A stretch of 64,000 nt of DNA from an uncultured Dehalococcoidia bacterium. GTDB taxonomy: Bacteria > Chloroflexota > Dehalococcoidia > Lucifugimonadales > UBA1123. The notes beneath the pieces were generated by a model. It saw only the letters and a list, made by a program, of their open reading frames with translations. It was not told where the DNA came from and did no database searches. Position 1 is the first letter of the stretch. Each line of letters starts with the position of its first letter. The translations under genes were made by a program, and so were the position numbers. Below, in pieces: positions 1-64,000 of this stretch. The stretch spans positions 806,001 through 870,000 of the forward strand of contig CATOSI010000002.1 of assembly GCA_951812505.1 (NCBI GenBank), in the 5' to 3' direction.

Positions 1-1206
1 GTGACGGTCGCCGAAGTAGTACACATGGTTCGGGAAGAAGTTGGGAATGACGCCAAGCTCGCGCATCCTGGAGATGTGTTCAGGGACGCAGACCTGGCAG
101 TGCTCGATGCGGAACCGGTGATCCGCTCTTGGCATGGCGCGGAGGGCGTTTTCGTATGCCGCAAGCACGGCGTCTATGGCGGCGTCGCCATTGGCGTGGG
201 TGGCGATCTGGTAGCCCCTTCGGTGCAGGTCCATGACGATATCGTTGAGTTCGTCCTGCTCGTAGATGAGCCAGCCCTGTTCGGTGGGGTCGCAGTGATA
301 TGGCTCGCGCAGGGCCGCGGTGATCCCCTGGATGGAGCCGTCGGAGATGATCTTGCATCCTGCGACGCGCACCCATTCGTCGCCGTCGCCGGTCTGCCAG
401 GCGAAGTTGGAGTCCTTCAGGTATTCCCAATGGATGAACATATTCACCCTGAACTTCAGGAAGCCTTCGCGTCGCGCTCTCTGGTAGGTGTCCAGGATGT
501 CCACGCCCCGGGCGTTGCTAACGCTGGCGTCGTGGATGGTGGTTATGCCCCGGCGCAGGTATTCCTCCTGGGCCTGGACGAATCCTGTGCGGACCTCTGC
601 TTCCGTGTAGGCGGGCAGCAGCCGGTTCACCAGTCCCTGGGCTGTCTCGTACAGCATCCCGTCCGGCTCGCCACTGGCGGGAAACCTGCCGATGCGGCCG
701 CCGGGCGGATCGGCAGTCTCGTCGTGAATTCGGGCCAACTCCAACGCGGCGGAGTTGGCGGCCAGCATATGCCCTGAGTTGTGGACGATTGCGACAGGGT
801 GGTCGTTGGTGGCGGCGTCCAGGTCGTGGCGGGTGGGGTGACGCACGTCCCGGAGTCCGGTGTCGTCATAGCCGCGACCGCGGACCCATTCGCCGGGCGG
901 AGTCGTCGAGGCTCGTTCCCGCAGGCGGCTTACGATGTCGGCGATGTTGCGGTTGGGCGGCGTGCGAACATCCACCTCCAGCAGGTTCGTGCTGAATCCC
1001 ACCATGTGGTTGTGTGGTTCGATGAATCCCGGGAGTATCGTCTTGCCTTGGGCATCTATGACCGTCGTCCGGCTCCGCTTCCCGACGAGGACTTCGTCGT
1101 TCGTGCCCAAAGCGGCGATCCTGCCGTCGCGAATGCCCACGGCCTGCACAACACTGTTGTGAGGGTCCATGGTTTCCACCCGGCCGTTGATGACGATCAA
1201 GTCCAT
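1..1206 (-). CDS. Amidohydrolase family 3 (YtcJ-like), 3' end cut by window
   Basis: The reading frame is open from an ATG at 1206 to the window edge (402 codons, no stop), so the C-terminus is missing. A GGAG-type ribosome site lies about 10 bases upstream of the ATG. The N-terminus has the beta-sandwich start of amidohydrolases (NGRVETMDP), then PGFIEPHNH around residues 59-67 with the HxH metal pair. Further on come KIISDGSIQG, ATHANGD and FRIEHCQ, the pattern of the YtcJ / amidohydrolase-3 family, which hydrolyses C-N bonds in metal-dependent cytoplasmic reactions. The substrate cannot be told. It starts a run of minus-strand catabolic genes. The long plus-strand frame over the same bases is a shadow. 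Confidence 0.88.
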   Translation of the reverse strand, partial: MDLIVINGRVETMDPHNSVVQAVGIRDGRIAALGTNDEVLVGKRSRTTVIDAQGKTILPGFIEPHNHMVGFSTNLLEVDVRTPPNRNIADIVSRLRERASTTPPGEWVRGRGYDDTGLRDVRHPTRHDLDAATNDHPVAIVHNSGHMLAANSAALELARIHDETADPPGGRIGRFPASGEPDGMLYETAQGLVNRLLPAYTEAEVRTGFVQAQEEYLRRGITTIHDASVSNARGVDILDTYQRARREGFLKFRVNMFIHWEYLKDSNFAWQTGDGDEWVRVAGCKIISDGSIQGITAALREPYHCDPTEQGWLIYEQDELNDIVMDLHRRGYQIATHANGDAAIDAVLAAYENALRAMPRADHRFRIEHCQVCVPEHISRMRELGVIPNFFPNHVYYFGDRH

Positions 1207-1278
1207 TCGGGCTGCTCCGTTGGATGACTGGCGAGACGAGTCAGTGGCAAAAGGATTCCCGTATCGTGGCGACGCACC

Positions 1279-1656
1279 TTAATCGGTGATGTAGGTGTGG
1301 GTGATAACCTCCCACACATGACCGTTCTCGCAGTCGAAGTAGAACCCGCGTCCCTGGTGTTTGTGGTTGATCTCGCCGTCCGTCCGCGAGCCCGGCCCGC
1401 TCCCGAACGGGATTCCCTCGTCCTTGACGCGCTGCAGCACTGCGTCGAACTCGTCGTCCGAAGCCAGGAAGGCGTAGTGATTGGAGCGCGGGTTGTCCGA
1501 GTCATCGAAGTCGAGCGTCAAGATGTCGTTGACCTTGACGGGCGCGAAGTGTCCCCAGGTCCCTTCGTACTTCAGTCCGAAGATGCGGGCGATGAACTCC
1601 GCCGACTTCACCTTGTCGTAGGCTGGCACGATTGTGTGGTCTAGCTGCAATGGCAT
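1279..1656 (-). CDS. VOC (glyoxalase/bleomycin-resistance) superfamily protein
   Basis: I start it at the ATG at 1656 because GGAGGA lies 7-8 bases upstream; a longer frame back to 1713 has no such site. The 125-residue product has one vicinal-oxygen-chelate module. DHTIVPAYD near the N-terminus gives a metal-ligand His, NHYAFLASDDEFD gives the middle His, and HVWEVITHTY at the end gives the Glu of the metal site. Single-domain VOC proteins act as dimers in lyase, dioxygenase or resistance reactions. Nothing here fixes the substrate. It sits between two amidohydrolases on the same strand, 72 bases upstream of the first, so a shared degradative role is plausible. Confidence 0.85.
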   Translation of the reverse strand: MPLQLDHTIVPAYDKVKSAEFIARIFGLKYEGTWGHFAPVKVNDILTLDFDDSDNPRSNHYAFLASDDEFDAVLQRVKDEGIPFGSGPGSRTDGEINHKHQGRGFYFDCENGHVWEVITHTYITD

Positions 1657-1784
1657 GGCTGTCCTCCTCTGTATAAACGATACACCAGGCGTCAACTTGA
1701 GTGCTCGGTTCACTCTGATATGAAGGTTTGAACGGGTGTTACGAATGGCAGGTTTCTAGTTGCTCGCACCGGCCTCCCCACCCC

Positions 1785-1811
1785 TGGGTTCCCGCCTTCG
1801 CGGAAACGACG
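1785..1811. repeat. REP-like palindrome, copy 1 (divergent)
   Basis: A degenerate copy of an inverted-repeat element (TGGGTTCCCGCC, TTCG, CGGAAACGACG) found also at 9253-9279, 27773-27799 and 34815-34841. The bases after it (GATAGTTGTGCAAAGGTCT) are also repeated after the 9253 copy. A second TTGTGCGAAGGTCTCTTT follows at about 1852-1869. Confidence 0.6.
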
Positions 1812-1871
1812 ATAGTTGTGCAAAGGTCTCTTTTCGCGGTCATTGCCCTGGTTGTGCGAAGGTCTCTTTCG

Positions 1872-3290
1872 TCATATGTCGTGTGAGCCGCCTTCGGGCC
1901 ATCCGTGGTCCAGGTCTATGCCGAGCCTGTCGGCTCGCGCGATGACCGATGTGGATACCGTGCTGTAAACTTCGGCCTCGTCCACTCGGACCGAGTGTCC
2001 TTCGCTGAAGACGACCTCGCCGTTCACCAGGACGGTGTCCACGCTTCCGGTTCCCATCGTAAGCGCAAGCAGGTGGAGCGGATTGTTGGCGGGATAGGCT
2101 TCAGCCGCACCTGCCGACCTCACCACGACGTCCGCGCGCTTGCCGGATTCCAGGCTTCCCAGTTCCGCGTCCATTCCGGCGGCAGCGGCGGCGTTGATGG
2201 TCTGCATTTCCAGCAGCGTTCCGGGGGATAGGGGGTCCTGGTAGGTCTGCGATACGAAGTGCGCCGCGAGCATGGTATCTCCCGGCGTACTGTCCCTGGC
2301 GGCATCGGTACCGAGCGATACGGGAACTCCGCGGCGGTGGCGCTCCGCCATTTTGAAGTCTGCGCCTCGTCCGAGCCCGAGGGAGAAGAAGGCAGCCGGG
2401 CACCATACGATCCGGCAGCCCGTCTCCTGGACCGCGACTTCCTCCTCCTCGTCCAGAACGTTGGCGTGGACGATGACGGTGTGTTCATCCAGGACGCCCA
2501 TTTCCTGCAGGTGCACAAGCTGACTTGTGCCGGTCATAGCGCGATATATCTCGCCCTCGCCGGGAACGTAGCCTGAGTGTAGAAACAGGGGGACATCGTT
2601 GTCGCGAGCGCATGTGTGTGCGGCCTGAAGCAGTTCCGGCGAGGCGGTTCCCAGGCCGTACAAAAAGACGTACCCACGGACCAACGCTTCGGGGTCGTTG
2701 TTGCGGTGAAGCTCCACGTCCAACTGGCTCAACGACCGGTCGAGATTCACCGGGGCGCGGGCGGTCAGGCTCGGACTTACGAGCGTGGGGACCGCGTCGA
2801 AAGTCTCGCGCCTGTCCCAGAGGTAGAGCGGGGCGAAGAGCGCTCTCATGCCCACGCGCTCGACCGCCTCAGCTGCCGCATCGGTCGAGAAAAGCGAGCC
2901 CGGCTCGATGAACATCGTGAAGCCGCCTCGAAGCATCTCCACGCCGGCCATGGCGGTAGCCGCTGCTTCGTCCTCGCCGGTGACTCCCGCTTTCCAGTCC
3001 GCGAAGTTGACGGATGACGAGCCCGTGTCCCGGACATTGCCGAAGACCCCCCGGCAGGAGGTGTGCACGATATGGTTGTGAGCATCTATGAAGCCCGGAT
3101 GCACGATTCCTCCCTTGGCATCCAGCGTCTCCCCAGCATCGAAGCGGTTTCGGAGGTCGGCGTCGGCGCCAACCTCCACGATGCGTGAACCGGTGACCGC
3201 CACCGCGCCCGAACGGTATATCCTGCGCTCCGGGTCCATGGTGATGACCTGGCCGTTGCGGATGAGAATGTCGCACGTGTTGTTGTTCAT
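1872..3290 (-). CDS. Amidohydrolase family 1 (cytosine deaminase / chlorohydrolase-like)
   Basis: A 472-residue cytoplasmic metal-dependent hydrolase of the TrzN/AtzA/SsnA/cytosine deaminase branch. It begins with ILIRNGQVITMDP, the amidohydrolase beta-sandwich. HPGFIDAHNH around residues 62-71 gives the HxH metal pair. LFLHSGY and IVHANVL supply the next histidines and SLGTDAARDS supplies the metal-ligand Asp. The C-terminal ESGKRADVVV strand closes the sandwich. Length is normal for the family. Likely chemistry is deamination or hydrolytic dechlorination of a nitrogen heterocycle or amide, but the substrate is not readable. It lies 57 bases downstream of an SRPBCC gene on the same strand. 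Confidence 0.88.
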   Translation of the reverse strand: MNNNTCDILIRNGQVITMDPERRIYRSGAVAVTGSRIVEVGADADLRNRFDAGETLDAKGGIVHPGFIDAHNHIVHTSCRGVFGNVRDTGSSSVNFADWKAGVTGEDEAAATAMAGVEMLRGGFTMFIEPGSLFSTDAAAEAVERVGMRALFAPLYLWDRRETFDAVPTLVSPSLTARAPVNLDRSLSQLDVELHRNNDPEALVRGYVFLYGLGTASPELLQAAHTCARDNDVPLFLHSGYVPGEGEIYRAMTGTSQLVHLQEMGVLDEHTVIVHANVLDEEEEVAVQETGCRIVWCPAAFFSLGLGRGADFKMAERHRRGVPVSLGTDAARDSTPGDTMLAAHFVSQTYQDPLSPGTLLEMQTINAAAAAGMDAELGSLESGKRADVVVRSAGAAEAYPANNPLHLLALTMGTGSVDTVLVNGEVVFSEGHSVRVDEAEVYSTVSTSVIARADRLGIDLDHGWPEGGSHDI

Positions 3291-3347
3291 AGGTCTGCGC
3301 TCCAGGGTCGTTGATGGATTGGTGTTCGATGGTGTGCTGATCGCGTA

Positions 3348-3980
3348 TCAGGCGGACTCTCCGGTGTAAAAGGCGGTGGTGCGGTCTGCCGCGGCGCGCG
3401 CGGAGGCGGGTTCTTCCCCGTTGGCGACCGACGCTTGCGCCCACCCATCGCTGCTGCCCGCGATGAATGCTCTGCCTTCTGGCGAGGTGGCGAATTCGGT
3501 CTCGTCCGGCATGGGATCGTCCGGTCGTGTGATGTGGAGATCGAGTCCCAGAAGGGCTAACTCCCAGCCGACGCCGACCGCGCCCGGGCCGTACTGGTCC
3601 CAGTGTGCCGAATGTTGCATGGTATGTGTGAGGGTGAGTCGCGTGCGGCCTCCTCCATCTTCCGAGACAGATATGTTTACCCAGCTGACATCGCCGGCGA
3701 ATTCCCAGGTGAGAGCGAAATGCGAAAGCGGTTCACACTCCGTGATACTGCCTCCGGCGTTGCCTTCCAACTGGTATCTGCCGTGCAGTTCGAGATTGCC
3801 GCTGATCGGCATAGACCAGCGCGGAATGCGGTCAGCGTTGGTTACGGCGTCCCAGAGGTCCTCGACTGTGGTCGCGTAGCTTCGGGAGAGGGTGATGGCG
3901 CGGGCGGGTCTTCCTTCGCGCTCCGGCGATGAAACGGAACGCTCCACCGCGCCGAGGTGTTTGTCGAAATCGAAGTTCAT
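3348..3980 (-). CDS. SRPBCC / AHSA1-type START-fold protein
   Basis: The 210-residue product begins with about 25 loose residues. A typical AHSA1-like (Aha1 C-terminal, SRPBCC) fold follows: ITLSRSYATTVEDLWDAVTNADRIPRWSM-type helix-grip start, GGSITECEP, FALTWEFAG, and a late amphipathic helix. This family binds hydrophobic ligands or acts as polyketide-cyclase-like or stress proteins. In many genomes it pairs with an ArsR repressor, but none is visible here; upstream is a 590-base gene-free stretch with a palindrome. Ligand and role are unknown. Confidence 0.82.
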   Translation of the reverse strand: MNFDFDKHLGAVERSVSSPEREGRPARAITLSRSYATTVEDLWDAVTNADRIPRWSMPISGNLELHGRYQLEGNAGGSITECEPLSHFALTWEFAGDVSWVNISVSEDGGGRTRLTLTHTMQHSAHWDQYGPGAVGVGWELALLGLDLHITRPDDPMPDETEFATSPEGRAFIAGSSDGWAQASVANGEEPASARAAADRTTAFYTGESA

Positions 3981-4113
3981 GGTGTCTTCCTTCTTATTTT
4001 GTCGGGATGTCGAACGACCGAGTTTCAGGTTCTCGATCAGTGCCGTATATTGCGATCCATATACCTTGATTTATAAAGCGACAGGTGGCGACAGGTGGCT
4101 AACTGGTGACGTG

Positions 4114-4134
4114 ACAGGTGTTCGGAACACCTGT
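4114..4134. promoter_or_regulatory. 21-base palindrome, possible operator
   Basis: ACAGGTGTTC, one centre base, then GAACACCTGT: two 10-base arms with perfect dyad symmetry, in the divergent region between the SRPBCC gene and the OsmC operon. No T-run follows, so a transcription-factor site is more likely than a terminator. No regulator gene is adjacent. Confidence 0.4.
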
Positions 4135-4434
4135 TATTCACCTGAGATGACCTGAGTTTAGCTACAGGGAAATTTTTTCGGGGACCCGGAATTTCATTGG
4201 CATAACTTCGTGTTTATGTATATTGATGCTCGAAGACATCGGCGGTCGGCGCTCCTCCATTAGTTTATTTGTTCGTATTATAGCAGATGTGGGGTGCAGA
4301 TGTGTAGGTTTCCGGTCGGTCGGGTTGAACTTTCCCACGGGGCTGTTACACTCGCACATGCTGCGTTACAGTGACTCTGAAGCGGCTGAGAGGGGTATGT
4401 ATTTGAAGTATTTCGCACTCGCATTTGTGATTTC

Positions 4435-4478
4435 ACCCCCATCCTAACCTTCCCCCGTTAAGGGGGAAGGGACTTTTG
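4435..4478 (+). repeat. Dispersed CCTTCCCCC hairpin element, copy 1
   Basis: The same 43-44 base element occurs at 6735-6777. Its core is CCTTCCCCC, GTTAA, GGGGGAAGG (a perfect 9-base stem), followed by GACTTTTG. On the plus strand it resembles an intrinsic terminator with a short T-run, but here it is not directly after a gene. Confidence 0.6.
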
Positions 4479-4570
4479 CGTGGTGTTCGTGGCCAGATTT
4501 CACGTTTGCAGACCCTTGTCAGCTCTGAAGCAGTCAACCGTAATGTTATCCAGGAAACGAGTGAGATGCG

Positions 4571-5113
4571 ATGACAACCGATATTCCGCACGAAGTGCAT
4601 GGCGATGAACTTCCTCAGAAAGGGACACGACGCACCATCTCGGTAGATTGCGAGCACGTCGAGAAGATGCTCCACAAGAGCGCTCGCGAGCAGTTCGTGA
4701 TCTACTGCGACGAGCCGGAGAGGATGGGCGGAGAGAACGCCTATCCCGCGCCACTAACGTATATCACGTCCGGTATCGGGTTTTGACTGCTTACGCAGTT
4801 GAAGCGGTACGCTACAATGAGAAAACTTACGATCAAGAAGGCGCGCGTTCACGTCGAGATGGACTACTACCTGTCTGGCTCGGTGCTGGCGGGAACCGTC
4901 AACAGTGGGGTTACCGAGGTACGTTCCGAGTTCGATGTGTCCTCGGACGAACCGGAAGAGGACATAGCCTACGTCATCAGGCTGGCGAAGCAGGGATGTT
5001 TTGCCGAGAGGCTGGTGGAAACGGCCGTGCCCATCAAGAGCACGCTAATACTGAACGGCAAAGAGGCGACGGACCGCTTTCTGCCAGAAACTGATGCAGG
5101 GGATGACTCATGA
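4571..5113 (+). CDS. OsmC-family peroxiredoxin-like selenoprotein (in-frame TGA = Sec72)
   Basis: One 180-residue OsmC-family protein encoded in a single frame that standard gene callers would split in two. Codon 72 is TGA (4784-4786); the frame is otherwise open from ATG 4571 to TGA 5111-5113. Residues before it (NAYPAPLTYITSGIGF) match the loop and helix start that carry the peroxidatic Cys in OsmC/Ohr, and the TGA falls at that Cys. The sequence after it (LLTQLKRYATMRKL) continues the buried helix. The partner Cys is kept at about residue 143 (AKQGCFAERL), so a Sec72-Cys143 pair would replace the usual Cys-Cys pair. A SECIS-like hairpin sits directly after the TGA. OsmC/Ohr proteins reduce organic hydroperoxides or act as thiol-redox proteins in the cytoplasm. 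The stop overlaps the next start (ATGA). The alternative is a nonsense mutation, but both halves keep intact coding. Confidence 0.85.
4799..4817 (+). promoter_or_regulatory. Candidate bacterial SECIS element of the OsmC-like gene
   Basis: TTG, A, AGC, loop GGTAC, GCT, A, CAA folds as a short stem (TTG/CAA, A-A mismatch, AGC/GCT). The loop begins GGU, 19 bases after the TGA. The E. coli fdhF SECIS has its GGUC loop 18 bases after its UGA, so position and loop sequence both fit SelB recognition. A competing 5-base hairpin (ACTGC/GCAGT) overlaps the TGA itself. Confidence 0.65.
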
Positions 5114-5994
5114 CCACGACCACTGTCGGCGCAGAAAAACTTACCTTCGAGCTTGTCCAGGACTTTCCAAAACTTCCCGACGGGGAGACATTTGATATAG
5201 TCAGCACCGTCGCTACCGATTCGCAGGATAGGGTATATGTCTTCCAGAGGAAGGACCCTCCGGTGGTCGTCTTCGATAGCGACGGCAATTACCTGGACGC
5301 CTGGGGGCACGGCGCGTTCAACTCGCCGCACGGCATGAGCATCAGCGACGACGTGATCTACATGACCGACCGCGACGATTCAGTCGCGGTGGCATATACA
5401 CTGGAAGGCAGGCCGCTGCTGGTGCTGGGAGAGCGCGGCGTTCATTCCGACACGGGCTGCGAGGCGCCCGCGGACATGGTCCCCCGCGCCGCCGGGCCGT
5501 TCAACTATCCCACCGAGATGGTGAAGGGGCCGTCGGGCCATATCTACGTTTCGGACGGGTATCGGAACAGCAGGATTCACAAGTTCACTGAACAGGGTGA
5601 GCTCGTCAGGTCATGGGGAACGCCCGGAAGTTCGGAACCTGGTGAATTTCACCTGCCTCACAGCCTGATGGTGGATGGGGAAGAGAAGGTTTACGTGTGC
5701 GACCGCAGCAATCGGCGAATCCAGATATTCGACGGTGACGGCGAGTTCATCGCGATGTGGACCGGCATGGGCGGACCGAACGACATAGTGCAGGGACAGG
5801 ACGGTCTCTTCTACATCTGCGAGCAGGAGGCGGACGGCAATCCGCCGCGTGTCACCATCCGTGACGGCGACGGCGAGGTACTGGCGCGCTGGGATGTGCG
5901 CCACGCCCACGGTATCTGGGTTGACTCAGGCGGAGATGTCTATCTCGGCCTGACGACCAGCCAGAGCGTGGACAAGTATGTGCGGGTTCGCTAG
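5110..5994 (+). CDS. NHL-repeat six-bladed beta-propeller protein
   Basis: A 294-residue protein made of NHL-type blades: DSQDRVYVFQR, GHIYVSDGYRNSRIHKFTEQG and EKVYVCDRSNRRIQIFDGDG, ending in a closing blade. Its overall plan resembles the propeller of peptidyl-hydroxyglycine alpha-amidating lyase and related lactonase-like bacterial proteins. No signal peptide is seen, so it is probably cytoplasmic. Its ATG overlaps the TGA stop of the OsmC-like selenoprotein by four bases, so the two are translationally coupled. A RidA-like gene follows in the same direction. No catalytic assignment is possible from the sequence alone. Confidence 0.85.
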   Translation: MTTTTVGAEKLTFELVQDFPKLPDGETFDIVSTVATDSQDRVYVFQRKDPPVVVFDSDGNYLDAWGHGAFNSPHGMSISDDVIYMTDRDDSVAVAYTLEGRPLLVLGERGVHSDTGCEAPADMVPRAAGPFNYPTEMVKGPSGHIYVSDGYRNSRIHKFTEQGELVRSWGTPGSSEPGEFHLPHSLMVDGEEKVYVCDRSNRRIQIFDGDGEFIAMWTGMGGPNDIVQGQDGLFYICEQEADGNPPRVTIRDGDGEVLARWDVRHAHGIWVDSGGDVYLGLTTSQSVDKYVRVR

Positions 5995-6046
5995 TGTCGG
6001 TGACGAGAATTTTCAACACAGCCTAAAGATTAACTTTCGGGAGGAA

Positions 6047-6718
6047 ATGAGCGTGAGCAAGTTCTATGATGAGGCGCTGCTGCCGGACGAGATGCGTCGC
6101 GACTTCGATGTGTACGACAGGATCCGGGAGCTCGGTGTCGAATTAGGCAGCTTCGGCGAGGATGTGGTGTCGCTGGAGGGCGCGGGCATAGCGGGGGCGG
6201 TTGTGCATGAGAGCGGCCTTGTGTATCTGTCTGGCACCGGGGCAGGGACTTATCCTATGAATGACGATGAAGAGCGTATCCAGCACGGCTTTCAGGCAGC
6301 GCAGGAAGCGGCTGACGTGTTGATTCGCAGGCTGCACTGGACGCTGAGTTGCGGCGGCGAAGGCGATCTGAACGACGTGCTTTACACGGTGAAGGCGCTG
6401 GGCATGGTGGTCTCGCCGGGCGGTGGCGCGAGTGGAGCGGCTCCCTCGGTTACGAACGGCTTCTCGTTCAGGTGGCACTCGGTTTTCGGTGGTCCTCGGA
6501 GTGACTATGCCGAGGGCGGTGTTGACCAGGGCGGATTTGCCGGAATCCATGCGAGGAGCGCGGTGGGCGGGTTCGACGGTAAGTTCTCCATCGAGCCGGA
6601 GATCATCGTAGCGGTCCCGGCTCCGCTTACGCAGCAGATAATCGCGAACAGGGGCTGGGTTTTCCCTCTGCCGCCCGTGATGCTGGAGAAGGTGAGGTCT
6701 GCAAGGGACGGGAATTGA
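6047..6718 (+). CDS. RidA (YjgF/YER057c) family protein, enlarged
   Basis: About 223 residues, longer than the usual 125-150 of RidA. VYLSGTGAGTYP, AQEAADVLIRRL, DLNDVLYTVKALGMVVSP and the closing strand SIEPEIIVAVPAP follow the RidA fold, which forms trimers and deaminates reactive enamine/imine intermediates. A middle segment (about 135-190) is longer than in typical members. Two starts compete: ATG 6047 lies only 2 bases after GGGAGG, while GTG 6053 has the better 8-base spacing. I give the ATG. It follows the NHL gene after a 52-base gap and probably belongs to the same operon. The specific substrate is unknown. Confidence 0.78.
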   Translation: MSVSKFYDEALLPDEMRRDFDVYDRIRELGVELGSFGEDVVSLEGAGIAGAVVHESGLVYLSGTGAGTYPMNDDEERIQHGFQAAQEAADVLIRRLHWTLSCGGEGDLNDVLYTVKALGMVVSPGGGASGAAPSVTNGFSFRWHSVFGGPRSDYAEGGVDQGGFAGIHARSAVGGFDGKFSIEPEIIVAVPAPLTQQIIANRGWVFPLPPVMLEKVRSARDGN

Positions 6719-6734
6719 AGTCGACCGCGTTTTT

Positions 6735-6777
6735 ACCCCCATCCTAACCTCCCCCGTCAAGGGGGAAGGGACTTTTG
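6735..6777 (+). terminator. Dispersed hairpin element, copy 2, placed as terminator
   Basis: Copy of the element at 4435-4478: CCTCCCCC, GTCA, AGGGGGAAGG, then GACTTTTG. It lies 16 bases after the RidA stop and before the convergent monooxygenase gene, where an intrinsic terminator for the OsmC-NHL-RidA operon is expected. Confidence 0.55.
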
Positions 6778-6812
6778 GGCCACAGGCAGCGTGTACTAAT
6801 TTGACACAGGTC

Positions 6813-7877
6813 CTACCAGGACTTGAGGACCGGCAGCACTTCCTTGGCGAAGAGCTTGAGACTGCGCTCCGCTACGTCCAGCGGCGTGCCGCCGAAGCGG
6901 AAGGCGACGTTCAACTCGAAGTCGCCCAGAAGCGCCCTGCGTTCCTCGAGTCCGCGTAGAATCTTGTCCGGGGTTCCCCAGCTTGCAGCCTTCATGAAGC
7001 CTTCGACCGCCCCATCGAGGCCGGTCGAACGCGCGATTTCGGCCTTCTGCTGATAGGCGTTGTAGCCCTTGACAGACCTGAAGTGGTCTCCAAGAAATTC
7101 GTAGTGATAGAAGTTGCTCTCGACGAATTTGCCCTGGTACCGGCGCGCTTCTTCTTCGCACTCTTCAAGATCGGCGCCGCAAACGACGAACTCGGTGAGC
7201 ATCAGGGTAGGCGGCTCAGTGCCGTGGAATTCGCGGTGCAGGGCCCGTCCGCGCTCGATGCCGGGCATACGCATTTCCCAGGGGCGATCAGCGAACATGA
7301 CGATGTGCGCGCCAAGCTTGGCTGCCGAGAGAACTGAATCGTCGCTTGCGGCTACGCAGTAGATGCGCCCGTCGAAGGAGTGTTCCGGCCTGGGGCGGAT
7401 TTCGGTGCGGATCTGCTTGTAGTAGGCCCCGTCGCCCTCGATGAAGCCGCTCCTGAGGGCCTCGACGATCATGGGGGCCGCTTCGTCGAAACGGTCGCGT
7501 GATTCGTCCATGCTGATGCCGAAGGTCTCGAACTCACGTCGCGCCAGGCCTCGCCCGAATCCCAGCCGGAGCCGTCCGCCGCTCAACAGGTCGAGGACGG
7601 CGGCGTTTTCAGCCACGCGCAGGGGGTTGTGCCAGGGAAGTATCACCGCGGCCGTCCCGACGTCTATATCTGGGTGCCTGGCCGCCAGGTGGGTCATCAG
7701 CTGGAGATTGTCCGGGACGAACGAGTAGTCGTTGAAGTGGTGCTCCGCGGACCAGAGACAGTCGAATCCGGCATCCGCGGCTAATTCGGCGAGGCGCAGT
7801 TCCTCCTTCCACATCAGGCCGTCCGAGCCGTCTTCCCAGCCGTAGCTGGAGAAGATCATCATCATTCCGACATCCAT
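6813..7877 (-). CDS. LLM-class flavin-dependent oxidoreductase (luciferase-like monooxygenase)
   Basis: A 354-residue single-domain bacterial-luciferase-like TIM barrel. Marks of the family are LAADAGFDCLWSAEHHF near residue 33-50, AVILPWHNPLRVAENAAVLD, and LSGGRLRLGFGRGLARREFETFG, the strong group signature near residue 100. These enzymes use FMNH2 supplied by a separate reductase, or F420H2, to oxygenate or desulfurise small organic molecules in the cytoplasm. Such monooxygenases are strongly expanded in SAR202 Chloroflexota. The neighbour downstream on the template strand is an SDR gene (47 bases away), so both may work on the same compound. Confidence 0.9.
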   Translation of the reverse strand: MDVGMMMIFSSYGWEDGSDGLMWKEELRLAELAADAGFDCLWSAEHHFNDYSFVPDNLQLMTHLAARHPDIDVGTAAVILPWHNPLRVAENAAVLDLLSGGRLRLGFGRGLARREFETFGISMDESRDRFDEAAPMIVEALRSGFIEGDGAYYKQIRTEIRPRPEHSFDGRIYCVAASDDSVLSAAKLGAHIVMFADRPWEMRMPGIERGRALHREFHGTEPPTLMLTEFVVCGADLEECEEEARRYQGKFVESNFYHYEFLGDHFRSVKGYNAYQQKAEIARSTGLDGAVEGFMKAASWGTPDKILRGLEERRALLGDFELNVAFRFGGTPLDVAERSLKLFAKEVLPVLKSW

Positions 7878-7924
7878 TCGGATACTCCTTCCGGATTACT
7901 AAAGGCCACGTCCGACAGAAGGCG

Positions 7925-8767
7925 TCAGAAACTGGGCTTGGCGGCATAGGGGGTCAGTTGAAGCTCGTGAGTCCAGCAGGACTTGTCCTGGGTGTGCAGA
8001 TAGTAGAAGGCATCGGCGATGCTGACCGGGTTGATCAGCAATTCGGGGTGCTGCTGGGCGCGCGGCATGGCCCGCGTCCCCGGAGAATCAATCGTGCCGT
8101 CTATCACAACGTTGGCTACATGCACGCCGTACTCGGAGTACTCCTCGGTCAGAGTCTGCGCCAGCGTCCGCATCATCACCCTGGGGTAGTACAGCGACTG
8201 TCCGGTGTACCGCTTTCTTCCCCTCAGCGACGACGAGTTGTTTGAAATCAGAAAAGAGCCCTCGCCCCGCTCCCGCATGGCGGGCAGCACCTCCTGGGCG
8301 ACGAGGAAGGGGCCGCTGACGGAGATGTGCTGCGCGGTTTCGAGGATTTCGAATGGGACATGTTCGAGCAGTTCTTGTTCGGGCGGGAGGTCGCGCCCCT
8401 CCAGGTAGCCCGCGTTGTAAACGAGTACGTCGGGGTCGCCGGCCTCTTCCCGGATCCGTGCGAACGCATTCGTTATGGAGTCACGGGACGCGAGGTCCAG
8501 CTCGACGATCATGCTCTCGCCCCCCTGTTCGTGGATTGCTGCCTCCAGCGCGACGGCGTTGGAGGAGGTACGAGTGGTCAGCACTGTGAGGAAGCCCTCT
8601 TTTGCGAATTTCTGGGCGATGGCTCCGCCGACGCCCCAGCGCACGCCCACGGGCAAGTCGCTGTCGTCGAGTGACCTGCCGTGGATCAGGTGAGTGTTGC
8701 GGCCGTCCGACTGCCACTTGGATGTCGCCCCGATCACGACGGCGACGGGTTTTCGGTTTGTATTCAT
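7925..8767 (-). CDS. Atypical short-chain dehydrogenase/reductase (SDR)
   Basis: Begins at ATG 8767 with AAAGGAATCC upstream; the longer frame to 9022 overlaps the divergent cupin gene and is not supported. The 280-residue product has a Rossmann start VAVVIGATS, a cofactor-region DLAS, and VLVYNAGY (the NAG motif). Two features are unusual. A roughly 30-residue insert splits the glycine-rich motif (GATSKWQ ... GVGGAIAQKF). The canonical YxxxK active-site pair is not present where expected (LYYPRVMMRTLAQ). The reaction may differ from normal NAD(P)-dependent alcohol oxidation. It lies just upstream of the flavin monooxygenase gene on the same strand. Confidence 0.8.
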   Translation of the reverse strand: MNTNRKPVAVVIGATSKWQSDGRNTHLIHGRSLDDSDLPVGVRWGVGGAIAQKFAKEGFLTVLTTRTSSNAVALEAAIHEQGGESMIVELDLASRDSITNAFARIREEAGDPDVLVYNAGYLEGRDLPPEQELLEHVPFEILETAQHISVSGPFLVAQEVLPAMRERGEGSFLISNNSSSLRGRKRYTGQSLYYPRVMMRTLAQTLTEEYSEYGVHVANVVIDGTIDSPGTRAMPRAQQHPELLINPVSIADAFYYLHTQDKSCWTHELQLTPYAAKPSF

Positions 8768-8870
8768 GACGGATTCCTTTCGTGTGGGTTCGGTTGCCTG
8801 CCATTCTAATACATCTTGATGATGTTCTCTTGCTGTACTATATCGGCAGACTAATACAGGGAGGCATTTT

Positions 8871-9206
8871 GTGATTACGCGCTTGTACACGGGCGACGAC
8901 GGACAGTCGCACTTAGAGGAACTTGATATGGACTCAGGGCCGTTCGCCTGGGGAGAGTTGAATTCGGCGACAGGGGTCATGTTCAGACAGAGCGAGAAGG
9001 GCAGCTTCTCGGACTGGCACACCGCGCCCAGGCGTCAGTTCGTCATTACTCTGACCGGAGAAGTGGAGATCGGACTGGCGGACGGAACACTGCGCCGATT
9101 CGGTCCGGGAGACGTTCTTCTCGCGGACGACACGACCGGCCGGGGCCATACTACCCGCGACGTTGGGGACGTGGGCCGGGTAACCGCGTACATTCCGCTG
9201 GAGTAG
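8871..9206 (+). CDS. Small cupin-domain protein
   Basis: GTG start at 8871 with GGGAGG about 7 bases upstream. The 111-residue product is a single cupin barrel: WHTAPRRQFVITLTGEVEIGLADG carries motif 1, and FGPGDVLLADDTTGRGHTTR carries motif 2 with a late His. Single-domain cupins of this type bind a metal and act in sugar or small-acid isomerisation, or as ligand sensors. It is divergent from the SDR gene, with about 100 bases between them for both promoters. Confidence 0.82.
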   Translation: MITRLYTGDDGQSHLEELDMDSGPFAWGELNSATGVMFRQSEKGSFSDWHTAPRRQFVITLTGEVEIGLADGTLRRFGPGDVLLADDTTGRGHTTRDVGDVGRVTAYIPLE

Positions 9207-9252
9207 TAACGGGCCAAGTACAGCGTCCATCTGTCAGACTGCCCCCAGCCCC

Positions 9253-9279
9253 TGGATTCCCGCCTTCGCGGGAATGACG
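9253..9279. repeat. REP-like palindrome, copy 2
   Basis: TGGATTCCCGCC, TTCG, CGGGAATGACG. This is the reverse complement of the element at 27773-27799 and lies downstream of the cupin gene. A half copy (GAGCGGGAATGACGG, about 9287-9301) follows, then TAGTTGTGCAAAGGCCT as at 1811-1830. Confidence 0.7.
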
Positions 9280-9353
9280 ATGGGAGAGAGCGGGAATGAC
9301 GGTAGTTGTGCAAAGGCCTACAGACGAGGTGGATGTCTGCGTTCGAGCGCAAG

Positions 9354-9389
9354 AAATCCCGCGCTGACATACCGATATGCGCGGGATTT
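9354..9389 (-). terminator. Perfect 11-base stem hairpin between convergent genes
   Basis: AAATCCCGCGC and GCGCGGGATTT flank a 14-base loop. It sits 18 bases beyond the stop of the small minus-strand gene at 9407-9598 and after the plus-strand cupin gene. It can serve either strand, though T-runs are short. Confidence 0.5.
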
Positions 9390-9406
9390 CCGTTTGAGTC
9401 GTATCT

Positions 9407-9598
9407 TTACGGCTTGTGCTTGTCCACAAGAGCGACGACGCGGTCGTCTATCTCGCTTGGGATGTCGCGGCCCGCGTCGTGGAGCGCGATGGCCAGGTGG
9501 GCGTCGCGGTGAAGCTGTTCGCGCTCGGGCTTCTCTTTGTAGTTGTCTTCGATTTCTCCGAAGAGCGCGTCTATGTGCTCTTTTCTGAAGGCTGGCAT
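9407..9598 (-). CDS. Small conserved-looking hypothetical protein (63 aa)
   Basis: A 63-residue product starting at ATG 9598 (MPAFRKEHIDALFGE). It is highly charged and probably helical, with no signal peptide or membrane segment. Amino-acid use is that of a real small protein and the frame stops just before a perfect hairpin. It reads in the same direction as the Fe-S reductase gene 125 bases upstream. I recognise no family. Confidence 0.5.
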   Translation of the reverse strand: MPAFRKEHIDALFGEIEDNYKEKPEREQLHRDAHLAIALHDAGRDIPSEIDDRVVALVDKHKP

Positions 9599-9644
9599 TG
9601 GTAAGTACCTCGTTCTGAAACGCTCGGTATCTTGCGGAATCACT

Positions 9645-9679
9645 CAGGGGCCGGTCCCAGTGTAAGGTTCCGGCCCCTG
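9645..9679 (-). terminator. Perfect 10-base GC hairpin after the Fe-S reductase gene
   Basis: CAGGGGCCGG and CCGGCCCCTG flank a 15-base loop, 44 bases past the stop of the minus-strand gene at 9724-10989. No real T-run follows, so termination is likely but not proven. Confidence 0.45.
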
Positions 9680-9723
9680 ATGCTCAGTTTCCTATATGAC
9701 CGTCGTGCAGGAGTAAGTAAGTC

Positions 9724-10989
9724 TTACTCGTCTCCGCGCGTGGTGTGTCCGATAGTGAGGATCTCGTCGAGCTCGCTGACGAAGTCCATGACCTCCTCGG
9801 TGTCGGGCTTCTTGTCGCTCTGGAGCTTGGCCTTGAACTCCTCGAACAGCCACTCTTCCTTGGTTCCGTGCGGAATGTCGAAGAATTCGCGGTCGAACTT
9901 GGGCAGCTTGCCAGGGCCGAAGTAGCCCTTGTCCCTCAGCTCGTATCCCTCGAGGTTGTCGGTGCCCTTACCCAGGATTTCACCGTCGGTCTCGATGTAG
10001 TGTTCCATGACGGGCTTCATGCCATACTTCTGTACGGGGCAGACCTTCATGCAGACGGCGCAGCCTTCGTAGCGCGCCATAACGGGACGGCAGCGATCGT
10101 AGATGAGCTTGTTCTTCTCGACGCCCCTGTACCAGACCTTCTCCTTGACCAGGGCTCTGCCCGGGCAGCGGTTCACGCAGACCTGGCATTCCTGGCAGAA
10201 CTGGTGGATGCCGTAGTCAACGGGCTCGTCGTAGGTAACGGGCGCGTCGGTGGTGATGATCATGAGGCGCGCGCGCGAGCCGAAGTGCGGGGACAGCAAC
10301 TGGCCGTTCGCGCCAAGCTGTCCTAGTCCGGCGGCAACGAACATGGGTATGTACGCCGCGCTGTTGTCGTTGGGGCTGTGTACCTGCGCGTGGTAGCCCT
10401 TCTCGCGTATGAAGGCGGCGAGTTCAAGACCCATAGCGCCCTCCATCTCGTAGGTGCCGAAGTGCGCGAACTCTGCCTCGAGGCTGGGAATCGTCTGTGT
10501 CTGCCAGAAGTCCTGCTCTAGGGCGAGGCAGATGGCGTGTTCGTACTTGATCCACCGGCGCTTGCTCTGATAGGCGTAGTGGCGGTCGAAGCGGGTAAAG
10601 CCGACTTCGCCGAAGCCTAGTTCCCGAGCCTTCAGCCGGAATTCTTCGGTCATATCCTTGCCGATTTCCGGCTGTGCGGTCGGCTGCAATTCGCCAGAGA
10701 CGATTGCGGCGTCCACCAGGGGCTTGTTGACCCTGTCGTGCTCTTCGCGGTACTGGCGGACGTCATCGGTATAGACTGTCCACACCCACTCGCGGTCTGC
10801 CGCCTTCTGGATGTTCTGGGACTCGATTGGTTCTACCCTCGTATAGAAGGAGACATCCACATCGTTCTTGCGTATGCCAGGGACCGTTGTCAGATTCTCA
10901 GGGACCGGAATATCGTAATCCGGATCGCCGTGCAGCCTCCCCGGACGCTTTACAACGTGACTAACCTCTACTTCTTTTTCCGCGACCAT
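9724..10989 (-). CDS. Reductive-dehalogenase/QueG-like Fe-S protein without Tat signal
   Basis: Start at ATG 10989 with GGGGAGAGCT just upstream; 421 residues. The C-terminal half has two 4Fe-4S clusters: CQECQVCVNRCP and, about 45 residues on, CAVCMKVCPVQKYG. Before them comes a nitroreductase-like/B12-binding core of the RdhA-QueG superfamily (AAFIREKGYHAQVHSPN, AAGLGQLGANGQLLSP, RLMIITTDAP). Respiratory RdhA enzymes carry an N-terminal twin-arginine signal; none is seen here, so this is probably a cytoplasmic corrinoid-dependent reductase. The substrate could be a halogenated compound or something unrelated. It stands alone, with no RdhB anchor nearby. Confidence 0.8.
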   Translation of the reverse strand: MVAEKEVEVSHVVKRPGRLHGDPDYDIPVPENLTTVPGIRKNDVDVSFYTRVEPIESQNIQKAADREWVWTVYTDDVRQYREEHDRVNKPLVDAAIVSGELQPTAQPEIGKDMTEEFRLKARELGFGEVGFTRFDRHYAYQSKRRWIKYEHAICLALEQDFWQTQTIPSLEAEFAHFGTYEMEGAMGLELAAFIREKGYHAQVHSPNDNSAAYIPMFVAAGLGQLGANGQLLSPHFGSRARLMIITTDAPVTYDEPVDYGIHQFCQECQVCVNRCPGRALVKEKVWYRGVEKNKLIYDRCRPVMARYEGCAVCMKVCPVQKYGMKPVMEHYIETDGEILGKGTDNLEGYELRDKGYFGPGKLPKFDREFFDIPHGTKEEWLFEEFKAKLQSDKKPDTEEVMDFVSELDEILTIGHTTRGDE

Positions 10990-11128
10990 AGCTCTCCCCT
11001 CTCCTATATTGGAGTTATGTCTGTCGCGGAGTTTACTCACAATTTAATAACAAGTCAAGATAAAATTTGCATGAATAATTATTGATATATCGCAGCGGGA
11101 TAACTGCCATTTTTTGGGAGACGGCCGG

Positions 11129-12178
11129 TTAGTCGCCAGTAGAGTGGACGCCTGCCTGGGAAGCGGCCTTTCGCGAGCGACGTATGTTCAGCGCCTGTCT
11201 GAGCAGGAACAGCATTGCGCCGATGAGTATGACGCTGAGATACGTGATGGAACGGTCAACGATGGTGGTTGCGGCGGCGTCCGTCGCGGCCAGTTCGATG
11301 AGTAGAAGTCCGGTAACGCCGGGTTCGACGGCTCCGACTCCTCCGGGCGTGGGTACCGTACTCAGGATTGCGTGTCCCACCGCAACGATTGGGATGAGAA
11401 CGAGGCTAGTTTCGATTCCGAGCGCAGCAAGGACGAAGTACAGCCGCCCCATTTCCATGATCCAGCCAAGCAGACCAAGGAGCATTGCCAGGGGCATACG
11501 CTGAAAGCTGCCCAGTGTTCCCTGGCTGAATCGGCGATAGGCGGCCTCAATCTTGTTGGGCAGAAAGTTGGCGGCGCGTTCGCCGTAGGCTTTCATAAAC
11601 AGGGCAACCGCTACTATTCCGACTGTCATGAGGAATGCCATTACGATTATGTAAACCGATATCGCCTGCCCCTGTGTGACCGCCAGGACAGCCGCTGCCG
11701 TGAGGATTATGGCGGCGACGATTACCATGTCCATGACTCGCTCGGCCAACAGCGTGCCGAGACTCCAGGAGAAACTGCTCTTTGAATCTTCGGCGAAAGC
11801 GTATGCGCGGTACGCGTCGCCCATTCTGAGCCATGTGACCGAATTTACGAACCACCCGATCACTATCAGCTGTGAAGTGTGGATCGTAGAGGGCACCTGG
11901 GGTTCTTCCGGGCTCGACTCGGCGGCGTTGGACGCCAGTATCTTCCAGCGCATCCCTCTGAATATGAAGCTGACGTAGTAAAACGCGAGCGCGAGCAGGT
12001 AGAGCCAGGGGTTGATGTCCCGTATGCCGCGCCATGTTTCTCCCCAGTCCAGATCGAACCTGGCGGCAAGGAAGAATATCACCCCCGCCGCCACTCCGAA
12101 CGAGAGCAGCGTGGGAATCGAGAAAATGCGTCTCGTGATGGGCGCTTGAGTCAGGGAGTTCTCTTTGTCTTGCGTCAT
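11129..12178 (-). CDS. UPF0104 / lysylphosphatidylglycerol synthase TM-region (flippase-like) membrane protein
   Basis: A 349-residue integral membrane protein with about eight hydrophobic segments, beginning after a short cytoplasmic tail (IPTLLSFGVAAGVIFFLAAR). Family marks are YYVSFIFRGMRWKILA, WLRMGDAYRAYAF, LLAERVMDMVIVA, and the late VPTPGGVGAVEPG motif. This is the flippase-like half seen in MprF and in stand-alone glycolipid/phospholipid transporters. No synthetase domain is attached. It lies 10 bases downstream of rsmG on the same strand, so the two are co-transcribed. Confidence 0.87.
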   Translation of the reverse strand: MTQDKENSLTQAPITRRIFSIPTLLSFGVAAGVIFFLAARFDLDWGETWRGIRDINPWLYLLALAFYYVSFIFRGMRWKILASNAAESSPEEPQVPSTIHTSQLIVIGWFVNSVTWLRMGDAYRAYAFAEDSKSSFSWSLGTLLAERVMDMVIVAAIILTAAAVLAVTQGQAISVYIIVMAFLMTVGIVAVALFMKAYGERAANFLPNKIEAAYRRFSQGTLGSFQRMPLAMLLGLLGWIMEMGRLYFVLAALGIETSLVLIPIVAVGHAILSTVPTPGGVGAVEPGVTGLLLIELAATDAAATTIVDRSITYLSVILIGAMLFLLRQALNIRRSRKAASQAGVHSTGD

Positions 12179-12188
12179 GTACGGTTAT

Positions 12189-13007
12189 TCAGTCACAGGT
12201 TGTCGGTTCTCGATTGTCGCGAGCGTGGAACGACTTCCCGGAGGAGCGGGTACTTGCAGACAGCAGCGGACGCTTTGCCGGGATACCGGGACGACGCGGA
12301 TAGTTTGCGGGAGTGTCCCGCACTTTGTCTATCACTACCAGGACTTTATTGTCCCCTCCCGCTCTTATGATGTCGCGAATCGCGCCACCCATGGTCTCAA
12401 TCGCTCTGTGAGAGGATGCTATCTCTTCGGCAGCGGATTTTGTCTTGTGCAGCGCGGCCACCCCACCCACTTTGCAGAACGGCAGAGTGAGTTCGGCGAG
12501 CGCGGGCATGGCGGCAACGGCGCGCGCGAAGACGAGGTCGAAGCGTTCTCGGGCATCGTCGCAGTGTGCCAGCGTTTCTGCGCGGGCGTGCCGAACTTCG
12601 ATGTCGGGCAGTTCGAGACCGGCCACCAGGTTTCTGAGAAACTCGACCTTTCGCGCGGTGGCGTCAATCAGCAGTCCGCTCATTCCGGGAAACGCAATCT
12701 TCATCGGTATTCCTGGGAAGCCCGCACCCGCGCCTATGTCAATGAAGCTGCGCGCGGTCCGCGTTTCCGAGGGAAGCGCGCCCGCAATTGACAGCGAGTC
12801 CAGGAAGTGCGTCTTCACTACGTCTTCCCAGCCGGTTACGGTCGTCAGATTCATTGTGCAATTCCAGAGTGCCAGCTCGCGGTAGTACCGTCGGAACCTA
12901 GCCAGCTGGGTCGAATCCAGCGAGATTCCCAGATCGGCCGAATCTCTCACCAGAGTTTGAGTATCTAACGTTTCAAATGGAATGTTCAGTTCCGGTTTCC
13001 TAACCAT
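12189..13007 (-). CDS. rsmG: 16S rRNA (guanine-527-N7)-methyltransferase RsmG
   Basis: A 272-residue SAM-dependent methyltransferase. YYRELALWNCTMNLTTVTGWEDVVKTHFLDSL is the RsmG N-terminal signature, FIDIGAGAGFPGIPMKI is the SAM-binding motif I, and RFDLVFARAVA is the catalytic-region motif. It methylates N7 of G527 in 16S rRNA; loss of it gives low-level streptomycin resistance in other bacteria. About 30 extra basic residues follow the normal C-terminus. It is the first gene of a two-gene operon and diverges from the ECF sigma gene. Confidence 0.94.
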   Translation of the reverse strand: MVRKPELNIPFETLDTQTLVRDSADLGISLDSTQLARFRRYYRELALWNCTMNLTTVTGWEDVVKTHFLDSLSIAGALPSETRTARSFIDIGAGAGFPGIPMKIAFPGMSGLLIDATARKVEFLRNLVAGLELPDIEVRHARAETLAHCDDARERFDLVFARAVAAMPALAELTLPFCKVGGVAALHKTKSAAEEIASSHRAIETMGGAIRDIIRAGGDNKVLVVIDKVRDTPANYPRRPGIPAKRPLLSASTRSSGKSFHARDNREPTTCD

Positions 13008-13155
13008 ATCGCTCGATGCGCGTTCTAACTGTTTGAGGGAATGCTATATCGGAGGCGGTGTCCGACCCTACGGTGGGATAGAGAATCTGGGCATTGTCCA
13101 ATATCGTATAGAAAGGCGAGCGGGTTTCGACAGGGTCTGCTCGATGGTGAGAGCC

Positions 13156-13746
13156 ATGAACTATGAAGAAGCTGATGACAAGATTCTGATGGAGTGTATC
13201 AGCAACGGGGATAAAAATGCTCTCGAATCGCTGTATTTAAGATACTCGAGGCCAGTCTATTCTCTGGCGATCAAAATGCTGAGAGACCCTACCGCCGCTG
13301 AAGAGGTAACACAGGATACATTCTTCAATGTCTGGAGGCGGGCAGGAAGCTATAAGTCCAATAGGGGAAAGGTCACGAGTTGGCTCTTCAGCATTGCGCA
13401 CAATCGAACGATAGACGAGTTGCGTAAACGCCGCAGGGATTATAATAGAGTCCAATACGATGTTGATCTCTCCAACAGGCCATCGGAGTCCAGGTCGGAT
13501 GACCCGACAGAGTATGTTTCGGTTCAGTTCGAGGGTACCCGGCTGAAGTCGGCGCTGATGACGCTGAGACCTGAACAGCGGAATGTGGTGATACTGGCCT
13601 ATTTTGGCGGACTGACCCACTCCGAGATATCCAGGGAGCTGGACCAGCCGCTGGGCACGGTTAAGACGCGAATGAGACTGGCAATGAAGAAACTGAGGGA
13701 AGTCCTGGAGCCGCAGATTCGGGAGTCTGCCGAGCATGGATTGTAG
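13156..13746 (+). CDS. ECF-type RNA polymerase sigma factor (SigK-like)
   Basis: About 196 residues. Region 2 shows LYLRYSRPVYSLAIKML and AAEEVTQDTFFNVWRRA, with SWLFSIAHNRTIDELRKRRR for -10 binding. Region 4 shows LRPEQRNVVILAYFGGLTHSEIS and LGTVKTRMRLAMKKLRE. Starts at 13144 and 13156 both fit; I chose 13156 for the GGTGAG upstream. The stop overlaps the start of the anti-sigma gene, so both are translated together. The pair resembles SigK/RskA, which respond to envelope or redox stress. Confidence 0.9.
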   Translation: MNYEEADDKILMECISNGDKNALESLYLRYSRPVYSLAIKMLRDPTAAEEVTQDTFFNVWRRAGSYKSNRGKVTSWLFSIAHNRTIDELRKRRRDYNRVQYDVDLSNRPSESRSDDPTEYVSVQFEGTRLKSALMTLRPEQRNVVILAYFGGLTHSEISRELDQPLGTVKTRMRLAMKKLREVLEPQIRESAEHGL

Positions 13747-14569
13747 TGATGTCGAGGGACTCATAGTTCCGTATCTTCGGGGCGCGCTGGATGACGACCA
13801 GGCCGCAACGCTGGAGAAGCATATTTCCGCGTGCCGCGACTGCAGCCGCGCCATGGCAGAGGAGATGGTTGCCGACCTGGCCCATGCGGTGCCGCAGAAG
13901 ACCCCTCCGCAGAGTGTAAAAGACAGGTTGTTTCACAGAGTGGAGGCCGGGAGTCTGCCGAGGCGCGCTGTGACTTCGCTGGGCAGCTGGGCCTCCGGTC
14001 AGGCGGGGCGATTCAGACAGCGGGCAACACGAGGGCTGTTTGGGGGCGCGGCGGTGGTGCTCGTGGTGGTTCTGATGGCAACGGGGGTGTGGTTCAACGA
14101 CAGGCTCAGTGAAATCGCAAGAGATGCGGAGCTACTCTCCGACGAACTCGCCATTGCGCGTGAACGAGAGAGCGAGGTCATGTCCGCGGTCGAAGAACAC
14201 CGTGAGGCGACCTACGAACTGATACGAATGTCCTCGACACCGGGCACGTCTGTGAATACGCTTCTGGGAACGGGGCCCTGGTCGTCGGCACGAGGGATCG
14301 TGATGGTGTCTTACTCGTCGAATCGGGGCCTGCTTCTCGTTACCGACTTGCCGCCGCTGCCGCCGGACAGGATATACCAGGTATGGCTAATCAATGACGG
14401 CGTCAAGTACGGCGCGGGCTGGTTCACGGTTGATCCGCTGGGATACGGTCAGACGATCATCATCCCGCTGGCCCCGTTCGGACAGTTCGACGGGATGGGC
14501 ATTACGATAGAGCCAAGGGGCGGGAGTGGCGGTCCGACGGGCGTAAACGTCCTCGAGGGCGACCTTTAG
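13736..14569 (+). CDS. Anti-sigma factor with zinc-finger and RskA-like domains
   Basis: A 277-residue single-pass membrane protein. The N-terminus has the cytoplasmic ZAS-type zinc site (HISACRDCSRAMAEE; H-x3-C-x2-C). A transmembrane helix lies at about residues 102-121 (GGAAVVLVVVLMATGVW). An extracytoplasmic coiled segment and a C-terminal RskA-like beta domain follow (PPDRIYQVWLINDG, GMGITIEPRGGSGGPTG). It should hold the upstream sigma factor inactive until a signal outside the membrane triggers release. Its stop overlaps convergently by four bases with moaA. Confidence 0.9.
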   Translation: MDCSDVEGLIVPYLRGALDDDQAATLEKHISACRDCSRAMAEEMVADLAHAVPQKTPPQSVKDRLFHRVEAGSLPRRAVTSLGSWASGQAGRFRQRATRGLFGGAAVVLVVVLMATGVWFNDRLSEIARDAELLSDELAIARERESEVMSAVEEHREATYELIRMSSTPGTSVNTLLGTGPWSSARGIVMVSYSSNRGLLLVTDLPPLPPDRIYQVWLINDGVKYGAGWFTVDPLGYGQTIIIPLAPFGQFDGMGITIEPRGGSGGPTGVNVLEGDL

Positions 14570-15597
14570 CCGCCGATGTGGTACATCTCCACCTTCTTGC
14601 GCGGCTCGTCGGTGAACATGGTCCTTATCTCCGAGTAACGGTCGTCCCGGAGTCCCCACAGGCCGCGTATGATTGCCTCTATCTCATCGTCGTTCGCGCC
14701 GTCGCGCAGCGGGGTTCTCAGGTCGGTGCCCGAGGTGGCGAACAGGCAGGTAACTATCTGGCCCTCCGGCGAAAGCCTCATGCGAGAGCAGTCGCCGCAG
14801 AAAGGCTTGGTTACGGAAGCGATCACTCCGACCTCCCCATCGCCTTCCTTGAACCTGTAGCGCAGAGCGACCTCTCCCTTGTAGTTGGCTTCGACCGGTT
14901 CAAGCGGCATTTCGGCGTGTATGCGGTCCAGTATCTCTTCCGCCGGGACCACATCATCCATCTTCCAGCCGTTCAGCGTACCGACGTCCATGTACTCGAT
15001 GAACCGGACGATGTAGTCGTGCTCCCGCGCGAACCGCGCCAGCTCGACGATGGTATGGTCGTTCACGCCGCGCTGCACGACGGCGTTTATCTTGATTGGA
15101 CGCAGCCCAGCCCTGTCCGCGGCCTCGATGCCCTCCAGTACACGCTCGGTGCCGAAATTGCGCCCGTTCATATGTCTGAATACCGCGTCGTCCAGCGAGT
15201 CCAGGCTGACGGTGATGCGCTGGAGACCGGCTTCCTTCAGCTTGTCAGCGAACTGCGACAGCAGGAAGGCGTTGGTGGTCATCGTCAGGTCTTCTATGCC
15301 CGGAACCCGCCCGAGCATGGAGATGAGCTTATCTATCTCCGCGCGCACCAGCGGCTCGCCTCCGGTTATACGGACCTTGACCACGCCCAGATTCACCAGA
15401 ATCCGCGTGAGACGTTCTATCTCCTCGAAACTCAGCAGCGATTCTCTGGGAAGAAACTGGTAGCGGTCCCCGTAGATCTCGGCGGGCATACAGTAAGGGC
15501 AACGGAAGTTGCACCTGTCTGTGACCGAGATTCGGAGGTCTCTAAGCGGTCTTCTGAACCTGTCCAGCACGGGGATTGTCGCCAAGTCTGAAGTCAT
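14566..15597 (-). CDS. moaA: GTP 3',8-cyclase MoaA (molybdenum cofactor biosynthesis)
   Basis: A 343-residue radical-SAM enzyme. The N-terminal cluster motif is CNFRCPYC (Cys29, 33, 36), VRITGGEPLVR follows, and the C-terminal cluster is FCGDCSRMRLSPEGQIVTC. The chain ends in Gly-Gly, which is needed by MoaA. It converts GTP to 3',8-cyclo-7,8-dihydro-GTP, the first step to molybdopterin. No other moa genes are in the window. It is the last gene of a minus-strand set with rdgB and the Uma2 genes, 28 bases behind rdgB. Confidence 0.95.
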   Translation of the reverse strand: MTSDLATIPVLDRFRRPLRDLRISVTDRCNFRCPYCMPAEIYGDRYQFLPRESLLSFEEIERLTRILVNLGVVKVRITGGEPLVRAEIDKLISMLGRVPGIEDLTMTTNAFLLSQFADKLKEAGLQRITVSLDSLDDAVFRHMNGRNFGTERVLEGIEAADRAGLRPIKINAVVQRGVNDHTIVELARFAREHDYIVRFIEYMDVGTLNGWKMDDVVPAEEILDRIHAEMPLEPVEANYKGEVALRYRFKEGDGEVGVIASVTKPFCGDCSRMRLSPEGQIVTCLFATSGTDLRTPLRDGANDDEIEAIIRGLWGLRDDRYSEIRTMFTDEPRKKVEMYHIGG

Positions 15598-15625
15598 AAT
15601 ATATCTATTATACAGCCAAACGTTC

Positions 15626-16237
15626 CTAGGTGTGCGATGTTTGATCTCTCAATGAGAGCGCGGCTTCTCGCGCCGCCTCAGCGCGGTGGCTGACACAATT
15701 TTTCTCTTCAGTAGAAAGTTCGGCCATGGTCAGGCCGATGTTTGGGAATAGGAAGACCGGGTCGTAGCCAAAGCCGTTGTCGCCGCGTGGCTCGGATACT
15801 ATTCGCCCCTCGCACGAGCCTTGGTAAAGCGAGGTCGGGCGGTCCGGTTCCGTAATCGCTATCACGCATCTGAATCGTGCGGACCAAGTGTCGGGGTCGG
15901 TCCCGTTCAGCTTGTCCAGCAGGAATTCGACGCGCTCGGCGTCGGTGGCGTCCGGGCCCGCGTAGCGCGCCGAACGCACGCCTGGCTCTCCGCCGAGAGC
16001 GTCGACCTCCAGCCCGGAGTCGTCTGCCAGGGTCTTGATTCCGGCGAGTTCGCAATAAGTCTCCGCCTTCAGAGTCGCGTTCTGCTCGAACGTGACTCCC
16101 GTCTCATCTACATCATGATAAATCCCCAGGTCGCCGAGTGAGACCAGTTGGTAGGGAATGTCGCCCAGCAGTTCGGTCAACTCACGCAGCTTGCCCCTGT
16201 TGTGGGTGGCTATGAGCAGCTTGGGCAGGAGTGGCAA
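15626..16237 (-). CDS. rdgB: XTP/dITP pyrophosphatase (RdgB/HAM1)
   Basis: 203 residues of the ITPase/HAM1 family. LLIATHNRGKLRELTELL is the N-terminal substrate loop, ADDSGLEVDALGGEPGVRSARYAG is the core motif with the acidic pair, and GDNGFGYDPVFLFP is the family signature. The product hydrolyses non-canonical purine nucleoside triphosphates to monophosphates, keeping dITP and XTP out of DNA. It sits 8 bases after the Uma2 gene and 28 bases before moaA. Confidence 0.94.
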   Translation of the reverse strand: MPLLPKLLIATHNRGKLRELTELLGDIPYQLVSLGDLGIYHDVDETGVTFEQNATLKAETYCELAGIKTLADDSGLEVDALGGEPGVRSARYAGPDATDAERVEFLLDKLNGTDPDTWSARFRCVIAITEPDRPTSLYQGSCEGRIVSEPRGDNGFGYDPVFLFPNIGLTMAELSTEEKNCVSHRAEAAREAALSLRDQTSHT

Positions 16238-16245
16238 TTCGGGCT

Positions 16246-16794
16246 TCAGTCCTGCGCGAATACGTCGCCCAGGCGGACTTCGAGGCCGGGTATGAGTGTG
16301 GTGGACAGGATGCCCGAATCGTGGATTTCGGCAGGGCCGTAGCCTGTGTCGCCCAGCCTTCGGATTTCGATAGTCTCCGTCTCGGTGTCCACCATCCAGT
16401 ATTCGGCTACACCGTAGCGGGCATAGAGATCAGCCTTCCGGTTCCGGTCGTGGGCCGCCGTGCTTGGAGACAGAATTTCTATCACAAGATCGGGCGCGCC
16501 GACTATGGCGTGATCCCGGATGATGCCTCGCCTCGCCTCGGCTACGAATATCAGGTCGGGCTGCACTATGTCGTTCTCGGCGAATATCACGTCTATCGGG
16601 GACATATAAACGCTCCCAAGCCCATGCCTTCTGACGTGTGGCTTGAAGATGATGAACAGGTTGCCCAGAAGAGCTTGATGCCTGACAGTAGGCGCGGTCA
16701 TCTCGTAGAGTTCTCCGTCTATGATCTCATAGCGTCTGTCGTCGGGAAGCTCCACGTAGTCTTCGTATGTGAGTCTTACCTGGGTGTTGAACAT
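16246..16794 (-). CDS. Uma2 family (DUF820) putative restriction-endonuclease-fold protein
   Basis: I place the start at ATG 16794 (MFNTQVRLTYEDY) with GGAGCG upstream; a start at 16815 is possible. 182 residues. YEIIDGELYEMTAPTVRHQ, VQPDLIFVAEAR, GAPDLVIEILSPST and RKADLYARYGVAEYWMVD give the PD-(D/E)xK-type Uma2 core with the acidic residues in place. Uma2 proteins are widespread and multicopy in Cyanobacteria and Chloroflexota; their function is still poorly known. A second, divergent Uma2 gene lies directly upstream. Confidence 0.88.
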   Translation of the reverse strand: MFNTQVRLTYEDYVELPDDRRYEIIDGELYEMTAPTVRHQALLGNLFIIFKPHVRRHGLGSVYMSPIDVIFAENDIVQPDLIFVAEARRGIIRDHAIVGAPDLVIEILSPSTAAHDRNRKADLYARYGVAEYWMVDTETETIEIRRLGDTGYGPAEIHDSGILSTTLIPGLEVRLGDVFAQD

Positions 16795-16881
16795 GATGAC
16801 GCTCCGAGCGCTCAACTATGAATTCGGATGGTTCAGATTAACAAAGACTCTTCGAGAATGGACGTAATTTAGGGATGGTGG

Positions 16882-17778
16882 TCATTCGGATTTCAGACGT
16901 CGGATCTGGGCCCTGAGCCTGGCGACCTCGGACTCGGCTTCCTCGGCGCGGGCGACTGCCGTGTCACGCTGTTCTTCCGCTTGTCGCCTCTCGACTTCAA
17001 CCTGTTGCCTCTCAGTCTCTGCTCGTTCGTACTCGAGCCTGATTCCCCTGTCGTTGAGAACGTACAGGCCGGTCCGGGCGTCCTGGAGCAGCAGTTGCGC
17101 GGCGTAGTAGTCCTCCTCCAAGGCTAGGCTAGGCTGAACACGCTCCAATTCCGACCGTCTCGATCTCTCCAGCGAACACAGCCGCGCATCTAGGATCTCG
17201 CTGCAACCGCTATCGTGTCCGTGTTCGTTTGGAATTATCTCGATTGGCTCGTATGAACCGTTTACCAGTTTGAACCCAGTCAGCGGCTGCCCATAAAGAT
17301 TGCCGCCGGTCGGATCGAACAGCCAGTATTCGCTGATTCCTATCATCGCGTAAATGTACGGCTTTTCGAAAATGTCCCTCTGGTACGTGGAAGGCGACGC
17401 CACCTCCAGCGCCCACTCTGGCGTCTTTTCAATCTCCCACATGTTATAGGATGTCTCGTCCCTGATGGCCGAAATGTCCACGTCGAAGGAAATGAAATAG
17501 TCGGGAGCGACGAATATCCGGTGGTTTTCCGTGTCGTAGCGAATCGGGATGTTGGAGAGCATCAGCAGATTAGCTAGGGGTCCCAGGTGGTTCCTGAGGA
17601 ACATAGCTATCTGATCAATAGTTGGAACTTGAATCATCTCAATCGGTATGCGGTCCGGCATGTCGTCCGGGTCTATCGGCACCGGGCTTATGCCGTATAT
17701 TTCCCTTGTAACGTCTATGGATTTGGTGACCATCTCTAGTTCCGTAAGGTAACTGGGTCTGCGTGGTGAAATCATCAT
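16882..17778 (-). CDS. Uma2 family protein with C-terminal coiled coil
   Basis: 298 residues. The core (FVAPDYFISFDVD, PEWALEVASPSTYQRDIFEKPYIYAMIGISEYWLFDP) is a Uma2 nuclease-like domain. A coiled-coil tail of about 50 residues rich in Glu, Arg, Gln and Ala runs to the C-terminus (about 245-298). This long tail is common in Uma2 paralogues. It is the first of the four-gene minus-strand set (Uma2, Uma2, rdgB, moaA), 87 bases before the next gene. Confidence 0.86.
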   Translation of the reverse strand: MMISPRRPSYLTELEMVTKSIDVTREIYGISPVPIDPDDMPDRIPIEMIQVPTIDQIAMFLRNHLGPLANLLMLSNIPIRYDTENHRIFVAPDYFISFDVDISAIRDETSYNMWEIEKTPEWALEVASPSTYQRDIFEKPYIYAMIGISEYWLFDPTGGNLYGQPLTGFKLVNGSYEPIEIIPNEHGHDSGCSEILDARLCSLERSRRSELERVQPSLALEEDYYAAQLLLQDARTGLYVLNDRGIRLEYERAETERQQVEVERRQAEEQRDTAVARAEEAESEVARLRAQIRRLKSE

Positions 17779-17886
17779 AGCGGTGTGAGGTTAGTTGAGC
17801 AAGATGACTGTGGGTGGCGGCAGGAGTTTCTCGATGCCGCGCGTCAGTCGTCATAAGATGGTAGAATCTCGCGCGGAGGTGAAGAC

Positions 17887-18966
17887 TTGGCAGGCGCGCT
17901 TTCCCGGTATCAGATAGTGGAACTTGGAGACCAGCCGGCGGTCGCCGTACTGGGTATGCTGCTCGCCGACCAGGGCGCGGACGTGGTCAAAGTCGAGCGG
18001 CCCGAGGGCGATCCCCTGCGAAGCACTCCTGTCTTCTCGGTATGGAACCGGGGTAAGAAGTCCGTCGTCGCAGACCCGTCCAGCGAGGAAGACAGATGTC
18101 GGCTGCGTGGACTCGTTCGAGAAACTGATGTCGTGATCGAGTGCTTCGATTCCGTAGTCAACCCCTACGGCATTGACTATGAGAAGGCCCGAGACGAGAA
18201 GCCGGATATCATTCACCTCTCCATTCCAGGGCTTGCCGAAGAAGACAACCCAACCGCGAGCGAAATCATCATCTCTGCCGCCACGGGAGTATATGTTGAC
18301 CGCAGTTCCGACGGAACGGAAGGTGCCAGCTTCATAGCGCTGCCGTACGCGAGCATATTTGGGGCGATGGTGGCGGCCCCTGCGATAACCGCCGCTCTGT
18401 TCCACCGGGAGAGGAGCGGCGAGGGCCAGTCAGTGGTGATTCCGCTGTATGACTCGATGTTTACGGCGATGGGATCGGCTATCGTGCGAAGGCCGGATGT
18501 TCCGTCGGGTCCCGGGGCGCTGTCTCCGGTTATCGCGCGCTTCTATCGCTGCGCCGACGACCGCTGGGTGAACCTGAACGCGGGCTACGAACGCTCTCTC
18601 AGGCCGATGCTGACCGCAATGGGACATCCCGACTGGTATGACGCGCTCACGGACGAACGGTTGCACAGCAATTTGGAAGAGCGCGAGGAGTGGGCGGCGC
18701 GATTCGCCGAAGTGTGGCTGCAGAGGCCGGCGGTGGAATGGGAGGACATGATGGAAGATGCCGGCGTGCCCTTGACCATGTGCCGTACGCTCCGGGAGTG
18801 GATGGAGACCGAACACGCATGGCAGTCCGGCGTGGTTGTCGAGCTTGACGATCCTGTGTATGGCTCGATGCGACAGGTCGGAATACAGGTGCGGCTGGAA
18901 GATACGCCCGGCTCGATTCGTGCTGCGGCACCCGCTCTTGGTCAGCATAACGCTGACTTGTCCTGA
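17887..18966 (+). CDS. Family III CoA-transferase (CaiB/BaiF), catalytic Asp not seen
   Basis: TTG start at 17887 is supported by GGAGGTGA 5-6 bases upstream. 359 residues. The family core is present: ADQGADVVKVERPEGDPLR, FSVWNRGKKSVVAD and RERSGEGQSVVIPLYDSM. The segment where family III enzymes carry the Asp that forms the acyl-CoA anhydride reads ALPYASIFGAMVAAPAIT, with Tyr/Ser instead of Asp. It may therefore be the non-catalytic partner of the next gene, which keeps the Asp and starts 26 bases later. It has an unusually short N-terminus compared with the other copies here. Confidence 0.85.
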   Translation: MAGALSRYQIVELGDQPAVAVLGMLLADQGADVVKVERPEGDPLRSTPVFSVWNRGKKSVVADPSSEEDRCRLRGLVRETDVVIECFDSVVNPYGIDYEKARDEKPDIIHLSIPGLAEEDNPTASEIIISAATGVYVDRSSDGTEGASFIALPYASIFGAMVAAPAITAALFHRERSGEGQSVVIPLYDSMFTAMGSAIVRRPDVPSGPGALSPVIARFYRCADDRWVNLNAGYERSLRPMLTAMGHPDWYDALTDERLHSNLEEREEWAARFAEVWLQRPAVEWEDMMEDAGVPLTMCRTLREWMETEHAWQSGVVVELDDPVYGSMRQVGIQVRLEDTPGSIRAAAPALGQHNADLS

Positions 18967-18992
18967 TATACGGAATTGTGAAAGGAAGAAAC

Positions 18993-20123
18993 ATGCCCGG
19001 AGCGCTGGAAGGAATAAGAGTCCTGGACCTGTGCATCATCCTTGCGGGGCCGACCTGCGGCAGAACGCTGTCCGAATTCGGCGCGGATGTCATCAAGGTG
19101 GACCCTGAGCACCGCGTCCCCGGCCTGACCCCCTGGCTGGATGTGGGACGCGGCAAGCGCAGCATCTGCCTGAATATAACCAAGGACGCGGGCCTGGAGG
19201 CTTTCTACCGCCTGGCAGACTCTTCTGATGTCCTCCTTCAGGGATTCCGAAAGGGCGTTGCCGAGCGACTGGGCATTGGTTACGAGCAACTCAGCGAGCG
19301 CAATCCCGGCATTGTTTACGCGTCCATCAATGCCTTCGGACAGGAGGGAGACTGGGCGATGCGCCCGGGCTTCGACCAGAACGCTCAGGCCGCCACCGGA
19401 ATGCAGCTTCGCAATGGCGGGGATGGTCAGCCCGGCCCTCCTCCGTACACGTTCAACGACTACGGCACCGGAATCATGGCTGCCTATGGAGTGATGCTCG
19501 CTCTGCTGGAACGAGAACGCACGGGCAGGGGACAGAAGATAGACACCTCGCTGGCGTACACTGCCTCCACGTTCTCATCCGCATACATGGTGGACTACGA
19601 GGGATATGAACCGGACGAGGTTGCTGGCCCGGATGCGAAGGGCGTCAACTCGCTGAACAGGCTGTACCGCACCGCGGACGGATGGCTCGCGCTGTCGGTC
19701 AACAGCAATGGCGAAAGGGAGAGGTTTCACGCATTGGGACCATTCGACGGACTAAATGATCTGCTCGATGAGTCCGCCCTGGAATCCATCTTCGCGTCTC
19801 GCTCCACTGATGACTGGGTGAAGATTCTGAGCGGGGCCGGACTAGCCGCGACCGCCAATCGAACGCTGGCCGACGTGAGAGCCGATGGACGCGATGGCGA
19901 ACGCGACCTCATCGTTACCGAGGATCATCCCTTTTTCGGCAGTGTGGAACATGGAATTGCCGCGCCTCAGATGAGCGCAACGCCCGTCAGGACAGGAACA
20001 TCGCCCATATTCGGCGGCGACACTGTGGACGTACTGACCGAACTGGGCTATTCGAGCGGTGAGATAGAAGCCATGCGTGCCGACGGGGTCATTCCTCAGA
20101 CAGACGGCCTGCCGCTGCGCTGA
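18993..20123 (+). CDS. Family III CoA-transferase (CaiB/BaiF)
   Basis: Start at ATG 18993, with AAGGAAG upstream. 376 residues. LEGIRVLDLCIILAGPTCGRTLSEFGADVIKV is the Rossmann start, GRGKRSICLNIT the next motif, FNDYGTGIMAAYGVMLALLER carries the expected catalytic Asp, and GRGQKIDTSLAYTAS follows. These enzymes move CoA between carboxylic acids in the cytoplasm without free energy loss. It is tightly linked to the preceding Asp-less copy, giving a likely two-subunit pair. Confidence 0.9.
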   Translation: MPGALEGIRVLDLCIILAGPTCGRTLSEFGADVIKVDPEHRVPGLTPWLDVGRGKRSICLNITKDAGLEAFYRLADSSDVLLQGFRKGVAERLGIGYEQLSERNPGIVYASINAFGQEGDWAMRPGFDQNAQAATGMQLRNGGDGQPGPPPYTFNDYGTGIMAAYGVMLALLERERTGRGQKIDTSLAYTASTFSSAYMVDYEGYEPDEVAGPDAKGVNSLNRLYRTADGWLALSVNSNGERERFHALGPFDGLNDLLDESALESIFASRSTDDWVKILSGAGLAATANRTLADVRADGRDGERDLIVTEDHPFFGSVEHGIAAPQMSATPVRTGTSPIFGGDTVDVLTELGYSSGEIEAMRADGVIPQTDGLPLR

Positions 20124-20139
20124 AGGTGCGATACAGACT

Positions 20140-21396
20140 TCAGATTATGCCCTCCGCACGGAGTCGCGCTATCTCATCGTTGTCCAGCCCCAAGTCCCCG
20201 CCGTAAACCGACTCATTATGCTCGCCGAGCAGCGGACTCCTGAACGTTCGCCAAGGGGTCTTGTTGAATACATAGGGCCGACCAGCGTAAGTGTATGTCT
20301 CGCCCAACTCGGGGTGTTCCACCTCGGCAAAGAAGCCCCGGTCCTCCCGGAAGTGGGGGTCGTTGAGGTTCTCGTCGGGCGACCTGATTATTCCCCAGGG
20401 GAACTTGCGCTGCTGGGATCCCCGGTATATCTCCTCGGCGGTATGGGAGGCTATGAATCTCTTTACGACCTCGAAGGCATGTTCGACCTCGTCGCCTGTT
20501 CGAGCGCGCATGATTGCCATATCCAGGTACTTTTCGTCAGTCAGGTCTTCTGCCATGCCCTCGGAGTCCATCCACGTCACCAGAGACTTCCACTGGTTGA
20601 GACTCGTAAACACGGCGAATACGTTGATGAACTTGTCGTCTGCGGTCGGGCAGAGCGTCTTGGGAGTGGGCTGCGGGCCGTGGTGTCTGCCGGTCTGCCG
20701 CCGGACGACGTCACCGCCATAGATGTACAGCGGCATGGCCGCCTCGGTTGTGCATGAACAGGCCTCGTGGATGGAGGCGTCCACGAACTGGCCCTCTCCG
20801 GTCATGTCACGCCAATTCAGCGCCATGAGGGTCCCTATGGTGGCATAGTGAGACGCGGTTATGTACCCGTGTCCGCCGCTCGGACGGATGGGTGGCGAGC
20901 CGGGGAGGTCGTCGTAGCCACAGCTGTGCATGATTCCGCCCATGGCCATCGCAACGAGGTCGGATGTCCTGTAGTCGCGGTACGGGCCGTCCTGGCCGAA
21001 TCCGGTCAGAGACGTCATCACCAGCCCCGGATTGATAGCGCTCAGGTCGGGGTATCCGAGTTCGAGAGATTCCAGATACCCGGGATCGTGGCACTCCAGA
21101 AGGACATCGGCCTTCACTACCAGCTTCCTGAGCAGATCGGCCCCCTTCGGAGATGCTATGTCGAGAGTAATCCCCTCCTTCGCCGCGTTGAATGCCCAGA
21201 AGTGGAGGCTGCCGTTCTCATCGGGGGCGTCGTCCCGAAACGGTCCGACTGTCCGCGCCTGATCGCCTCCGGGCGGCTCGATCTTGATCACTCGCGCGCC
21301 CATTTCTCCGAGCAGCTTGCCGATAAGCTGCCCCTTCTCATCGCAAAGGTCGAGGATGGTGATGTCTGAAAGGGCAGAGTTGTGTGATGTGGTCAT
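20140..21396 (-). CDS. Family III CoA-transferase (CaiB/BaiF), catalytic Asp replaced
   Basis: 418 residues. ITILDLCDEKGQLIGKLLGEMGARVIKIEPPGGDQAR opens the fold and GEGQFVDASIHEAC is in place. The catalytic-Asp region reads GGHGYITASHYATIGT, where Tyr takes the place of Asp by alignment with the neighbouring copies. It follows the 21485-22708 gene by 88 bases on the same strand, and that gene keeps the Asp. The arrangement mirrors the plus-strand pair at 17887-20123. Confidence 0.87.
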   Translation of the reverse strand: MTTSHNSALSDITILDLCDEKGQLIGKLLGEMGARVIKIEPPGGDQARTVGPFRDDAPDENGSLHFWAFNAAKEGITLDIASPKGADLLRKLVVKADVLLECHDPGYLESLELGYPDLSAINPGLVMTSLTGFGQDGPYRDYRTSDLVAMAMGGIMHSCGYDDLPGSPPIRPSGGHGYITASHYATIGTLMALNWRDMTGEGQFVDASIHEACSCTTEAAMPLYIYGGDVVRRQTGRHHGPQPTPKTLCPTADDKFINVFAVFTSLNQWKSLVTWMDSEGMAEDLTDEKYLDMAIMRARTGDEVEHAFEVVKRFIASHTAEEIYRGSQQRKFPWGIIRSPDENLNDPHFREDRGFFAEVEHPELGETYTYAGRPYVFNKTPWRTFRSPLLGEHNESVYGGDLGLDNDEIARLRAEGII

Positions 21397-21484
21397 TGGG
21401 ATTTTCGCGCCTCTTAGTGTGCTCGGGCTGCTAAACCGCCGTCTGTCGCAGAGTCGGCTTGTTCTGGGGATGGTCTCCGGTCGG

Positions 21485-22708
21485 CTAGATCGCGCCTTCT
21501 ACAATCAGTTCGGCGATATCCTCCGACTCCAGTCCGAGTATCTCGCCGAACACGTAGTCACGGTGTTCGCCGAAAAGAGGGGACGGGCGTCGCAGTTCCC
21601 AGGGAGAGCGCGACAGGCGCATCGGCTGGGCCTCGAACTTGGCTTTTCCGAGCTCGGCGTGTTCGATTTCGGGGAGGAAGTTCCTGTGTTTCAGTTGCGG
21701 ATCTTCGTCAACTTTGACCTTCGGGGACTGCACCGCGCCCGCTATCACGCCGGCGGCCTGTAGCTTGCGGAAGACCTGGTGGGGGGTGTGACGCGACGTC
21801 CAGGTCTCTATGTGGGAGTCCAGTTCGTCCTGATTGTCGTATCGTCCGTCGTTGGTGGCGAACCTGGGGTCATCCGTCCAGTCGGGCGCGCCTATGGCTT
21901 CCACGAACGCGCGCCACTGCTCGTCGTCGAAAACGGTTATGGCGCACCATTGGTCGTCGCCCGCGCAGCGGTAGGTATTGTGCGGCGCGACTCTCGGATG
22001 GGGAGAGCGGTTTCCTGGCGGGTTGCCCTCACGCCTGAAGGGACGTCCGTTGACCGTCCTGTCCAGCATCGCGGTCCCGGTCAGGGCCATGCCGGATTCG
22101 ACCTGTGACAGGTCTATCCACTGACCCTCGCCGGTGCGGTTGCGGTGATGCAGCGCGGTCACGCAGGCCATTGCTCCGTAATATCCGGCGGTGTGGTCCA
22201 TATAGGAGAATCCCCATCCGGCAGGCTCCTCGCCGGGCAGGCCGGACATATACGTGAGGCCGGAGAGCGCCTGCGCGGTCGGCCCCCATGTGACGTACTC
22301 CTTGTCCCTGCCTGAATGTCCGAACCCCGACAGACTGAGGTAGATGACGTCGGGCCGTATCGAACGCTGCGCTTCGTAATCCAGCCCCCAGCGTTCCAGG
22401 ACCGTAGCGCTGAAGTTCTCGACCACTATGTCCGAAACGGATATGAGGTCGTGGATCAGCTCAGTTCCGCTCGGGTGAAGAACGTTGAGAGTGGTGCTCA
22501 ACTTGTTGCGGTTGAGATTATTGAACATCCCGCTGGTGTTAGGATTTCCGCCTGCAGCGTACATGCCGCGAGTGTAGTCCATCGAGTACTCGAACTCGAC
22601 ACGTATGACTTCAGCGCCAAAGTCGGCGAGAATGCGCGTGCAGGTCGGGCCCGCGACAATCCAGGAAAAATCTACGACACGAATACCTTCAAGAGCGTGC
22701 TTACGCAT
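21485..22708 (-). CDS. Family III CoA-transferase (CaiB/BaiF)
   Basis: 407 residues starting MRKHALEGIRVVDFSWIVAGPTCTRILADFGAEVIRVE. FSYMDHTAGYYGAMACVTAL holds the catalytic Asp, and GEGQWIDLSQVESG follows. Closest in plan to the catalytic subunits of two-component CoA-transferases and to CaiB-like enzymes. It is the likely catalytic partner of the gene at 20140-21396. Confidence 0.9.
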   Translation of the reverse strand: MRKHALEGIRVVDFSWIVAGPTCTRILADFGAEVIRVEFEYSMDYTRGMYAAGGNPNTSGMFNNLNRNKLSTTLNVLHPSGTELIHDLISVSDIVVENFSATVLERWGLDYEAQRSIRPDVIYLSLSGFGHSGRDKEYVTWGPTAQALSGLTYMSGLPGEEPAGWGFSYMDHTAGYYGAMACVTALHHRNRTGEGQWIDLSQVESGMALTGTAMLDRTVNGRPFRREGNPPGNRSPHPRVAPHNTYRCAGDDQWCAITVFDDEQWRAFVEAIGAPDWTDDPRFATNDGRYDNQDELDSHIETWTSRHTPHQVFRKLQAAGVIAGAVQSPKVKVDEDPQLKHRNFLPEIEHAELGKAKFEAQPMRLSRSPWELRRPSPLFGEHRDYVFGEILGLESEDIAELIVEGAI

Positions 22709-22810
22709 ACGGACTACTCCCCAAACCTGTTGAATAACTACGGAATCCTATAACTGCGAGTGTGTGTAGTCAACAGAAATGAATTGGCAATTTGGCACTA
22801 TCGTGTCCTG

Positions 22811-24007
22811 CTAGGCGACGGCTCCGTGTGAGCGCAGGATGGCGATTTCATCGGCGGACCGTCCCAACTCTCTCAGCACCTCATCGGTGTGCTGGCCCAG
22901 AGTGGGCGCGGGCTTCCGGAAGCGGCCGGGAGTATCGGACAGCTTGACCGGTATCCCAATGTTGCTTGTACGTCCTGCGACGGGATGGTCGGTCTCTACG
23001 ACCATCTCCCTGGCGCGCACCTGAGGATCATCGTACACCTGCTGAATATCGTATATCGGGCCCGCCGGCACGCCCGCGGCTTCGAGCGCGTCCAGCCAGT
23101 ACTCGGAAGACTTCTGCGAGAAGGTCCGTTCGAGTGTCGCGATCAATTCGTCCAGGTTGTTCATCCTGTCCCTGGGTTCGGCAAACCTGGGATCCGAGAC
23201 CAGTTCATCGCGTTCGATGGCGGTACACAATCGCTCCCAGTTGGCCTGGTTTGCCGCTCCGATGTTTACGTATCCGTCGGAAGTCTCGAACGCCTGGTAT
23301 GGAGCGGTCAGCCGATGGGCGCTGCCTTTTGGACCTGGCACTTCTCCGGTGGCGAAATACATCGCCGACTCCCAGAATGTGTATGCGATCCCTCCTTCCA
23401 GGAGAGAAGTATCCACGTGCTGGCCCTGCCCGGTTCTAAGGCGGTTGATGTACGCTGTCAGAATGCCGATTGCGGCGAACATCCCGGCGTTCAGGTCGCA
23501 GAGAGGCACGCCCACCTTGGTCGGGGGGCTGTCCGGGTGTCCGGTCACGCTCATCAGCCCGCTCATGCCCTGCGTCACGAGGTCGAATCCGCCGCGCCTG
23601 GCATACGGGCCGGTGACTCCGAACCCGGAGATCGTGCAATACACCATCGAGGGGTTGAGTTCTCGCACCTGGTCGTATCCCAGCCCCATGCGTTCCAGTG
23701 AGCCGGGGCGGAAGTTCTGGACAAGGACGTCATAACTTCTTGCCATGTCCAGGACTATCTCGCGACCTTCGTCCGATCTCAGGTCAACGACGATGCTGCG
23801 CTTGTTGCGATTGATTCCCAGGAATGCCGCGGACTCACCCTCGATGAATGGCGGACCCATGCGGCGAGTGTCGTCACCACCGTTGGGTTTTTCTACCTTC
23901 ACCACATCGGCGCCCATGTCCGCCAGCATCATCGTGCAGTAGGGACCTGCCATAATCTGGGTGAGATCGAGGACCTTCACGCCTTCGAGAGCGGTTGTAT
24001 CTGTCAT
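22811..24007 (-). CDS. Family III CoA-transferase (formyl-/succinyl-CoA transferase-like)
   Basis: 398 residues and the most canonical of the five. VKVLDLTQIMAGPYCTMMLADMGADVVKVEKPNGGDDTRRMGPPF-type opening, LGINRNKRSIVVDLRSDEGR, GVPLCDLNAGMFAAIGI with the catalytic Asp, and GQGQHVDTSLLEGG. It stands 102 bases upstream of the 21485 gene on the same strand. AAAGGAG lies about 13 bases before the ATG. Confidence 0.92.
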   Translation of the reverse strand: MTDTTALEGVKVLDLTQIMAGPYCTMMLADMGADVVKVEKPNGGDDTRRMGPPFIEGESAAFLGINRNKRSIVVDLRSDEGREIVLDMARSYDVLVQNFRPGSLERMGLGYDQVRELNPSMVYCTISGFGVTGPYARRGGFDLVTQGMSGLMSVTGHPDSPPTKVGVPLCDLNAGMFAAIGILTAYINRLRTGQGQHVDTSLLEGGIAYTFWESAMYFATGEVPGPKGSAHRLTAPYQAFETSDGYVNIGAANQANWERLCTAIERDELVSDPRFAEPRDRMNNLDELIATLERTFSQKSSEYWLDALEAAGVPAGPIYDIQQVYDDPQVRAREMVVETDHPVAGRTSNIGIPVKLSDTPGRFRKPAPTLGQHTDEVLRELGRSADEIAILRSHGAVA

Positions 24008-24109
24008 TGTCGCTTAGAAACTCCTTTCAAGCTGTATGAGATTAGCATACTGTCGGGCAGACCTACCTGAGGCCTGAGACATTTTCCCATTCTCGCACGT
24101 TTGACGATA

Positions 24110-24138
24110 TTGACAGGGTGATATATAAGTGTTAATCT
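24110..24138 (+). promoter_or_regulatory. Possible sigma-70-type promoter of the SelW-like gene
   Basis: TTGACA (24110-24115), then 17 bases, then TAATCT (24133-24138), in an AT-rich stretch about 90 bases upstream of the start codon. The -35 box is perfect and the -10 box is weak. Confidence 0.4.
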
Positions 24139-24225
24139 ACAATCGCAATCTAGAATACTTAACATTAAAGATTTTTATGTTGGGTATTAATCTTGGTTAG
24201 GCAAAATTTACAGGAGGTATGTCGA

Positions 24226-24516
24226 ATGGCTGGCGAAGGAAAGATGGACATTGAGATCATCTACTGCGTACCTTGACAGTATCATGGTGTTGCGGCCTGG
24301 ATGGTCAACGAGTTCGTAGCTGAAGGCGGAAGTGCAGTATCTGTTGAGGTGAAGCCCGGTGTGGGTGGAGTCCTCCAGGTGTTTGTTGACGGCGACAAGA
24401 TATATGACAAGAAGGAAGAGGACGGACAGACTCCGCACCTCAACCGTGTCAAGGAATTGCGGGCGATTGTACGAGACAGGCTCAACTCTCTCGCCGCTGC
24501 CGCTGACGACAACTAA
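24226..24516 (+). CDS. SelW/Rdx-family thioredoxin-like selenoprotein (CxxU)
   Basis: A 96-residue protein with an in-frame TGA at codon 17 (24274-24276). ATG 24226 has AGGAGG 8 bases upstream. The start reads MDIEIIYCVP then TGA then QYHGVAAW, so the redox motif is C14-x-x-U17, the defining motif of the Rdx (SelW/SelT/SelH) family. The family's second half is also present: VSVEVKPGVGGVLQVFVDG and KIYDKKEEDG. The protein stops before a strong terminator. Rdx proteins are small cytoplasmic thioredoxin-fold redox proteins. A gene caller that treats TGA as stop would miss the N-terminus and usually the whole gene. A SECIS-like hairpin follows the TGA. Confidence 0.9.
24289..24309 (+). promoter_or_regulatory. 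Candidate bacterial SECIS element of the SelW-like gene
   Basis: GTTG, CG bulge, GCC, loop TGGAT, GGT, CAAC. It folds as a 7-base-pair stem with a 5'-side bulge and a loop holding GG. The loop starts 22 bases after the TGA, within the range accepted for bacterial SECIS elements. It overlaps coding sequence, as bacterial SECIS elements must. Confidence 0.6.
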
Positions 24517-24540
24517 CAAGGCATACGGATCCTGAATAAG

Positions 24541-24568
24541 AGGCCCCGATTCATCGGGGTCTTTTTTT
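24541..24568 (+). terminator. Intrinsic terminator of the SelW-like gene
   Basis: CCCCGAT, TC, ATCGGGG stem-loop with flanking pairs, followed by C and seven T. It lies about 25 bases after the stop codon. The selenoprotein gene is therefore a single-gene transcript. Confidence 0.92.
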
Positions 24569-24765
24569 GTGCGGCAGTTCGAGCAGACCGCCGGAAATTT
24601 GGCGGTTGACCTCACAAGCGTAATGCGGATACATTTTATCGGGCTGATTACACTGGTCTATTTGGCGGATACGCGACTTCGCTGCATTATCTGTACGCAA
24701 TGTTGTCGTGCAGGCGATAGCATCGCGAATCCCTGAGACCCTCATTCTCTAAATGGAGCGGCGAC

Positions 24766-26094
24766 TTGGAAGAACATACTTCGAACGGGCGACATTGGGC
24801 TACTATCGCTTTCTTGATTCTGCTGGGAGTCCCGGGAGCGCTGATCAGATTCTCCGGAACGCATCTGGACCCCCAGGTCGAGGCGCTGATATTCGGCATA
24901 GGCATCATCGCCGGAGCGTTCCTGCTTTCCTGGGCTGCTGAGGTGGCGCAGTTGGACGTGTCCGCGTCCCTGGCCATAGCCGTGCTCGCCCTCATTGCGG
25001 TGATGCCCGAGTACACCGTCGAGGCGGTGCTCGCCTGGGATGCAGGAGAGTCGTACAGGCAGTTGGCGACGACCGAGGGGGTGCCGGTCACGAAAGAGAT
25101 GTCGCTCGCGGCAGCGAACGTGACGGGGGCGAACCGCCTGCTCATAGGAATCGGATGGTCCGCGGTGATCATCATTTTCTGGCTGAGACGCCGCCGGGGA
25201 TTCGATATGCGCGGGCTTCTGACCCTCGAGCTGCCGATGCTTGTAGTAGCAACTTTGCTGACGCTCACCGTAGCATTCTTCAAGATGATTCCGATTTGGC
25301 TCGCTGCGGTATTCATTGGAGCGTATATCTTCTACCTGTGGAGGAGTTCCACGCAGGAATCAGAGGAACCCGACCTGTTGGGTGCGGCTGCGATGATCGG
25401 CAGTTTCAAGCCGCTCTATCGCCGGGCCTGGGTGATCGGGTTGTTCATATACAGCGCGGCGGTCATCCTGATAGCCGCGGAGCCGTTCGTGCATGGACTT
25501 AGGGCGACAGGCGAGGCGCTGGGCATCAGCGAGTTCCTGCTCATACAGTGGCTCGCGCCCCTCGCGTCCGAGTCGCCCGAGATAATCGTCGCCGTGCTGT
25601 TCGCCCTGCGCGCCAACCCTAACGACGGCCTAACCACTCTCATCTCGTCCCAGGTTAACCAGTTGACGCTGCTGGTCGGCAGTATAGTCGTGGTGTTCAG
25701 CATATCGGCCGGACAGGCGCTGAACTTCCCGCTCGACCATTTCGAACCGACTAACTTCTTCTCCCGGATAACCAGCGAATTTGGACTGCAATCCAGCGAG
25801 TTCCTGCTGACGGCGGTGGTGGCAGCATTCGGCCTTCTGTTAATTTCCACGCGCGTCATCAAGTTATGGCATGGCTTGGCGCTGTTGGGCATATTTGTGG
25901 TGTATATGTTGACGCTGCTTTTCTTCCCAAGCATATTCGGAGGCATTGACGACGTGGAGAACGTGCCTCTGCGAATGTGGGCGTCTGTCATAATCTTCGG
26001 CCTGGCCGCACTGATGGTCGCGCTGAACTGGCGCCGCGTAGTGTACGTGTTCAGGGGCGTGCCGCGGCCTGAGGGATTGCGCGAAGGCGAATAG
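24766..26094 (+). CDS. Sodium/calcium exchanger-type (CaCA) membrane antiporter
   Basis: TTG start at 24766 is preferred since GGAGCGG sits about 6 bases upstream and no ATG is in frame before it. 442 residues with about 11 membrane segments. Two inverted ion-binding repeats are visible: VLALIAVMPEYTVEAVLAWDAG with AAANVTGANRLLIGIGW, and LIQWLAPLASESPEIIVAVLFA with ISSQVNQLTLLVGSIVV. The PE acidic residues in each repeat are the cation ligands of this family. It exchanges Na+ or H+ for Ca2+ or another divalent ion. Confidence 0.88.
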   Translation: MEEHTSNGRHWATIAFLILLGVPGALIRFSGTHLDPQVEALIFGIGIIAGAFLLSWAAEVAQLDVSASLAIAVLALIAVMPEYTVEAVLAWDAGESYRQLATTEGVPVTKEMSLAAANVTGANRLLIGIGWSAVIIIFWLRRRRGFDMRGLLTLELPMLVVATLLTLTVAFFKMIPIWLAAVFIGAYIFYLWRSSTQESEEPDLLGAAAMIGSFKPLYRRAWVIGLFIYSAAVILIAAEPFVHGLRATGEALGISEFLLIQWLAPLASESPEIIVAVLFALRANPNDGLTTLISSQVNQLTLLVGSIVVVFSISAGQALNFPLDHFEPTNFFSRITSEFGLQSSEFLLTAVVAAFGLLLISTRVIKLWHGLALLGIFVVYMLTLLFFPSIFGGIDDVENVPLRMWASVIIFGLAALMVALNWRRVVYVFRGVPRPEGLREGE

Positions 26095-26112
26095 GTCGGC
26101 ATCAATTGGCAG

Positions 26113-26148
26113 AATAAAGGGCGGGGCAATACATGCTCCGCCCTTATT
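26113..26148. terminator. Bidirectional terminator between convergent genes
   Basis: AATAAAGGGCGGGGC, seven-base loop, GCTCCGCCCTTATT. An A-rich 5' arm and T-rich 3' arm let it work on both strands. It lies 18 bases after the exchanger stop and 34 bases beyond the GMC oxidoreductase stop. Confidence 0.8.
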
Positions 26149-26182
26149 AGTTGGCGCCGATTACAGTCTTTTCCTAACTTGG

Positions 26183-27730
26183 TTAGCCGACTATCCAGTC
26201 CGCCGCTCTTTCGGCGATCATAATGGTAGTGGCGTTGGTGTTGGCTCGGACTACGTCCGGCATGACCGATGCGTCAATGACTCGCAGACCTTCCAGTCCA
26301 TGGACGCGCAGGTACTGGTCCACGACCGCCATTTCGTCCGAATCCGGCCCCATTTTGCACGTTCCCGATGAGTGGTGCTGGGTGCCGACGTTGGCCAGTA
26401 TCCAGGCGTCGAGAGCGTCGTCGGAGGACAGGTCTTCGTCGGTGGGGTTTACCCTGCGAATCAGGTGGTCGGACAATGGCGGCGTCTGCGTGATTTCGAT
26501 GCACGTCCTGACCGCGCTGCGCATTCGCTCCCTGTCCCATTCGTCCGTGAGGTATCTGTAGTCCAGGTGCGGCTGCTCGCTTGGGTCGGTGGACACCAGA
26601 GTTATGCGGCCCGACGTAACCGCCTTCTGGAGCGCGACACTGAAGCCGCTGTACGACCCGTCTTCCGGTATCTCGATTGTCGCCGGGCGATGTTCGCTGG
26701 TGAGCAATATTGGGCTCATCTGCATATCGTTGCGGTGGGGCGATCCGGGCGTCGTGTATCTCATCCCGACCTGTATGGAGGGCGAATTCGCAGGGGGGTC
26801 GCCCTGGTCCGTTTCGTAAAGCAGGAAGGTTGCCGGATGGTCCCTGAGATTCCTACCGACGCCCGGGACGTCCTTCACAACGGGTATGCCGAAGGATTCG
26901 AGGTGATCCCTGGGACCTACGCCGGAGAGCATGAGCAGGTGCGGCGAGTTTATCGCGCCGCCGCTCAGGATTATCTCGTTTCCATAGACCTCGAACGTGT
27001 CACCGCCGCTCTCCGCCTCTATACCGACGGCGCGGCTTCCGTCGAATATAATCCTGTGGGCGAGGACCTCGGACCGTATCGTCAGGTTCAGCCGGTGCCT
27101 GGACATGGACAGGTAGGTGAGGTTGGTGCTCATCCGCACGCCGTCAACGTTGTTCAGCGGGCGGGGCCCCACGCCCTCGGACTCCGGGTGGTTGTGGTCG
27201 AGGGTCTCCGGGAACCCGGCGGAGACGCAGGTGTCCCAGAACAGGCGCGGTATCGGCATGACCTCGTCCTTGGAGTAGCGACGGACGGGGATCGGGCCTT
27301 CTCCGCCGTGGAAGTCGTCCGCTCCGAAGGTCAGGTCGGTCTCGGACTTGCGGAAGTAGGGCAGTATATTGACGAATGCCCATTCCGGGCTGCCCAGTTC
27401 GGCCCACTCGTCGTAGTCCTCGGGTATCCCTCTGAAGAAGACCTGCCCGTTTACGGAGCTCGATCCGCCGGTCAGCTTGCCTCTTGGCAGCGGGAACGGT
27501 TCCCGGTCAGGCGTGGCCGTGGCCATGTATCCCCATGTTTCGGACTCTGGCCCGTAGGCCGCGGGCCATACCGAGTTGCCGAACTTTACGCTGTCCGGCA
27601 TCGTATCGAAGTTGGAATAGTCCGGCCCCGCCTCCAGAAGCAGGACGGAGCGGTTCGGGTCCTCAGTGAGCCGTGAAGCCAGTACCGAACCTGCGGACCC
27701 GGCTCCGACGATAATGTAGTCATATTGCAT
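26183..27730 (-). CDS. GMC-family flavin oxidoreductase (choline dehydrogenase-like)
   Basis: 515 residues. YDYIIVGAGSAGSVLASRL is the FAD-binding motif and VLLLEAGPD follows. PRGKLTGGSSSVNGQVFFRG is GMC signature 1, and ILSGGAINSPHLLMLSGVGP is signature 2. The catalytic His pair is in GTQHHSSGTCKMG near the C-terminus. It oxidises an alcohol group, passing electrons to oxygen or a carrier; the substrate is unknown. No signal peptide is present. It is a lone gene. Confidence 0.93.
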   Translation of the reverse strand: MQYDYIIVGAGSAGSVLASRLTEDPNRSVLLLEAGPDYSNFDTMPDSVKFGNSVWPAAYGPESETWGYMATATPDREPFPLPRGKLTGGSSSVNGQVFFRGIPEDYDEWAELGSPEWAFVNILPYFRKSETDLTFGADDFHGGEGPIPVRRYSKDEVMPIPRLFWDTCVSAGFPETLDHNHPESEGVGPRPLNNVDGVRMSTNLTYLSMSRHRLNLTIRSEVLAHRIIFDGSRAVGIEAESGGDTFEVYGNEIILSGGAINSPHLLMLSGVGPRDHLESFGIPVVKDVPGVGRNLRDHPATFLLYETDQGDPPANSPSIQVGMRYTTPGSPHRNDMQMSPILLTSEHRPATIEIPEDGSYSGFSVALQKAVTSGRITLVSTDPSEQPHLDYRYLTDEWDRERMRSAVRTCIEITQTPPLSDHLIRRVNPTDEDLSSDDALDAWILANVGTQHHSSGTCKMGPDSDEMAVVDQYLRVHGLEGLRVIDASVMPDVVRANTNATTIMIAERAADWIVG

Positions 27731-27772
27731 ATCAGCATCCCCCGATTGTCGCGCGCGAATTTAGACATTCAT

Positions 27773-27799
27773 CGTCATTCCCGCGAAAGCGGGAATCCA
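27773..27799. repeat. REP-like palindrome, copy 3 (best copy)
   Basis: CGTC then ATTCCCGC, GAAA, GCGGGAAT, then CCA. Perfect 8-base stem with a GAAA tetraloop, between the GMC and APH-like genes. It resembles the ATTCCC-N8-GGGAAT repeats known from other bacteria. Confidence 0.75.
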
Positions 27800-27879
27800 T
27801 GTATGGGCTAGAAGATAATGCCCAGTTCACGGCGCGTCAACCGAGGCTCTCTATTCGATGTGAAGGCATTGTCCGTGAG

Positions 27880-29142
27880 TCATCCCATGATCTCGTTCAC
27901 CAGTCGCAGACCGGACTCAAGCTTGCTTTCCCAGTCTCGCTGCGGACGACGGATCACGTTGGTGCATATCCTGAATAGACAGACCGCTTCGCGTAAGTTG
28001 AGACTCTGTTCATTCCAGCCGAAACGATCCAGGGCCGCGCTCCGGAACACTTGATGGAACGCTCCGCTCGCGTCGGTGTCCCTCCTGCGACCTAAGTGGG
28101 AAGCCCAGCGCAGGTGCGCCAGGAAGTTGCCGACATCCAGCAGAGGATCACCTGGCCCGACTTCCTCGAAGTCAACCAGCGCTATTCTGCCGTCGGGCAG
28201 AACCAGCATCTGGTCGTCGTAGAAGTCGTTGTGTGCGATTCCGGTCGGACGCCATGAACGGACGAAGGGGTCCAAAACGCTGGTCGCTTCGTTGAGGACC
28301 TGCGTTGCGGTGGCGTGGTCTCTCAGGTTGTGTCTGAAACTGCGTCTTGCTCTCCGATACGCACCGGACAGGTTGAACGGGCGGGCATCGTACATCTCCC
28401 GTGGAGCATCCCACAGAGTCTGAAGCCCGTCGAACAGAGGTTCAGAGTCCGGCATTCTGCCCCTGCGGATCTGCCGGCGCAGATTCTTGCCCGGTATCTC
28501 CGACAGCCATACTACACCACCTTCGGCCCAGTGGCCCGCCAGCCTCGGAACTACGAAGCCCGAGCGGCCTATCAGTTCCTGTGCAGTGAGCACCGGGGCG
28601 ACCGCTTTCGGCCGCATGATCCTGGCGTAGAACCTGGCCCTGCCCACGCTGTGTCTCAGCACCGCGCGGCTGGTGGGCCTGTAACGTATCAGTTGTACAC
28701 GCGCCGCACGCCTGGCGCGAACGGACAGTATATGCCTGTTGATAAGCGCGAGCGCGGTCTCCGGATGGGCCGCCTCCCTCAGACCCGGCAGGAACCTGTC
28801 CTCGGGATAACGAAATATCTCCACCGACCCGTCACGCTCGATCTTGACCGCGAAGCGATACGAGGGAATGTACTCCTCAGGGTCCCATTCCATCTCGTAG
28901 CTGACGATGGCGACTCTTCCCAAGCTGTGTGCAAACTGGCGAACACGAATTCCGAGGGGTTCGGCATCAGGTTCTCCGAAGCGCTGTTCGTAGCAGCCCA
29001 TGACCCAATCCTGGTCGAAGAGCCTGGGCAGGTCGGATAGGCCGGGGTCCTCCGGGAACGCGATCTGAGGATACAGAGACGACTCAGCAAGCGTGGAATC
29101 GGCCTCAGCTGCTGTTTTCGTCGCTGTCGTCGTCACTGTCAT
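27880..29142 (-). CDS. Aminoglycoside phosphotransferase (APH)-like kinase
   Basis: 420 residues. The C-terminal lobe has IAHNDFYDDQMLVLPDGRIALVDFEE, the catalytic loop (HND, with the usual Asn replaced by Gln) and the metal-binding DFE. GDPLLDVGNFLAHL follows, typical of APH/choline-kinase-like enzymes. The N-lobe is long and less clear. Its ATG lies 38 bases inside the 3' end of the upstream Asp-rich repeat gene, so the two overlap in different frames and are likely co-transcribed. The substrate could be a sugar, amine or lipid head group; drug resistance cannot be inferred. Confidence 0.82.
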   Translation of the reverse strand: MTVTTTATKTAAEADSTLAESSLYPQIAFPEDPGLSDLPRLFDQDWVMGCYEQRFGEPDAEPLGIRVRQFAHSLGRVAIVSYEMEWDPEEYIPSYRFAVKIERDGSVEIFRYPEDRFLPGLREAAHPETALALINRHILSVRARRAARVQLIRYRPTSRAVLRHSVGRARFYARIMRPKAVAPVLTAQELIGRSGFVVPRLAGHWAEGGVVWLSEIPGKNLRRQIRRGRMPDSEPLFDGLQTLWDAPREMYDARPFNLSGAYRRARRSFRHNLRDHATATQVLNEATSVLDPFVRSWRPTGIAHNDFYDDQMLVLPDGRIALVDFEEVGPGDPLLDVGNFLAHLRWASHLGRRRDTDASGAFHQVFRSAALDRFGWNEQSLNLREAVCLFRICTNVIRRPQRDWESKLESGLRLVNEIMG

Positions 29143-30946
29143 CGCCGCTGTCCGGTGTTGGAGGCGTCAGGGTATCAATGCCATCGGAGTCGGTGCCGTC
29201 GTTGTCTGTCGCCAGCAGCCCTGTGGTATCAATGCCATCGGAGTCGGTGCCGTCGTTGTCTGTCGCCAGCAGCCCTGTGGTATCAATGCCATCGGAGTCG
29301 GTGCCGTCGTTGTCTGTCGCCAGCAGCCCTGTGGTATCAATGCCATCGGAGTCGGTGCCGTCGTTGTCTGTCGCCAGCAGCCCTGTGGTGTCAATGCCGT
29401 CGGAGTCAGTGCCGTCGTTGTCTGTCGCCAGCAGCCCTGTGGTGTCAATGCCGTCGGAGTCAGTGCCGTCGTTGTCTGTGGGCGTCGGAGTGTCTATTCC
29501 ATCGGAGTCAGTGCCGTCGTTGTCTGTCGTCAGCGGCCCTGTGGTGTCAATGCCGTCGGAATCCGTACCGTCGTTGTCTGTGGGCGTCGGAGTATCTATG
29601 CCGTCACTGTCATAATCATCATCGTCGTCCGGTGTTGGACGCGATGTAGGCGTGGCAGTCGGCTTTGGTGTGGGGATAGGCGTCGGTGTCGGTGTCGGTT
29701 CGGGGGCGGTGGTTAGAGAAACCGCCTGACTCTTGCCCAGTCCTCCGCCAGCCAGGTTTCTGATCCACTTACTATCGGGGCTGCCCTCGGCAATGATCTC
29801 GCCATTAGAACCTGAGGCGCCGGCTCGGTAGAGATCGTAACCCTGGGCGGACGTAACATAAGCGCGTATGTCGTAGTCGGTCCCCGCTTCCAGGCCTGAA
29901 ATCGTCAGTACGGTCCCATCACTCACTCCCGATACGATCCCGAAGATTGGCCGCCCACCACCTCCCGATTTTTTCCAACCCAGTCGCAGATAGCCGGAGA
30001 ATGCCCCGGATATGTTCACCCTGACATCAAGCTCGGTCTCTCTCGCTTCCTCAAGGCTCAGCACACCCATAGCCAGGGCTGGGGGAGTCCTGTCTGAAAC
30101 GGTGTACAGCCGAAATTCGCGGTCCTCGCTCCCACTTTCGCCCGTTCCCGTCACTGTGCATACGGTCTCTGACTGCGTGTTTGGTCCGTGGACATGCCCC
30201 AGATCGTTGGAGGCCAGGACCAGCTTTCCGCTTTCGACTATGGCCGACCTGAAGTAGTCGGCGCGCCAAGCGTCGCAGGACTTCAGCGCGAACGTTACGC
30301 CGGTCGTTCCCGCAGAGAGGAAGTCAGACAGGTTGATTTCGGTTGCATTGCCGTAGCTGGTGAGAATCCTGTAACCGGCCTCGGCGTCGAAGATTGGTGT
30401 CGGATCATTGTTCAGCGCTAGCGTAGTGGATTCCTGGGGGGCCTGGCTGACGAGACTCGGCCCCGCATCGGGGGTGCCGGCTGATTTTATAGTCAGCAGC
30501 CGCGGAATGGGGACTATCTTCTGCGGTTCGCCGGAGTATCCGATTCCGTTGTCCGTAGGAATGGGAGTATCAATCCCACCACTGTCAGGGCCGTCGTAAT
30601 CCGTTGGAGTTGGAGTGTCAATTCCGTCGGAGTCGGTACCGTCGTTGTCAGTCGGCGTGGGGGTGTCAATTCCATCGGAGTCGGTACCGTCGTTGTCAGT
30701 CGGCGTGGGGGTGTCAATTCCATCGGAGTCGGTACCGTCGTTGTCGGTGGGGTTGATGAGATCGTTGGGGTCGTCGTCATCCTCATCGTCCTCATCGTTC
30801 GGGACGACAAGCATACGGGGATTCGCGACAACCTCCTGCGGAGCGTCCAAGTTCCCGGTCATCGCCGAGGCGACTCCGCCGGCGACTAGAGAGAGCGCCA
30901 GCGTCAGTGATAGAGAGACGGAGATGAATGATTTTAGCCAATTCAT
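29105..30946 (-). CDS. Secreted Asp-rich repeat protein with Fn3-like core
   Basis: 613 residues with a clear signal peptide (MNWLKSFISVSLSLTLALSL, cleavage near ASA). After a DE-rich run come three-plus copies of a 16-residue repeat (TDNDGTDSDGIDTPTP). A cysteine-bearing beta-rich middle and an Fn3-like domain follow (VRVNISGAFSGYLRLGWKK, ISGLEAGTDYDIRAYV), then a PT-rich linker. About nine more repeats of 16-18 residues end the chain (TDNDGTDSDGIDTTGLLA). The DxDxDG-like spacing recalls calcium-binding thrombospondin type 3 repeats. It is exported and probably extracellular; no wall-anchor motif is seen. It lies upstream of the APH-like gene and overlaps it. Confidence 0.85.
   Translation of the reverse strand: MNWLKSFISVSLSLTLALSLVAGGVASAMTGNLDAPQEVVANPRMLVVPNDEDDEDDDDPNDLINPTDNDGTDSDGIDTPTPTDNDGTDSDGIDTPTPTDNDGTDSDGIDTPTPTDYDGPDSGGIDTPIPTDNGIGYSGEPQKIVPIPRLLTIKSAGTPDAGPSLVSQAPQESTTLALNNDPTPIFDAEAGYRILTSYGNATEINLSDFLSAGTTGVTFALKSCDAWRADYFRSAIVESGKLVLASNDLGHVHGPNTQSETVCTVTGTGESGSEDREFRLYTVSDRTPPALAMGVLSLEEARETELDVRVNISGAFSGYLRLGWKKSGGGGRPIFGIVSGVSDGTVLTISGLEAGTDYDIRAYVTSAQGYDLYRAGASGSNGEIIAEGSPDSKWIRNLAGGGLGKSQAVSLTTAPEPTPTPTPIPTPKPTATPTSRPTPDDDDDYDSDGIDTPTPTDNDGTDSDGIDTTGPLTTDNDGTDSDGIDTPTPTDNDGTDSDGIDTTGLLATDNDGTDSDGIDTTGLLATDNDGTDSDGIDTTGLLATDNDGTDSDGIDTTGLLATDNDGTDSDGIDTTGLLATDNDGTDSDGIDTLTPPTPDSGDDSDDDSDENSS
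29173..29610. repeat. Tandem 54-base (and 48-base) coding repeats
   Basis: Five almost identical 54-base units start at 29173, 29227, 29281, 29335 and 29389. More divergent 54- and 48-base units continue to about 29610. A related 48-base array lies at about 30555-30755 in the 5' part of the same gene. Near identity at silent positions means recent expansion or conversion. Confidence 0.88.
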
Positions 30947-31239
30947 CGCGAATTCTTCTTTGAATGTTCAGAACAGATAGCTGCGAACCTGCACCTTTAT
31001 ACCATTCTACATCAGACACGTACCAAATGCAGGAGGATTGCGGAATCTGCGATGTCGGCACGAGTCTGCCCAATGGTTATTTCGTATAGGAGTGTACGTG
31101 TCGTCTCGGACTGGGACCCGTTCCAGGTTCCCGACAATCGTGAGCGTAGGAATGCCTGAATGGGCAGCAGTTAAGCCTTGGTTAACTGAGCCGGGCCGGA
31201 AGTGGCGGTACATATGAGGTACATATGAGGTAAGAACCC

Positions 31240-33264
31240 CTACCTCCGTATCACCTCGAACAGCCGGTATTCGCCCTCTGCGGGCAGACCCGCGCGCGCC
31301 GTTACGTCCCGGCTGTTGGAGTACATGCGGGCGTAGAGCAGGAAGTCCATTTCGGACAGGTAGCTCACCGTGAGGAAGAAGGGGATGTCACCGTCTTCTA
31401 TCATCCGGTTCAGCTCGGCGCCATCCACCAGGTTATCCATCTGGTACTCGGAGTACAGGGGCAGGACAGGCTCGCCGGTGCGCATCGAGATGAACGCGCC
31501 CGTGTTGTAGGAGTCGCTCGCGAGCAGGTAGCGGCTGTCTCCCCTGCGCTGTCTTACGTACTCCATGGCGGCGTCCAGTTCTTCCGGCTCCACCCTTACG
31601 ATTGCCGTTATCATGGCCCCCTGTCGCTGGAGTTCCGATTCTCTCTCAGAAGGCTCGGTGCGTGGGAGTCTGCGCTCGGGTACCATATCGAAACCGATTC
31701 TGCCCAGCGTGTCGTCTCGAGGGTTGAACAGGTTGTTGAGGGTGACGGCTGACGTCAAGAGTGTAAGGACAGAGAGCGCGATTACGGCGGCAGCTGTAGC
31801 TACGTTCTTTCCGAACGGACGCCTATGGAAGTAGAGGAATATGCCGCTTGCCATGACCGCAATCGTAATCGCGGCGGCCAGACCCGCGTTGATCCCGAAC
31901 ACGTGGCTCGTTTTGCCATAGACGAATGCACAGTAGAGAGAGCCTGCAAGCGCGACTATGTATGCCAGCCACCTTGTGAGGCCGCCTATTCTGAGGAGTG
32001 ACGGGATGGCGGCGATACCGATGCCGGTCAGCGCGGCCACTGCGGGTGCAGCGGCGACCCAGTAGGTGATTAGCCTGATGTTCGCTCCCCCGAATGCGAT
32101 TACGGCCAGCCCAAGCCACAGGACCCACAGAATCCCCATTTCGGTGACCTGGGATACCGAGTCTTCCGCGTCCTTCGTATCCCCAGAGCTTGTTTGCGTC
32201 CCGGGTTCGTCCGTGTAGAAAGACAGGTAGGCCCATACCCTTGATTCGCGCAGCGCTATGACGGGGGGCAGGCCCGCGATCTTCGCCACGGCCCGGCGCC
32301 ACAGCGCAACCGTTACCGCCACAACCCCAACGGCAGCAGCCGGGAACAGCGATACTCCGAAATAGGGGGCCATAGGTCCGGTGACGAACCACAGGATGTC
32401 CTGCCGGTGTCTTGCGCCGTATTCGAGTTCACCGAATCGCTCCCGCAGGTTCCAGCCGAAGATCATGTCCCACACGTTGTCGGCGTGCATAACGGACTCG
32501 TATGCCGAGGGGGTGAGCCAGACTACGACCGGCCACCAGAACGCGGTCGCCAGGAATATCCCCGCACCTGTGACGCCGGTGCGTATGAACGCGCCCCACG
32601 ACTGCCAGCGGTACATGAGCGCGATCAGCGCGAAGGCGGGCGCGGGCAGCAGCCCCTGCCACAGCTTGATCATCCAGGCAAGACCGAGGACGAAGGCGGC
32701 AACGTAGTAGAACCCCTCGCGTCTTTCCTGCACTGCTCTGACCACGAAGTATGCGGTGAGCAGCATTGTTACTGTCGTGACCGACTCGATGAACGTGGAT
32801 CTCGTGTAGTTCACGTCCAGGGGCATTATCGCCAGCGCCGCCGCTGCGATGAGCGCGGGGGGCGTTCCCGCGGTCCGTCTTACTATGACGTAAACCAGAG
32901 CCACCGAGCATATTCCCGCGAGCGCGACTGGAAGCCTGAATGCCACGTTTGAAGGGCCGAGAAGCGCGATGAACAGTCCCTGGTACCAGAAGAACAGCGG
33001 GGGCTTGTCCGCGAGTATGGAGCCGTCCGCGAACATGTTCGGGTACAGCCAGTTGTGGAAGGACTTGTACGCATGGGAGGAGATCGAGGTGTAGATGGCC
33101 AGTCCGGGATGTCCCTGCCCGAGGTCGTACAATCGGAGGAAGGCCGCGATAACCATCACAAGCGCGAATGCGCCCACATGCCAGTGTCTTGAAAGAGTCT
33201 GCATTCTGGAGTTGAGGATTCTGAACGTCCAACTTAATCTGCGTCGTTCAGTATAAATGTTCAT
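31240..33264 (-). CDS. GT39/GT83-type (ArnT/PMT-like) membrane glycosyltransferase
   Basis: About 674 residues from ATG 33264; later starts such as 33204 are possible. FLRLYDLGQGHPGLAIYTS and FADGSILADKPPLFFWYQ give the first extracytoplasmic loop with acidic residues, typical of dolichyl/undecaprenyl-phosphate-sugar transferases. About 12 membrane segments follow, including AAALAIMPLDVNYTRSTFIES. A soluble C-terminal domain of about 130 residues ends the chain. It should move a sugar from a lipid carrier to a protein or lipid outside the membrane. It diverges from the PQQ-propeller gene. Confidence 0.87.
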   Translation of the reverse strand: MNIYTERRRLSWTFRILNSRMQTLSRHWHVGAFALVMVIAAFLRLYDLGQGHPGLAIYTSISSHAYKSFHNWLYPNMFADGSILADKPPLFFWYQGLFIALLGPSNVAFRLPVALAGICSVALVYVIVRRTAGTPPALIAAAALAIMPLDVNYTRSTFIESVTTVTMLLTAYFVVRAVQERREGFYYVAAFVLGLAWMIKLWQGLLPAPAFALIALMYRWQSWGAFIRTGVTGAGIFLATAFWWPVVVWLTPSAYESVMHADNVWDMIFGWNLRERFGELEYGARHRQDILWFVTGPMAPYFGVSLFPAAAVGVVAVTVALWRRAVAKIAGLPPVIALRESRVWAYLSFYTDEPGTQTSSGDTKDAEDSVSQVTEMGILWVLWLGLAVIAFGGANIRLITYWVAAAPAVAALTGIGIAAIPSLLRIGGLTRWLAYIVALAGSLYCAFVYGKTSHVFGINAGLAAAITIAVMASGIFLYFHRRPFGKNVATAAAVIALSVLTLLTSAVTLNNLFNPRDDTLGRIGFDMVPERRLPRTEPSERESELQRQGAMITAIVRVEPEELDAAMEYVRQRRGDSRYLLASDSYNTGAFISMRTGEPVLPLYSEYQMDNLVDGAELNRMIEDGDIPFFLTVSYLSEMDFLLYARMYSNSRDVTARAGLPAEGEYRLFEVIRR

Positions 33265-33390
33265 TTGTCGGCTGTCAGTCCGCGCCGTTCGATGATGGAA
33301 GATTTGAATGAGAGTCACAGTCTAGCTAGAATTGAGTGATACCTATTCCCCAGCGATAGGCAATACATGGGAGCGGGGTGATGCGTTAGA

Positions 33391-34797
33391 TTGGTTACCG
33401 AAGCTGTAGTGCTGTGTCCCGGGTGCGGGCACAGTAATGATTTTGGTGCGTCGTACTGTAGGGAATGTAGAACGCCTTTGGACAGGGGACCGCGCGTCAG
33501 CCCCGAAGAGGCCAGGGATATAGAAGCCCGTCGCCTGTCGGAAGCGCGAAGAAGACGCATTATCCGATGGGCTGTGGTTGTCGCAGCTGTGGTTGTCGCT
33601 GTCGCGGGCGCTACGGCATACATGACGATAGGGCCGGGGAGAGAACTCGAGCCGCCCACGTCGAGCATCGCGGTGGTATCAGCGCCCGGTGACTGGCCAA
33701 TGTACCAGGGCGACCCCACGCACTCTGGTTATATCCGCGAGTATCAGCCCGTGCCCGCCGGAGAGGTGCAGTGGCAATTCCGTACCAGTGCGCCACTGTA
33801 TGCCGCGCCATCGGTCGTGGGAGATACTGTGTATCTCAGCACCGGGGACAAACGAATCGTCGCGCTTGACGTCGCGACAGGCGAGATGAAATGGGAATAC
33901 CCGGTAACCGGACCCGTCAATTCGTCTCCGGCAATTGCAGGCAACCTGGTCTTCGTCGGACTGCGAGACGGCAGACTGCTGGCCCTGGACAAGGAAACCG
34001 GCGCGCTGCACTGGGAGTTTCAGACCGGAGACCTGGTTTACGGCTCTCCCGCGGTGCATGAAGGTGTCGTGTACATTGGTTCGGGAGACTTCCGCATCTA
34101 TGCGCTGGATGCGCTGACGGGCGAGGTGATCTGGAGTCGGAAAACCGGCGGCAGGGTAGTGGCTTCGCCCGCAATCAGCGATGATGTCGTCGCAGTCCTT
34201 TCGCAAGACCAGCGCATATACATCTACGATACGAAAACCGGAGGGTTCCGCCTGGACTATCTGACGAGGGAAGTCAGAGGCGCGCCGTCTATGGATGACG
34301 ATCTGGCGTATGTGGGTAACTCCAGGAGCATCATCTATGCCATAGACTTGAAACAGAGGCAGCTGCCTTTCGAGAAAACCGCCCGGTTCATCAGGACGCA
34401 GCTGTTTTTCTGGGGATTCTGGAATACGCTCCCTGTGATCAAGGGGTTTGAGTGGGCATACAGGAGTCCGGGGGAGATCTTCCTGGGCACGCCCGCGCTG
34501 GACGATGAAAAGGTCTATGCTGTATCCGAGTCGGGCGGCGTTTACGCGTTGAATAAATCCAGTGGCGAGCGTGTATGGAAATTCCAGGCAGACGGCCAGA
34601 CTAGGGGAGCCCCTTCGCTGGCCGGGGATACGCTATACATAGCTGACACCGACGGCACGGTGTATGGACTGGATAGAGCCACGGGTGAAGAGTTGTGGCG
34701 TTTCGAGCTGAATGACCGTGTTTCGACTTCGGTAGTCGTGGCCAACGAAATGCTCTATGTCGCGTCGGAAAGAGGCGTTCTATACGCAATTCGATAG
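33391..34797 (+). CDS. Membrane-anchored PQQ-type beta-propeller protein with zinc ribbon
   Basis: TTG start at 33391 with GGGGTGA upstream. 468 residues. A cytoplasmic zinc ribbon (CPGCGHSNDFGASYCRECRTPL) is followed by a basic stretch, one membrane helix (VVVAAVVVAVAGATAYMTI, about residues 62-80) and an outside propeller. The blades repeat the PQQ/YVTN pattern: GDTVYLSTGDKRIVALDVATGEMKWEY, GVVYIGSGDFRIYALDALTGEVIW, GDTLYIADTDGTVYGLDRATGEELWRF. This architecture recalls BamB-like scaffolds and sensors more than a dehydrogenase. Confidence 0.85.
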   Translation: MVTEAVVLCPGCGHSNDFGASYCRECRTPLDRGPRVSPEEARDIEARRLSEARRRRIIRWAVVVAAVVVAVAGATAYMTIGPGRELEPPTSSIAVVSAPGDWPMYQGDPTHSGYIREYQPVPAGEVQWQFRTSAPLYAAPSVVGDTVYLSTGDKRIVALDVATGEMKWEYPVTGPVNSSPAIAGNLVFVGLRDGRLLALDKETGALHWEFQTGDLVYGSPAVHEGVVYIGSGDFRIYALDALTGEVIWSRKTGGRVVASPAISDDVVAVLSQDQRIYIYDTKTGGFRLDYLTREVRGAPSMDDDLAYVGNSRSIIYAIDLKQRQLPFEKTARFIRTQLFFWGFWNTLPVIKGFEWAYRSPGEIFLGTPALDDEKVYAVSESGGVYALNKSSGERVWKFQADGQTRGAPSLAGDTLYIADTDGTVYGLDRATGEELWRFELNDRVSTSVVVANEMLYVASERGVLYAIR

Positions 34798-34814
34798 GCT
34801 GTATCAACGCTTTC

Positions 34815-34841
34815 CGTCATTCCCACGAAAGTGAGAATCCA
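34815..34841. repeat. REP-like palindrome, copy 4 (degenerate)
   Basis: CGTCATTCCCACGAAAGTGAGAATCCA in two parts: ATTCCCAC, GAAA, GTGAGAAT with one mismatch. Same element and orientation as 27773-27799, directly after the PQQ-propeller gene. Confidence 0.6.
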
Positions 34842-34961
34842 GGGAGGACAGGGTTGATATTGCTTCTACTGTTCGAAATCGCTGGATGCCGTTGAAGCCG
34901 ACAATGACCAATCGAATCATCGAAACGTGGCGGGCGCGTGAACTAAGCGGTGGGATGGAGA

Positions 34962-35313
34962 TGGTGGAGACGGGGGAGGGTCGAACTCCCCGTCCAGAAG
35001 ACTCTCCGACCAAGACATCTACAAGCTTAGCCGATGCTTAAGGTCACCCCGGCGCCTCCGCACCGGCAGGGACGGCGCTCAGGGCTAGCCGATGGTCTTT
35101 TGTCCCGGGCATCGGCGTCGCCGGAACAGCATCCCGATTTTCGGCGCCTCGTCGGCCCCTACGGGAGTCGGAACCGGGAGACGTAGCCGGTATTAAGCGG
35201 CTAGTGCGTACTGATTGTCGTCAGGTACTTTCTTTGCCACCTGATTAACGAGGTTGATGGCGCCTCGGCTTGCAGTCCCGCGAAGGCATCCCCTGTCGAA
35301 CCCACGCGTCCCC
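34962..35313 (-). ncRNA. ssrA: Transfer-messenger RNA (tmRNA, ssrA)
   Basis: A one-piece tmRNA of about 352 bases. The 5' end GGGGACG pairs with CGTCTCC before the 3' ACCA, forming the acceptor stem with one G-U pair. GTGGGTTCGACAGGGG is the typical 5' domain, and the T-arm is GGGTCGAACTCCCC on the plus strand. The tag frame (35237 down to 35193) reads AKKVPDDNQYALAA then TAA; the ALAA end is recognised by ClpXP-type proteases. tmRNA with SmpB rescues ribosomes stalled on broken messages. CCA is encoded. Confidence 0.96.
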
Positions 35314-35323
35314 ACATGGGTAA

Positions 35324-35329
35324 ATTATA
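35324..35329 (-). promoter_or_regulatory. -10 box of the tmRNA promoter
   Basis: On the minus strand TATAAT lies 10 bases upstream of the first tmRNA base. No good TTGACA is seen at -35. Confidence 0.6.
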
Positions 35330-35374
35330 CCACATTCAGAATACCGGGAATATGTCTGAATCAGGACGGGGGTT

Positions 35375-36010
35375 TTACAGCTCTATCCGCCGCATCAGAC
35401 GAACCCACGTCTTCACCGGGAGTTCGGATCGCCGACGGTGAAGGCTCAGGCTGTGTTCCCACGTAGCGTCGTCCATGTCGTCAGGCTTGCCGCCATGTTG
35501 CCGGGTCGCCTCCCAGTGCGCGGGACCATGGTATCCGGTCAGCAGAGTGACTTCGAGAGGTGAGGTTGACGCGACCGTCGCCCACAGCCCGAGTATCGAA
35601 GCCCCCTGAGACTCGATGCGCGGCCAGATGCCGTTCTCCGAACAGTGTACGAATTCATCCAGGTCATCGGGGTCTATGTGAAAGCGGCGGTGACCGTAGA
35701 ACGCCCGCATGTCCGACTCTTCGATCACGTCTTTCGGCCTGACGGACACGGATTTCAGCAAGCGTACTTCTTCGTCCGCCACCAGTTCCATCCTGTCAGC
35801 ACCGTATGCGGATTGCGCCCGGAGCCATGCGTCATAGTCCGAGAAGCGCGTCATCTGAAGAACGGCCTCCACCGGGGCGCCTATCGCCGCGCTCAGGAGA
35901 CAGAGTATTTCGCCTCCGTCCAGGTTCGGCCTGACCACATCGCGCAAGTGATCGGTATAGGCATCGAGCTGGCCGCGCCTGAGCGTAATGCGGCGTTCTT
36001 CGTAGAACAT
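35375..36010 (-). CDS. NIPSNAP-family protein (two ferredoxin-like halves)
   Basis: 211 residues. MFYEERRITLRRGQLDAYTDHL and, at mid-chain, AFYGHRRFHIDPDDLDEFVHCSENGIWP are two related openings of the NIPSNAP dimeric alpha/beta-barrel fold. LLTGYHGPAHWEATR also fits this family. The function of bacterial NIPSNAP proteins is not settled. It is the last of three minus-strand genes separated by six bases each, so clearly an operon. Confidence 0.78.
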   Translation of the reverse strand: MFYEERRITLRRGQLDAYTDHLRDVVRPNLDGGEILCLLSAAIGAPVEAVLQMTRFSDYDAWLRAQSAYGADRMELVADEEVRLLKSVSVRPKDVIEESDMRAFYGHRRFHIDPDDLDEFVHCSENGIWPRIESQGASILGLWATVASTSPLEVTLLTGYHGPAHWEATRQHGGKPDDMDDATWEHSLSLHRRRSELPVKTWVRLMRRIEL

Positions 36011-36016
36011 GGAGCG

Positions 36017-36298
36017 CTAGTCTTCAGCCGCGTCGAGCGGGATGGCGCTCTTCAGGAAGCGGTTGGGATCGGACTCTGCTGTGCTGGCCGCCGCCGCGTC
36101 CGCCATGCGGTCGTAGCGCGGATCAAGGTCCTGCAGCCTGGAGTTGAGCGACTTGTGGAAGGCGACGCTGGATATTATGCGGTGAGTGTTCTCGCCCCTG
36201 CACTCGCGGCAGGCTATGGACTCCGGCGCGTCGAATCCCTTGACCAGCTTGGCCGTCTTGCCCTTGCAGTCTTCACATCTGTATTCATAGATAGGCAT
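36017..36298 (-). CDS. FmdB-type zinc-ribbon protein
   Basis: 93 residues beginning MPIYEYRCEDCKGK, then ACRECRG: two CxxC knuckles of the FmdB/CxxC-CxxC-SSSS family. The SSVAFHKSLN stretch after the ribbon is common in this family. These small proteins are regulators or metal-binding partners of unknown detail. Middle gene of the three-gene set at 35375-36721. Confidence 0.85.
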   Translation of the reverse strand: MPIYEYRCEDCKGKTAKLVKGFDAPESIACRECRGENTHRIISSVAFHKSLNSRLQDLDPRYDRMADAAAASTAESDPNRFLKSAIPLDAAED

Positions 36299-36304
36299 GG
36301 CGAC

Positions 36305-36721
36305 TCACGCGAATGTGGTTTCAACCCCGCTCGACACGTCGAAGAATCTCTGGATGGTGAGATGGTATCGGGGGAAGTTGTTCTGTCCATAGGGGTTTCG
36401 CGACTCGACGATTCCGTATTCGATGTCCAGCGTGTTGAACGTGTTTTCGGAGTCCGCGCCGCCGTTCTGTCTGATATTGTTCAGCAGACGCCGCCACTCG
36501 TCGGGGGCCAGGTTGAGGGTGAAGTCCACGTCGTGCAGCGCAGTCTCGTCCGCCTCTGATACACCGGCGCACTCGAATGCCTCGAAATCCAGCAGGAACA
36601 CGCGCTCGCCAACTCGCACCCCCACCTGCGCGAAGCAAGTGCCAAGGCTACGGAAGTCGCGGTCGTCATTGGCGGCGCCCCGGACGGCCTCGAACCATTC
36701 TATGGAGGGGAAGGTCGGCAT
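36305..36721 (-). CDS. Hypothetical protein, possible SCP2-like fold
   Basis: Start at ATG 36721 (MPTFPSIEWFEAV) with AAGGA upstream. 138 residues, soluble. PTFPSIEWFEAVRGAAN, VGERVFLLDFEAFEC and DFTLNLAPDEWRRLLNNI suggest a sterol-carrier-protein-2-like lipid-binding fold, where a short acidic strand and a DEWRRLL helix recur, but I cannot confirm it. First gene of the three-gene operon with an FmdB-type and a NIPSNAP protein. Confidence 0.65.
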   Translation of the reverse strand: MPTFPSIEWFEAVRGAANDDRDFRSLGTCFAQVGVRVGERVFLLDFEAFECAGVSEADETALHDVDFTLNLAPDEWRRLLNNIRQNGGADSENTFNTLDIEYGIVESRNPYGQNNFPRYHLTIQRFFDVSSGVETTFA

Positions 36722-36788
36722 ATACTCTGATCCTTGATAAGATTCAGGCACTGGACACTGGCTATTATATCATTTCAGGTTATGATTG

Positions 36789-37115
36789 TTAGCGACGCGT
36801 TTTAAGAACCTCAGTTTCGAGTCGCAGAAACTTGGGATCGGGCTTGCCACTGGCTCCGACGCTGCCATCCGGGTTGCGAATCTGATGCACTACTGCAATC
36901 TGTTCGCCATTGCCGTCAAAGTAACGAACCATCTGGCTGCGAGTGCAATACGTGAAGTCGCGCTCTCTTGCGACCTGTCTCGTATAGTGCGTGTCTCGCT
37001 CGAACTCTAACGTGAATTCATCGCGTTGAGCGCGTTCCCAAAATTGGCCGGAATTGAAGGCTTCCCTTATAATGGATGGTGAAACGAATCGCTCTGGCAA
37101 AGGGTTACTGTACAT
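36789..37115 (-). CDS. Hypothetical protein (108 aa)
   Basis: A soluble charged 108-residue product with ordinary amino-acid use (FTYCTRSQMVRYFDGNGEQI, QIRNPDGSVGASGKPDPKFL). The late segment, IAVVHQIRNPDGS..GKPDPK, recurs in many short phage- and defence-linked hypothetical proteins of unknown role. The ATG at 37115 shares the CATG with the start of the divergent gene at 37114. No clear ribosome site is seen, so the true start may be further in. Confidence 0.6.
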   Translation of the reverse strand: MYSNPLPERFVSPSIIREAFNSGQFWERAQRDEFTLEFERDTHYTRQVARERDFTYCTRSQMVRYFDGNGEQIAVVHQIRNPDGSVGASGKPDPKFLRLETEVLKTRR

Positions 37116-37416
37116 GGACGGATATACTCTACTAGAACAGGCTAAACGCTTTCTTGATGGAGATTTGACTTTCCGGCAACTGGACGAACGTGTGTCCGAG
37201 AATGTTCTTCACGATTTTCGATTTGGAGACTCTGATCCTCACACAACAAAAGTCACATATAACTTGGTCGGCATATTCTCTGAGTACGACCTCGACTGCG
37301 AACTCTTAGGCAGGCCAGAAGCGATGAAGGCGTTTCGGAAGGGCCTGCTAGAGTTCGTTCGGGAGAGCTCCGACAGTGCCCCAACAGACATAGCTGTCGA
37401 ACACGCACCTCGCTGA
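37114..37416 (+). CDS. Hypothetical protein (100 aa)
   Basis: Starts MDGYTLLEQAKRFLDGDLTF at ATG 37114, with AAAGGG about 10 bases upstream. 100 residues, acidic, predicted mostly helical, no signal or membrane segment. Natural composition and a good ribosome site support it. Its start codon is interlocked with that of the divergent gene at 36789-37115. Family not recognised. Confidence 0.6.
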   Translation: MDGYTLLEQAKRFLDGDLTFRQLDERVSENVLHDFRFGDSDPHTTKVTYNLVGIFSEYDLDCELLGRPEAMKAFRKGLLEFVRESSDSAPTDIAVEHAPR

Positions 37417-37496
37417 CATAGACTCCCTTGAATCGTTCTGCGGGTGGAGAGGTTGACATTGGCTTCAGACCTGGTTAGGGATACGGAATCAAACCG

Positions 37497-37751
37497 TCAT
37501 GGTTGACGTAGCTTGACAGTCTCTTCGTATATCTCTCTGACACAGCGTCCTTCATGAGTCCAATACTTTGTGTGGTCTCTGTCAATACTATCGTCGTTTA
37601 GCAATTGTATTGTGACACTTCCCAAGGATCGCTTTTCTCCCTGGTACAAGACGCGCCTAGCGCTGATAACTTCAACAGTTTCACTAGGATTTTTACAAAA
37701 CTTTAGCTCGGCCCTCTCAAGCCCCATCTCTAAAAAGTTTCTATCTGACAT
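37497..37751 (-). CDS. Hypothetical protein (84 aa)
   Basis: 84 residues (MSDRNFLEMGLERAELKF ... GRCVREIYEETVKLRQP), soluble and charged with a real-protein composition. It lies at the border of the accessory region, just before an IS-type transposase. Family not recognised. Confidence 0.5.
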   Translation of the reverse strand: MSDRNFLEMGLERAELKFCKNPSETVEVISARRVLYQGEKRSLGSVTIQLLNDDSIDRDHTKYWTHEGRCVREIYEETVKLRQP

Positions 37752-37982
37752 TGATGTATCCTAAGAGTTATAGGCCTGTTCAAAATAGATTCGCCTCGTG
37801 GGATAGCCATATCATAGGCGATAGCGCGACGCTATCCAATTTCGCCGCCTGAGTGGGTTTCCCACGCCTTACGACCCATAGACCTCCTCCTCAGCAATCT
37901 CTACCGACAGAAGAAAGTGATTAAACGCCATCGCCGACAACCAATCGGTATCGTAAAAGGGGGGAAGCCCTATTCAGTTTTC

Positions 37983-39248
37983 TTACGCTGCTACGGGCAG
38001 CGTACCGGTGGCCTTCACCTCAGCGATCTTGGCGGCCACGTCCGCAATGGCGTACAGCTGAAGCAGTAGCCTCACGCTCGACAGCCCTCTGAACGAGTGG
38101 CTCTCTAGAACGTTGTGGTCTTTCCAGCGGCTGAACACCCGCTCGGCACTCCAGCGCTTGTTGTACTTCATCTTGAACTCCGGACTGTCCCTGCGGACCG
38201 CTCCGCCGAACAGGCGGATGTCGCTCTCGGGGATCACTCGGACCTCGACTTCGCACAGCGAGAGGCCCTCGAACTTACCGCCGCGCTCGCAGTCCGTCAC
38301 CGGACCGTACACACGCTCGCCAGTCTCCGGGTCCGTTCCCAGGTATGGCCTCTCGTGCTTGCACTCGCAGAGCGGCGTTCCTTTCGTCGAGTAGTATGTC
38401 CGCCCTCGACCCCATTCGCGGGTGTGATATCCCTTCGGCGGCCTCTTCTTGTGTATGACCGGCGCGATTCCCCGCCGGTGCAGCCACTCGTTGTTGTTCG
38501 CCGAGTCGTATCCCCTGTCTGCTATGACGACCTCAGGCCGCAGCTGGAGTTTTTCCACCAGGGGTACGAGATAGTTCATATCGCTCTCGCTTCCAGACGT
38601 TACGATCACCGCGAGCGGTGTGTCGTAATTGGCGCACGTTGCAGTATGGGCCTTGTAGCCATAGACCCATCGCCAGCCCTTCGACTCCCGGACGTCGTGC
38701 TGCTTCCCCCAGGATGCTTCGACGTCGCTGATTGGCTTACGCCTCGGGTTGGAGTTGGTCTTGACCATCGTAGAGTCCACGGCGACCTCTTTACCGAGGT
38801 CGGACCGGTGTTCCCTCAGTTTCCGCACAGCCTGCTCATGGCGCCTGTCCATCCGTTCGGGCATCTTATCGAGCTGCCCGAACACTCTTGAGAACGTCGG
38901 GCGCGATGGGACACTAGTCGTGAACCCGCACGCGGCCCTAAAAGCGGGGTTGTTCATGAGCTCTCTGCGTAGAGCAGATATGTCCGCTATGCTCAGGAAG
39001 GGCAGGGACAAGTAGGCCCTGATGATCGGACCTCGCGGGTAGGGCTTCCGGCCCACGCCACCTGCCGGTCCTGTCAGCGCCCTCTCCACGGGCGCTGTGT
39101 CCACCTCCTTCAATACGGCTCTTAGTTCCTTGAGGTCGGGGAACCCGGATTCTCCGACTTCTGCGGTCGCCCCCACCCGTGTGTTTCCGGGGATGGAGGC
39201 GGGATGATTGGGGATGTCCCTGGCGTTCCCGCGAGCGCGGTCAGCCAA
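37983..39248 (-). CDS. IS5/IS1182-like DDE transposase
   Basis: TTG start at 39248, supported by AGGAGGT 4-5 bases upstream. 421 residues, apparently intact. An N-terminal DUF772-type domain (PIIRAYLSLPFLSIADISALRREL) is followed by a DDE core: VAVDSTMVKT (D), VIADRGYDS (D) and ERVFSRWKDHNVLE (E). The Y-(x)-R-(x)-E signature region is present as RWSAERVFSRWK. It is the first mobile gene of the accessory region that runs to 44.3 kb. I could not find its terminal inverted repeats. Confidence 0.88.
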   Translation of the reverse strand: MADRARGNARDIPNHPASIPGNTRVGATAEVGESGFPDLKELRAVLKEVDTAPVERALTGPAGGVGRKPYPRGPIIRAYLSLPFLSIADISALRRELMNNPAFRAACGFTTSVPSRPTFSRVFGQLDKMPERMDRRHEQAVRKLREHRSDLGKEVAVDSTMVKTNSNPRRKPISDVEASWGKQHDVRESKGWRWVYGYKAHTATCANYDTPLAVIVTSGSESDMNYLVPLVEKLQLRPEVVIADRGYDSANNNEWLHRRGIAPVIHKKRPPKGYHTREWGRGRTYYSTKGTPLCECKHERPYLGTDPETGERVYGPVTDCERGGKFEGLSLCEVEVRVIPESDIRLFGGAVRRDSPEFKMKYNKRWSAERVFSRWKDHNVLESHSFRGLSSVRLLLQLYAIADVAAKIAEVKATGTLPVAA

Positions 39249-39609
39249 AGGACCTCCTGTCCGTTGGTTCGGTCATATTGTCTATAGCCATTCTCCTTTC
39301 GCGAATGCGCCCGTAGGCGCTCGGTCATGTTTCGAGATGAGACGCGGTTCGCCGACGAATTGTATTCGCGCGTCTCGGTATTCGCTTGTCAAGGTGCTGT
39401 CTGGGTCGGGTAATGTTTGCCCTACCTACTATTAGTGTAGCTTGCGACTGGACGCCTATTGTGAAGGGCAATTTTCAGATAATGAGTATTCGTCCTATTG
39501 ATGGGTCCTTGCTTCAACAGTGACTTACGAGACACATAACGACAGTTATAGGCGTAGTAACAAGGTCGTGCGGATTCCTCATGGGCCGATCTGCCTCAGG
39601 GGTGATGAA
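39249..39609. other. Gene-free stretch beside the IS5-like gene
   Basis: No supported gene. It should contain the left part of the IS (upstream of its transposase). No matched terminal repeats were found by eye. Confidence 0.4.
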
Positions 39610-39960
39610 ATGAGGAAGGCAATGCGAGTTGGGATGATGCTGTAGGTCGTTGCGCTTTTGCTGGCGTACTCACAGTCCGTCGGGCAGCCGCCGATGACGT
39701 AGCATGCAGTTGAGTTGGGCAGGTTGAGGCCGTCTGTCGCATCGAACATCATCCCGCCGATGCCGACTCCGGTACCGGCGCCGACCCCGGGACTACCAGT
39801 GAGCGAGTACGACGTTCTACCGGAACACACGATGCCGGACCTGGTGTCGGCGGCTGTTCCTGAGGCAAACGGTGGTCCGGTCGTCATGTATGTCGGCGAC
39901 AGTGCGCAGGACGGTGGGATGTGGGATGTATCTGGAATTGGTGAGCATAGTATTCGATAA
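39610..39960 (+). pseudogene. Decayed secreted-protein gene with two in-frame TAG codons
   Basis: One frame from ATG 39610 to the TAA at 39958-39960. It reads a signal-like start (MRKAMRVGMML, TAG, VVALLLAYSQSVG), then a second TAG, then a Pro-rich linker (PPMPTPVPAPTPGLPVSEYD) and an acidic tail. Both breaks are single amber codons. The composition on either side looks coding, so this may be a recently dead exported protein. Evidence is modest. Confidence 0.35.
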
Positions 39961-39978
39961 GGTCATGCTGTCTTAGAT

Positions 39979-40296
39979 GTGAACTGTGTCGCTGCTGAGC
40001 GATTACGTCTGACACACGCGCCGAAGAAGCGAACACGACCATACTCCTTCGAAGGGGTATGGTGCGAGATACTGGACAGGCTTAAACAGCAGCCGGACGC
40101 GAGGGCCGCCGAGTTGTTTGACCGGCTGATGGCCCGCTATCCCAACCGCTACAGCAGGCGTCAGCTACGAACGCTTCAATGCAGGGTTCACAAACGGCGA
40201 ATCGTGGTAGTGGAGCAGTTAGTGTATTCTTCTGCCGAACAGAGTGAAATGAACGAGGCTGGCCCAGGTGACATCAAACCTGTGAGCGACAATTAA
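39979..40296 (+). pseudogene. IS21 IstA transposase fragment
   Basis: About 105 residues. RTRPYSFEGVWCEILDRLKQQPDARAAELFDRLM and YPNRYSRRQLRTLQCRVHKRR match the DNA-binding segment of IS21-family IstA proteins (WP.I...L...P.L.AK.LF..L....P..Y...QLRTLQRRVR). The catalytic core is gone. The stop falls inside a repeat shared with the IS21 remnant near 54.2 kb. Confidence 0.7.
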
Positions 40297-40365
40297 AGGC
40301 TAAAAATTTTCGGTAACATTTTCTAATGAGACAACAGGAAGCAGTCAAAATAATTGTCGTTGACT
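40288..40365 (+). repeat. IS-end-like repeat, copy A
   Basis: GACAATTAAAGGCT, TTCGGTAACATTTTCT, ACAACAGG and AATTGTCG. About 70 percent matched by eye to 54196-54273 in the same order and spacing. Both copies border IS21 gene fragments, so this is likely a decayed terminal region of one IS family. Confidence 0.55.
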
Positions 40366-40530
40366 AGTCGTTGACCAACCATATTCTTGAGGTATGCGCA
40401 GCTCATCAACTCAGATCCGTAGCAATAAGGTTGTGACGTACCAAGGGACGACACGCCATCAGATTTGAGCAATGCGCCGCCACTATTGGAGGAAGCCCGG
40501 GCTCGGATAGAGTAATTCAAGGAACGTTGC

Positions 40531-40757
40531 ATGTCTTTGGCGGCCGTGAAGAATGAATTCCTGCATCGCTACGTGAGGAGTATGGTGGGTGGACTCGACC
40601 CGCAGGGCGAGTATTTCAGCCTTTACCTCCCACGTACAATAGAAAGAGATGCATCCGGCAGATCCCCCCACTGGTCTCACAAATTGTGGAGAACCTGCGC
40701 TCTGCCCTGGACTATATGATTTTCCAGATATCGGCGTTGAACGAACGGGTGCAATAG
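40531..40757 (+). pseudogene. Frameshifted hypothetical gene (HEPN-like 'LRSALDY' protein)
   Basis: ATG 40531 with AAGGAAC upstream. The frame reads VKNEFLHRYVRSMVGGLDPQ and YFSLYLPRTIERDASGRS, then breaks at a run of six C near 40664-40669. With one more C it continues LVSQIVENLRSALDYMIFQI and ends at TAG 40757. The NLRSALDY block is common in short proteins of phage and defence regions. Either a deleted C or a homopolymer sequencing error. Upstream sequence of the family is missing. Confidence 0.55.
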
Positions 40758-41439
40758 TTCGTATCCATTACTCTACCCTCTATTCAAGATAGGATTTAAG
40801 TTATCGGCTCCTTTCTATTTATGAGGTAGCTTCTAGTTGCCCAATCTGCCGCGGGCGAGCCTTCCGACGGTCCTGTCCGCGTCGGAATGGGCAAGCGCAT
40901 GCTCCAAGTTCCACGTAAGCACTGGTGGCAGTGGCCCGGACACGTAGGCGCGGTCGCTTCGGATGCGGCCACGAAGCCTACGGGAAACTTCACCTGCGGG
41001 TCGTCATATCATTGCCCATTTGTGGGAATGAGAATATGCCTGTCCCACATTGTCGTGAATGAGGCTTGCGATAACAGGATACGGAAGTGCCGTACCTGGG
41101 CGACCATGCTGAACCCGTTTTATACCATTCGAGGAAACTTGGGTCGGTCCGACTGGGGTCACAACTTCACGATGAACACTGCCAGAACCCTCCTTTCCCT
41201 ACGATTGATCGCCATACTGAGAGGCCGCACTCTTCCAAAATGTGGTGGCATGTGAAATCTGAGGGGATTCTCGTGCATTCTCACTGACCGATGCTTTGCA
41301 GCTTCACGTGCCGATGGACACTCGCACTGATTCAAGAATCCGACAGATTCATCACATCGGCCCTCCGGCGACATATTTCTGCGACATTTCATCGTTATCG
41401 TGAACAGCATCACAGACAGTTCACGAGAGGAGTGAAACG
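40758..41439. other. Gene-free stretch upstream of the lipoprotein gene
   Basis: Several frames are open but none has convincing composition or a ribosome site. The promoter of the lipoprotein gene must lie at its right end; GAGAGGAG at about 41423-41430 is that gene's ribosome site. Confidence 0.45.
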
Positions 41440-42831
41440 ATGATTAGCAAGAAACTGATGACGAAGAAGATACTGATCGGGCCGGTCGCGGGCGCCATAC
41501 TCAGCGCCGGGATCCTGACCGGCTGCACGGTTGACACTGGATCGGAAGGCAGAGAAGGTGGCCCCGAAGGTGTCACCATAAGTCAGGATATCGGTGGCGA
41601 GGCCAAAGGCGAGCACGGCAGCGGCGGCGAAAGCGCCGGCGCTGAAAGCGGCAGAGAGTCCGGCAGCGAAGAGGGCAGCGGCGCAGGTATGTTGGCGCCG
41701 GATGAGTCTTTCGACACGGTTCGCGGTGGCGCGCGGCTGATACTCAACTACGACGCTGCGAGCAACGCCTTCGCAGGAACCGTGGAGAACACTACCAATA
41801 ACACTCTGACCAACGTCAGGATAGAAGTGCATCTTTCCAACGGGACCGAGCTTGGGCCGACCACTCCCGTGGACATGGCTCCGGGCGAGACGATAGCGAT
41901 CAACATGCCCTCGACGCCTGAATCCTTCACCGGGTGGACGCCCCACGCCGAGGTCGGCAGCGGCGAAGGCGGCGGTGAGTCGGGCGGTGAGCAGGCTGGC
42001 GGCGAGAGTGGCCCCGACGGGCCCGAGGGTCCCGAGTCCGGCAGCGAAGCGGCTATGGAAGCGGCGATGTCCAGCCCGATAACTGCGCTGGACCAGACCT
42101 GGAACGGCGTCCTTGGTGGATTGGCAGTCTCGGCGAGCTACGATGCGGCAACCCAGTCTGTCCAGACGACGGTGCAGAACACGACCGCACAGGCGCTCTG
42201 CTACGTGCAGTCCGAACCGCATCTGAAGTCGGGGACGCAGACAGTGGGCGAGCTTGGCCCGGGCAAGATGGGAGACCTGAACCCCGGCCAGCAGGCGACC
42301 TCTAACCTGGCGGTCTCCGCTGAGCCGGAGCTAGCGGGAGTCGCATACGACGGGTACGTGGTCCACATGGAAGTGTTCGACTGCGGCGGTCCCGGCCCTG
42401 TGGCCCACACGGGGGCAGAGGGTGGCAGCGCAGAGGGAGCGGGTGGCGAGGGGCACGGCCCCGGCGGTGAAGGCGGCAGTGAGTCCGGTAGCGAAGGCGC
42501 TGAAGGCAGTGGAGGCAGCGAAGAGGGGAGCGCCGTGGGTATGCTGGCGCCGGATGAGACCTTCGACACGGTTCGCGGCGGCGCGCGGCTGATTCTCAAC
42601 TACGATGCTGCAAGCAACGCCTTTATGGGCACAGTGGAGAACACCACTAACAGCACGCTGACCAATGTCAGGATAGAAGTGCATCTGTCGAACGGGACCG
42701 AGCTAGGCCCAACCGCCCCTGTGGACATGGCTCCGGGTGAGGTGATAGCGATCAGCCTACCCTCGACGCCTGAATCCTTCACCGGGTGGACGCCCCACGC
42801 AGAGGTCGGCAGTGGCGAGGGCGGTGGTTAA
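41440..42831 (+). CDS. Lipoprotein with duplicated FxLYD-like domains in Gly/Ser/Glu linkers
   Basis: 463 residues. The start has a lipoprotein signal ending in AGILTGC (lipobox LTGC), so the mature protein is lipid-anchored outside the membrane. Domain 1 (about residues 84-180: DESFDTVRGGARLILNYDAA, GTVENTTNNTLTNVRIEVHL, WTPHAEVGS) is repeated almost exactly as domain 3 (about 368-463). The middle domain is a divergent version with two cysteines (CYVQSEPHLKSG, EVFDCGG). Linkers are long runs of Gly, Ser and Glu. The fold resembles FxLYD beta-sandwich domains. Function unknown. AGGAG stands 7 bases before the ATG. Confidence 0.85.
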   Translation: MISKKLMTKKILIGPVAGAILSAGILTGCTVDTGSEGREGGPEGVTISQDIGGEAKGEHGSGGESAGAESGRESGSEEGSGAGMLAPDESFDTVRGGARLILNYDAASNAFAGTVENTTNNTLTNVRIEVHLSNGTELGPTTPVDMAPGETIAINMPSTPESFTGWTPHAEVGSGEGGGESGGEQAGGESGPDGPEGPESGSEAAMEAAMSSPITALDQTWNGVLGGLAVSASYDAATQSVQTTVQNTTAQALCYVQSEPHLKSGTQTVGELGPGKMGDLNPGQQATSNLAVSAEPELAGVAYDGYVVHMEVFDCGGPGPVAHTGAEGGSAEGAGGEGHGPGGEGGSESGSEGAEGSGGSEEGSAVGMLAPDETFDTVRGGARLILNYDAASNAFMGTVENTTNSTLTNVRIEVHLSNGTELGPTAPVDMAPGEVIAISLPSTPESFTGWTPHAEVGSGEGGG

Positions 42832-42939
42832 TCGGGTAGGGGAACACTGCTCCGGCGGTGAGCGGAAAGGAGGCGGATAGGAAAAGCGGAGTCAGCCGAC
42901 GCGGACAGGGGGTATGATCTGACCGTACAAGTGCCCCTG

Positions 42940-42978
42940 AGATGGACCCGGTGCCTCTACCAGGCGCTGGGTCCATCT
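42940..42978 (+). terminator. Long hairpin after the lipoprotein gene
   Basis: AGATGGACCC and GGGTCCATCT, a perfect 10-base stem, enclose GGTGCC/GGCGCT with mismatches. GGTTT follows. It lies about 110 bases after the lipoprotein stop. Confidence 0.6.
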
Positions 42979-43246
42979 GGTTTAGGAAGCCAGTGGCGAC
43001 ATGTGACAGAAACCCACTTTACGATGAGTACGGAGCTTGGGGCATTAGCAGGCTGCTGAAAAGATCTGCATAGACCGTCTTCTCTGAATCTCTGGAGCAG
43101 AATAGCTCCACTCAACCCGACAGCCAGCCTCAGCGACGGTTCGCCGCTTCGTATCCTTTAATCCTTCTCCGTCAGCCGCTTCCCATGCAAGTGCTCCCGA
43201 CCGGCTCAGTTTGGTAACCGTCCCATAGACGGTGATTAAAGAAGAT
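42979..43246. other. Gene-free stretch before the second transposase
   Basis: Nothing with coding character is seen. It probably contains the left end of the mobile element whose transposase starts at 43305. GGCTGCTGAAAAGATC near 43051 is a possible terminal sequence, but I found no inverted partner. Confidence 0.35.
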
Positions 43247-43304
43247 GGCAGGGAATCCTGCTAAGGTGTTGAAATATCACAACCAACACCGGAGGCTCCC
43301 TGCC
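43247..43304 (+). promoter_or_regulatory. Hairpin sequestering the transposase ribosome-binding site
   Basis: GGCAGGGA (43247-43254) pairs perfectly with TCCCTGCC (43297-43304). Inside it, GGTGTTG (43265-43271) pairs with CAACACC (43284-43290). The Shine-Dalgarno GGAGG (43291-43295) lies between the two 3' arms, and the ATG starts at 43305. RNA made by read-through from outside would fold and hide the ribosome site, as known for IS10 and IS200 transposases. Confidence 0.65.
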
Positions 43305-44348
43305 ATGCCCAGAGTACGATTCACACTACCGCAGGTCAAGGACTATCCTGATTCCAGGCCGTCGGCCTGTCCGCACTGCGGCAGCGTCATTCTGAACCGA
43401 CATGGGAAGGTTACAAAGCGCGTCACAGACCTGTACATAAGCGAGGTTACTGTGATCAGGTATCGTTGCACAGACTGTCTGAAGACATTCAGACACTACC
43501 CGGAAGGAGTAGACAGCCATGATCGGAGTCTGAGGCTCAGAGGGGTGAGTGCATTGAGTTGGGCGCTGGGTCTGTCGCTGCGTTCTGTGAGCCATCTCTT
43601 GTCTGCGCTGGGCTGCGGTCTATCCCGGATGAGCGTGTGGCGGGATGTTCAGGAGTGGGGCTCTGGCGCGCTGAGCGGATGGATGAACAGGACGCGCGGT
43701 CGTGTGAGGGTGATGGGAGCGGATGAGACAGTGATCAGGTTGAGGGGCAAAAAGACAGTGGTGGGTTTTGTAACGGACGCAAAGAGCGGTCAACTTGTGG
43801 GTATGGATGTGTTGGTGGACAAGGACAGCGAGGGCTTTATGAGGTGGCTTCAGCGATACGTGAGCCGCTTTGGAGTGGAGGCGATGGTGACCGATGACCT
43901 GTCCACCTACAAGCCGGTGGTCGAGCGTATGGGTATTGAACACCAGGTGTGCATAGCGCACGTGAGAAAGAACGTGCGCAGGCGTATTGATGAGATAGAT
44001 GGGTGGGACTGGCACAGAGCGAGGATATGGCGTCTGCTGACTGAACTGCCTGAAGGTGGTGGAAGAGAACTTCTGAGGATGGAACGAGCAGTTCGGGCTG
44101 AACCGAAACTCCGTCGGTTGGTGGTGGAGCTATGTGGGAAGTGGCCGAGTCTGTTATGTCACCAGCGAGTTGGAGGGATGCCGCAGACCAACAACTGCAC
44201 AGAGAAAACGATAGGAAGGAGCAAGATCAGGTACAAGACAGTCAGAGGGTACAAGAGTATGGAGGGTATGATGAACGGGTTGGGTCTGACGCAGTGGGTG
44301 TGGAGCGGACGAGAAGGTCTGGACCTGAGCGAGTTGGTAGCGGCGTAA
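43305..44348 (+). CDS. DDE transposase with N-terminal zinc ribbon (IS256/MULE-like core)
   Basis: ATG 43305 with GGAGG 9 bases upstream; the open frame to 43245 runs through the hairpin and is unlikely. 347 residues, intact. CPHCGSVILNRHGKV and YRCTDCLKTF form a zinc ribbon, then a helix-turn-helix region. The DDE core follows: MGADETVIRLRGKK (D), MVTDDLSTYKPV (D), CIAHVRKNVRRRI, and NNCTEKTIGRSKIRYKTVRGY (E). The exact IS family is not certain. It is the second complete transposase of the accessory region. Confidence 0.86.
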   Translation: MPRVRFTLPQVKDYPDSRPSACPHCGSVILNRHGKVTKRVTDLYISEVTVIRYRCTDCLKTFRHYPEGVDSHDRSLRLRGVSALSWALGLSLRSVSHLLSALGCGLSRMSVWRDVQEWGSGALSGWMNRTRGRVRVMGADETVIRLRGKKTVVGFVTDAKSGQLVGMDVLVDKDSEGFMRWLQRYVSRFGVEAMVTDDLSTYKPVVERMGIEHQVCIAHVRKNVRRRIDEIDGWDWHRARIWRLLTELPEGGGRELLRMERAVRAEPKLRRLVVELCGKWPSLLCHQRVGGMPQTNNCTEKTIGRSKIRYKTVRGYKSMEGMMNGLGLTQWVWSGREGLDLSELVAA

Positions 44349-44545
44349 GCAGAATCCTTCCTCCTGAGAAAACTGACTCTCTCAACTACTCCACAAATCC
44401 GCACACCGCCTGTGGGACGATTACTCAAATAGAGGTCATTGGACTGCTACCACATCGAATAACCATACTCAACCCGATGACAGCCGGTGTGTATCTTGGA
44501 TACAATTACGGGTCTGTATAGAATATATCGGAGGGTTCAGGAAAA

Positions 44546-45799
44546 GTGAATACCGCTCACGATTCGTATTTCGCCGACAACTTTGATAACGCCCTTCAGG
44601 ATTTCCAAGATTGCAGTTGGGAGGCAATATTCGATGCTCTTCCCGGGCGAGACTACAGTGCCATATCGCAAAGGCTATACGAAGCCGCGGCAAAGGCAAA
44701 GAACGCGGGTAATCAATCTCACAGCAGAGAATTGTAGCTTTTGGGTGAAGCTTGTTCGATGATGCTTGTGCCTGACAGATTCACCAACCCGTTCGACCCT
44801 GTTTTCGTAGGGAGCGGCGGACGCTCCACCATTGCGGAGGATTTCACCGAATCCGAGATCGAATACTTTGCGGAACTGATAGACACGATTGAAAGACCGC
44901 TACTAAAGGCCCGACTAGCGGATTTGGTTTGGGACAGAAAGACCCCTCGCGATGTCAAGTTCGCGTTGGCGGCCATAGACAGTTACACGAAATTGCCTCT
45001 TGACGCCGATACTTGGTTCTCCGGCAAAGAACAATGTTGGCAACGAGCGATAATCCTGTGCCGCATGATCGGGGCGAAAGCAGGAAACCGTCTCAACCAG
45101 ATAGAGTCCCAGTTCTTGAAAGTCCTGAAATCGGCATCGACTGAGGACAGCTTCTTCAGCATTCGGCTCGCCGATACTCTGCGAACCAATGGCCTCGCTG
45201 AAGACCAGGCAAGCTCCGTTGCCGTCAAATTGGAGTCTCTTGCCCATGACTTCGAAGTCAAAGCTGAGTTCCATGCCAGCGGAAGTCTGTGCAATGCCGC
45301 CGTGAGATGGTTTCGTGATACTGGCGACAACGCCAAGTCTACCGATATGACAGTAGCAGAGGCTGAATCTCTCGAAAAGGAAGCCAATGCCAGGCTTTCT
45401 ACGGACTGTCCTAGTCACGGAGTTGCCGCCAGCTTATTGGAAAATGCAGTGCAAGTGTATCGCAGCATTCCTCGAGCTTGCCGCGACAGACATCAGGTTG
45501 ACGAACGAATCGCTGATCTTCAATCACGAATCAGCGAGTATGGAAAGCTGGCGCTCGAAGAAATGGCAACGGTCACCGGACCCGCTACAGACTTGAGAGA
45601 TCTGGCTAAGCAGGCTCGAGAAGCCGTAAGCGATAAGCCGGTGGATGAGGCCCTCAGAGCTTTCATAAGTCTATTCGGCGTGGATGCCGAACAGCTCCGC
45701 AAGTCGGCGGAGCAAGACTTAGCCCGTTCTTCAATCCTCGCATTGATTCCCAAGGTGATTACAAGCCAACTGAACCAAACTAGAGTCGCTCTCATTTAG
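44546..45799 (+). pseudogene. DUF7380-like protein with an in-frame TAG codon
   Basis: GTG start at 44546 with CGGAGGG upstream. The frame is open to 45799 except one TAG (44735-44737): SREL, TAG, LLGEACSMMLVPDRFTNPF. Sequence on both sides belongs to one domain (WEAIFDALPGRDYSAISQRLYEAA before; STIAEDFTESEIEYFAELID and ARLADLVWDRKTPRD after). This resembles the N-terminal module of DUF4209-containing proteins of defence regions. The C-terminal DUF4209 part is absent. The family call is from memory of the motif pattern and is tentative. Its stop overlaps the convergent HEPN gene by three bases. A start at 44741 or later could still give a shorter protein. Confidence 0.55.
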
Positions 45800-47148
45800 T
45801 GGGAACGCCGCGATCCAGCTATATGCAGCAGGGTTCGCCGACCCAGCTCGAAGGCGTCTTCGTAGATTTGGTCGGCGCCTGCCTGCAACGTCCCGTCGTG
45901 GACAACGTCGGTGCGGGCGGCGTAGATCGACTCCGCGGTCCTTCCAATCCATCTCAGGTCCTTTCGGTTTCCTCCAAGCAATTGACGGGCACGACTGGAG
46001 AGCTGGCTGCCCTTCCCACGTGAAGCATCGAGTTGGTACATGACTTCCAACGCGATTGCTACGTCGAGCACCTTGTCAAAAGCCTCATGCACGCCCGTTC
46101 GCGCCAGCGATGAAGCGAGGCGGGACAGGGCCAGACGCATTTGGACATTGTCCCTGCAACTGAAAAGCAACTGCTCACAATCCGACAGCTTCGCTTCGGA
46201 GACAGCAGGAGTCGAGATGGGCCCTATTCTCGTGGTGTTGACACCGAGGATATCGCGGACATCCCGCGAGAAGCGGGGCTGAAGACCCACTAGATGCTCG
46301 ATCTGACGCTCTACAACGGATGTGTGCGTTCTCGAACTACTTACTGGGAGCCCGTGCACTACTGCCAAGACGTCCAACAGCAGGAGCGCATCGTCGCGGA
46401 AGGTCTGGGACATTTCGGGCCAATCCACGCCATCCATGTCGTATCCGGCTGGGACGAGCACCGGCCCCCACCTTCTCTCGAAGACAACTGCCCCGATTGG
46501 TTCTCGGTTGATCTCGGTATCGCCCGCTTCGAGCATTTGTCGGACACTGTCGTCCGCCAGGTATTGTCGTACTTCCTCGAATGAGACGATACACAGGCCA
46601 TTCGGAAAGTCATGCTTTCGCTCAACGTGCAGCCCACGGAAGAGAAGAATCTGGTAGGAACTCAGATCCCCGTTGTCTCCTCGCTGGATCACCTGCGCTA
46701 ACGCATCGGCCGTAGCTTGGGGGCCGTGCTCAACGGCATGGTCTACCAGGCCCATCAACATGAAAAACAATTGGTGGCCTGCACTCCTTGACACTCCCAG
46801 ATTCAGACCCAGAGACATCTGGCCGTCCTCGGCTCGATACACGGCATTCTTGAGTGTGGGATGTTCCAGTAACACTTCAATTAGTCTGTTCAGCTTCTCG
46901 GATACACTCCGTCGATACTCGGAATCCGCTCGTGGCGTGCCCCAGAGGAACCGCCAGTATCCGGAAATCCTTTCTCGAATCCGGTCGTCGCAGTCATCGT
47001 GAGAATCGTGTGCGCCCAACGCGTTCTCCGCTCGACGCCTCAGGCGGAAGAGTTCGCCTTCCAGCCACTGTTCGTAGTCGACCAACTCCTGTAGAAGCCG
47101 TGACAACCGGTTTACCCAATCCGTTGGCGTGAACTGCTCCTGGGACAT
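45796..47148 (-). CDS. Large HEPN (Apea-like) protein
   Basis: 450 residues, soluble. The C-terminal 110 residues form an Apea-like HEPN domain: VLDVAIALEVMYQLDASRGKGSQLSSRARQLLG, then IYAARTDVVHDG with the catalytic Arg412-x4-His417 pair of HEPN RNases, then a helix ending the chain. The first 300 residues are unrecognised and probably act as a sensor. HEPN RNases cut RNA in abortive-infection and toxin systems. It sits in a run of accessory genes with a membrane protein and a second HEPN-like protein upstream on the same strand. Confidence 0.72.
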   Translation of the reverse strand: MSQEQFTPTDWVNRLSRLLQELVDYEQWLEGELFRLRRRAENALGAHDSHDDCDDRIRERISGYWRFLWGTPRADSEYRRSVSEKLNRLIEVLLEHPTLKNAVYRAEDGQMSLGLNLGVSRSAGHQLFFMLMGLVDHAVEHGPQATADALAQVIQRGDNGDLSSYQILLFRGLHVERKHDFPNGLCIVSFEEVRQYLADDSVRQMLEAGDTEINREPIGAVVFERRWGPVLVPAGYDMDGVDWPEMSQTFRDDALLLLDVLAVVHGLPVSSSRTHTSVVERQIEHLVGLQPRFSRDVRDILGVNTTRIGPISTPAVSEAKLSDCEQLLFSCRDNVQMRLALSRLASSLARTGVHEAFDKVLDVAIALEVMYQLDASRGKGSQLSSRARQLLGGNRKDLRWIGRTAESIYAARTDVVHDGTLQAGADQIYEDAFELGRRTLLHIAGSRRSH

Positions 47149-47232
47149 GAACGAACTTACTCCCTGACAAGTAGCGGCTGGCTTCGCGACCTCATTTATC
47201 TACTCGCGCTCCTTCAGAGCACCCAAGTCAAC

Positions 47233-47829
47233 CTAACTTGACTCGCGGGCGTCTTTGCTGGGTTTGTCAGAATCGGGGTTCCCCGTCATATAACTCGTTC
47301 CGGTGAACCGGATCCCCTGCTTAGAACCATGTCTAGGATCGAAGGAGACGGGAACTGGAGCCAACTCCAACTCTCCCCACTTGCCCTGCCAATAGACGGG
47401 CTCCCCCTGAACTGGCTTCCTTCGAATTCCATCGTTGAAATACAGGCACAGGAGGCGTTCGCCCATCAATCCCTTCTCCTCTGTCCCGATACGATTCGGC
47501 GCCACTACCATTGTGGGACCGCGCGGATAAACATCCCCTGTACCAAGAAAGACGGTGGGGCCCGGTGGTGCGTGGAATACCTTGACCTCCTGCCAATCAT
47601 CTCGTATGCCCCTGTAGCGCCTGTGGTCCACCACGGCCACGATCACGACCGCCAGCAGCCACGATGCGAGGGCACCCGGAACTACCAGTAGGAACTCACT
47701 GAAATCATCCTTGAGCAGGGCTACGAGTGTTATTTGCGTGGCCGTGCTGAACACTGCCACGCACAGTCCCACATAGCCCTCGGTCGTTCTAGGACTCAAT
47801 CTGCGCAACCACAGCTTTAGCCATCGCAT
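47233..47829 (-). CDS. Membrane protein with two N-terminal helices
   Basis: 198 residues. Two hydrophobic helices (GYVGLCVAVFSTATQITLVAL and LLVVPGALASWLLAVVIVAVV) are followed by a cytoplasmic, beta-rich, basic domain of about 125 residues. No family recognised. It is 84 bases upstream of the HEPN gene and on the same strand. A membrane partner next to an RNase-like protein is a familiar arrangement in abortive-infection loci, but this is inference. Confidence 0.65.
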   Translation of the reverse strand: MRWLKLWLRRLSPRTTEGYVGLCVAVFSTATQITLVALLKDDFSEFLLVVPGALASWLLAVVIVAVVDHRRYRGIRDDWQEVKVFHAPPGPTVFLGTGDVYPRGPTMVVAPNRIGTEEKGLMGERLLCLYFNDGIRRKPVQGEPVYWQGKWGELELAPVPVSFDPRHGSKQGIRFTGTSYMTGNPDSDKPSKDARESS

Positions 47830-47957
47830 GAACCACTCCTCCTCTTTCTCTATGCCGCCGTCAGCGACGTGCTTGGGGGTGAGACGCCCTGCCGGTCGAA
47901 TTGCAGACCCCCAGCCATGTTGTCATCAGGTCTGTGCCTTACTAGGCCGCGAGCCGT

Positions 47958-48512
47958 TCACATTACGACTCGCTGGCCTCGCTCCCAGTTCTGAAAGGTG
48001 TTCTGCCCGACCATATCGTCGATCTCGCGATGAATGTTCGCGGCGACAGGGATGCCGTGCGCGGGAATGTTGGAGAAGCCAGTGTCTTCGGCTGCTCCAC
48101 TTTTTTTCACCATCCAGTACTTCCGGTCGGGGTGGCACATGCGCTCATCCAGATACTCAAGGTAATGCTGGACCGACATGCCTGAATGGCTCTTAATCGC
48201 CTCAGCGACCTTGTCTTGGGTCAAAGGACTCAACGCGCCGTAGTTAATGAGCGCCTCGTGGCTGCCAGTGAACTTGCGCCCTTCGCTTACCGCGAGTGCC
48301 TTCAACACCAACTCGAACGCCAGCCCCATGGATACGTGCGCCACGTTTAGTTGATTGTGGTCTGCGTTCATGACGCTCTCCCCCTGTTTGGAGCGACCAC
48401 GCTCGTCCAGCATCACTGCTGTTTTCGCCCAAGCCTGACTGTCCCCAAGCCATCCGGATATGACCGCTCTGTCTTCGAGATTGATGCTGTCCTTGAAATG
48501 CAGCGTTATCAT
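47958..48512 (-). CDS. HEPN-like helical protein (184 aa)
   Basis: 184 residues. LNVAHVSMGLAFELVLKALAVSEGRKFTGSH followed by LINYGALSPLTQDKVAEAIK matches the helical bundle of HEPN/AbiV-type proteins, with an R-x5-H (RKFTGSH) that may be the active pair. No membrane segment. First of three minus-strand accessory genes (47958, 47233, 45796). Likely RNA-directed, but this is a structural guess. Confidence 0.6.
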   Translation of the reverse strand: MITLHFKDSINLEDRAVISGWLGDSQAWAKTAVMLDERGRSKQGESVMNADHNQLNVAHVSMGLAFELVLKALAVSEGRKFTGSHEALINYGALSPLTQDKVAEAIKSHSGMSVQHYLEYLDERMCHPDRKYWMVKKSGAAEDTGFSNIPAHGIPVAANIHREIDDMVGQNTFQNWERGQRVVM

Positions 48513-48585
48513 CCACAGCCTCCTTCTATATAAGGTATATGCGCCCTCCGCTCATGGAGTGGCGCTAGTTTCATTGCTCTACCCC

Positions 48586-50940
48586 TCACCCCCTGGGCAT
48601 GCGGTAGCCGACGCGGGGTTCGGCAAAGAAGTAGGTGGGGTTGCTCGCGTCCTCGCCGATCTTTCTACGAAGCTGGCTCAGGTGGGTGCGGAGCCCCCGC
48701 AGGCTGTCCGGCCTCTTCGCGCCCCAGATCCTTCGCAGGAGCTCATCGTGAGGCACCACCCGCCCGGCGTTGACCGACAGCTCATAGAGAAGCTGGTACT
48801 CCTTGGCCCTCAGCTCCACGACGCGGCCGGCGAACGTTACCCGGCGCTCGGCGTAGTCTATGGCCAGGTCGCCGTAAACGTAAGGTTCCGGCGGCTGGGA
48901 CCGATGGGAGCCCGCCCTCCTTCGCAGGGCGACTCTGACCCTGGCGATGAGTTCAGTTGGAGAGAAGGGCTTGACGATGTAATCGTCAGCCCCAGCCTCG
49001 AAGGCTTGCGCCACCACCTGGTCCCGGCCGTAGGCGGAGATGAATATCACCGGCACGTCGGCAACGGAGAGGACGTCTCGCATCACCTCGATGCCGTCGG
49101 CGTTCGGCAACACCATGTCGAGCAGGACCAGGTCGGGCCGGCTCTCCTCCAGGGTGAGGAACACCTCCTCCGGCTCGGCGAGGACGACCGGATTGTAGCC
49201 GGCATCGGCGAGCGCCCTTCGGACGTAGCGAAGCGTCTGCGGATCGTCGTCCACGACAAGAATGGTCTCTCCGGCATTCGCCTGCTGTGGCGGGTCCAGG
49301 TCGGGTCGGACCCGCTCGGCCGGGGACTCTTCCAACGCCGGCAGGGTGAAGACGAACCGCGCGCCCAGTCCAAGCCCGTCGCTCTCGGCCCGGATGCGGC
49401 CGCCATGAGCCTCCACGATTCCCTTGCAGATCGCCAGCCCGAGGCCAGTGTCGCCTCCTGGGTCGTCGTCCTGGCGTGAGAACTTGCGGAAAAGGTTCGG
49501 CAGGCGCTCGATGGGAATCCCGCGCCCCTCGTCTATGATCGATATTTCCACGAAGACACCGTCCCGCACGGCGATGACCCTGATGGCGGACGATTCAGTC
49601 GAGTATCTCGCGGCGTTGGCCAGGAGATTGCCGATGACCTGGACGATGCGCCGCCGGTCCGCCGTCACCAGGGGCAGGTCGGGCGCAATGTCGATGTCCA
49701 GGTTGTTCCTGCCCCCGGAGCTCAGGAAGGTGTTGCGGGCCCGGTCCACCAGCGAGGCCACCTCCGCCGGCTCGGGGTCTATGGGCAGCGCGCCCGTCTC
49801 GATGCGGGCCACGTCCAGCAGGTCGCCGATCAGGTTGCGCATACTACCGACCTGGTCGAGGATGATCCGCAGGAACTGGCGCGTCTCGGCGGGGTCCAGG
49901 TCCTCAGTGTCTTCCAGCATGGCCATCACCGAGCCCCAGATGGAGGTCAGCGGCATGCGCAGCTCATGGCTGACCATGCCCAGGAACTCGGCCCTGAGCT
50001 TTTCCATCTCATCCAATGGCGTCATGTCCTGCATGGTGATGACCACTGATTCCACCCCGCCCTCCTCCGACCGTATGGGAGTGGCGTTGAGCAGCACGCT
50101 GATACTCCGGCCGTCCGGCACTGCCAGGACTATCTCTTCCGCCCGCACCACCTCGGTGGTACTACTGAGAACCTCGGCCAGGGGGAATTCGGCAAGGGAG
50201 AATTCGCTCCCGTCGGCGCGGCGCACGGTAAGCACGTCCGACAGTTGGTACGTCGTCTGGTCCGGATTGAGCAGTCCTTCGACGATCCGCGTCGCTTCCC
50301 TGTTGAACGACACCGGAGCGCCCTCCTTCGCGTCGAAGACGACGACTCCCACGGGGGACGTTTCGATCAGTGTCTCCAGGCCCGTCTTCGCTCGCCGCTC
50401 ATCGCGGTGGCGGCGGGCGTTGGCGACGACGAGCGCGACTTGGGAAGCGAACATCACCAGGGTCTCCTCGTCTTCCCGGCTGAACTCCTGGCCGGTCTCC
50501 TCCTTGCCCACGTGAATGTTGCCCACGCTCACGCCCCGGTGGCGCAGGGGAACGGCCAGAAATGAACTGATATGCACGGGAGTGTGTAGCTCGTTAAGGC
50601 CCAGCGCCCTGGCGTGCCTGCCCAGGTCCGATACCCGCAGCGGCTCCACAATGGCGCTGAGGTATTCGAAGAACTGTTGACCCCCGGGAATCTCCCAGAG
50701 ACTCCGGGTCTCTTCGGATGTCAGGCCGGAGGCCCGGAGGTCCTCCATCCGCCCCGCCTCGTTCAGGGTCGTTATGACCGCGTAGCGGGCGTCAGTCAGC
50801 GTCCGGGCGCTGTCGAGCACACCCTGGAGGACATCTTCAAGGTCGAGGCTCTCGTTGACGCGGAGGCTGGCGTCGCTCAGGCGGGACAGCCGGTCCCGCG
50901 GGGTGGGATTCTGCCGGTCGCGATCGTCTGAGTCCTTCAA
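48586..50940 (-). CDS. One-protein two-component system: GAF-PAS-HisKA-HATPase-REC-winged helix
   Basis: TTG start at 50940 is preferred for the GGAGGG 3-4 bases upstream; the frame is open to 51024. About 784 residues. In order: GAF (about 30-175), PAS (190-315), HisKA with phospho-acceptor in MVSHELRMPLTS (His near 325), HATPase with VIGNLLANAARY and GLGLAICKG, and REC (ILVVDDDPQTLRY, phospho-acceptor Asp near 608 in LVLLDMVLP). An OmpR/PhoB winged helix (LRAKEYQLLYEL, LRTHLSQLRRKIG) ends the chain. Sensor, kinase and DNA-binding output are all on one soluble chain, so it senses a cytoplasmic signal and can act directly on DNA. Confidence 0.92.
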   Translation of the reverse strand: MKDSDDRDRQNPTPRDRLSRLSDASLRVNESLDLEDVLQGVLDSARTLTDARYAVITTLNEAGRMEDLRASGLTSEETRSLWEIPGGQQFFEYLSAIVEPLRVSDLGRHARALGLNELHTPVHISSFLAVPLRHRGVSVGNIHVGKEETGQEFSREDEETLVMFASQVALVVANARRHRDERRAKTGLETLIETSPVGVVVFDAKEGAPVSFNREATRIVEGLLNPDQTTYQLSDVLTVRRADGSEFSLAEFPLAEVLSSTTEVVRAEEIVLAVPDGRSISVLLNATPIRSEEGGVESVVITMQDMTPLDEMEKLRAEFLGMVSHELRMPLTSIWGSVMAMLEDTEDLDPAETRQFLRIILDQVGSMRNLIGDLLDVARIETGALPIDPEPAEVASLVDRARNTFLSSGGRNNLDIDIAPDLPLVTADRRRIVQVIGNLLANAARYSTESSAIRVIAVRDGVFVEISIIDEGRGIPIERLPNLFRKFSRQDDDPGGDTGLGLAICKGIVEAHGGRIRAESDGLGLGARFVFTLPALEESPAERVRPDLDPPQQANAGETILVVDDDPQTLRYVRRALADAGYNPVVLAEPEEVFLTLEESRPDLVLLDMVLPNADGIEVMRDVLSVADVPVIFISAYGRDQVVAQAFEAGADDYIVKPFSPTELIARVRVALRRRAGSHRSQPPEPYVYGDLAIDYAERRVTFAGRVVELRAKEYQLLYELSVNAGRVVPHDELLRRIWGAKRPDSLRGLRTHLSQLRRKIGEDASNPTYFFAEPRVGYRMPRG

Positions 50941-51447
50941 CTTCCCTCCTTTGTTGATAGTCGGGATGGTTCCTGAAGCCCGGCACGCGCCTGAAATACA
51001 GCTGGGCAGAGCCGAATATACCAAAGTCGCCCAAAGTTAATCAATATAAAAGCACAATTGGCTGAGAGTTTACCCCTGTTTTATCTCTATATCGCTAGAC
51101 TGTGATGTGGGAAGTTGTTCGTTCGATGAGTGACATCCCGAACTCCTTAGCGAGGAGGTCTACGAGTTGTTCATCCCATGAAATGGGAAAACCCTGAAGG
51201 ACCAACAAAGCAGAATATTCGATGGCCTTTTCGGGGTGGAATGTAGCTGTGGTCCCCACAGATAGCCCCCAGTAGCAACGCAGACGCGTGGCTCCTTAAC
51301 AATTCTAACGTATCCCTCCGCGGTTACGCAGTTAACCAAATGGAAAACGGCAAGGAATACATGGCAACGGGCGACACGACCATCTCCTTGAGCGAGTAAG
51401 ACCTCCGCCTCATTGGCGCTGAGCAAGAATGAAAGGAAACGAATCAC
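50941..51447. other. Gene-free stretch between divergent regulator and Fn3-repeat gene
   Basis: No supported gene. It must hold the promoters of both flanking genes; no clear -35/-10 pair or large palindrome was found. Confidence 0.45.
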
Positions 51448-53658
51448 ATGAGACCAGTCACAAAACTCCCAGTGGTATTTGGCTTCACACTCGCGCTGGC
51501 GATGTTCCTCGTCGCCGCTCTCAACGGCGGAGGAATTTCCCACGCTCAAAATCCTTCCCCTACAGGCCTCAGCCTAACCTCCGGCCCGATGACCATATCG
51601 GCTACCTGGAACGCCGTTTCCGGCGCCGACTACTACCAGGTCGAGTGGTATCGCATGCTTGCAGGAAATAAAGCAGACCACATCTCCCGTAACATCTCCA
51701 AAACCTCTCACACTATGACCGTTTCCTTAACCGGCGAATGGACCGTGGACGTGAGCTCCTGCGACAACACCGGCGCCTGCGGCTCCGCCGCCTCCGCGCA
51801 GGTGGATGTGACCAGAACCGGCGCTCCCGAACCCACCGAGCGGCCCGTTGCGCCCACCGGCTTTACGCTGACCGATCAAGGCTCATTCAGCGTCAGCGCC
51901 TCCTGGGACGAATCGGCAGACGCCACGTACTACCGTCTGCGCTGGCGCCTGCCCGGACAGGGCTTCGCCAGAGGCGATAAAGCGAGACTGACCGATAACG
52001 AGGCCAACTTCAGCGTGTCCCATGGCGCCACATGGGTCGTGCGCCTGGACGCCTGCAACTCGAAGGGATGCCGACACTCGACCAAACGGGTAACGGTTGT
52101 GGGGCCTCAGTTCGACGAAACGATCCCCACGCCGGAAAACTTCACCGCGAAGCCTGACAAGCCAGGCAGCGACGAGTACGTCTTCAGTTTCATAATACCC
52201 AAACACCCCGATTCCAGCGTGACACTCGAAGGTGCGCACCTTTGTATAGAGGGCACCAGCGCCGACTGGCGAGCCCTATATAAGGCTCAGTGCGAAAATT
52301 ATGTCTTCACACGCGACGACCACAAAGACATTCGAACCCTCTCGACGATTCGCAAAACTTTCGACAAAGCTCCCCTGGTGCCGAACATGGAGTATAAGGC
52401 AAGTGTGAGCCTGATCAGCTCCGATGGCGATTGGGGCCAGAGCGCAACGACCTCCTTCACGGTTGACACGACAGGGACAGCCCTGGCGACGAGCTCACCA
52501 GAATTGGTAAGCGTCAGTCTGGTCGGGAATACGGGCGCAAAGGTTTCCTGGGAAAATATGGCAGCCTTGGGCGCTAACGCTATGGGTGCGCAGGTCTGCC
52601 TGGACATGGCGAAGCCGGATGCCGAGTGGCTCGGAGCGGTGTGCGAACTGGTGACGGACTCGTCCTCGAAGACATATACATTCGGCGAATGGCCGCTGCT
52701 CTTCAACCGCGCCTATATAGCCTCCGCGCAGCTATTCACGACGAACGGCTTCATAAGCGACCCTGTCGCAAAGACCTTCACAGTTCCCGGAGCGAGCTTG
52801 ACCACGCCGATGACCCCGGCGCCCCCGACAAACTTGAGAACTGAATTGGCTAAGAGCTCCATAGGCGATTTGATTTTGAGTGTTCGCTGGGACAGTACCT
52901 ATGATGAGAATGGCAAGGCGCTGGAGCCTACGGGATGGCGGATGTGCATGGGAGAGTCCTGTAAGGAAATGAGACCCGACGACCGGTGGCAATCTTACAC
53001 GAACCCGACTCCCGGTACGACCATAACTTTGCAGAGTCTGGCAAAGTACAATGGCGTTCTGCTAGTGAGCAAGCCTGTGTCCGGAGCCGTGCCTATCGTG
53101 GCGCCCGCGACGAACTTGAGAATTACATATGAAGAAGATGACGGCGACGACCTGATGAGGATTCAATGGGACAGTTCCTATGTCGAGAATGGCAAGGCGA
53201 TGGAGCCAGAAGGATGGCGGGTGTGCCTGGGAGAGTCCTGTTTTAATCGGGATCCCGGGTCCCGGGTTATAACTCGTGGAAACCCGACTCCCGGTATGAC
53301 CATAACCGTACGAGGCATGGCGACAGCTGGAATTGAAATATACAGCGAGTCGGTGTCCGGGGTCGCGCCCTATGTGGCGCCCCCGAAGAATCTGCAATTC
53401 AGGTGGGTTAATATAGTCGGTGTCTCTCATGTGGTGGTCAGTTGGGCCAGTTCCTATAGTTCGGACAGCATGGGGGCGCTGAAGCCCACGGGATGGGAGG
53501 TGTGCATGGGGAACCAGTGCGGATCCCTAGGAGCCACATCGCAGTCCGCTTTATACGCAGATCCGACTCCCGGCACGACTGTAAAGGTGCGCGGAAAGGC
53601 GACATCTGGCATTGAATTGCACAGCAATTGGGTGTCCGGGGTCGTGCCGAACCGGTAG
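51448..53658 (+). CDS. Secreted Fn3-like multi-repeat protein with paired cysteines
   Basis: 736 residues with a signal peptide (VVFGFTLALAMFLVAALNGG, cleavage near SHAQ). About seven Fn3-like beta-sandwich repeats follow. The first two share FTLTDQGSFSVSASWDESADATYYRLRW and a terminal CDNTGACGSA / CNSKGCRHS pair. The last three share TGWRMCMGESC / EGWRVCLGESC / TGWEVCMGNQC, one disulfide-forming pair per repeat. It is exported and probably a surface or adhesion protein. No sorting motif is seen. A strong hairpin follows the stop. Confidence 0.85.
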   Translation: MRPVTKLPVVFGFTLALAMFLVAALNGGGISHAQNPSPTGLSLTSGPMTISATWNAVSGADYYQVEWYRMLAGNKADHISRNISKTSHTMTVSLTGEWTVDVSSCDNTGACGSAASAQVDVTRTGAPEPTERPVAPTGFTLTDQGSFSVSASWDESADATYYRLRWRLPGQGFARGDKARLTDNEANFSVSHGATWVVRLDACNSKGCRHSTKRVTVVGPQFDETIPTPENFTAKPDKPGSDEYVFSFIIPKHPDSSVTLEGAHLCIEGTSADWRALYKAQCENYVFTRDDHKDIRTLSTIRKTFDKAPLVPNMEYKASVSLISSDGDWGQSATTSFTVDTTGTALATSSPELVSVSLVGNTGAKVSWENMAALGANAMGAQVCLDMAKPDAEWLGAVCELVTDSSSKTYTFGEWPLLFNRAYIASAQLFTTNGFISDPVAKTFTVPGASLTTPMTPAPPTNLRTELAKSSIGDLILSVRWDSTYDENGKALEPTGWRMCMGESCKEMRPDDRWQSYTNPTPGTTITLQSLAKYNGVLLVSKPVSGAVPIVAPATNLRITYEEDDGDDLMRIQWDSSYVENGKAMEPEGWRVCLGESCFNRDPGSRVITRGNPTPGMTITVRGMATAGIEIYSESVSGVAPYVAPPKNLQFRWVNIVGVSHVVVSWASSYSSDSMGALKPTGWEVCMGNQCGSLGATSQSALYADPTPGTTVKVRGKATSGIELHSNWVSGVVPNR

Positions 53659-53689
53659 AACTACCTGCTGACTGATTTGCCCAAAGCGC

Positions 53690-53723
53690 AGCGCCCCCGT
53701 TCTCTCGTAGCGACGGGGGCGCT
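53690..53723 (+). terminator. Strong hairpin after the Fn3-repeat gene
   Basis: AGCGCCCCCGT, 12-base loop, ACGGGGGCGCT: a perfect 11-base stem, 32 bases after the stop codon. CTTGTGT follows, a weak T-run. Confidence 0.75.
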
Positions 53724-53982
53724 CTTGTGTACCTGCAGGCTCTTGTTACCGGATAGCTGCCTACCACAGCCCCCAAGCCAAGGTACTACAGCGAGTGATC
53801 TTCCGAACGGCGCCACCTACCTTATCAGGCGCCGCTCTCCTGTCGCCCAGGAAGGGATGCGCATGTACCGAATACCAGGGGACAATCGGTGTACGGCCTG
53901 TGGGCCTGGCCGGAGGGCTTGTCGGGGCGCCGGCAGTCGTATCTCCCTGGTGGGGCAAGAATGGTTGACGTGTAACAACCCT

Positions 53983-54102
53983 CTGGCACGCGGCGAGTCC
54001 CAGTCCCAGGGCGACATGAGTCTTGCCCGTTCCGCTGTTGCCGATGGCTATGACGTTCTCCTGCCTCTCGACGTACTCACAACGCGCGAGCATGGTCACG
54101 AG
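53983..54102 (-). pseudogene. IS21 IstB helper ATPase fragment
   Basis: About 40 residues: LVTMLARCEYVERQENVIAI then GNSGTGKTHVALGLGLAACQ, including the Walker A motif GNSGTGKT exactly as in IS21 IstB. Frame identity is lost on both sides. It belongs with the IstA fragment and repeats near 40 kb as traces of the same IS family. Confidence 0.75.
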
Positions 54103-54195
54103 CTGCCTGCCTCGTACATTACTACTCTGCCGTTTACAATCTGGCGAACAAAGTGAAGTAATTAAGGCTGACCAAAGAACATCAGACTTGTTGGT

Positions 54196-54273
54196 GACAA
54201 TTAGAAGCTGAGGAAAGTTCGGTAACATTTCCGGATGAAGCAACAGGTACCGGCCATTTTAACTGTCGCTAAT
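54196..54273 (+). repeat. IS-end-like repeat, copy B
   Basis: GACAATTAGAAGCT, GTTCGGTAACATTTCC, GCAACAGG and AACTGTCG; partner of 40288-40365. It lies upstream of the IstB fragment when that is read on the minus strand. Confidence 0.55.
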
Positions 54274-54446
54274 CAAAGCGATTGAGGGACTGGCTAGTGG
54301 ACATCCTGTTGCGTTAGGCGAATTCGACAACACCATTCGGTCCAGGTTGGCACAGCACTAGAATCCTCATTTGCATCGCCGGGGCCGGGGCCGCTAAATG
54401 TCGGTAGCGTCGTGTGAAGGGAATCCTGAGTGGTATCTGTTCTCTC

Positions 54447-54845
54447 TCAGCTTCGGGAGTCCAGCGTGTCTAATGGGCCTGACCAAGCCAATATTCTGGA
54501 GTCAGCAGTCACGAGTTGGTGGCCATTCAGGGCCGTGGCAACTATGATACGATCCGCCGGATCACCATGGAGGTCGTTTAGCTCTACCGATTGGATTCCA
54601 ATCTGACCATCTACTGGCAACTCGTGAAGTCCGTCGTCTAGCAAGCTTGTACGCCACGAGTCGATGTCCTCCTGCAGATCAAGACGCCCCTTGTTTTGCA
54701 GCAAGGCCACTTCCCAGAAGGTGATGGCGGAAACGGCGACTTCGTTTCTTGACCAAGCACCGTCTATCACAGCCCGTGTCCGTTCGCCGAGCTTAGATTC
54801 GTCAGATACAGACCATACCAACACATGAGTATCGAGCAGTATCAC
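54447..54845 (-). CDS. VapC-type PIN-domain RNase toxin
   Basis: 132 residues from GTG 54845. MILLDTHVLVWSV gives Asp5, FWEV gives Glu45, PADRIIVATA gives Asp98 and LVTADSRI gives Asp115: the four acidic residues of a PIN nuclease. Typical VapC length. The GTG overlaps the TGA of the helicase gene by four bases (GTGA), so the toxin is translated only after the helicase. No separate antitoxin gene lies upstream; the tail of the helicase may carry that role. PIN toxins cleave tRNA or rRNA. Confidence 0.9.
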   Translation of the reverse strand: MILLDTHVLVWSVSDESKLGERTRAVIDGAWSRNEVAVSAITFWEVALLQNKGRLDLQEDIDSWRTSLLDDGLHELPVDGQIGIQSVELNDLHGDPADRIIVATALNGHQLVTADSRILAWSGPLDTLDSRS

Positions 54846-57800
54846 GGGTTCAGTACCCTATCTGGATCGGACTCAGCTTCCCATTCCACTTCCATTGGAG
54901 AGACTATATCGCCCAGAATGCGTATTCTGTCCCGGTCCCGTCCCAATAGTGCTTTGGGATTTTGCTGGTGGAGAACCGATGTCGAGACAGCCGCACCGTT
55001 TCTGTGAGTTTCTGGATAAATTATTGCTGCGCCGATTACTTCGAGGGATGAACGTATCCCACTTCTCCTATCGATATCCGCCAATTTTGATTCGGTTTCA
55101 TCCTGGATTCGGCGGTTCCATCCGTCATACATGCTCCTCAGCTTGATATTGAGATCGTTCCGAGACAACTGGCGATCGTTCCTGGTGAGCTGCCGTTGTG
55201 AATGGGATCGAACCGCACTCTTTGCCTTTTCGGTCAAGAGGCTATCGCGGGCTCTGAACGCGGCGGTAACATTCCTGAACTCTGACAGCAGGACTTCTTC
55301 CGCACGAGACTTTAGTATCTCCACATCAAAACCGTTGCTCGACAGACCGTCAGTGGGAGCCGATGTTACTTCGATCAGCTTTTGGGCGAGTTCAACCGGA
55401 ATCGGACTGACGCTCTCTGTCCTGCAATCGATGGAGGCGCAAAGTAGTTCTGCCCTATTGGCATAACCCTCGAGAGACCCGATCGCCCACACCAGCATCG
55501 TGGGCCTGTCCAGCATGTCAGGCGGGACCGTACCGGTGCACCATGGCACATCTGACAGTGGTCCTCTCTCGAGATTCCTCGCGAGCAGCATCAACGGGTG
55601 CCGTCCGTGGACGAATTCCACTCCTTCATCTTCTCCAAGGAATGAGACCCGCAGTCTCCTGTCACGTTCGATACGGCTACGGAAACGGACGATCTCGGTT
55701 CGTGCGTGATGCGTTGGAGGATATGATGCAACCAGCCCTTGGAGACCGTCGAGGAGTTCGCTGTTCCTGACCACATCGAACTGACCATCAGCGGCCGCCT
55801 TCCTCAAACTGTCCGGAAGTCGACGATCGAGAACTGCCCTGACATACTCGGAAAGCTCTGTCGGGGACAGGAACCTGGCTTCGGAGTCTTTGATCTCCTG
55901 CTGTTCGGACTCTATAAGGTGCCGACCCTGTTCGGAGATTACGCTCGCCCTGCTTATCAAGTCACGGTACTGTTCGTTGTTCTCTATGGCCTGCGCAGTC
56001 TGTTCCAGACGCTCTTCCTGCTGCTGGGGTGTCAGACCGCGTCTGAACAGATCCCTTTCGAATGAGGCGATGGTCTCTCCCAGTACGACCTCCAAGTCTC
56101 CAAGAGCTCGCTCGAATATGCCAAGCCTTTCATATAGCCTAGACAGGATTCTGGATTCTATCGTGCCCTCGCTGGAAAGACTGCGTATGTAGACCTTGTC
56201 CGATACTTGGCCGATCCGATCACATCGTCCGATCCGCTGCTCGACCCGCATCGGATTCCAAGGCAGGTCATAGTTTATGACGACATGGCAGTGCTCGAAG
56301 TCCAGTCCCTCACCAGCAACCTCGCTGGCCAGAAGAACCTGAAATTCTCCACCACGAAACTCTGCCGCGATTCGCTCTCTGCTCTTTTCTCCCTGTCTGG
56401 AGTCCTCGTCCCTCATGGGAGTGGGGCCGTACAGCACCTCCAGAGAATAGCCATTCTCCCTGAGCTTCTCCGCAAGGTAGCGCAAAGTACCCCTGAATGT
56501 GGAGAAGATCATGACCCGGTCGGCCTTCAGATCGCCTATCACCTGCTCAAGCATCTCAAGGAGGGCTTCGAGTTTCCGGTCCTTGGACTGGAGCGCAGCG
56601 CGTGCGAGTGGTTCCAGCATAGAGACTTCTGAAGGAGTGAAGCTGGCCTCAAACTCGTCGTCTTCATCCTCGTTCGAGTAGCTCAGTATCTCCGACGCCA
56701 CCGCGGGAACGCAGCTGGCAGTTCTGCGTTCAGGCATCTGGGTGATGAATCCGGACGGGACCCCGTGAGCGAGTGCTCGCTCACTACAGATCTGGTACAC
56801 CCCCTGGTAGAACGAGTCCTCTTCGGGACTGAACTTGACGACCCTAGTCCCAGCCTCCCTGGTAGGCCGGCGTTCATCGACTTCCGATCGAAGCGTCCGC
56901 GTCATGTACGGACTCAACGCCTGCAGGTCTCGGGCGGCATCGAGAACGAGTGTCCGCTGCCTCCGGTTTTCTATGTCAGACCCGACTACAAGCTGCCGGA
57001 ACTGTGCCCATCCCGGCCTGGTTCTGCCCCCGTCTGCTGCAAGCCTGTCTAGCGAACGTTCAGAATCTCTCCTCCATCCTGGAGGCCTTCGTCTCACGAG
57101 GCTGATCCAGTCGTTCAGCCGCATATCCCAGTGCAGTTGCTCCTCAAGAAGCTCCGGATCCTCCGCTACGTCGACTCCCAGGGCCTCCATTAGGTGGACA
57201 ATGTCCCGCAGGTGTGTTTGCAGAGGTGTCGCTGTGAGAAAGACCGCTGCTCGTGACCGCTCACAGATCAATTGCGCAACAATATGCGACAACGTGTCTG
57301 TGTTGCGAAGATGGTGGGCCTCGTCGAATATGGTCAGGTCCCATGCGATGGCAGACTCACCGAGACTAACTACGTGGTCCTCCATTCGAATCAATTCGAG
57401 GTTGACAATTGATCTGGCGAACCTAGGAGGAAGAACCCCGTCGCGTCTGAGCAAGACCAACGCCTGTCGGATGTTCTCGGACGACAGGAGCTCAAGGCGC
57501 AGATCGAAGCGCTGTAACATCTCTTCCTGCCACTTACCGACCAAGGATTTGGGGCAGACTATCCAAACGTTCTCGAGGCCGCGCGCTGACCGAGATTCCA
57601 GTTCAGCCCAGATCAGACCGGCCTCGATCGTCTTACCGGTGCCGACCTCGTCGGCTATCAACAGCCGCTGATCCGGCGACTCCAACATCTTCTTCACCGG
57701 TAGGAATTGGTGATATAGAAGCCTTGTCCTCGACGCCCTGTACGACAGGAACTGGTCGGTTGCAGGATGCTCCAGCCTGCGCTGTGTCAGTGCCACTCTC

Positions 57801-57979
57801 AGGTCTTCGGGGCTCAACTCGATTACGCCAGGAACGGGCTCCAGTTCCGCGACAGGGACCAGCTTGGCTGAGCCGTCAATGAACACCCTAGCAGTTTCGC
57901 CGGAGATACTTATCACCCAGCCTGAATTGGACGGATCAGACCTGTATCTTACCTTCATGTCTGGTTGGACAGTTGTCAT
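54842..57979 (-). CDS. SNF2/RapA-like (DrmD-type) helicase
   Basis: 1045 residues. A short N-terminal beta domain (about 8-45) precedes the helicase. ADEVGTGKTIEAG (Walker A 113-117), DEAHHLR (219-222), LTATPLQ (249-254), SEVAGEGLDF (552-561) and QRIGRCDRIGQ (581-591) are helicase motifs of the RapA/HepA branch, also seen in DISARM DrmD. A long C-terminal region (600-1000) is helical. The last 45 residues (ALLGRDRDRIRILGDIVSP, MEVEWEAES, DPDRVLNP) look unlike a helicase and resemble the toxin-binding tail of small antitoxins. It follows the ATPase-HNH gene by 10 bases and overlaps the PIN gene. Confidence 0.9.
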   Translation of the reverse strand: MTTVQPDMKVRYRSDPSNSGWVISISGETARVFIDGSAKLVPVAELEPVPGVIELSPEDLRVALTQRRLEHPATDQFLSYRASRTRLLYHQFLPVKKMLESPDQRLLIADEVGTGKTIEAGLIWAELESRSARGLENVWIVCPKSLVGKWQEEMLQRFDLRLELLSSENIRQALVLLRRDGVLPPRFARSIVNLELIRMEDHVVSLGESAIAWDLTIFDEAHHLRNTDTLSHIVAQLICERSRAAVFLTATPLQTHLRDIVHLMEALGVDVAEDPELLEEQLHWDMRLNDWISLVRRRPPGWRRDSERSLDRLAADGGRTRPGWAQFRQLVVGSDIENRRQRTLVLDAARDLQALSPYMTRTLRSEVDERRPTREAGTRVVKFSPEEDSFYQGVYQICSERALAHGVPSGFITQMPERRTASCVPAVASEILSYSNEDEDDEFEASFTPSEVSMLEPLARAALQSKDRKLEALLEMLEQVIGDLKADRVMIFSTFRGTLRYLAEKLRENGYSLEVLYGPTPMRDEDSRQGEKSRERIAAEFRGGEFQVLLASEVAGEGLDFEHCHVVINYDLPWNPMRVEQRIGRCDRIGQVSDKVYIRSLSSEGTIESRILSRLYERLGIFERALGDLEVVLGETIASFERDLFRRGLTPQQQEERLEQTAQAIENNEQYRDLISRASVISEQGRHLIESEQQEIKDSEARFLSPTELSEYVRAVLDRRLPDSLRKAAADGQFDVVRNSELLDGLQGLVASYPPTHHARTEIVRFRSRIERDRRLRVSFLGEDEGVEFVHGRHPLMLLARNLERGPLSDVPWCTGTVPPDMLDRPTMLVWAIGSLEGYANRAELLCASIDCRTESVSPIPVELAQKLIEVTSAPTDGLSSNGFDVEILKSRAEEVLLSEFRNVTAAFRARDSLLTEKAKSAVRSHSQRQLTRNDRQLSRNDLNIKLRSMYDGWNRRIQDETESKLADIDRRSGIRSSLEVIGAAIIYPETHRNGAAVSTSVLHQQNPKALLGRDRDRIRILGDIVSPMEVEWEAESDPDRVLNP

Positions 57980-57989
57980 GACGTGTCAT

Positions 57990-60900
57990 CTAAACATTGA
58001 GGAGTGCCCGCAGAAATTCCCAGTGTGGAATGCTGTAACGAATCTGCTCCTCAATCTGGTCTGGGTCGGCCTGCCAATCTTGGTAGACGTTGGAGAACCG
58101 GATTGGCAGGCCGACGAACGGGTATCCAAATTGGTCCGTATCCACGGGCCGGTCTAGAATGAACGTCCGCATTCGTTCCCAAGCCTGTGATTCGTCCGAG
58201 TCTTCAAAGGGAAGGTCGGTTTCGGGATCCAGCAGGGCCCACTCGCCGTGCTGCAGCAAGTTGAAGTGCCAGCCGCATAGTCCCAGAAGGTCGCCGAAGT
58301 TATTCCCCCTGCGGTCATCGCGCAGAGGTACGACGTGGACCACATTTACCAGCCAGCCGCCACCGGTTCTCTCAAAGGTCCTGCTACATATCTGGCAACG
58401 CTTTCCGTAGTCTCCGTGCACCATATCCCTGAACTCTTCGGCGAGTTCCCTGCCATCTGGCCCCAGTTCCGACGTGGTAACCGTTCTCAGCACGTTGGCC
58501 TCGGTCTGACTCAGTAGGACAGAGCTCCTCGTATACGCCCTCGCAGATTGCGGGGTGCTGGGACCGCCAGTGGGTGGCACGAATGGGTTGCTTCCCGCAT
58601 CGGATGGTCGGATGGTCTGTACCGCGTATAGCCGCGCCGCGAACGAAACTTCTGGCGAACCTGGATTCGATGTACTATATCCGGGGCCACCTCCAATCGG
58701 CCCCCCGTTATCGGGAGAGGTGGTGTCACTGCCGTTCTGGCCGGGGACTGATGGTCCCAGACCCGTATCTACTGGAACCGCCGAAGTGCCAGCAGGAGTA
58801 CCTGGGTCGGGGGTTGAATCTGGCGTGGGTGCAATGGTTGGCACCTCAATCGTATCCTCCGAAGCCTGGTCGTTATCCGCAGACTCCCCTATGGCCTCAA
58901 GGAACTCTGAGGCCGTGGTAACTCCCTTACTCTTGAGCAGGTCCAGTAGTTCTGGTTGGAAGCCAGCCTCCTTTGCAAGCACCCTGATCGTCGAGGGCTT
59001 GAATGGCACCTTTGATTGGAGGAATCTATTCTCATCCCAGTCCAGGTCTTCAAAGACAACCGCAGAGGGTTTTTCAAGACTGCCGTCCGGAGTTGGCACC
59101 CAGGCAGTCTTGTTGAGGATCTCAACGAATTCCGAATTGAAGAGCTGATATTGGCTCGTACGATAGAACCAGCGATACCTGCCGGAGAAGTCGTAGCTGT
59201 TCACTTCGCCCAGGGATCGCCAAAGCAGTTTAGCCTTGCGTGAGCGAACCTCCTGGTCAAGCATTGACAGGGAATTCAGGAGTTGACGCAACCCACTGAT
59301 ACGCCAGTCATTGACACTCTCTGATCTGGTTGATCCATCGTGGCCCTGCCCCCTAATTCGCATCTTGATCCGCTCGCCCTGAGTAAATCGGGATTCATTC
59401 TTGAACTCTTCCGCCCTCAGCACACTTGCTGAGCCGCAGGCCTTCAGAAGCTCTTCTACTCTGTCGCCGCACAGGCATTTATGCGTACAATCTACAAAGA
59501 GGACTCCCTTGATCCCATCAAACAGATCGCTCAATGCCTCGGAGGGCAGATAAGCCCGGCTGGGGGAACCCCACATCTTGTTAGACGACTCGCCGGCGTC
59601 GATCAGCCTCACGAATGATGTCGCCCTGAGTGCTCGTATCAGCTTCAACCTCTGATCGCCCGCGCTCGTTTCGAACGCATTCAGAATTCGCCGGACATCA
59701 GCCGCATACTCGCCATCGTCGACCTCGGCCGGTTTTGATGTGTACTTCGGAATCAGGTTCAGGAGCACATCGTCTACGGCGTCGGGCTCGCTCAGTCCTA
59801 GTGATCGCAGAAACTGGCGAGACAAGTAGCTATCGCACACCGAACGAGCGACCGTCGGGAAGCCAGTTTCGCTTTTGGCAGGTAGATATGCTTGCACCTG
59901 ACCGTTCACCTTTGGTTCGACATGGTTTCCGTTCTCTAGTCGGATCACGGGCATTGAGCCGACCCTTTGTACCAGGGCTCGCTGGTCGTGTAGGAACTCA
60001 TATAGCTCTTGAATCCAGTCATCGCACTGTTTCTCAAGGAACCTTCGAGTCAGCCTGGTGACGATCGCTTCCGGGCGTACCTCGACTACCTTAAGGTGGT
60101 CAGTGACGTACTCAGAGAGCCTGTAATCCTGCGAGATACTGGGGGCGAGCCACGACAGATCTACATTACTTCCATAGATGTCGGACAGTTGGTCCGACGC
60201 AAGGAGAGAGCGAAGAGCCTCAGTTCGCCCCATACGGGCTCTGTCAGCAGCGACATATCCACCGCCTAGGCGGGGCAGTAACGGCTCCGAGGCGAGTGCC
60301 TTTCGGGTCTGCTCGTATAGAGGTTGGAGTAGATCTCTGCCCCTGTAACTGAGTAGAGTTGCCCGGGACCTCAGTGGCAGGCAACGAATGACACCGGCAT
60401 CCAGTCGATCACTGTCCCTTAGCCATCGGAGACTCTGAACAAGGAGTGAGGCAGTTTCTGCCATAAGGCGTTGGTTCCACGGATCGTGGTCCGGTACATT
60501 CTCCCGATTCAGCGTGGTCCTGTAAGGTCCATTCGCAAGGAAGCCACAGTGCATTGGTCGTTCTGTGGGAAAGTATGCGAACAACGTCGGGTCCTCGACC
60601 GGCAGAGAGTCATCGGTCTCAGGGTCCGTCAGAATGGCGATCTCAATCCGGGCGGATGGATATCCATCGGTGGCGGCGATCTCACGATGAAATGTCAGCC
60701 ACCTCTGTTCGTGAACATTTTCCTCACCTTCTACCTGCGCGATGACGGTTGTGCGCAGCACACCCTCGTCTACCTGTTCCGTCTCGCGGAGGTAGTGTCC
60801 TGAACCTCCCTCGTCGTTCTCCCATCTGACCTCCTCTATCTGTCTGAGGAACAGCAGTGTCTGGATTCCTATGTTCCTCAACCCGTCGTCGATTTCTGTG

Positions 60901-61397
60901 TACGCCGAGGGCACGTCGCTCCGGAAAGGGAGTATGAACACAGTCTCGTCTGGACGCCTGTCTCCAAGCGGATCTATCGCCCGGGGCCATACATATGAGT
61001 CGATGGCGAAGTCTTCTGTCCCCGAGTGGACCTCTGGACAGTTAGTGAAGGCATACACAGATTTGAACCCAACGCCGAAACGACCGATTTCCGTGAGGCT
61101 TTCCTTCTTCGTGGAATCGTCAATGCTGCAGATGCTGCGAACATCCTTCTCGTTGAATGGATCGCCAGAATGAACTACACGTAGATGGTCGGTCGACAGC
61201 TGAAACGCCACTGACCGCGGACCATCCCAACAACTCGTCCGCCTACCGATTGCGTCTTCGGCATTCTGTAGGAGCTCGTAGATGAAGTGGGTCCTATCGG
61301 CATACATGTCCTCGAAGAACCTCTTACCGTACTCAGGCACACGAGTACCGTAATACGTCTCGTGGTCTCGCCTTATCTTCTGATAGTCAAGCGCCAA
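57990..61397 (-). CDS. Sacsin/HSP90-like ATPase fused to HNH-type zinc domain
   Basis: 1135 residues. The N-terminus is an HSP90-like (GHKL) ATP-binding domain of the sacsin type: FIYELLQNAEDA (Glu41, Asn45), IGRFGVGFKSVYAF (105-116) and a long beta-rich middle. A disordered Pro/Gly/Ser/Thr linker runs from about 850 to 950. The C-terminus has CQIC (1001-1004), VVHVVPL (His1021) and GLCGWHFN (1041-1044), the CxxC..H..CxxH layout of an HNH-type nuclease or its structural relative. First gene of the operon that continues into the helicase (10-base gap) and PIN toxin. GHKL ATPases joined to nucleases suggest ATP-gated DNA cutting, which is inference. Confidence 0.85.
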   Translation of the reverse strand: MALDYQKIRRDHETYYGTRVPEYGKRFFEDMYADRTHFIYELLQNAEDAIGRRTSCWDGPRSVAFQLSTDHLRVVHSGDPFNEKDVRSICSIDDSTKKESLTEIGRFGVGFKSVYAFTNCPEVHSGTEDFAIDSYVWPRAIDPLGDRRPDETVFILPFRSDVPSAYTEIDDGLRNIGIQTLLFLRQIEEVRWENDEGGSGHYLRETEQVDEGVLRTTVIAQVEGEENVHEQRWLTFHREIAATDGYPSARIEIAILTDPETDDSLPVEDPTLFAYFPTERPMHCGFLANGPYRTTLNRENVPDHDPWNQRLMAETASLLVQSLRWLRDSDRLDAGVIRCLPLRSRATLLSYRGRDLLQPLYEQTRKALASEPLLPRLGGGYVAADRARMGRTEALRSLLASDQLSDIYGSNVDLSWLAPSISQDYRLSEYVTDHLKVVEVRPEAIVTRLTRRFLEKQCDDWIQELYEFLHDQRALVQRVGSMPVIRLENGNHVEPKVNGQVQAYLPAKSETGFPTVARSVCDSYLSRQFLRSLGLSEPDAVDDVLLNLIPKYTSKPAEVDDGEYAADVRRILNAFETSAGDQRLKLIRALRATSFVRLIDAGESSNKMWGSPSRAYLPSEALSDLFDGIKGVLFVDCTHKCLCGDRVEELLKACGSASVLRAEEFKNESRFTQGERIKMRIRGQGHDGSTRSESVNDWRISGLRQLLNSLSMLDQEVRSRKAKLLWRSLGEVNSYDFSGRYRWFYRTSQYQLFNSEFVEILNKTAWVPTPDGSLEKPSAVVFEDLDWDENRFLQSKVPFKPSTIRVLAKEAGFQPELLDLLKSKGVTTASEFLEAIGESADNDQASEDTIEVPTIAPTPDSTPDPGTPAGTSAVPVDTGLGPSVPGQNGSDTTSPDNGGPIGGGPGYSTSNPGSPEVSFAARLYAVQTIRPSDAGSNPFVPPTGGPSTPQSARAYTRSSVLLSQTEANVLRTVTTSELGPDGRELAEEFRDMVHGDYGKRCQICSRTFERTGGGWLVNVVHVVPLRDDRRGNNFGDLLGLCGWHFNLLQHGEWALLDPETDLPFEDSDESQAWERMRTFILDRPVDTDQFGYPFVGLPIRFSNVYQDWQADPDQIEEQIRYSIPHWEFLRALLNV

Positions 61398-61515
61398 TTG
61401 CTGCAGACTTCCTTCCAGTTGTGTTCACTCGCCTTTTGGATTCTTGAGAATTCCATCCTGCCTTTCTGTCCAGATTATCGGACGACCAGATGCCGTTGTC
61501 AACGCCGATTTACAC

Positions 61516-62984
61516 CTCGACTTTGTACAGAAGTGTAGTCCATCAAGTGGCGTAGGTGAGAGATCCCATGAGACGATTGAACAGTGGTAGAGGGACTATT
61601 GCCGCATCGTTCGCCGACACCGAAGTTGTTAAATTCTCAGAACCAAGCCAGAGTTGACGGCGCACAAGCGCGATGGCGTCAATGAAGGTTGGCTCAGTCT
61701 TAGCATACCAGGAGTCTGTACGAGGGACAGAACGGCGCTCCTGATGCAGCAGGTTGGCTGCCAGGGTCACCCAGGAGAACAGTCCCAGAAGCAATGGTGT
61801 CGTACGTGCGATCGCTCTGTCGGATCATTGGCGCTGAGTCTCCACCCCCAGGTGTTCTCGAACCTCCTGGAAGGTGACTTCAACCCTCCAACGAAGCATG
61901 AACCACTGAACCACCTGGATGGGGTCAACCGAGGTCTCGGTACACAGCAGCGCCTGCGTCTGCAACTGGCCGAGTGGGTCTTGGATAAGTACCCATCGAA
62001 TCGGCACCGGCGGCCTGCCCCAGCTATACCAGTGCGCGGTCTGCGATCCCAGTTGAAGTGTGCGGACGGTTCCATCGTGCCAGACCACCGACACACGATC
62101 CCAGTTCACATCGTCATTGCCAAGGAGGTCGATGAGCGAGGGCAGTCTCTGTCCCTTGATGCGAGGGCGTCCAATCTGTCCAGGCAGTCGCGTTGGCGGA
62201 GGTTCGTAGAGCGCTGCGTCGAGTCTCAGTCTGGTGATGAAGGTGACCGGTTGTGTCAGAGACTGGCAGAAGTTGAGCAGTTCGAGGGCGGCGTAGTTAC
62301 GGTCTGACACCACGACGATGCGTCTGGTGGGTAGCCAGCGTCGCAACTGGAGTATCATCTGGCGCGCCCAGTCAGTGATCTTCTTGTGCGGCAGACCGAC
62401 CTGTCGATGGTACTGCTCAGACGGAGCCAGAGCGGTCAGAACCGGCAGCGCCCAGGTTCGATGCGCCCATGGAATGTTCGCCAGCCACATCAGGCTTATC
62501 CAGCGCAGACCGGTGGTCTTAACCACGTGAGACTCGCTGGAGCGGACAGCGTCGCGATAGACACCCAAAGCGCTGATGCGTCTGCCGCGACGGCGCTCGA
62601 TAGTCTCGTCTATGCCGAAGACCATTGGCTCATCACCTCCACCGAGATGCTGGACCAGCAGCAGCAGCAGGACCCTGCTGAGTTGGAGAGGAGAGAAGAC
62701 CGCGCGGTTGAGAACATGGTGGTACTTTGCGAAGCCGTGATCGCCACCGAGTCCCATTACGCGAAGCGCCGAAGTGATTGTCCGTTTACGTGGACTGAGT
62801 ATGGCTCCGAACAGCAGTAACTGAGCTTTCGTCCATGTCCTCTGATGAAACAGGGTTGAGAAGGGATGAAGTATAGGTACAATTACGTCTGGCGGGATGA
62901 GCAAGGGCGAGACCTCTCGTGATGGTCTGGTCCGCCCAGCTTATCCCCCTTTCATATTCTGTCTAGCTTTTGTACAAAGTCGAG
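61516..62984. mobile_element. IS701-like insertion sequence with 18-base terminal repeats
   Basis: Left end CTCGACTTTGTACAGAAG (61516-61533) matches the reverse complement of the right end (62967-62984) at 17 of 18 bases. TTTACA lies on both flanks (61509-61514 and 62985-62990), a possible target duplication with one odd base at the left. Length about 1.47 kb. It is inserted between the ATPase-HNH gene and the methyltransferase gene, in their divergent upstream region. Confidence 0.8.
61543..62904 (-). pseudogene. IS701-like transposase interrupted by a TGA codon
   Basis: One frame of 454 codons with a single TGA at 61825-61827. The first part (359 residues) has VFGIDETIERRRG (D), VVVSDRNYAAL (D) and WRVEVTFQEVREHLGVETQ (E). 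After the TGA the frame goes on SDRAIARTTPLLLGLFSWV and ends with a normal C-terminus. IS701-type proteins usually have Trp at this place, so TGG to TGA is the simplest change. The catalytic residues all precede the stop. It is probably inactive or weak, and the break is recent because the tail is still intact. Confidence 0.8.
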
Positions 62985-63293
62985 TTTACAGACGGTTGCT
63001 TAACAGTCTGATTTCTGTCGAGGTCATTCAGTTCGTATGACCTGCCGCGCAGTTCTTGGTTACTCTCATGCGGTCGGTTTAGAACCGGACATCCTCTAGG
63101 TTCACACTGTCGCGTAAGGCTTGTTTCGCATATCGCTACACACTCGCTTCAGGCATACCGACGGAGGGGGATTCAGTGCAGGTTCTATGGAAATAACACC
63201 ACCGTGCGGAATGCCTATGATGTTAGAATATGCCTCCGACTTACGATAATTTGTCAGGTTAGTGCTGGCATAAACTCAAGGTAATATTTGGAA
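62985..63293. other. Upstream region of the methyltransferase gene
   Basis: No gene seen. It lies between the right end of the IS701-like element and the methyltransferase start, and probably contains what remains of that gene's promoter. AAGGTAA near 63278 is a weak ribosome site. Confidence 0.4.
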
Positions 63294-64000
63294 ATGCGAG
63301 AATCACGTTCAACTTTTCGGCATCTGCACCCATTTCCTGCCCGCATGGCGCCTGAAATCGCCTTTCAGGCTTTGTCCAGCCTTCCGGAAGGAAGTGTGGT
63401 TCTTGATCCCATGTGTGGCTCAGGAACGGTTCTCCAGCAGGCTCTTCGACATGGGCATCAAGCCATTGGATTCGACACAGATCCACTATCTGTCCTTATA
63501 TCCAGAGTTTCTAGCCAATCTTACGACTCACAGCAATTGTTGAAGGAAGCAGCCAGAATAGCAGAGAAAGCGGAATCGGTCAGTGAGCAATGTCTAGAAC
63601 TTCCCTGGATTGACGGCGATGAAGAAACCCGCGATTTCATTTCGTTCTGGTTCGGCAAGGATCAAAGGAAGAGTTTACGCAAACTAGCTTACTTGGTTTC
63701 AAAGAGGCGTGGACGCCTGAGGAATGCTCTTCAACTTGCAATCAGTAAGATCATCATAACCAAAGCGCCTCGCGCCTCTTTGGCGCGAGATACTTCTCAT
63801 AGCCGTCCTCACCGGGTCATGGAGACTAGCGACTATGATGTAATCCAGGGCTTTCAGAAGGCCGCCTCCCAGATGGTACGACAGATGGAGAGGAACCAGC
63901 TGATGGGTTCCGCCAGGGTCAATCGCAGGGACGCCCGCACATTCCCTCTCCAACTGCAGGAACAGGTGGATATCGTCGTCACATCGCCGCCGTATGGCAA
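63294..64000 (+). CDS. DNA methyltransferase (N6-A/N4-C type), 3' end cut by window
   Basis: Open frame from ATG 63294 to the window edge (236 residues shown). LHPFPARMAPEIAFQALSSL leads to LDPMCGSGTVLQQA, the SAM-binding motif (DPxCGSGT), and the frame ends on VVTSPPYG, the catalytic motif SPPY of amino-methyltransferases. About 150 residues, partly helical, lie between them. It diverges from the ATPase-HNH/helicase/PIN operon, as expected for a protective methylase of a DNA-targeting system. The C-terminal part, including the target-recognition region, is outside the window. Confidence 0.88.
   Translation, partial: MRESRSTFRHLHPFPARMAPEIAFQALSSLPEGSVVLDPMCGSGTVLQQALRHGHQAIGFDTDPLSVLISRVSSQSYDSQQLLKEAARIAEKAESVSEQCLELPWIDGDEETRDFISFWFGKDQRKSLRKLAYLVSKRRGRLRNALQLAISKIIITKAPRASLARDTSHSRPHRVMETSDYDVIQGFQKAASQMVRQMERNQLMGSARVNRRDARTFPLQLQEQVDIVVTSPPYG

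Follow-up and report, generated by a model that had tools for sequence, protein, structure and literature searches.

The window analysed here, a 64,000-nucleotide stretch of a Dehalococcoidia contig (CATOSI010000002.1), carries an OsmC-like gene at 4571..5113 on the plus strand. Read from the ATG at 4571 to the terminal stop TGA at 5111-5113, the gene forms one open frame containing a single TGA at 4784-4786 (codon 72), and its predicted product has 180 aa with selenocysteine (Sec) at residue 72. A sequence-only reading of this DNA had proposed the same frame with the same lone TGA, and ORF reading bore it out. The read-through product matched the Pfam OsmC family (PF02566) over residues 54-156 (E 4e-13; 50.1 bits against a gathering score of 27.5), placing it in the OsmC superfamily, and passed the NCBIfam model NF041052, 'OsmC-related (seleno)protein', with 164.4 bits against a curated cut-off of 95, while the Ohr equivalog model NF052637 was not passed (12.9 bits against a cut-off of 240). 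The earlier expectation that standard annotation breaks the gene is outdated for NCBI's models, as NF041052 recognises the protein and annotation need not split it. Directly downstream, the ATG of an NHL-repeat beta-propeller gene (5110..5994, plus strand) overlaps the OsmC stop (ATGA), and the two genes are likely cotranscribed. The NHL-repeat gene also lies directly downstream of OsmC in one relative (L028, 85% identity), and the next gene, at 5978-6718, is likewise found close to OsmC in L025 (92% identity) and L028 (86%). The product of 5978-6718 is a conserved protein for which no Pfam or NCBIfam match was obtained; by eye only, it appears RidA-like.

The in-frame TGA opens a UxxT motif (ULLT, residues 72-75) and is shared widely. 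In 13 close relatives from SAR202, Dehalococcoidia and other Chloroflexota (57-88% identity), TGA occurred at the same aligned column, as it did in 25 further Chloroflexota loci, and it was common to relatives down to about 25-30% identity. Across the 44 aligned rows, which include the window's own copy twice, the codon-72 column held U in 40 and C in 4, and T75 of the motif was kept in 39. One of the loci listed with TGA (L062, genome G376) aligned as Cys (GSCLAT) at the catalytic site and was counted as Cys. Every aligned relative thus had TGA or Cys at codon 72, and the proposal that the TGA occupies the OsmC catalytic position was supported both by these Cys rows and by the Pfam OsmC match. 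The second reactive position of the superfamily was also present, at Cys143 (codon 4997..4999, plus strand), which was conserved in 43/44 aligned rows and invariant in 20/20; the retention of this Cys, noted before, was confirmed, and the residue is a candidate for the resolving role that had been ascribed to it.

Codon comparisons further agreed with the earlier statement that coding is intact on either side of the TGA. Differences from four relatives (L025-L027 and L029) fell mostly at third positions in both parts of the gene, with counts at the three codon positions of 5/3/28 before and 6/4/32 after the TGA relative to L025. Both halves evolve as coding sequence, and the third-position bias on both sides speaks against a dead gene. 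A Cys version (L052) was placed among the Sec forms in the tree, although the surrounding branches are weak, and likely represents a loss of Sec to Cys. A SAR202 relative (L037, QGNN01000021.1, 3153-3494) has lost four codons in frame a short way past the UGA, and with them part of the downstream hairpin; its upstream part is out of frame as well. The gene may be decaying, or the sequence may be misassembled.

A SECIS-type hairpin was located at 4799..4817 on the plus strand, consisting of an inner stem (4803-4806/4810-4813) closed by the loop GUA (4807-4809) and an outer stem (4799-4801/4815-4817, UUG/CAA) set off from the inner stem by an A-A mismatch. The stem-loop, with its small G-containing loop, therefore stands directly downstream of the UGA, the inner stem beginning after a spacing of 16 bases. 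The sequence-only reading had described a hairpin 19 bases after the TGA with a GGU loop. The hairpin itself stood, and its GGU does follow the UGA after 19 bases, but the loop assignment did not hold, as G4806 closes the stem and the loop proper is GUA. The stem in the window is short (four pairs, the A-A mismatch and three pairs), and when only the window was considered, a stem of at least four pairs arose in 9% of synonymous shuffles, a modest result short of significance. Across relatives the result was different: a stem of at least four pairs in the same register, allowing for a loop of either 3 or 5 bases centred on the same point and for a half-base slip, was present in 35/38 TGA genes, compared with 3.4 ± 1.8 expected and a maximum of 10 in 2000 shuffles that permuted synonymous codons and left the proteins unchanged. 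The remaining 3/38 were without a clean stem in this register. The shuffle test over relatives rules out the hairpin as a chance by-product of the coding sequence.

Compensatory changes were also evident among the 38 TGA genes, in which the first hairpin pair was GC in 24 and AT in 9, the second was CG in 25 and AT in 9, and the fourth was seen as AT, TA, GC and CG, while the first loop base was G in 37. L052, a Cys version, no longer has the hairpin (loop TTT, stem of 2). The search for a bacterial SECIS element that had been suggested for this locus thus returned a conserved and covarying hairpin, whose support comes from conservation across relatives, not from the window sequence alone. When the stretch 4780-4845 (66 nt) was folded as a whole, the most stable fold was a different hairpin, which takes in the UGA and part of the SECIS stem, whereas folding that starts downstream of the UGA, as with a ribosome standing on it, gave the SECIS hairpin. 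Around the UGA, an 11-base-pair hairpin at 4780-4805, partly found in near relatives, competes with the SECIS stem.

Genes for Sec synthesis and insertion were sought in the genome holding the window (3.8 Mb in six contigs, with a contamination estimate of 8.7%). Matches were obtained for selA (545 bits), selB (341 bits) and selD (387 bits), together with a tRNA-Sec gene (selC; 66 bits, over the gathering score) with the anticodon UCA as assigned by ARAGORN, so that the full set selA, selB, selC and selD is present and the check for sel genes in the same genome came out positive. With this set, the organism is equipped, as judged from its gene content, to insert Sec. The selD gene (L020:1267-2535) likewise contains a TGA in frame, within CAGU, the position at which Sec is known from SelD active sites, and is likely itself a selenoprotein gene. 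Given the contamination estimate, the sel genes could in principle derive from a mixed bin, yet dozens of genomes show the same pattern. Of the surveyed genomes, the 28 whose best match is of the TGA type all had selA (above the cut-off in 27, as a fragment in G342), and Cys was present in the one homologue examined from a genome lacking a selA match of any kind (L064, G185). However, selA was also found in 22/29 surveyed genomes without the TGA form, and the co-occurrence is therefore what Sec decoding requires but no independent proof of it.

The structure predicted from a 20-row alignment (pLDDT 84) had the OsmC/Ohr fold, and OsmC/Ohr structures matched the model at Z 12-15, the best solved ones being 1lql (Z 15.3) and 2onf (Z 14.8). 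Residue 72 sits in the central helix 61-83 of the model, and the Cys of 3cje aligned exactly to residue 72 in a phmmer alignment. The fold, the Sec position and the conserved second Cys together suggest a thiol-type redox cycle. In the proposed mechanism, SelB loaded with Sec-tRNA(UCA) would bind the hairpin just downstream of the UGA at 4784-4786 and insert Sec at residue 72, the place of the OsmC peroxidatic Cys in the central helix. The selenolate of Sec72 might then attack a peroxide, a similar electrophile or a disulfide, after which Cys143 would close a selenenylsulfide with Sec72, and a cellular thiol system could reduce this Sec72-Cys143 bond.

Two readings without Sec were weighed against this interpretation. 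A lone stop in an otherwise intact frame resembles a fresh nonsense mutation, and the TGA might accordingly be a true stop, created by mutation or by sequencing error, in a decaying or broken OsmC gene that gives fragments only. This is vanishingly improbable, as relatives with as little as about 25-30% identity still keep the TGA, coding constraint persists in both halves and the downstream hairpin covaries; conservation of the TGA across many genera rules out both a nonsense mutation and a sequencing error. Next to no probability is likewise given to a general recoding, as in code 4, by which UGA would be read as an amino acid other than Sec. The frame would be equally open under such a code, but TGA still serves as a stop here, for example at the end of the OsmC-like gene where it overlaps the next gene, the remaining homologues have Cys at the site, and the genome holds selA, selB, selD and tRNA-Sec; the use of TGA as a stop and the Sec machinery rule such recoding out. 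The OsmC-like gene thus almost certainly encodes a selenoprotein, with predicted Sec72 read from the UGA at 4784-4786.

The reaction of this selenoprotein is less certain than its Sec. It had been proposed to be a Sec-dependent hydroperoxide or thiol reductase, of which the Sec part held up, while the substrate is conjectural. That the UxxT OsmC-like group acts not on peroxides but on disulfides, sulfur compounds or other electrophiles is a possibility of real weight, if short of an even chance: the match to the Ohr equivalog is insignificant, a 2022 review (PMC9312934) assigns the group to COG1765 (YhfA) instead of Ohr, and no assay of a group member appears in the available portions of the published accounts. 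On the other hand, a peroxide reductase would fit the OsmC/Ohr fold and the placement of the reactive residue and of the second Cys at the family positions.

OsmC-like selenoproteins with a UxxT motif have been known since 2005, and the earlier reading had mentioned that OsmC-like selenoproteins are reported from metagenomes. Three UxxT sequences were described from Sargasso Sea data in 2005 (PMC1088965) and five from GOS data in 2008 (PMC2398784), and OsmC-like selenoproteins are listed by reviews of 2022 and 2026 (PMC9312934, PMC13188914). The published proteins have the same OsmC domain, Sec in UxxT and a downstream SECIS-type hairpin with a G in the apical loop, and nothing essential differs between them (PMC1088965, PMC2398784, NF041052) and the present gene. 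Since ULLT fits the published UxxT motif and NF041052 was passed, the gene belongs to this known family and is a further member of it. Unlike the published cases, the present copy comes with a source lineage (SAR202/Dehalococcoidia-type Chloroflexota) and a full sel set. A text search, in which literature coverage was incomplete, found no paper naming SAR202 together with a selenoprotein. The general picture of selenoproteins is unchanged by this gene. To a metagenomic family known for 20 years, it contributes a lineage of origin, the whole sel set and a SECIS element tested by covariation, together with numerous members on which function could be studied.

In comparison with the OsmC and Ohr organic hydroperoxide reductases, the fold and the two reactive positions are the same, whereas those enzymes have Cys in place of Sec, are only weakly similar in sequence (10-20% identity in structural alignments); the present protein does not pass the Ohr model. 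An E. coli plasmid OsmC family protein (WP_024946712.1), with 34% identity over residues 42-167, has the CxxT motif CMLT at the same place, with Cys instead of Sec; its gene lies at 1270-1902 of a conjugative plasmid record (L070, NZ_OW967967.1), with IS21-type genes on either side. A broader view would make the UxxT OsmC-like selenoproteins one large Chloroflexota group that was ancestrally Sec-containing, has occasionally lost Sec to Cys and catalyses another reaction than Ohr/OsmC, perhaps together with the neighbouring beta-propeller and the conserved uncharacterised protein; this view is speculative and rather unlikely to hold in full.

A rough scan for genes with an in-frame TGA across the window returned 23 places, among which the OsmC-like gene alone looked convincing. 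Elsewhere in the same genome lies a second OsmC-family gene (L069, C3:649140-649523), whose reactive residue is a normal Cys (GSCM). An Rfam search of the window gave nothing beyond a tmRNA gene, which lies at 34962-35313 on the minus strand and carries the tag DDNQYALAA.
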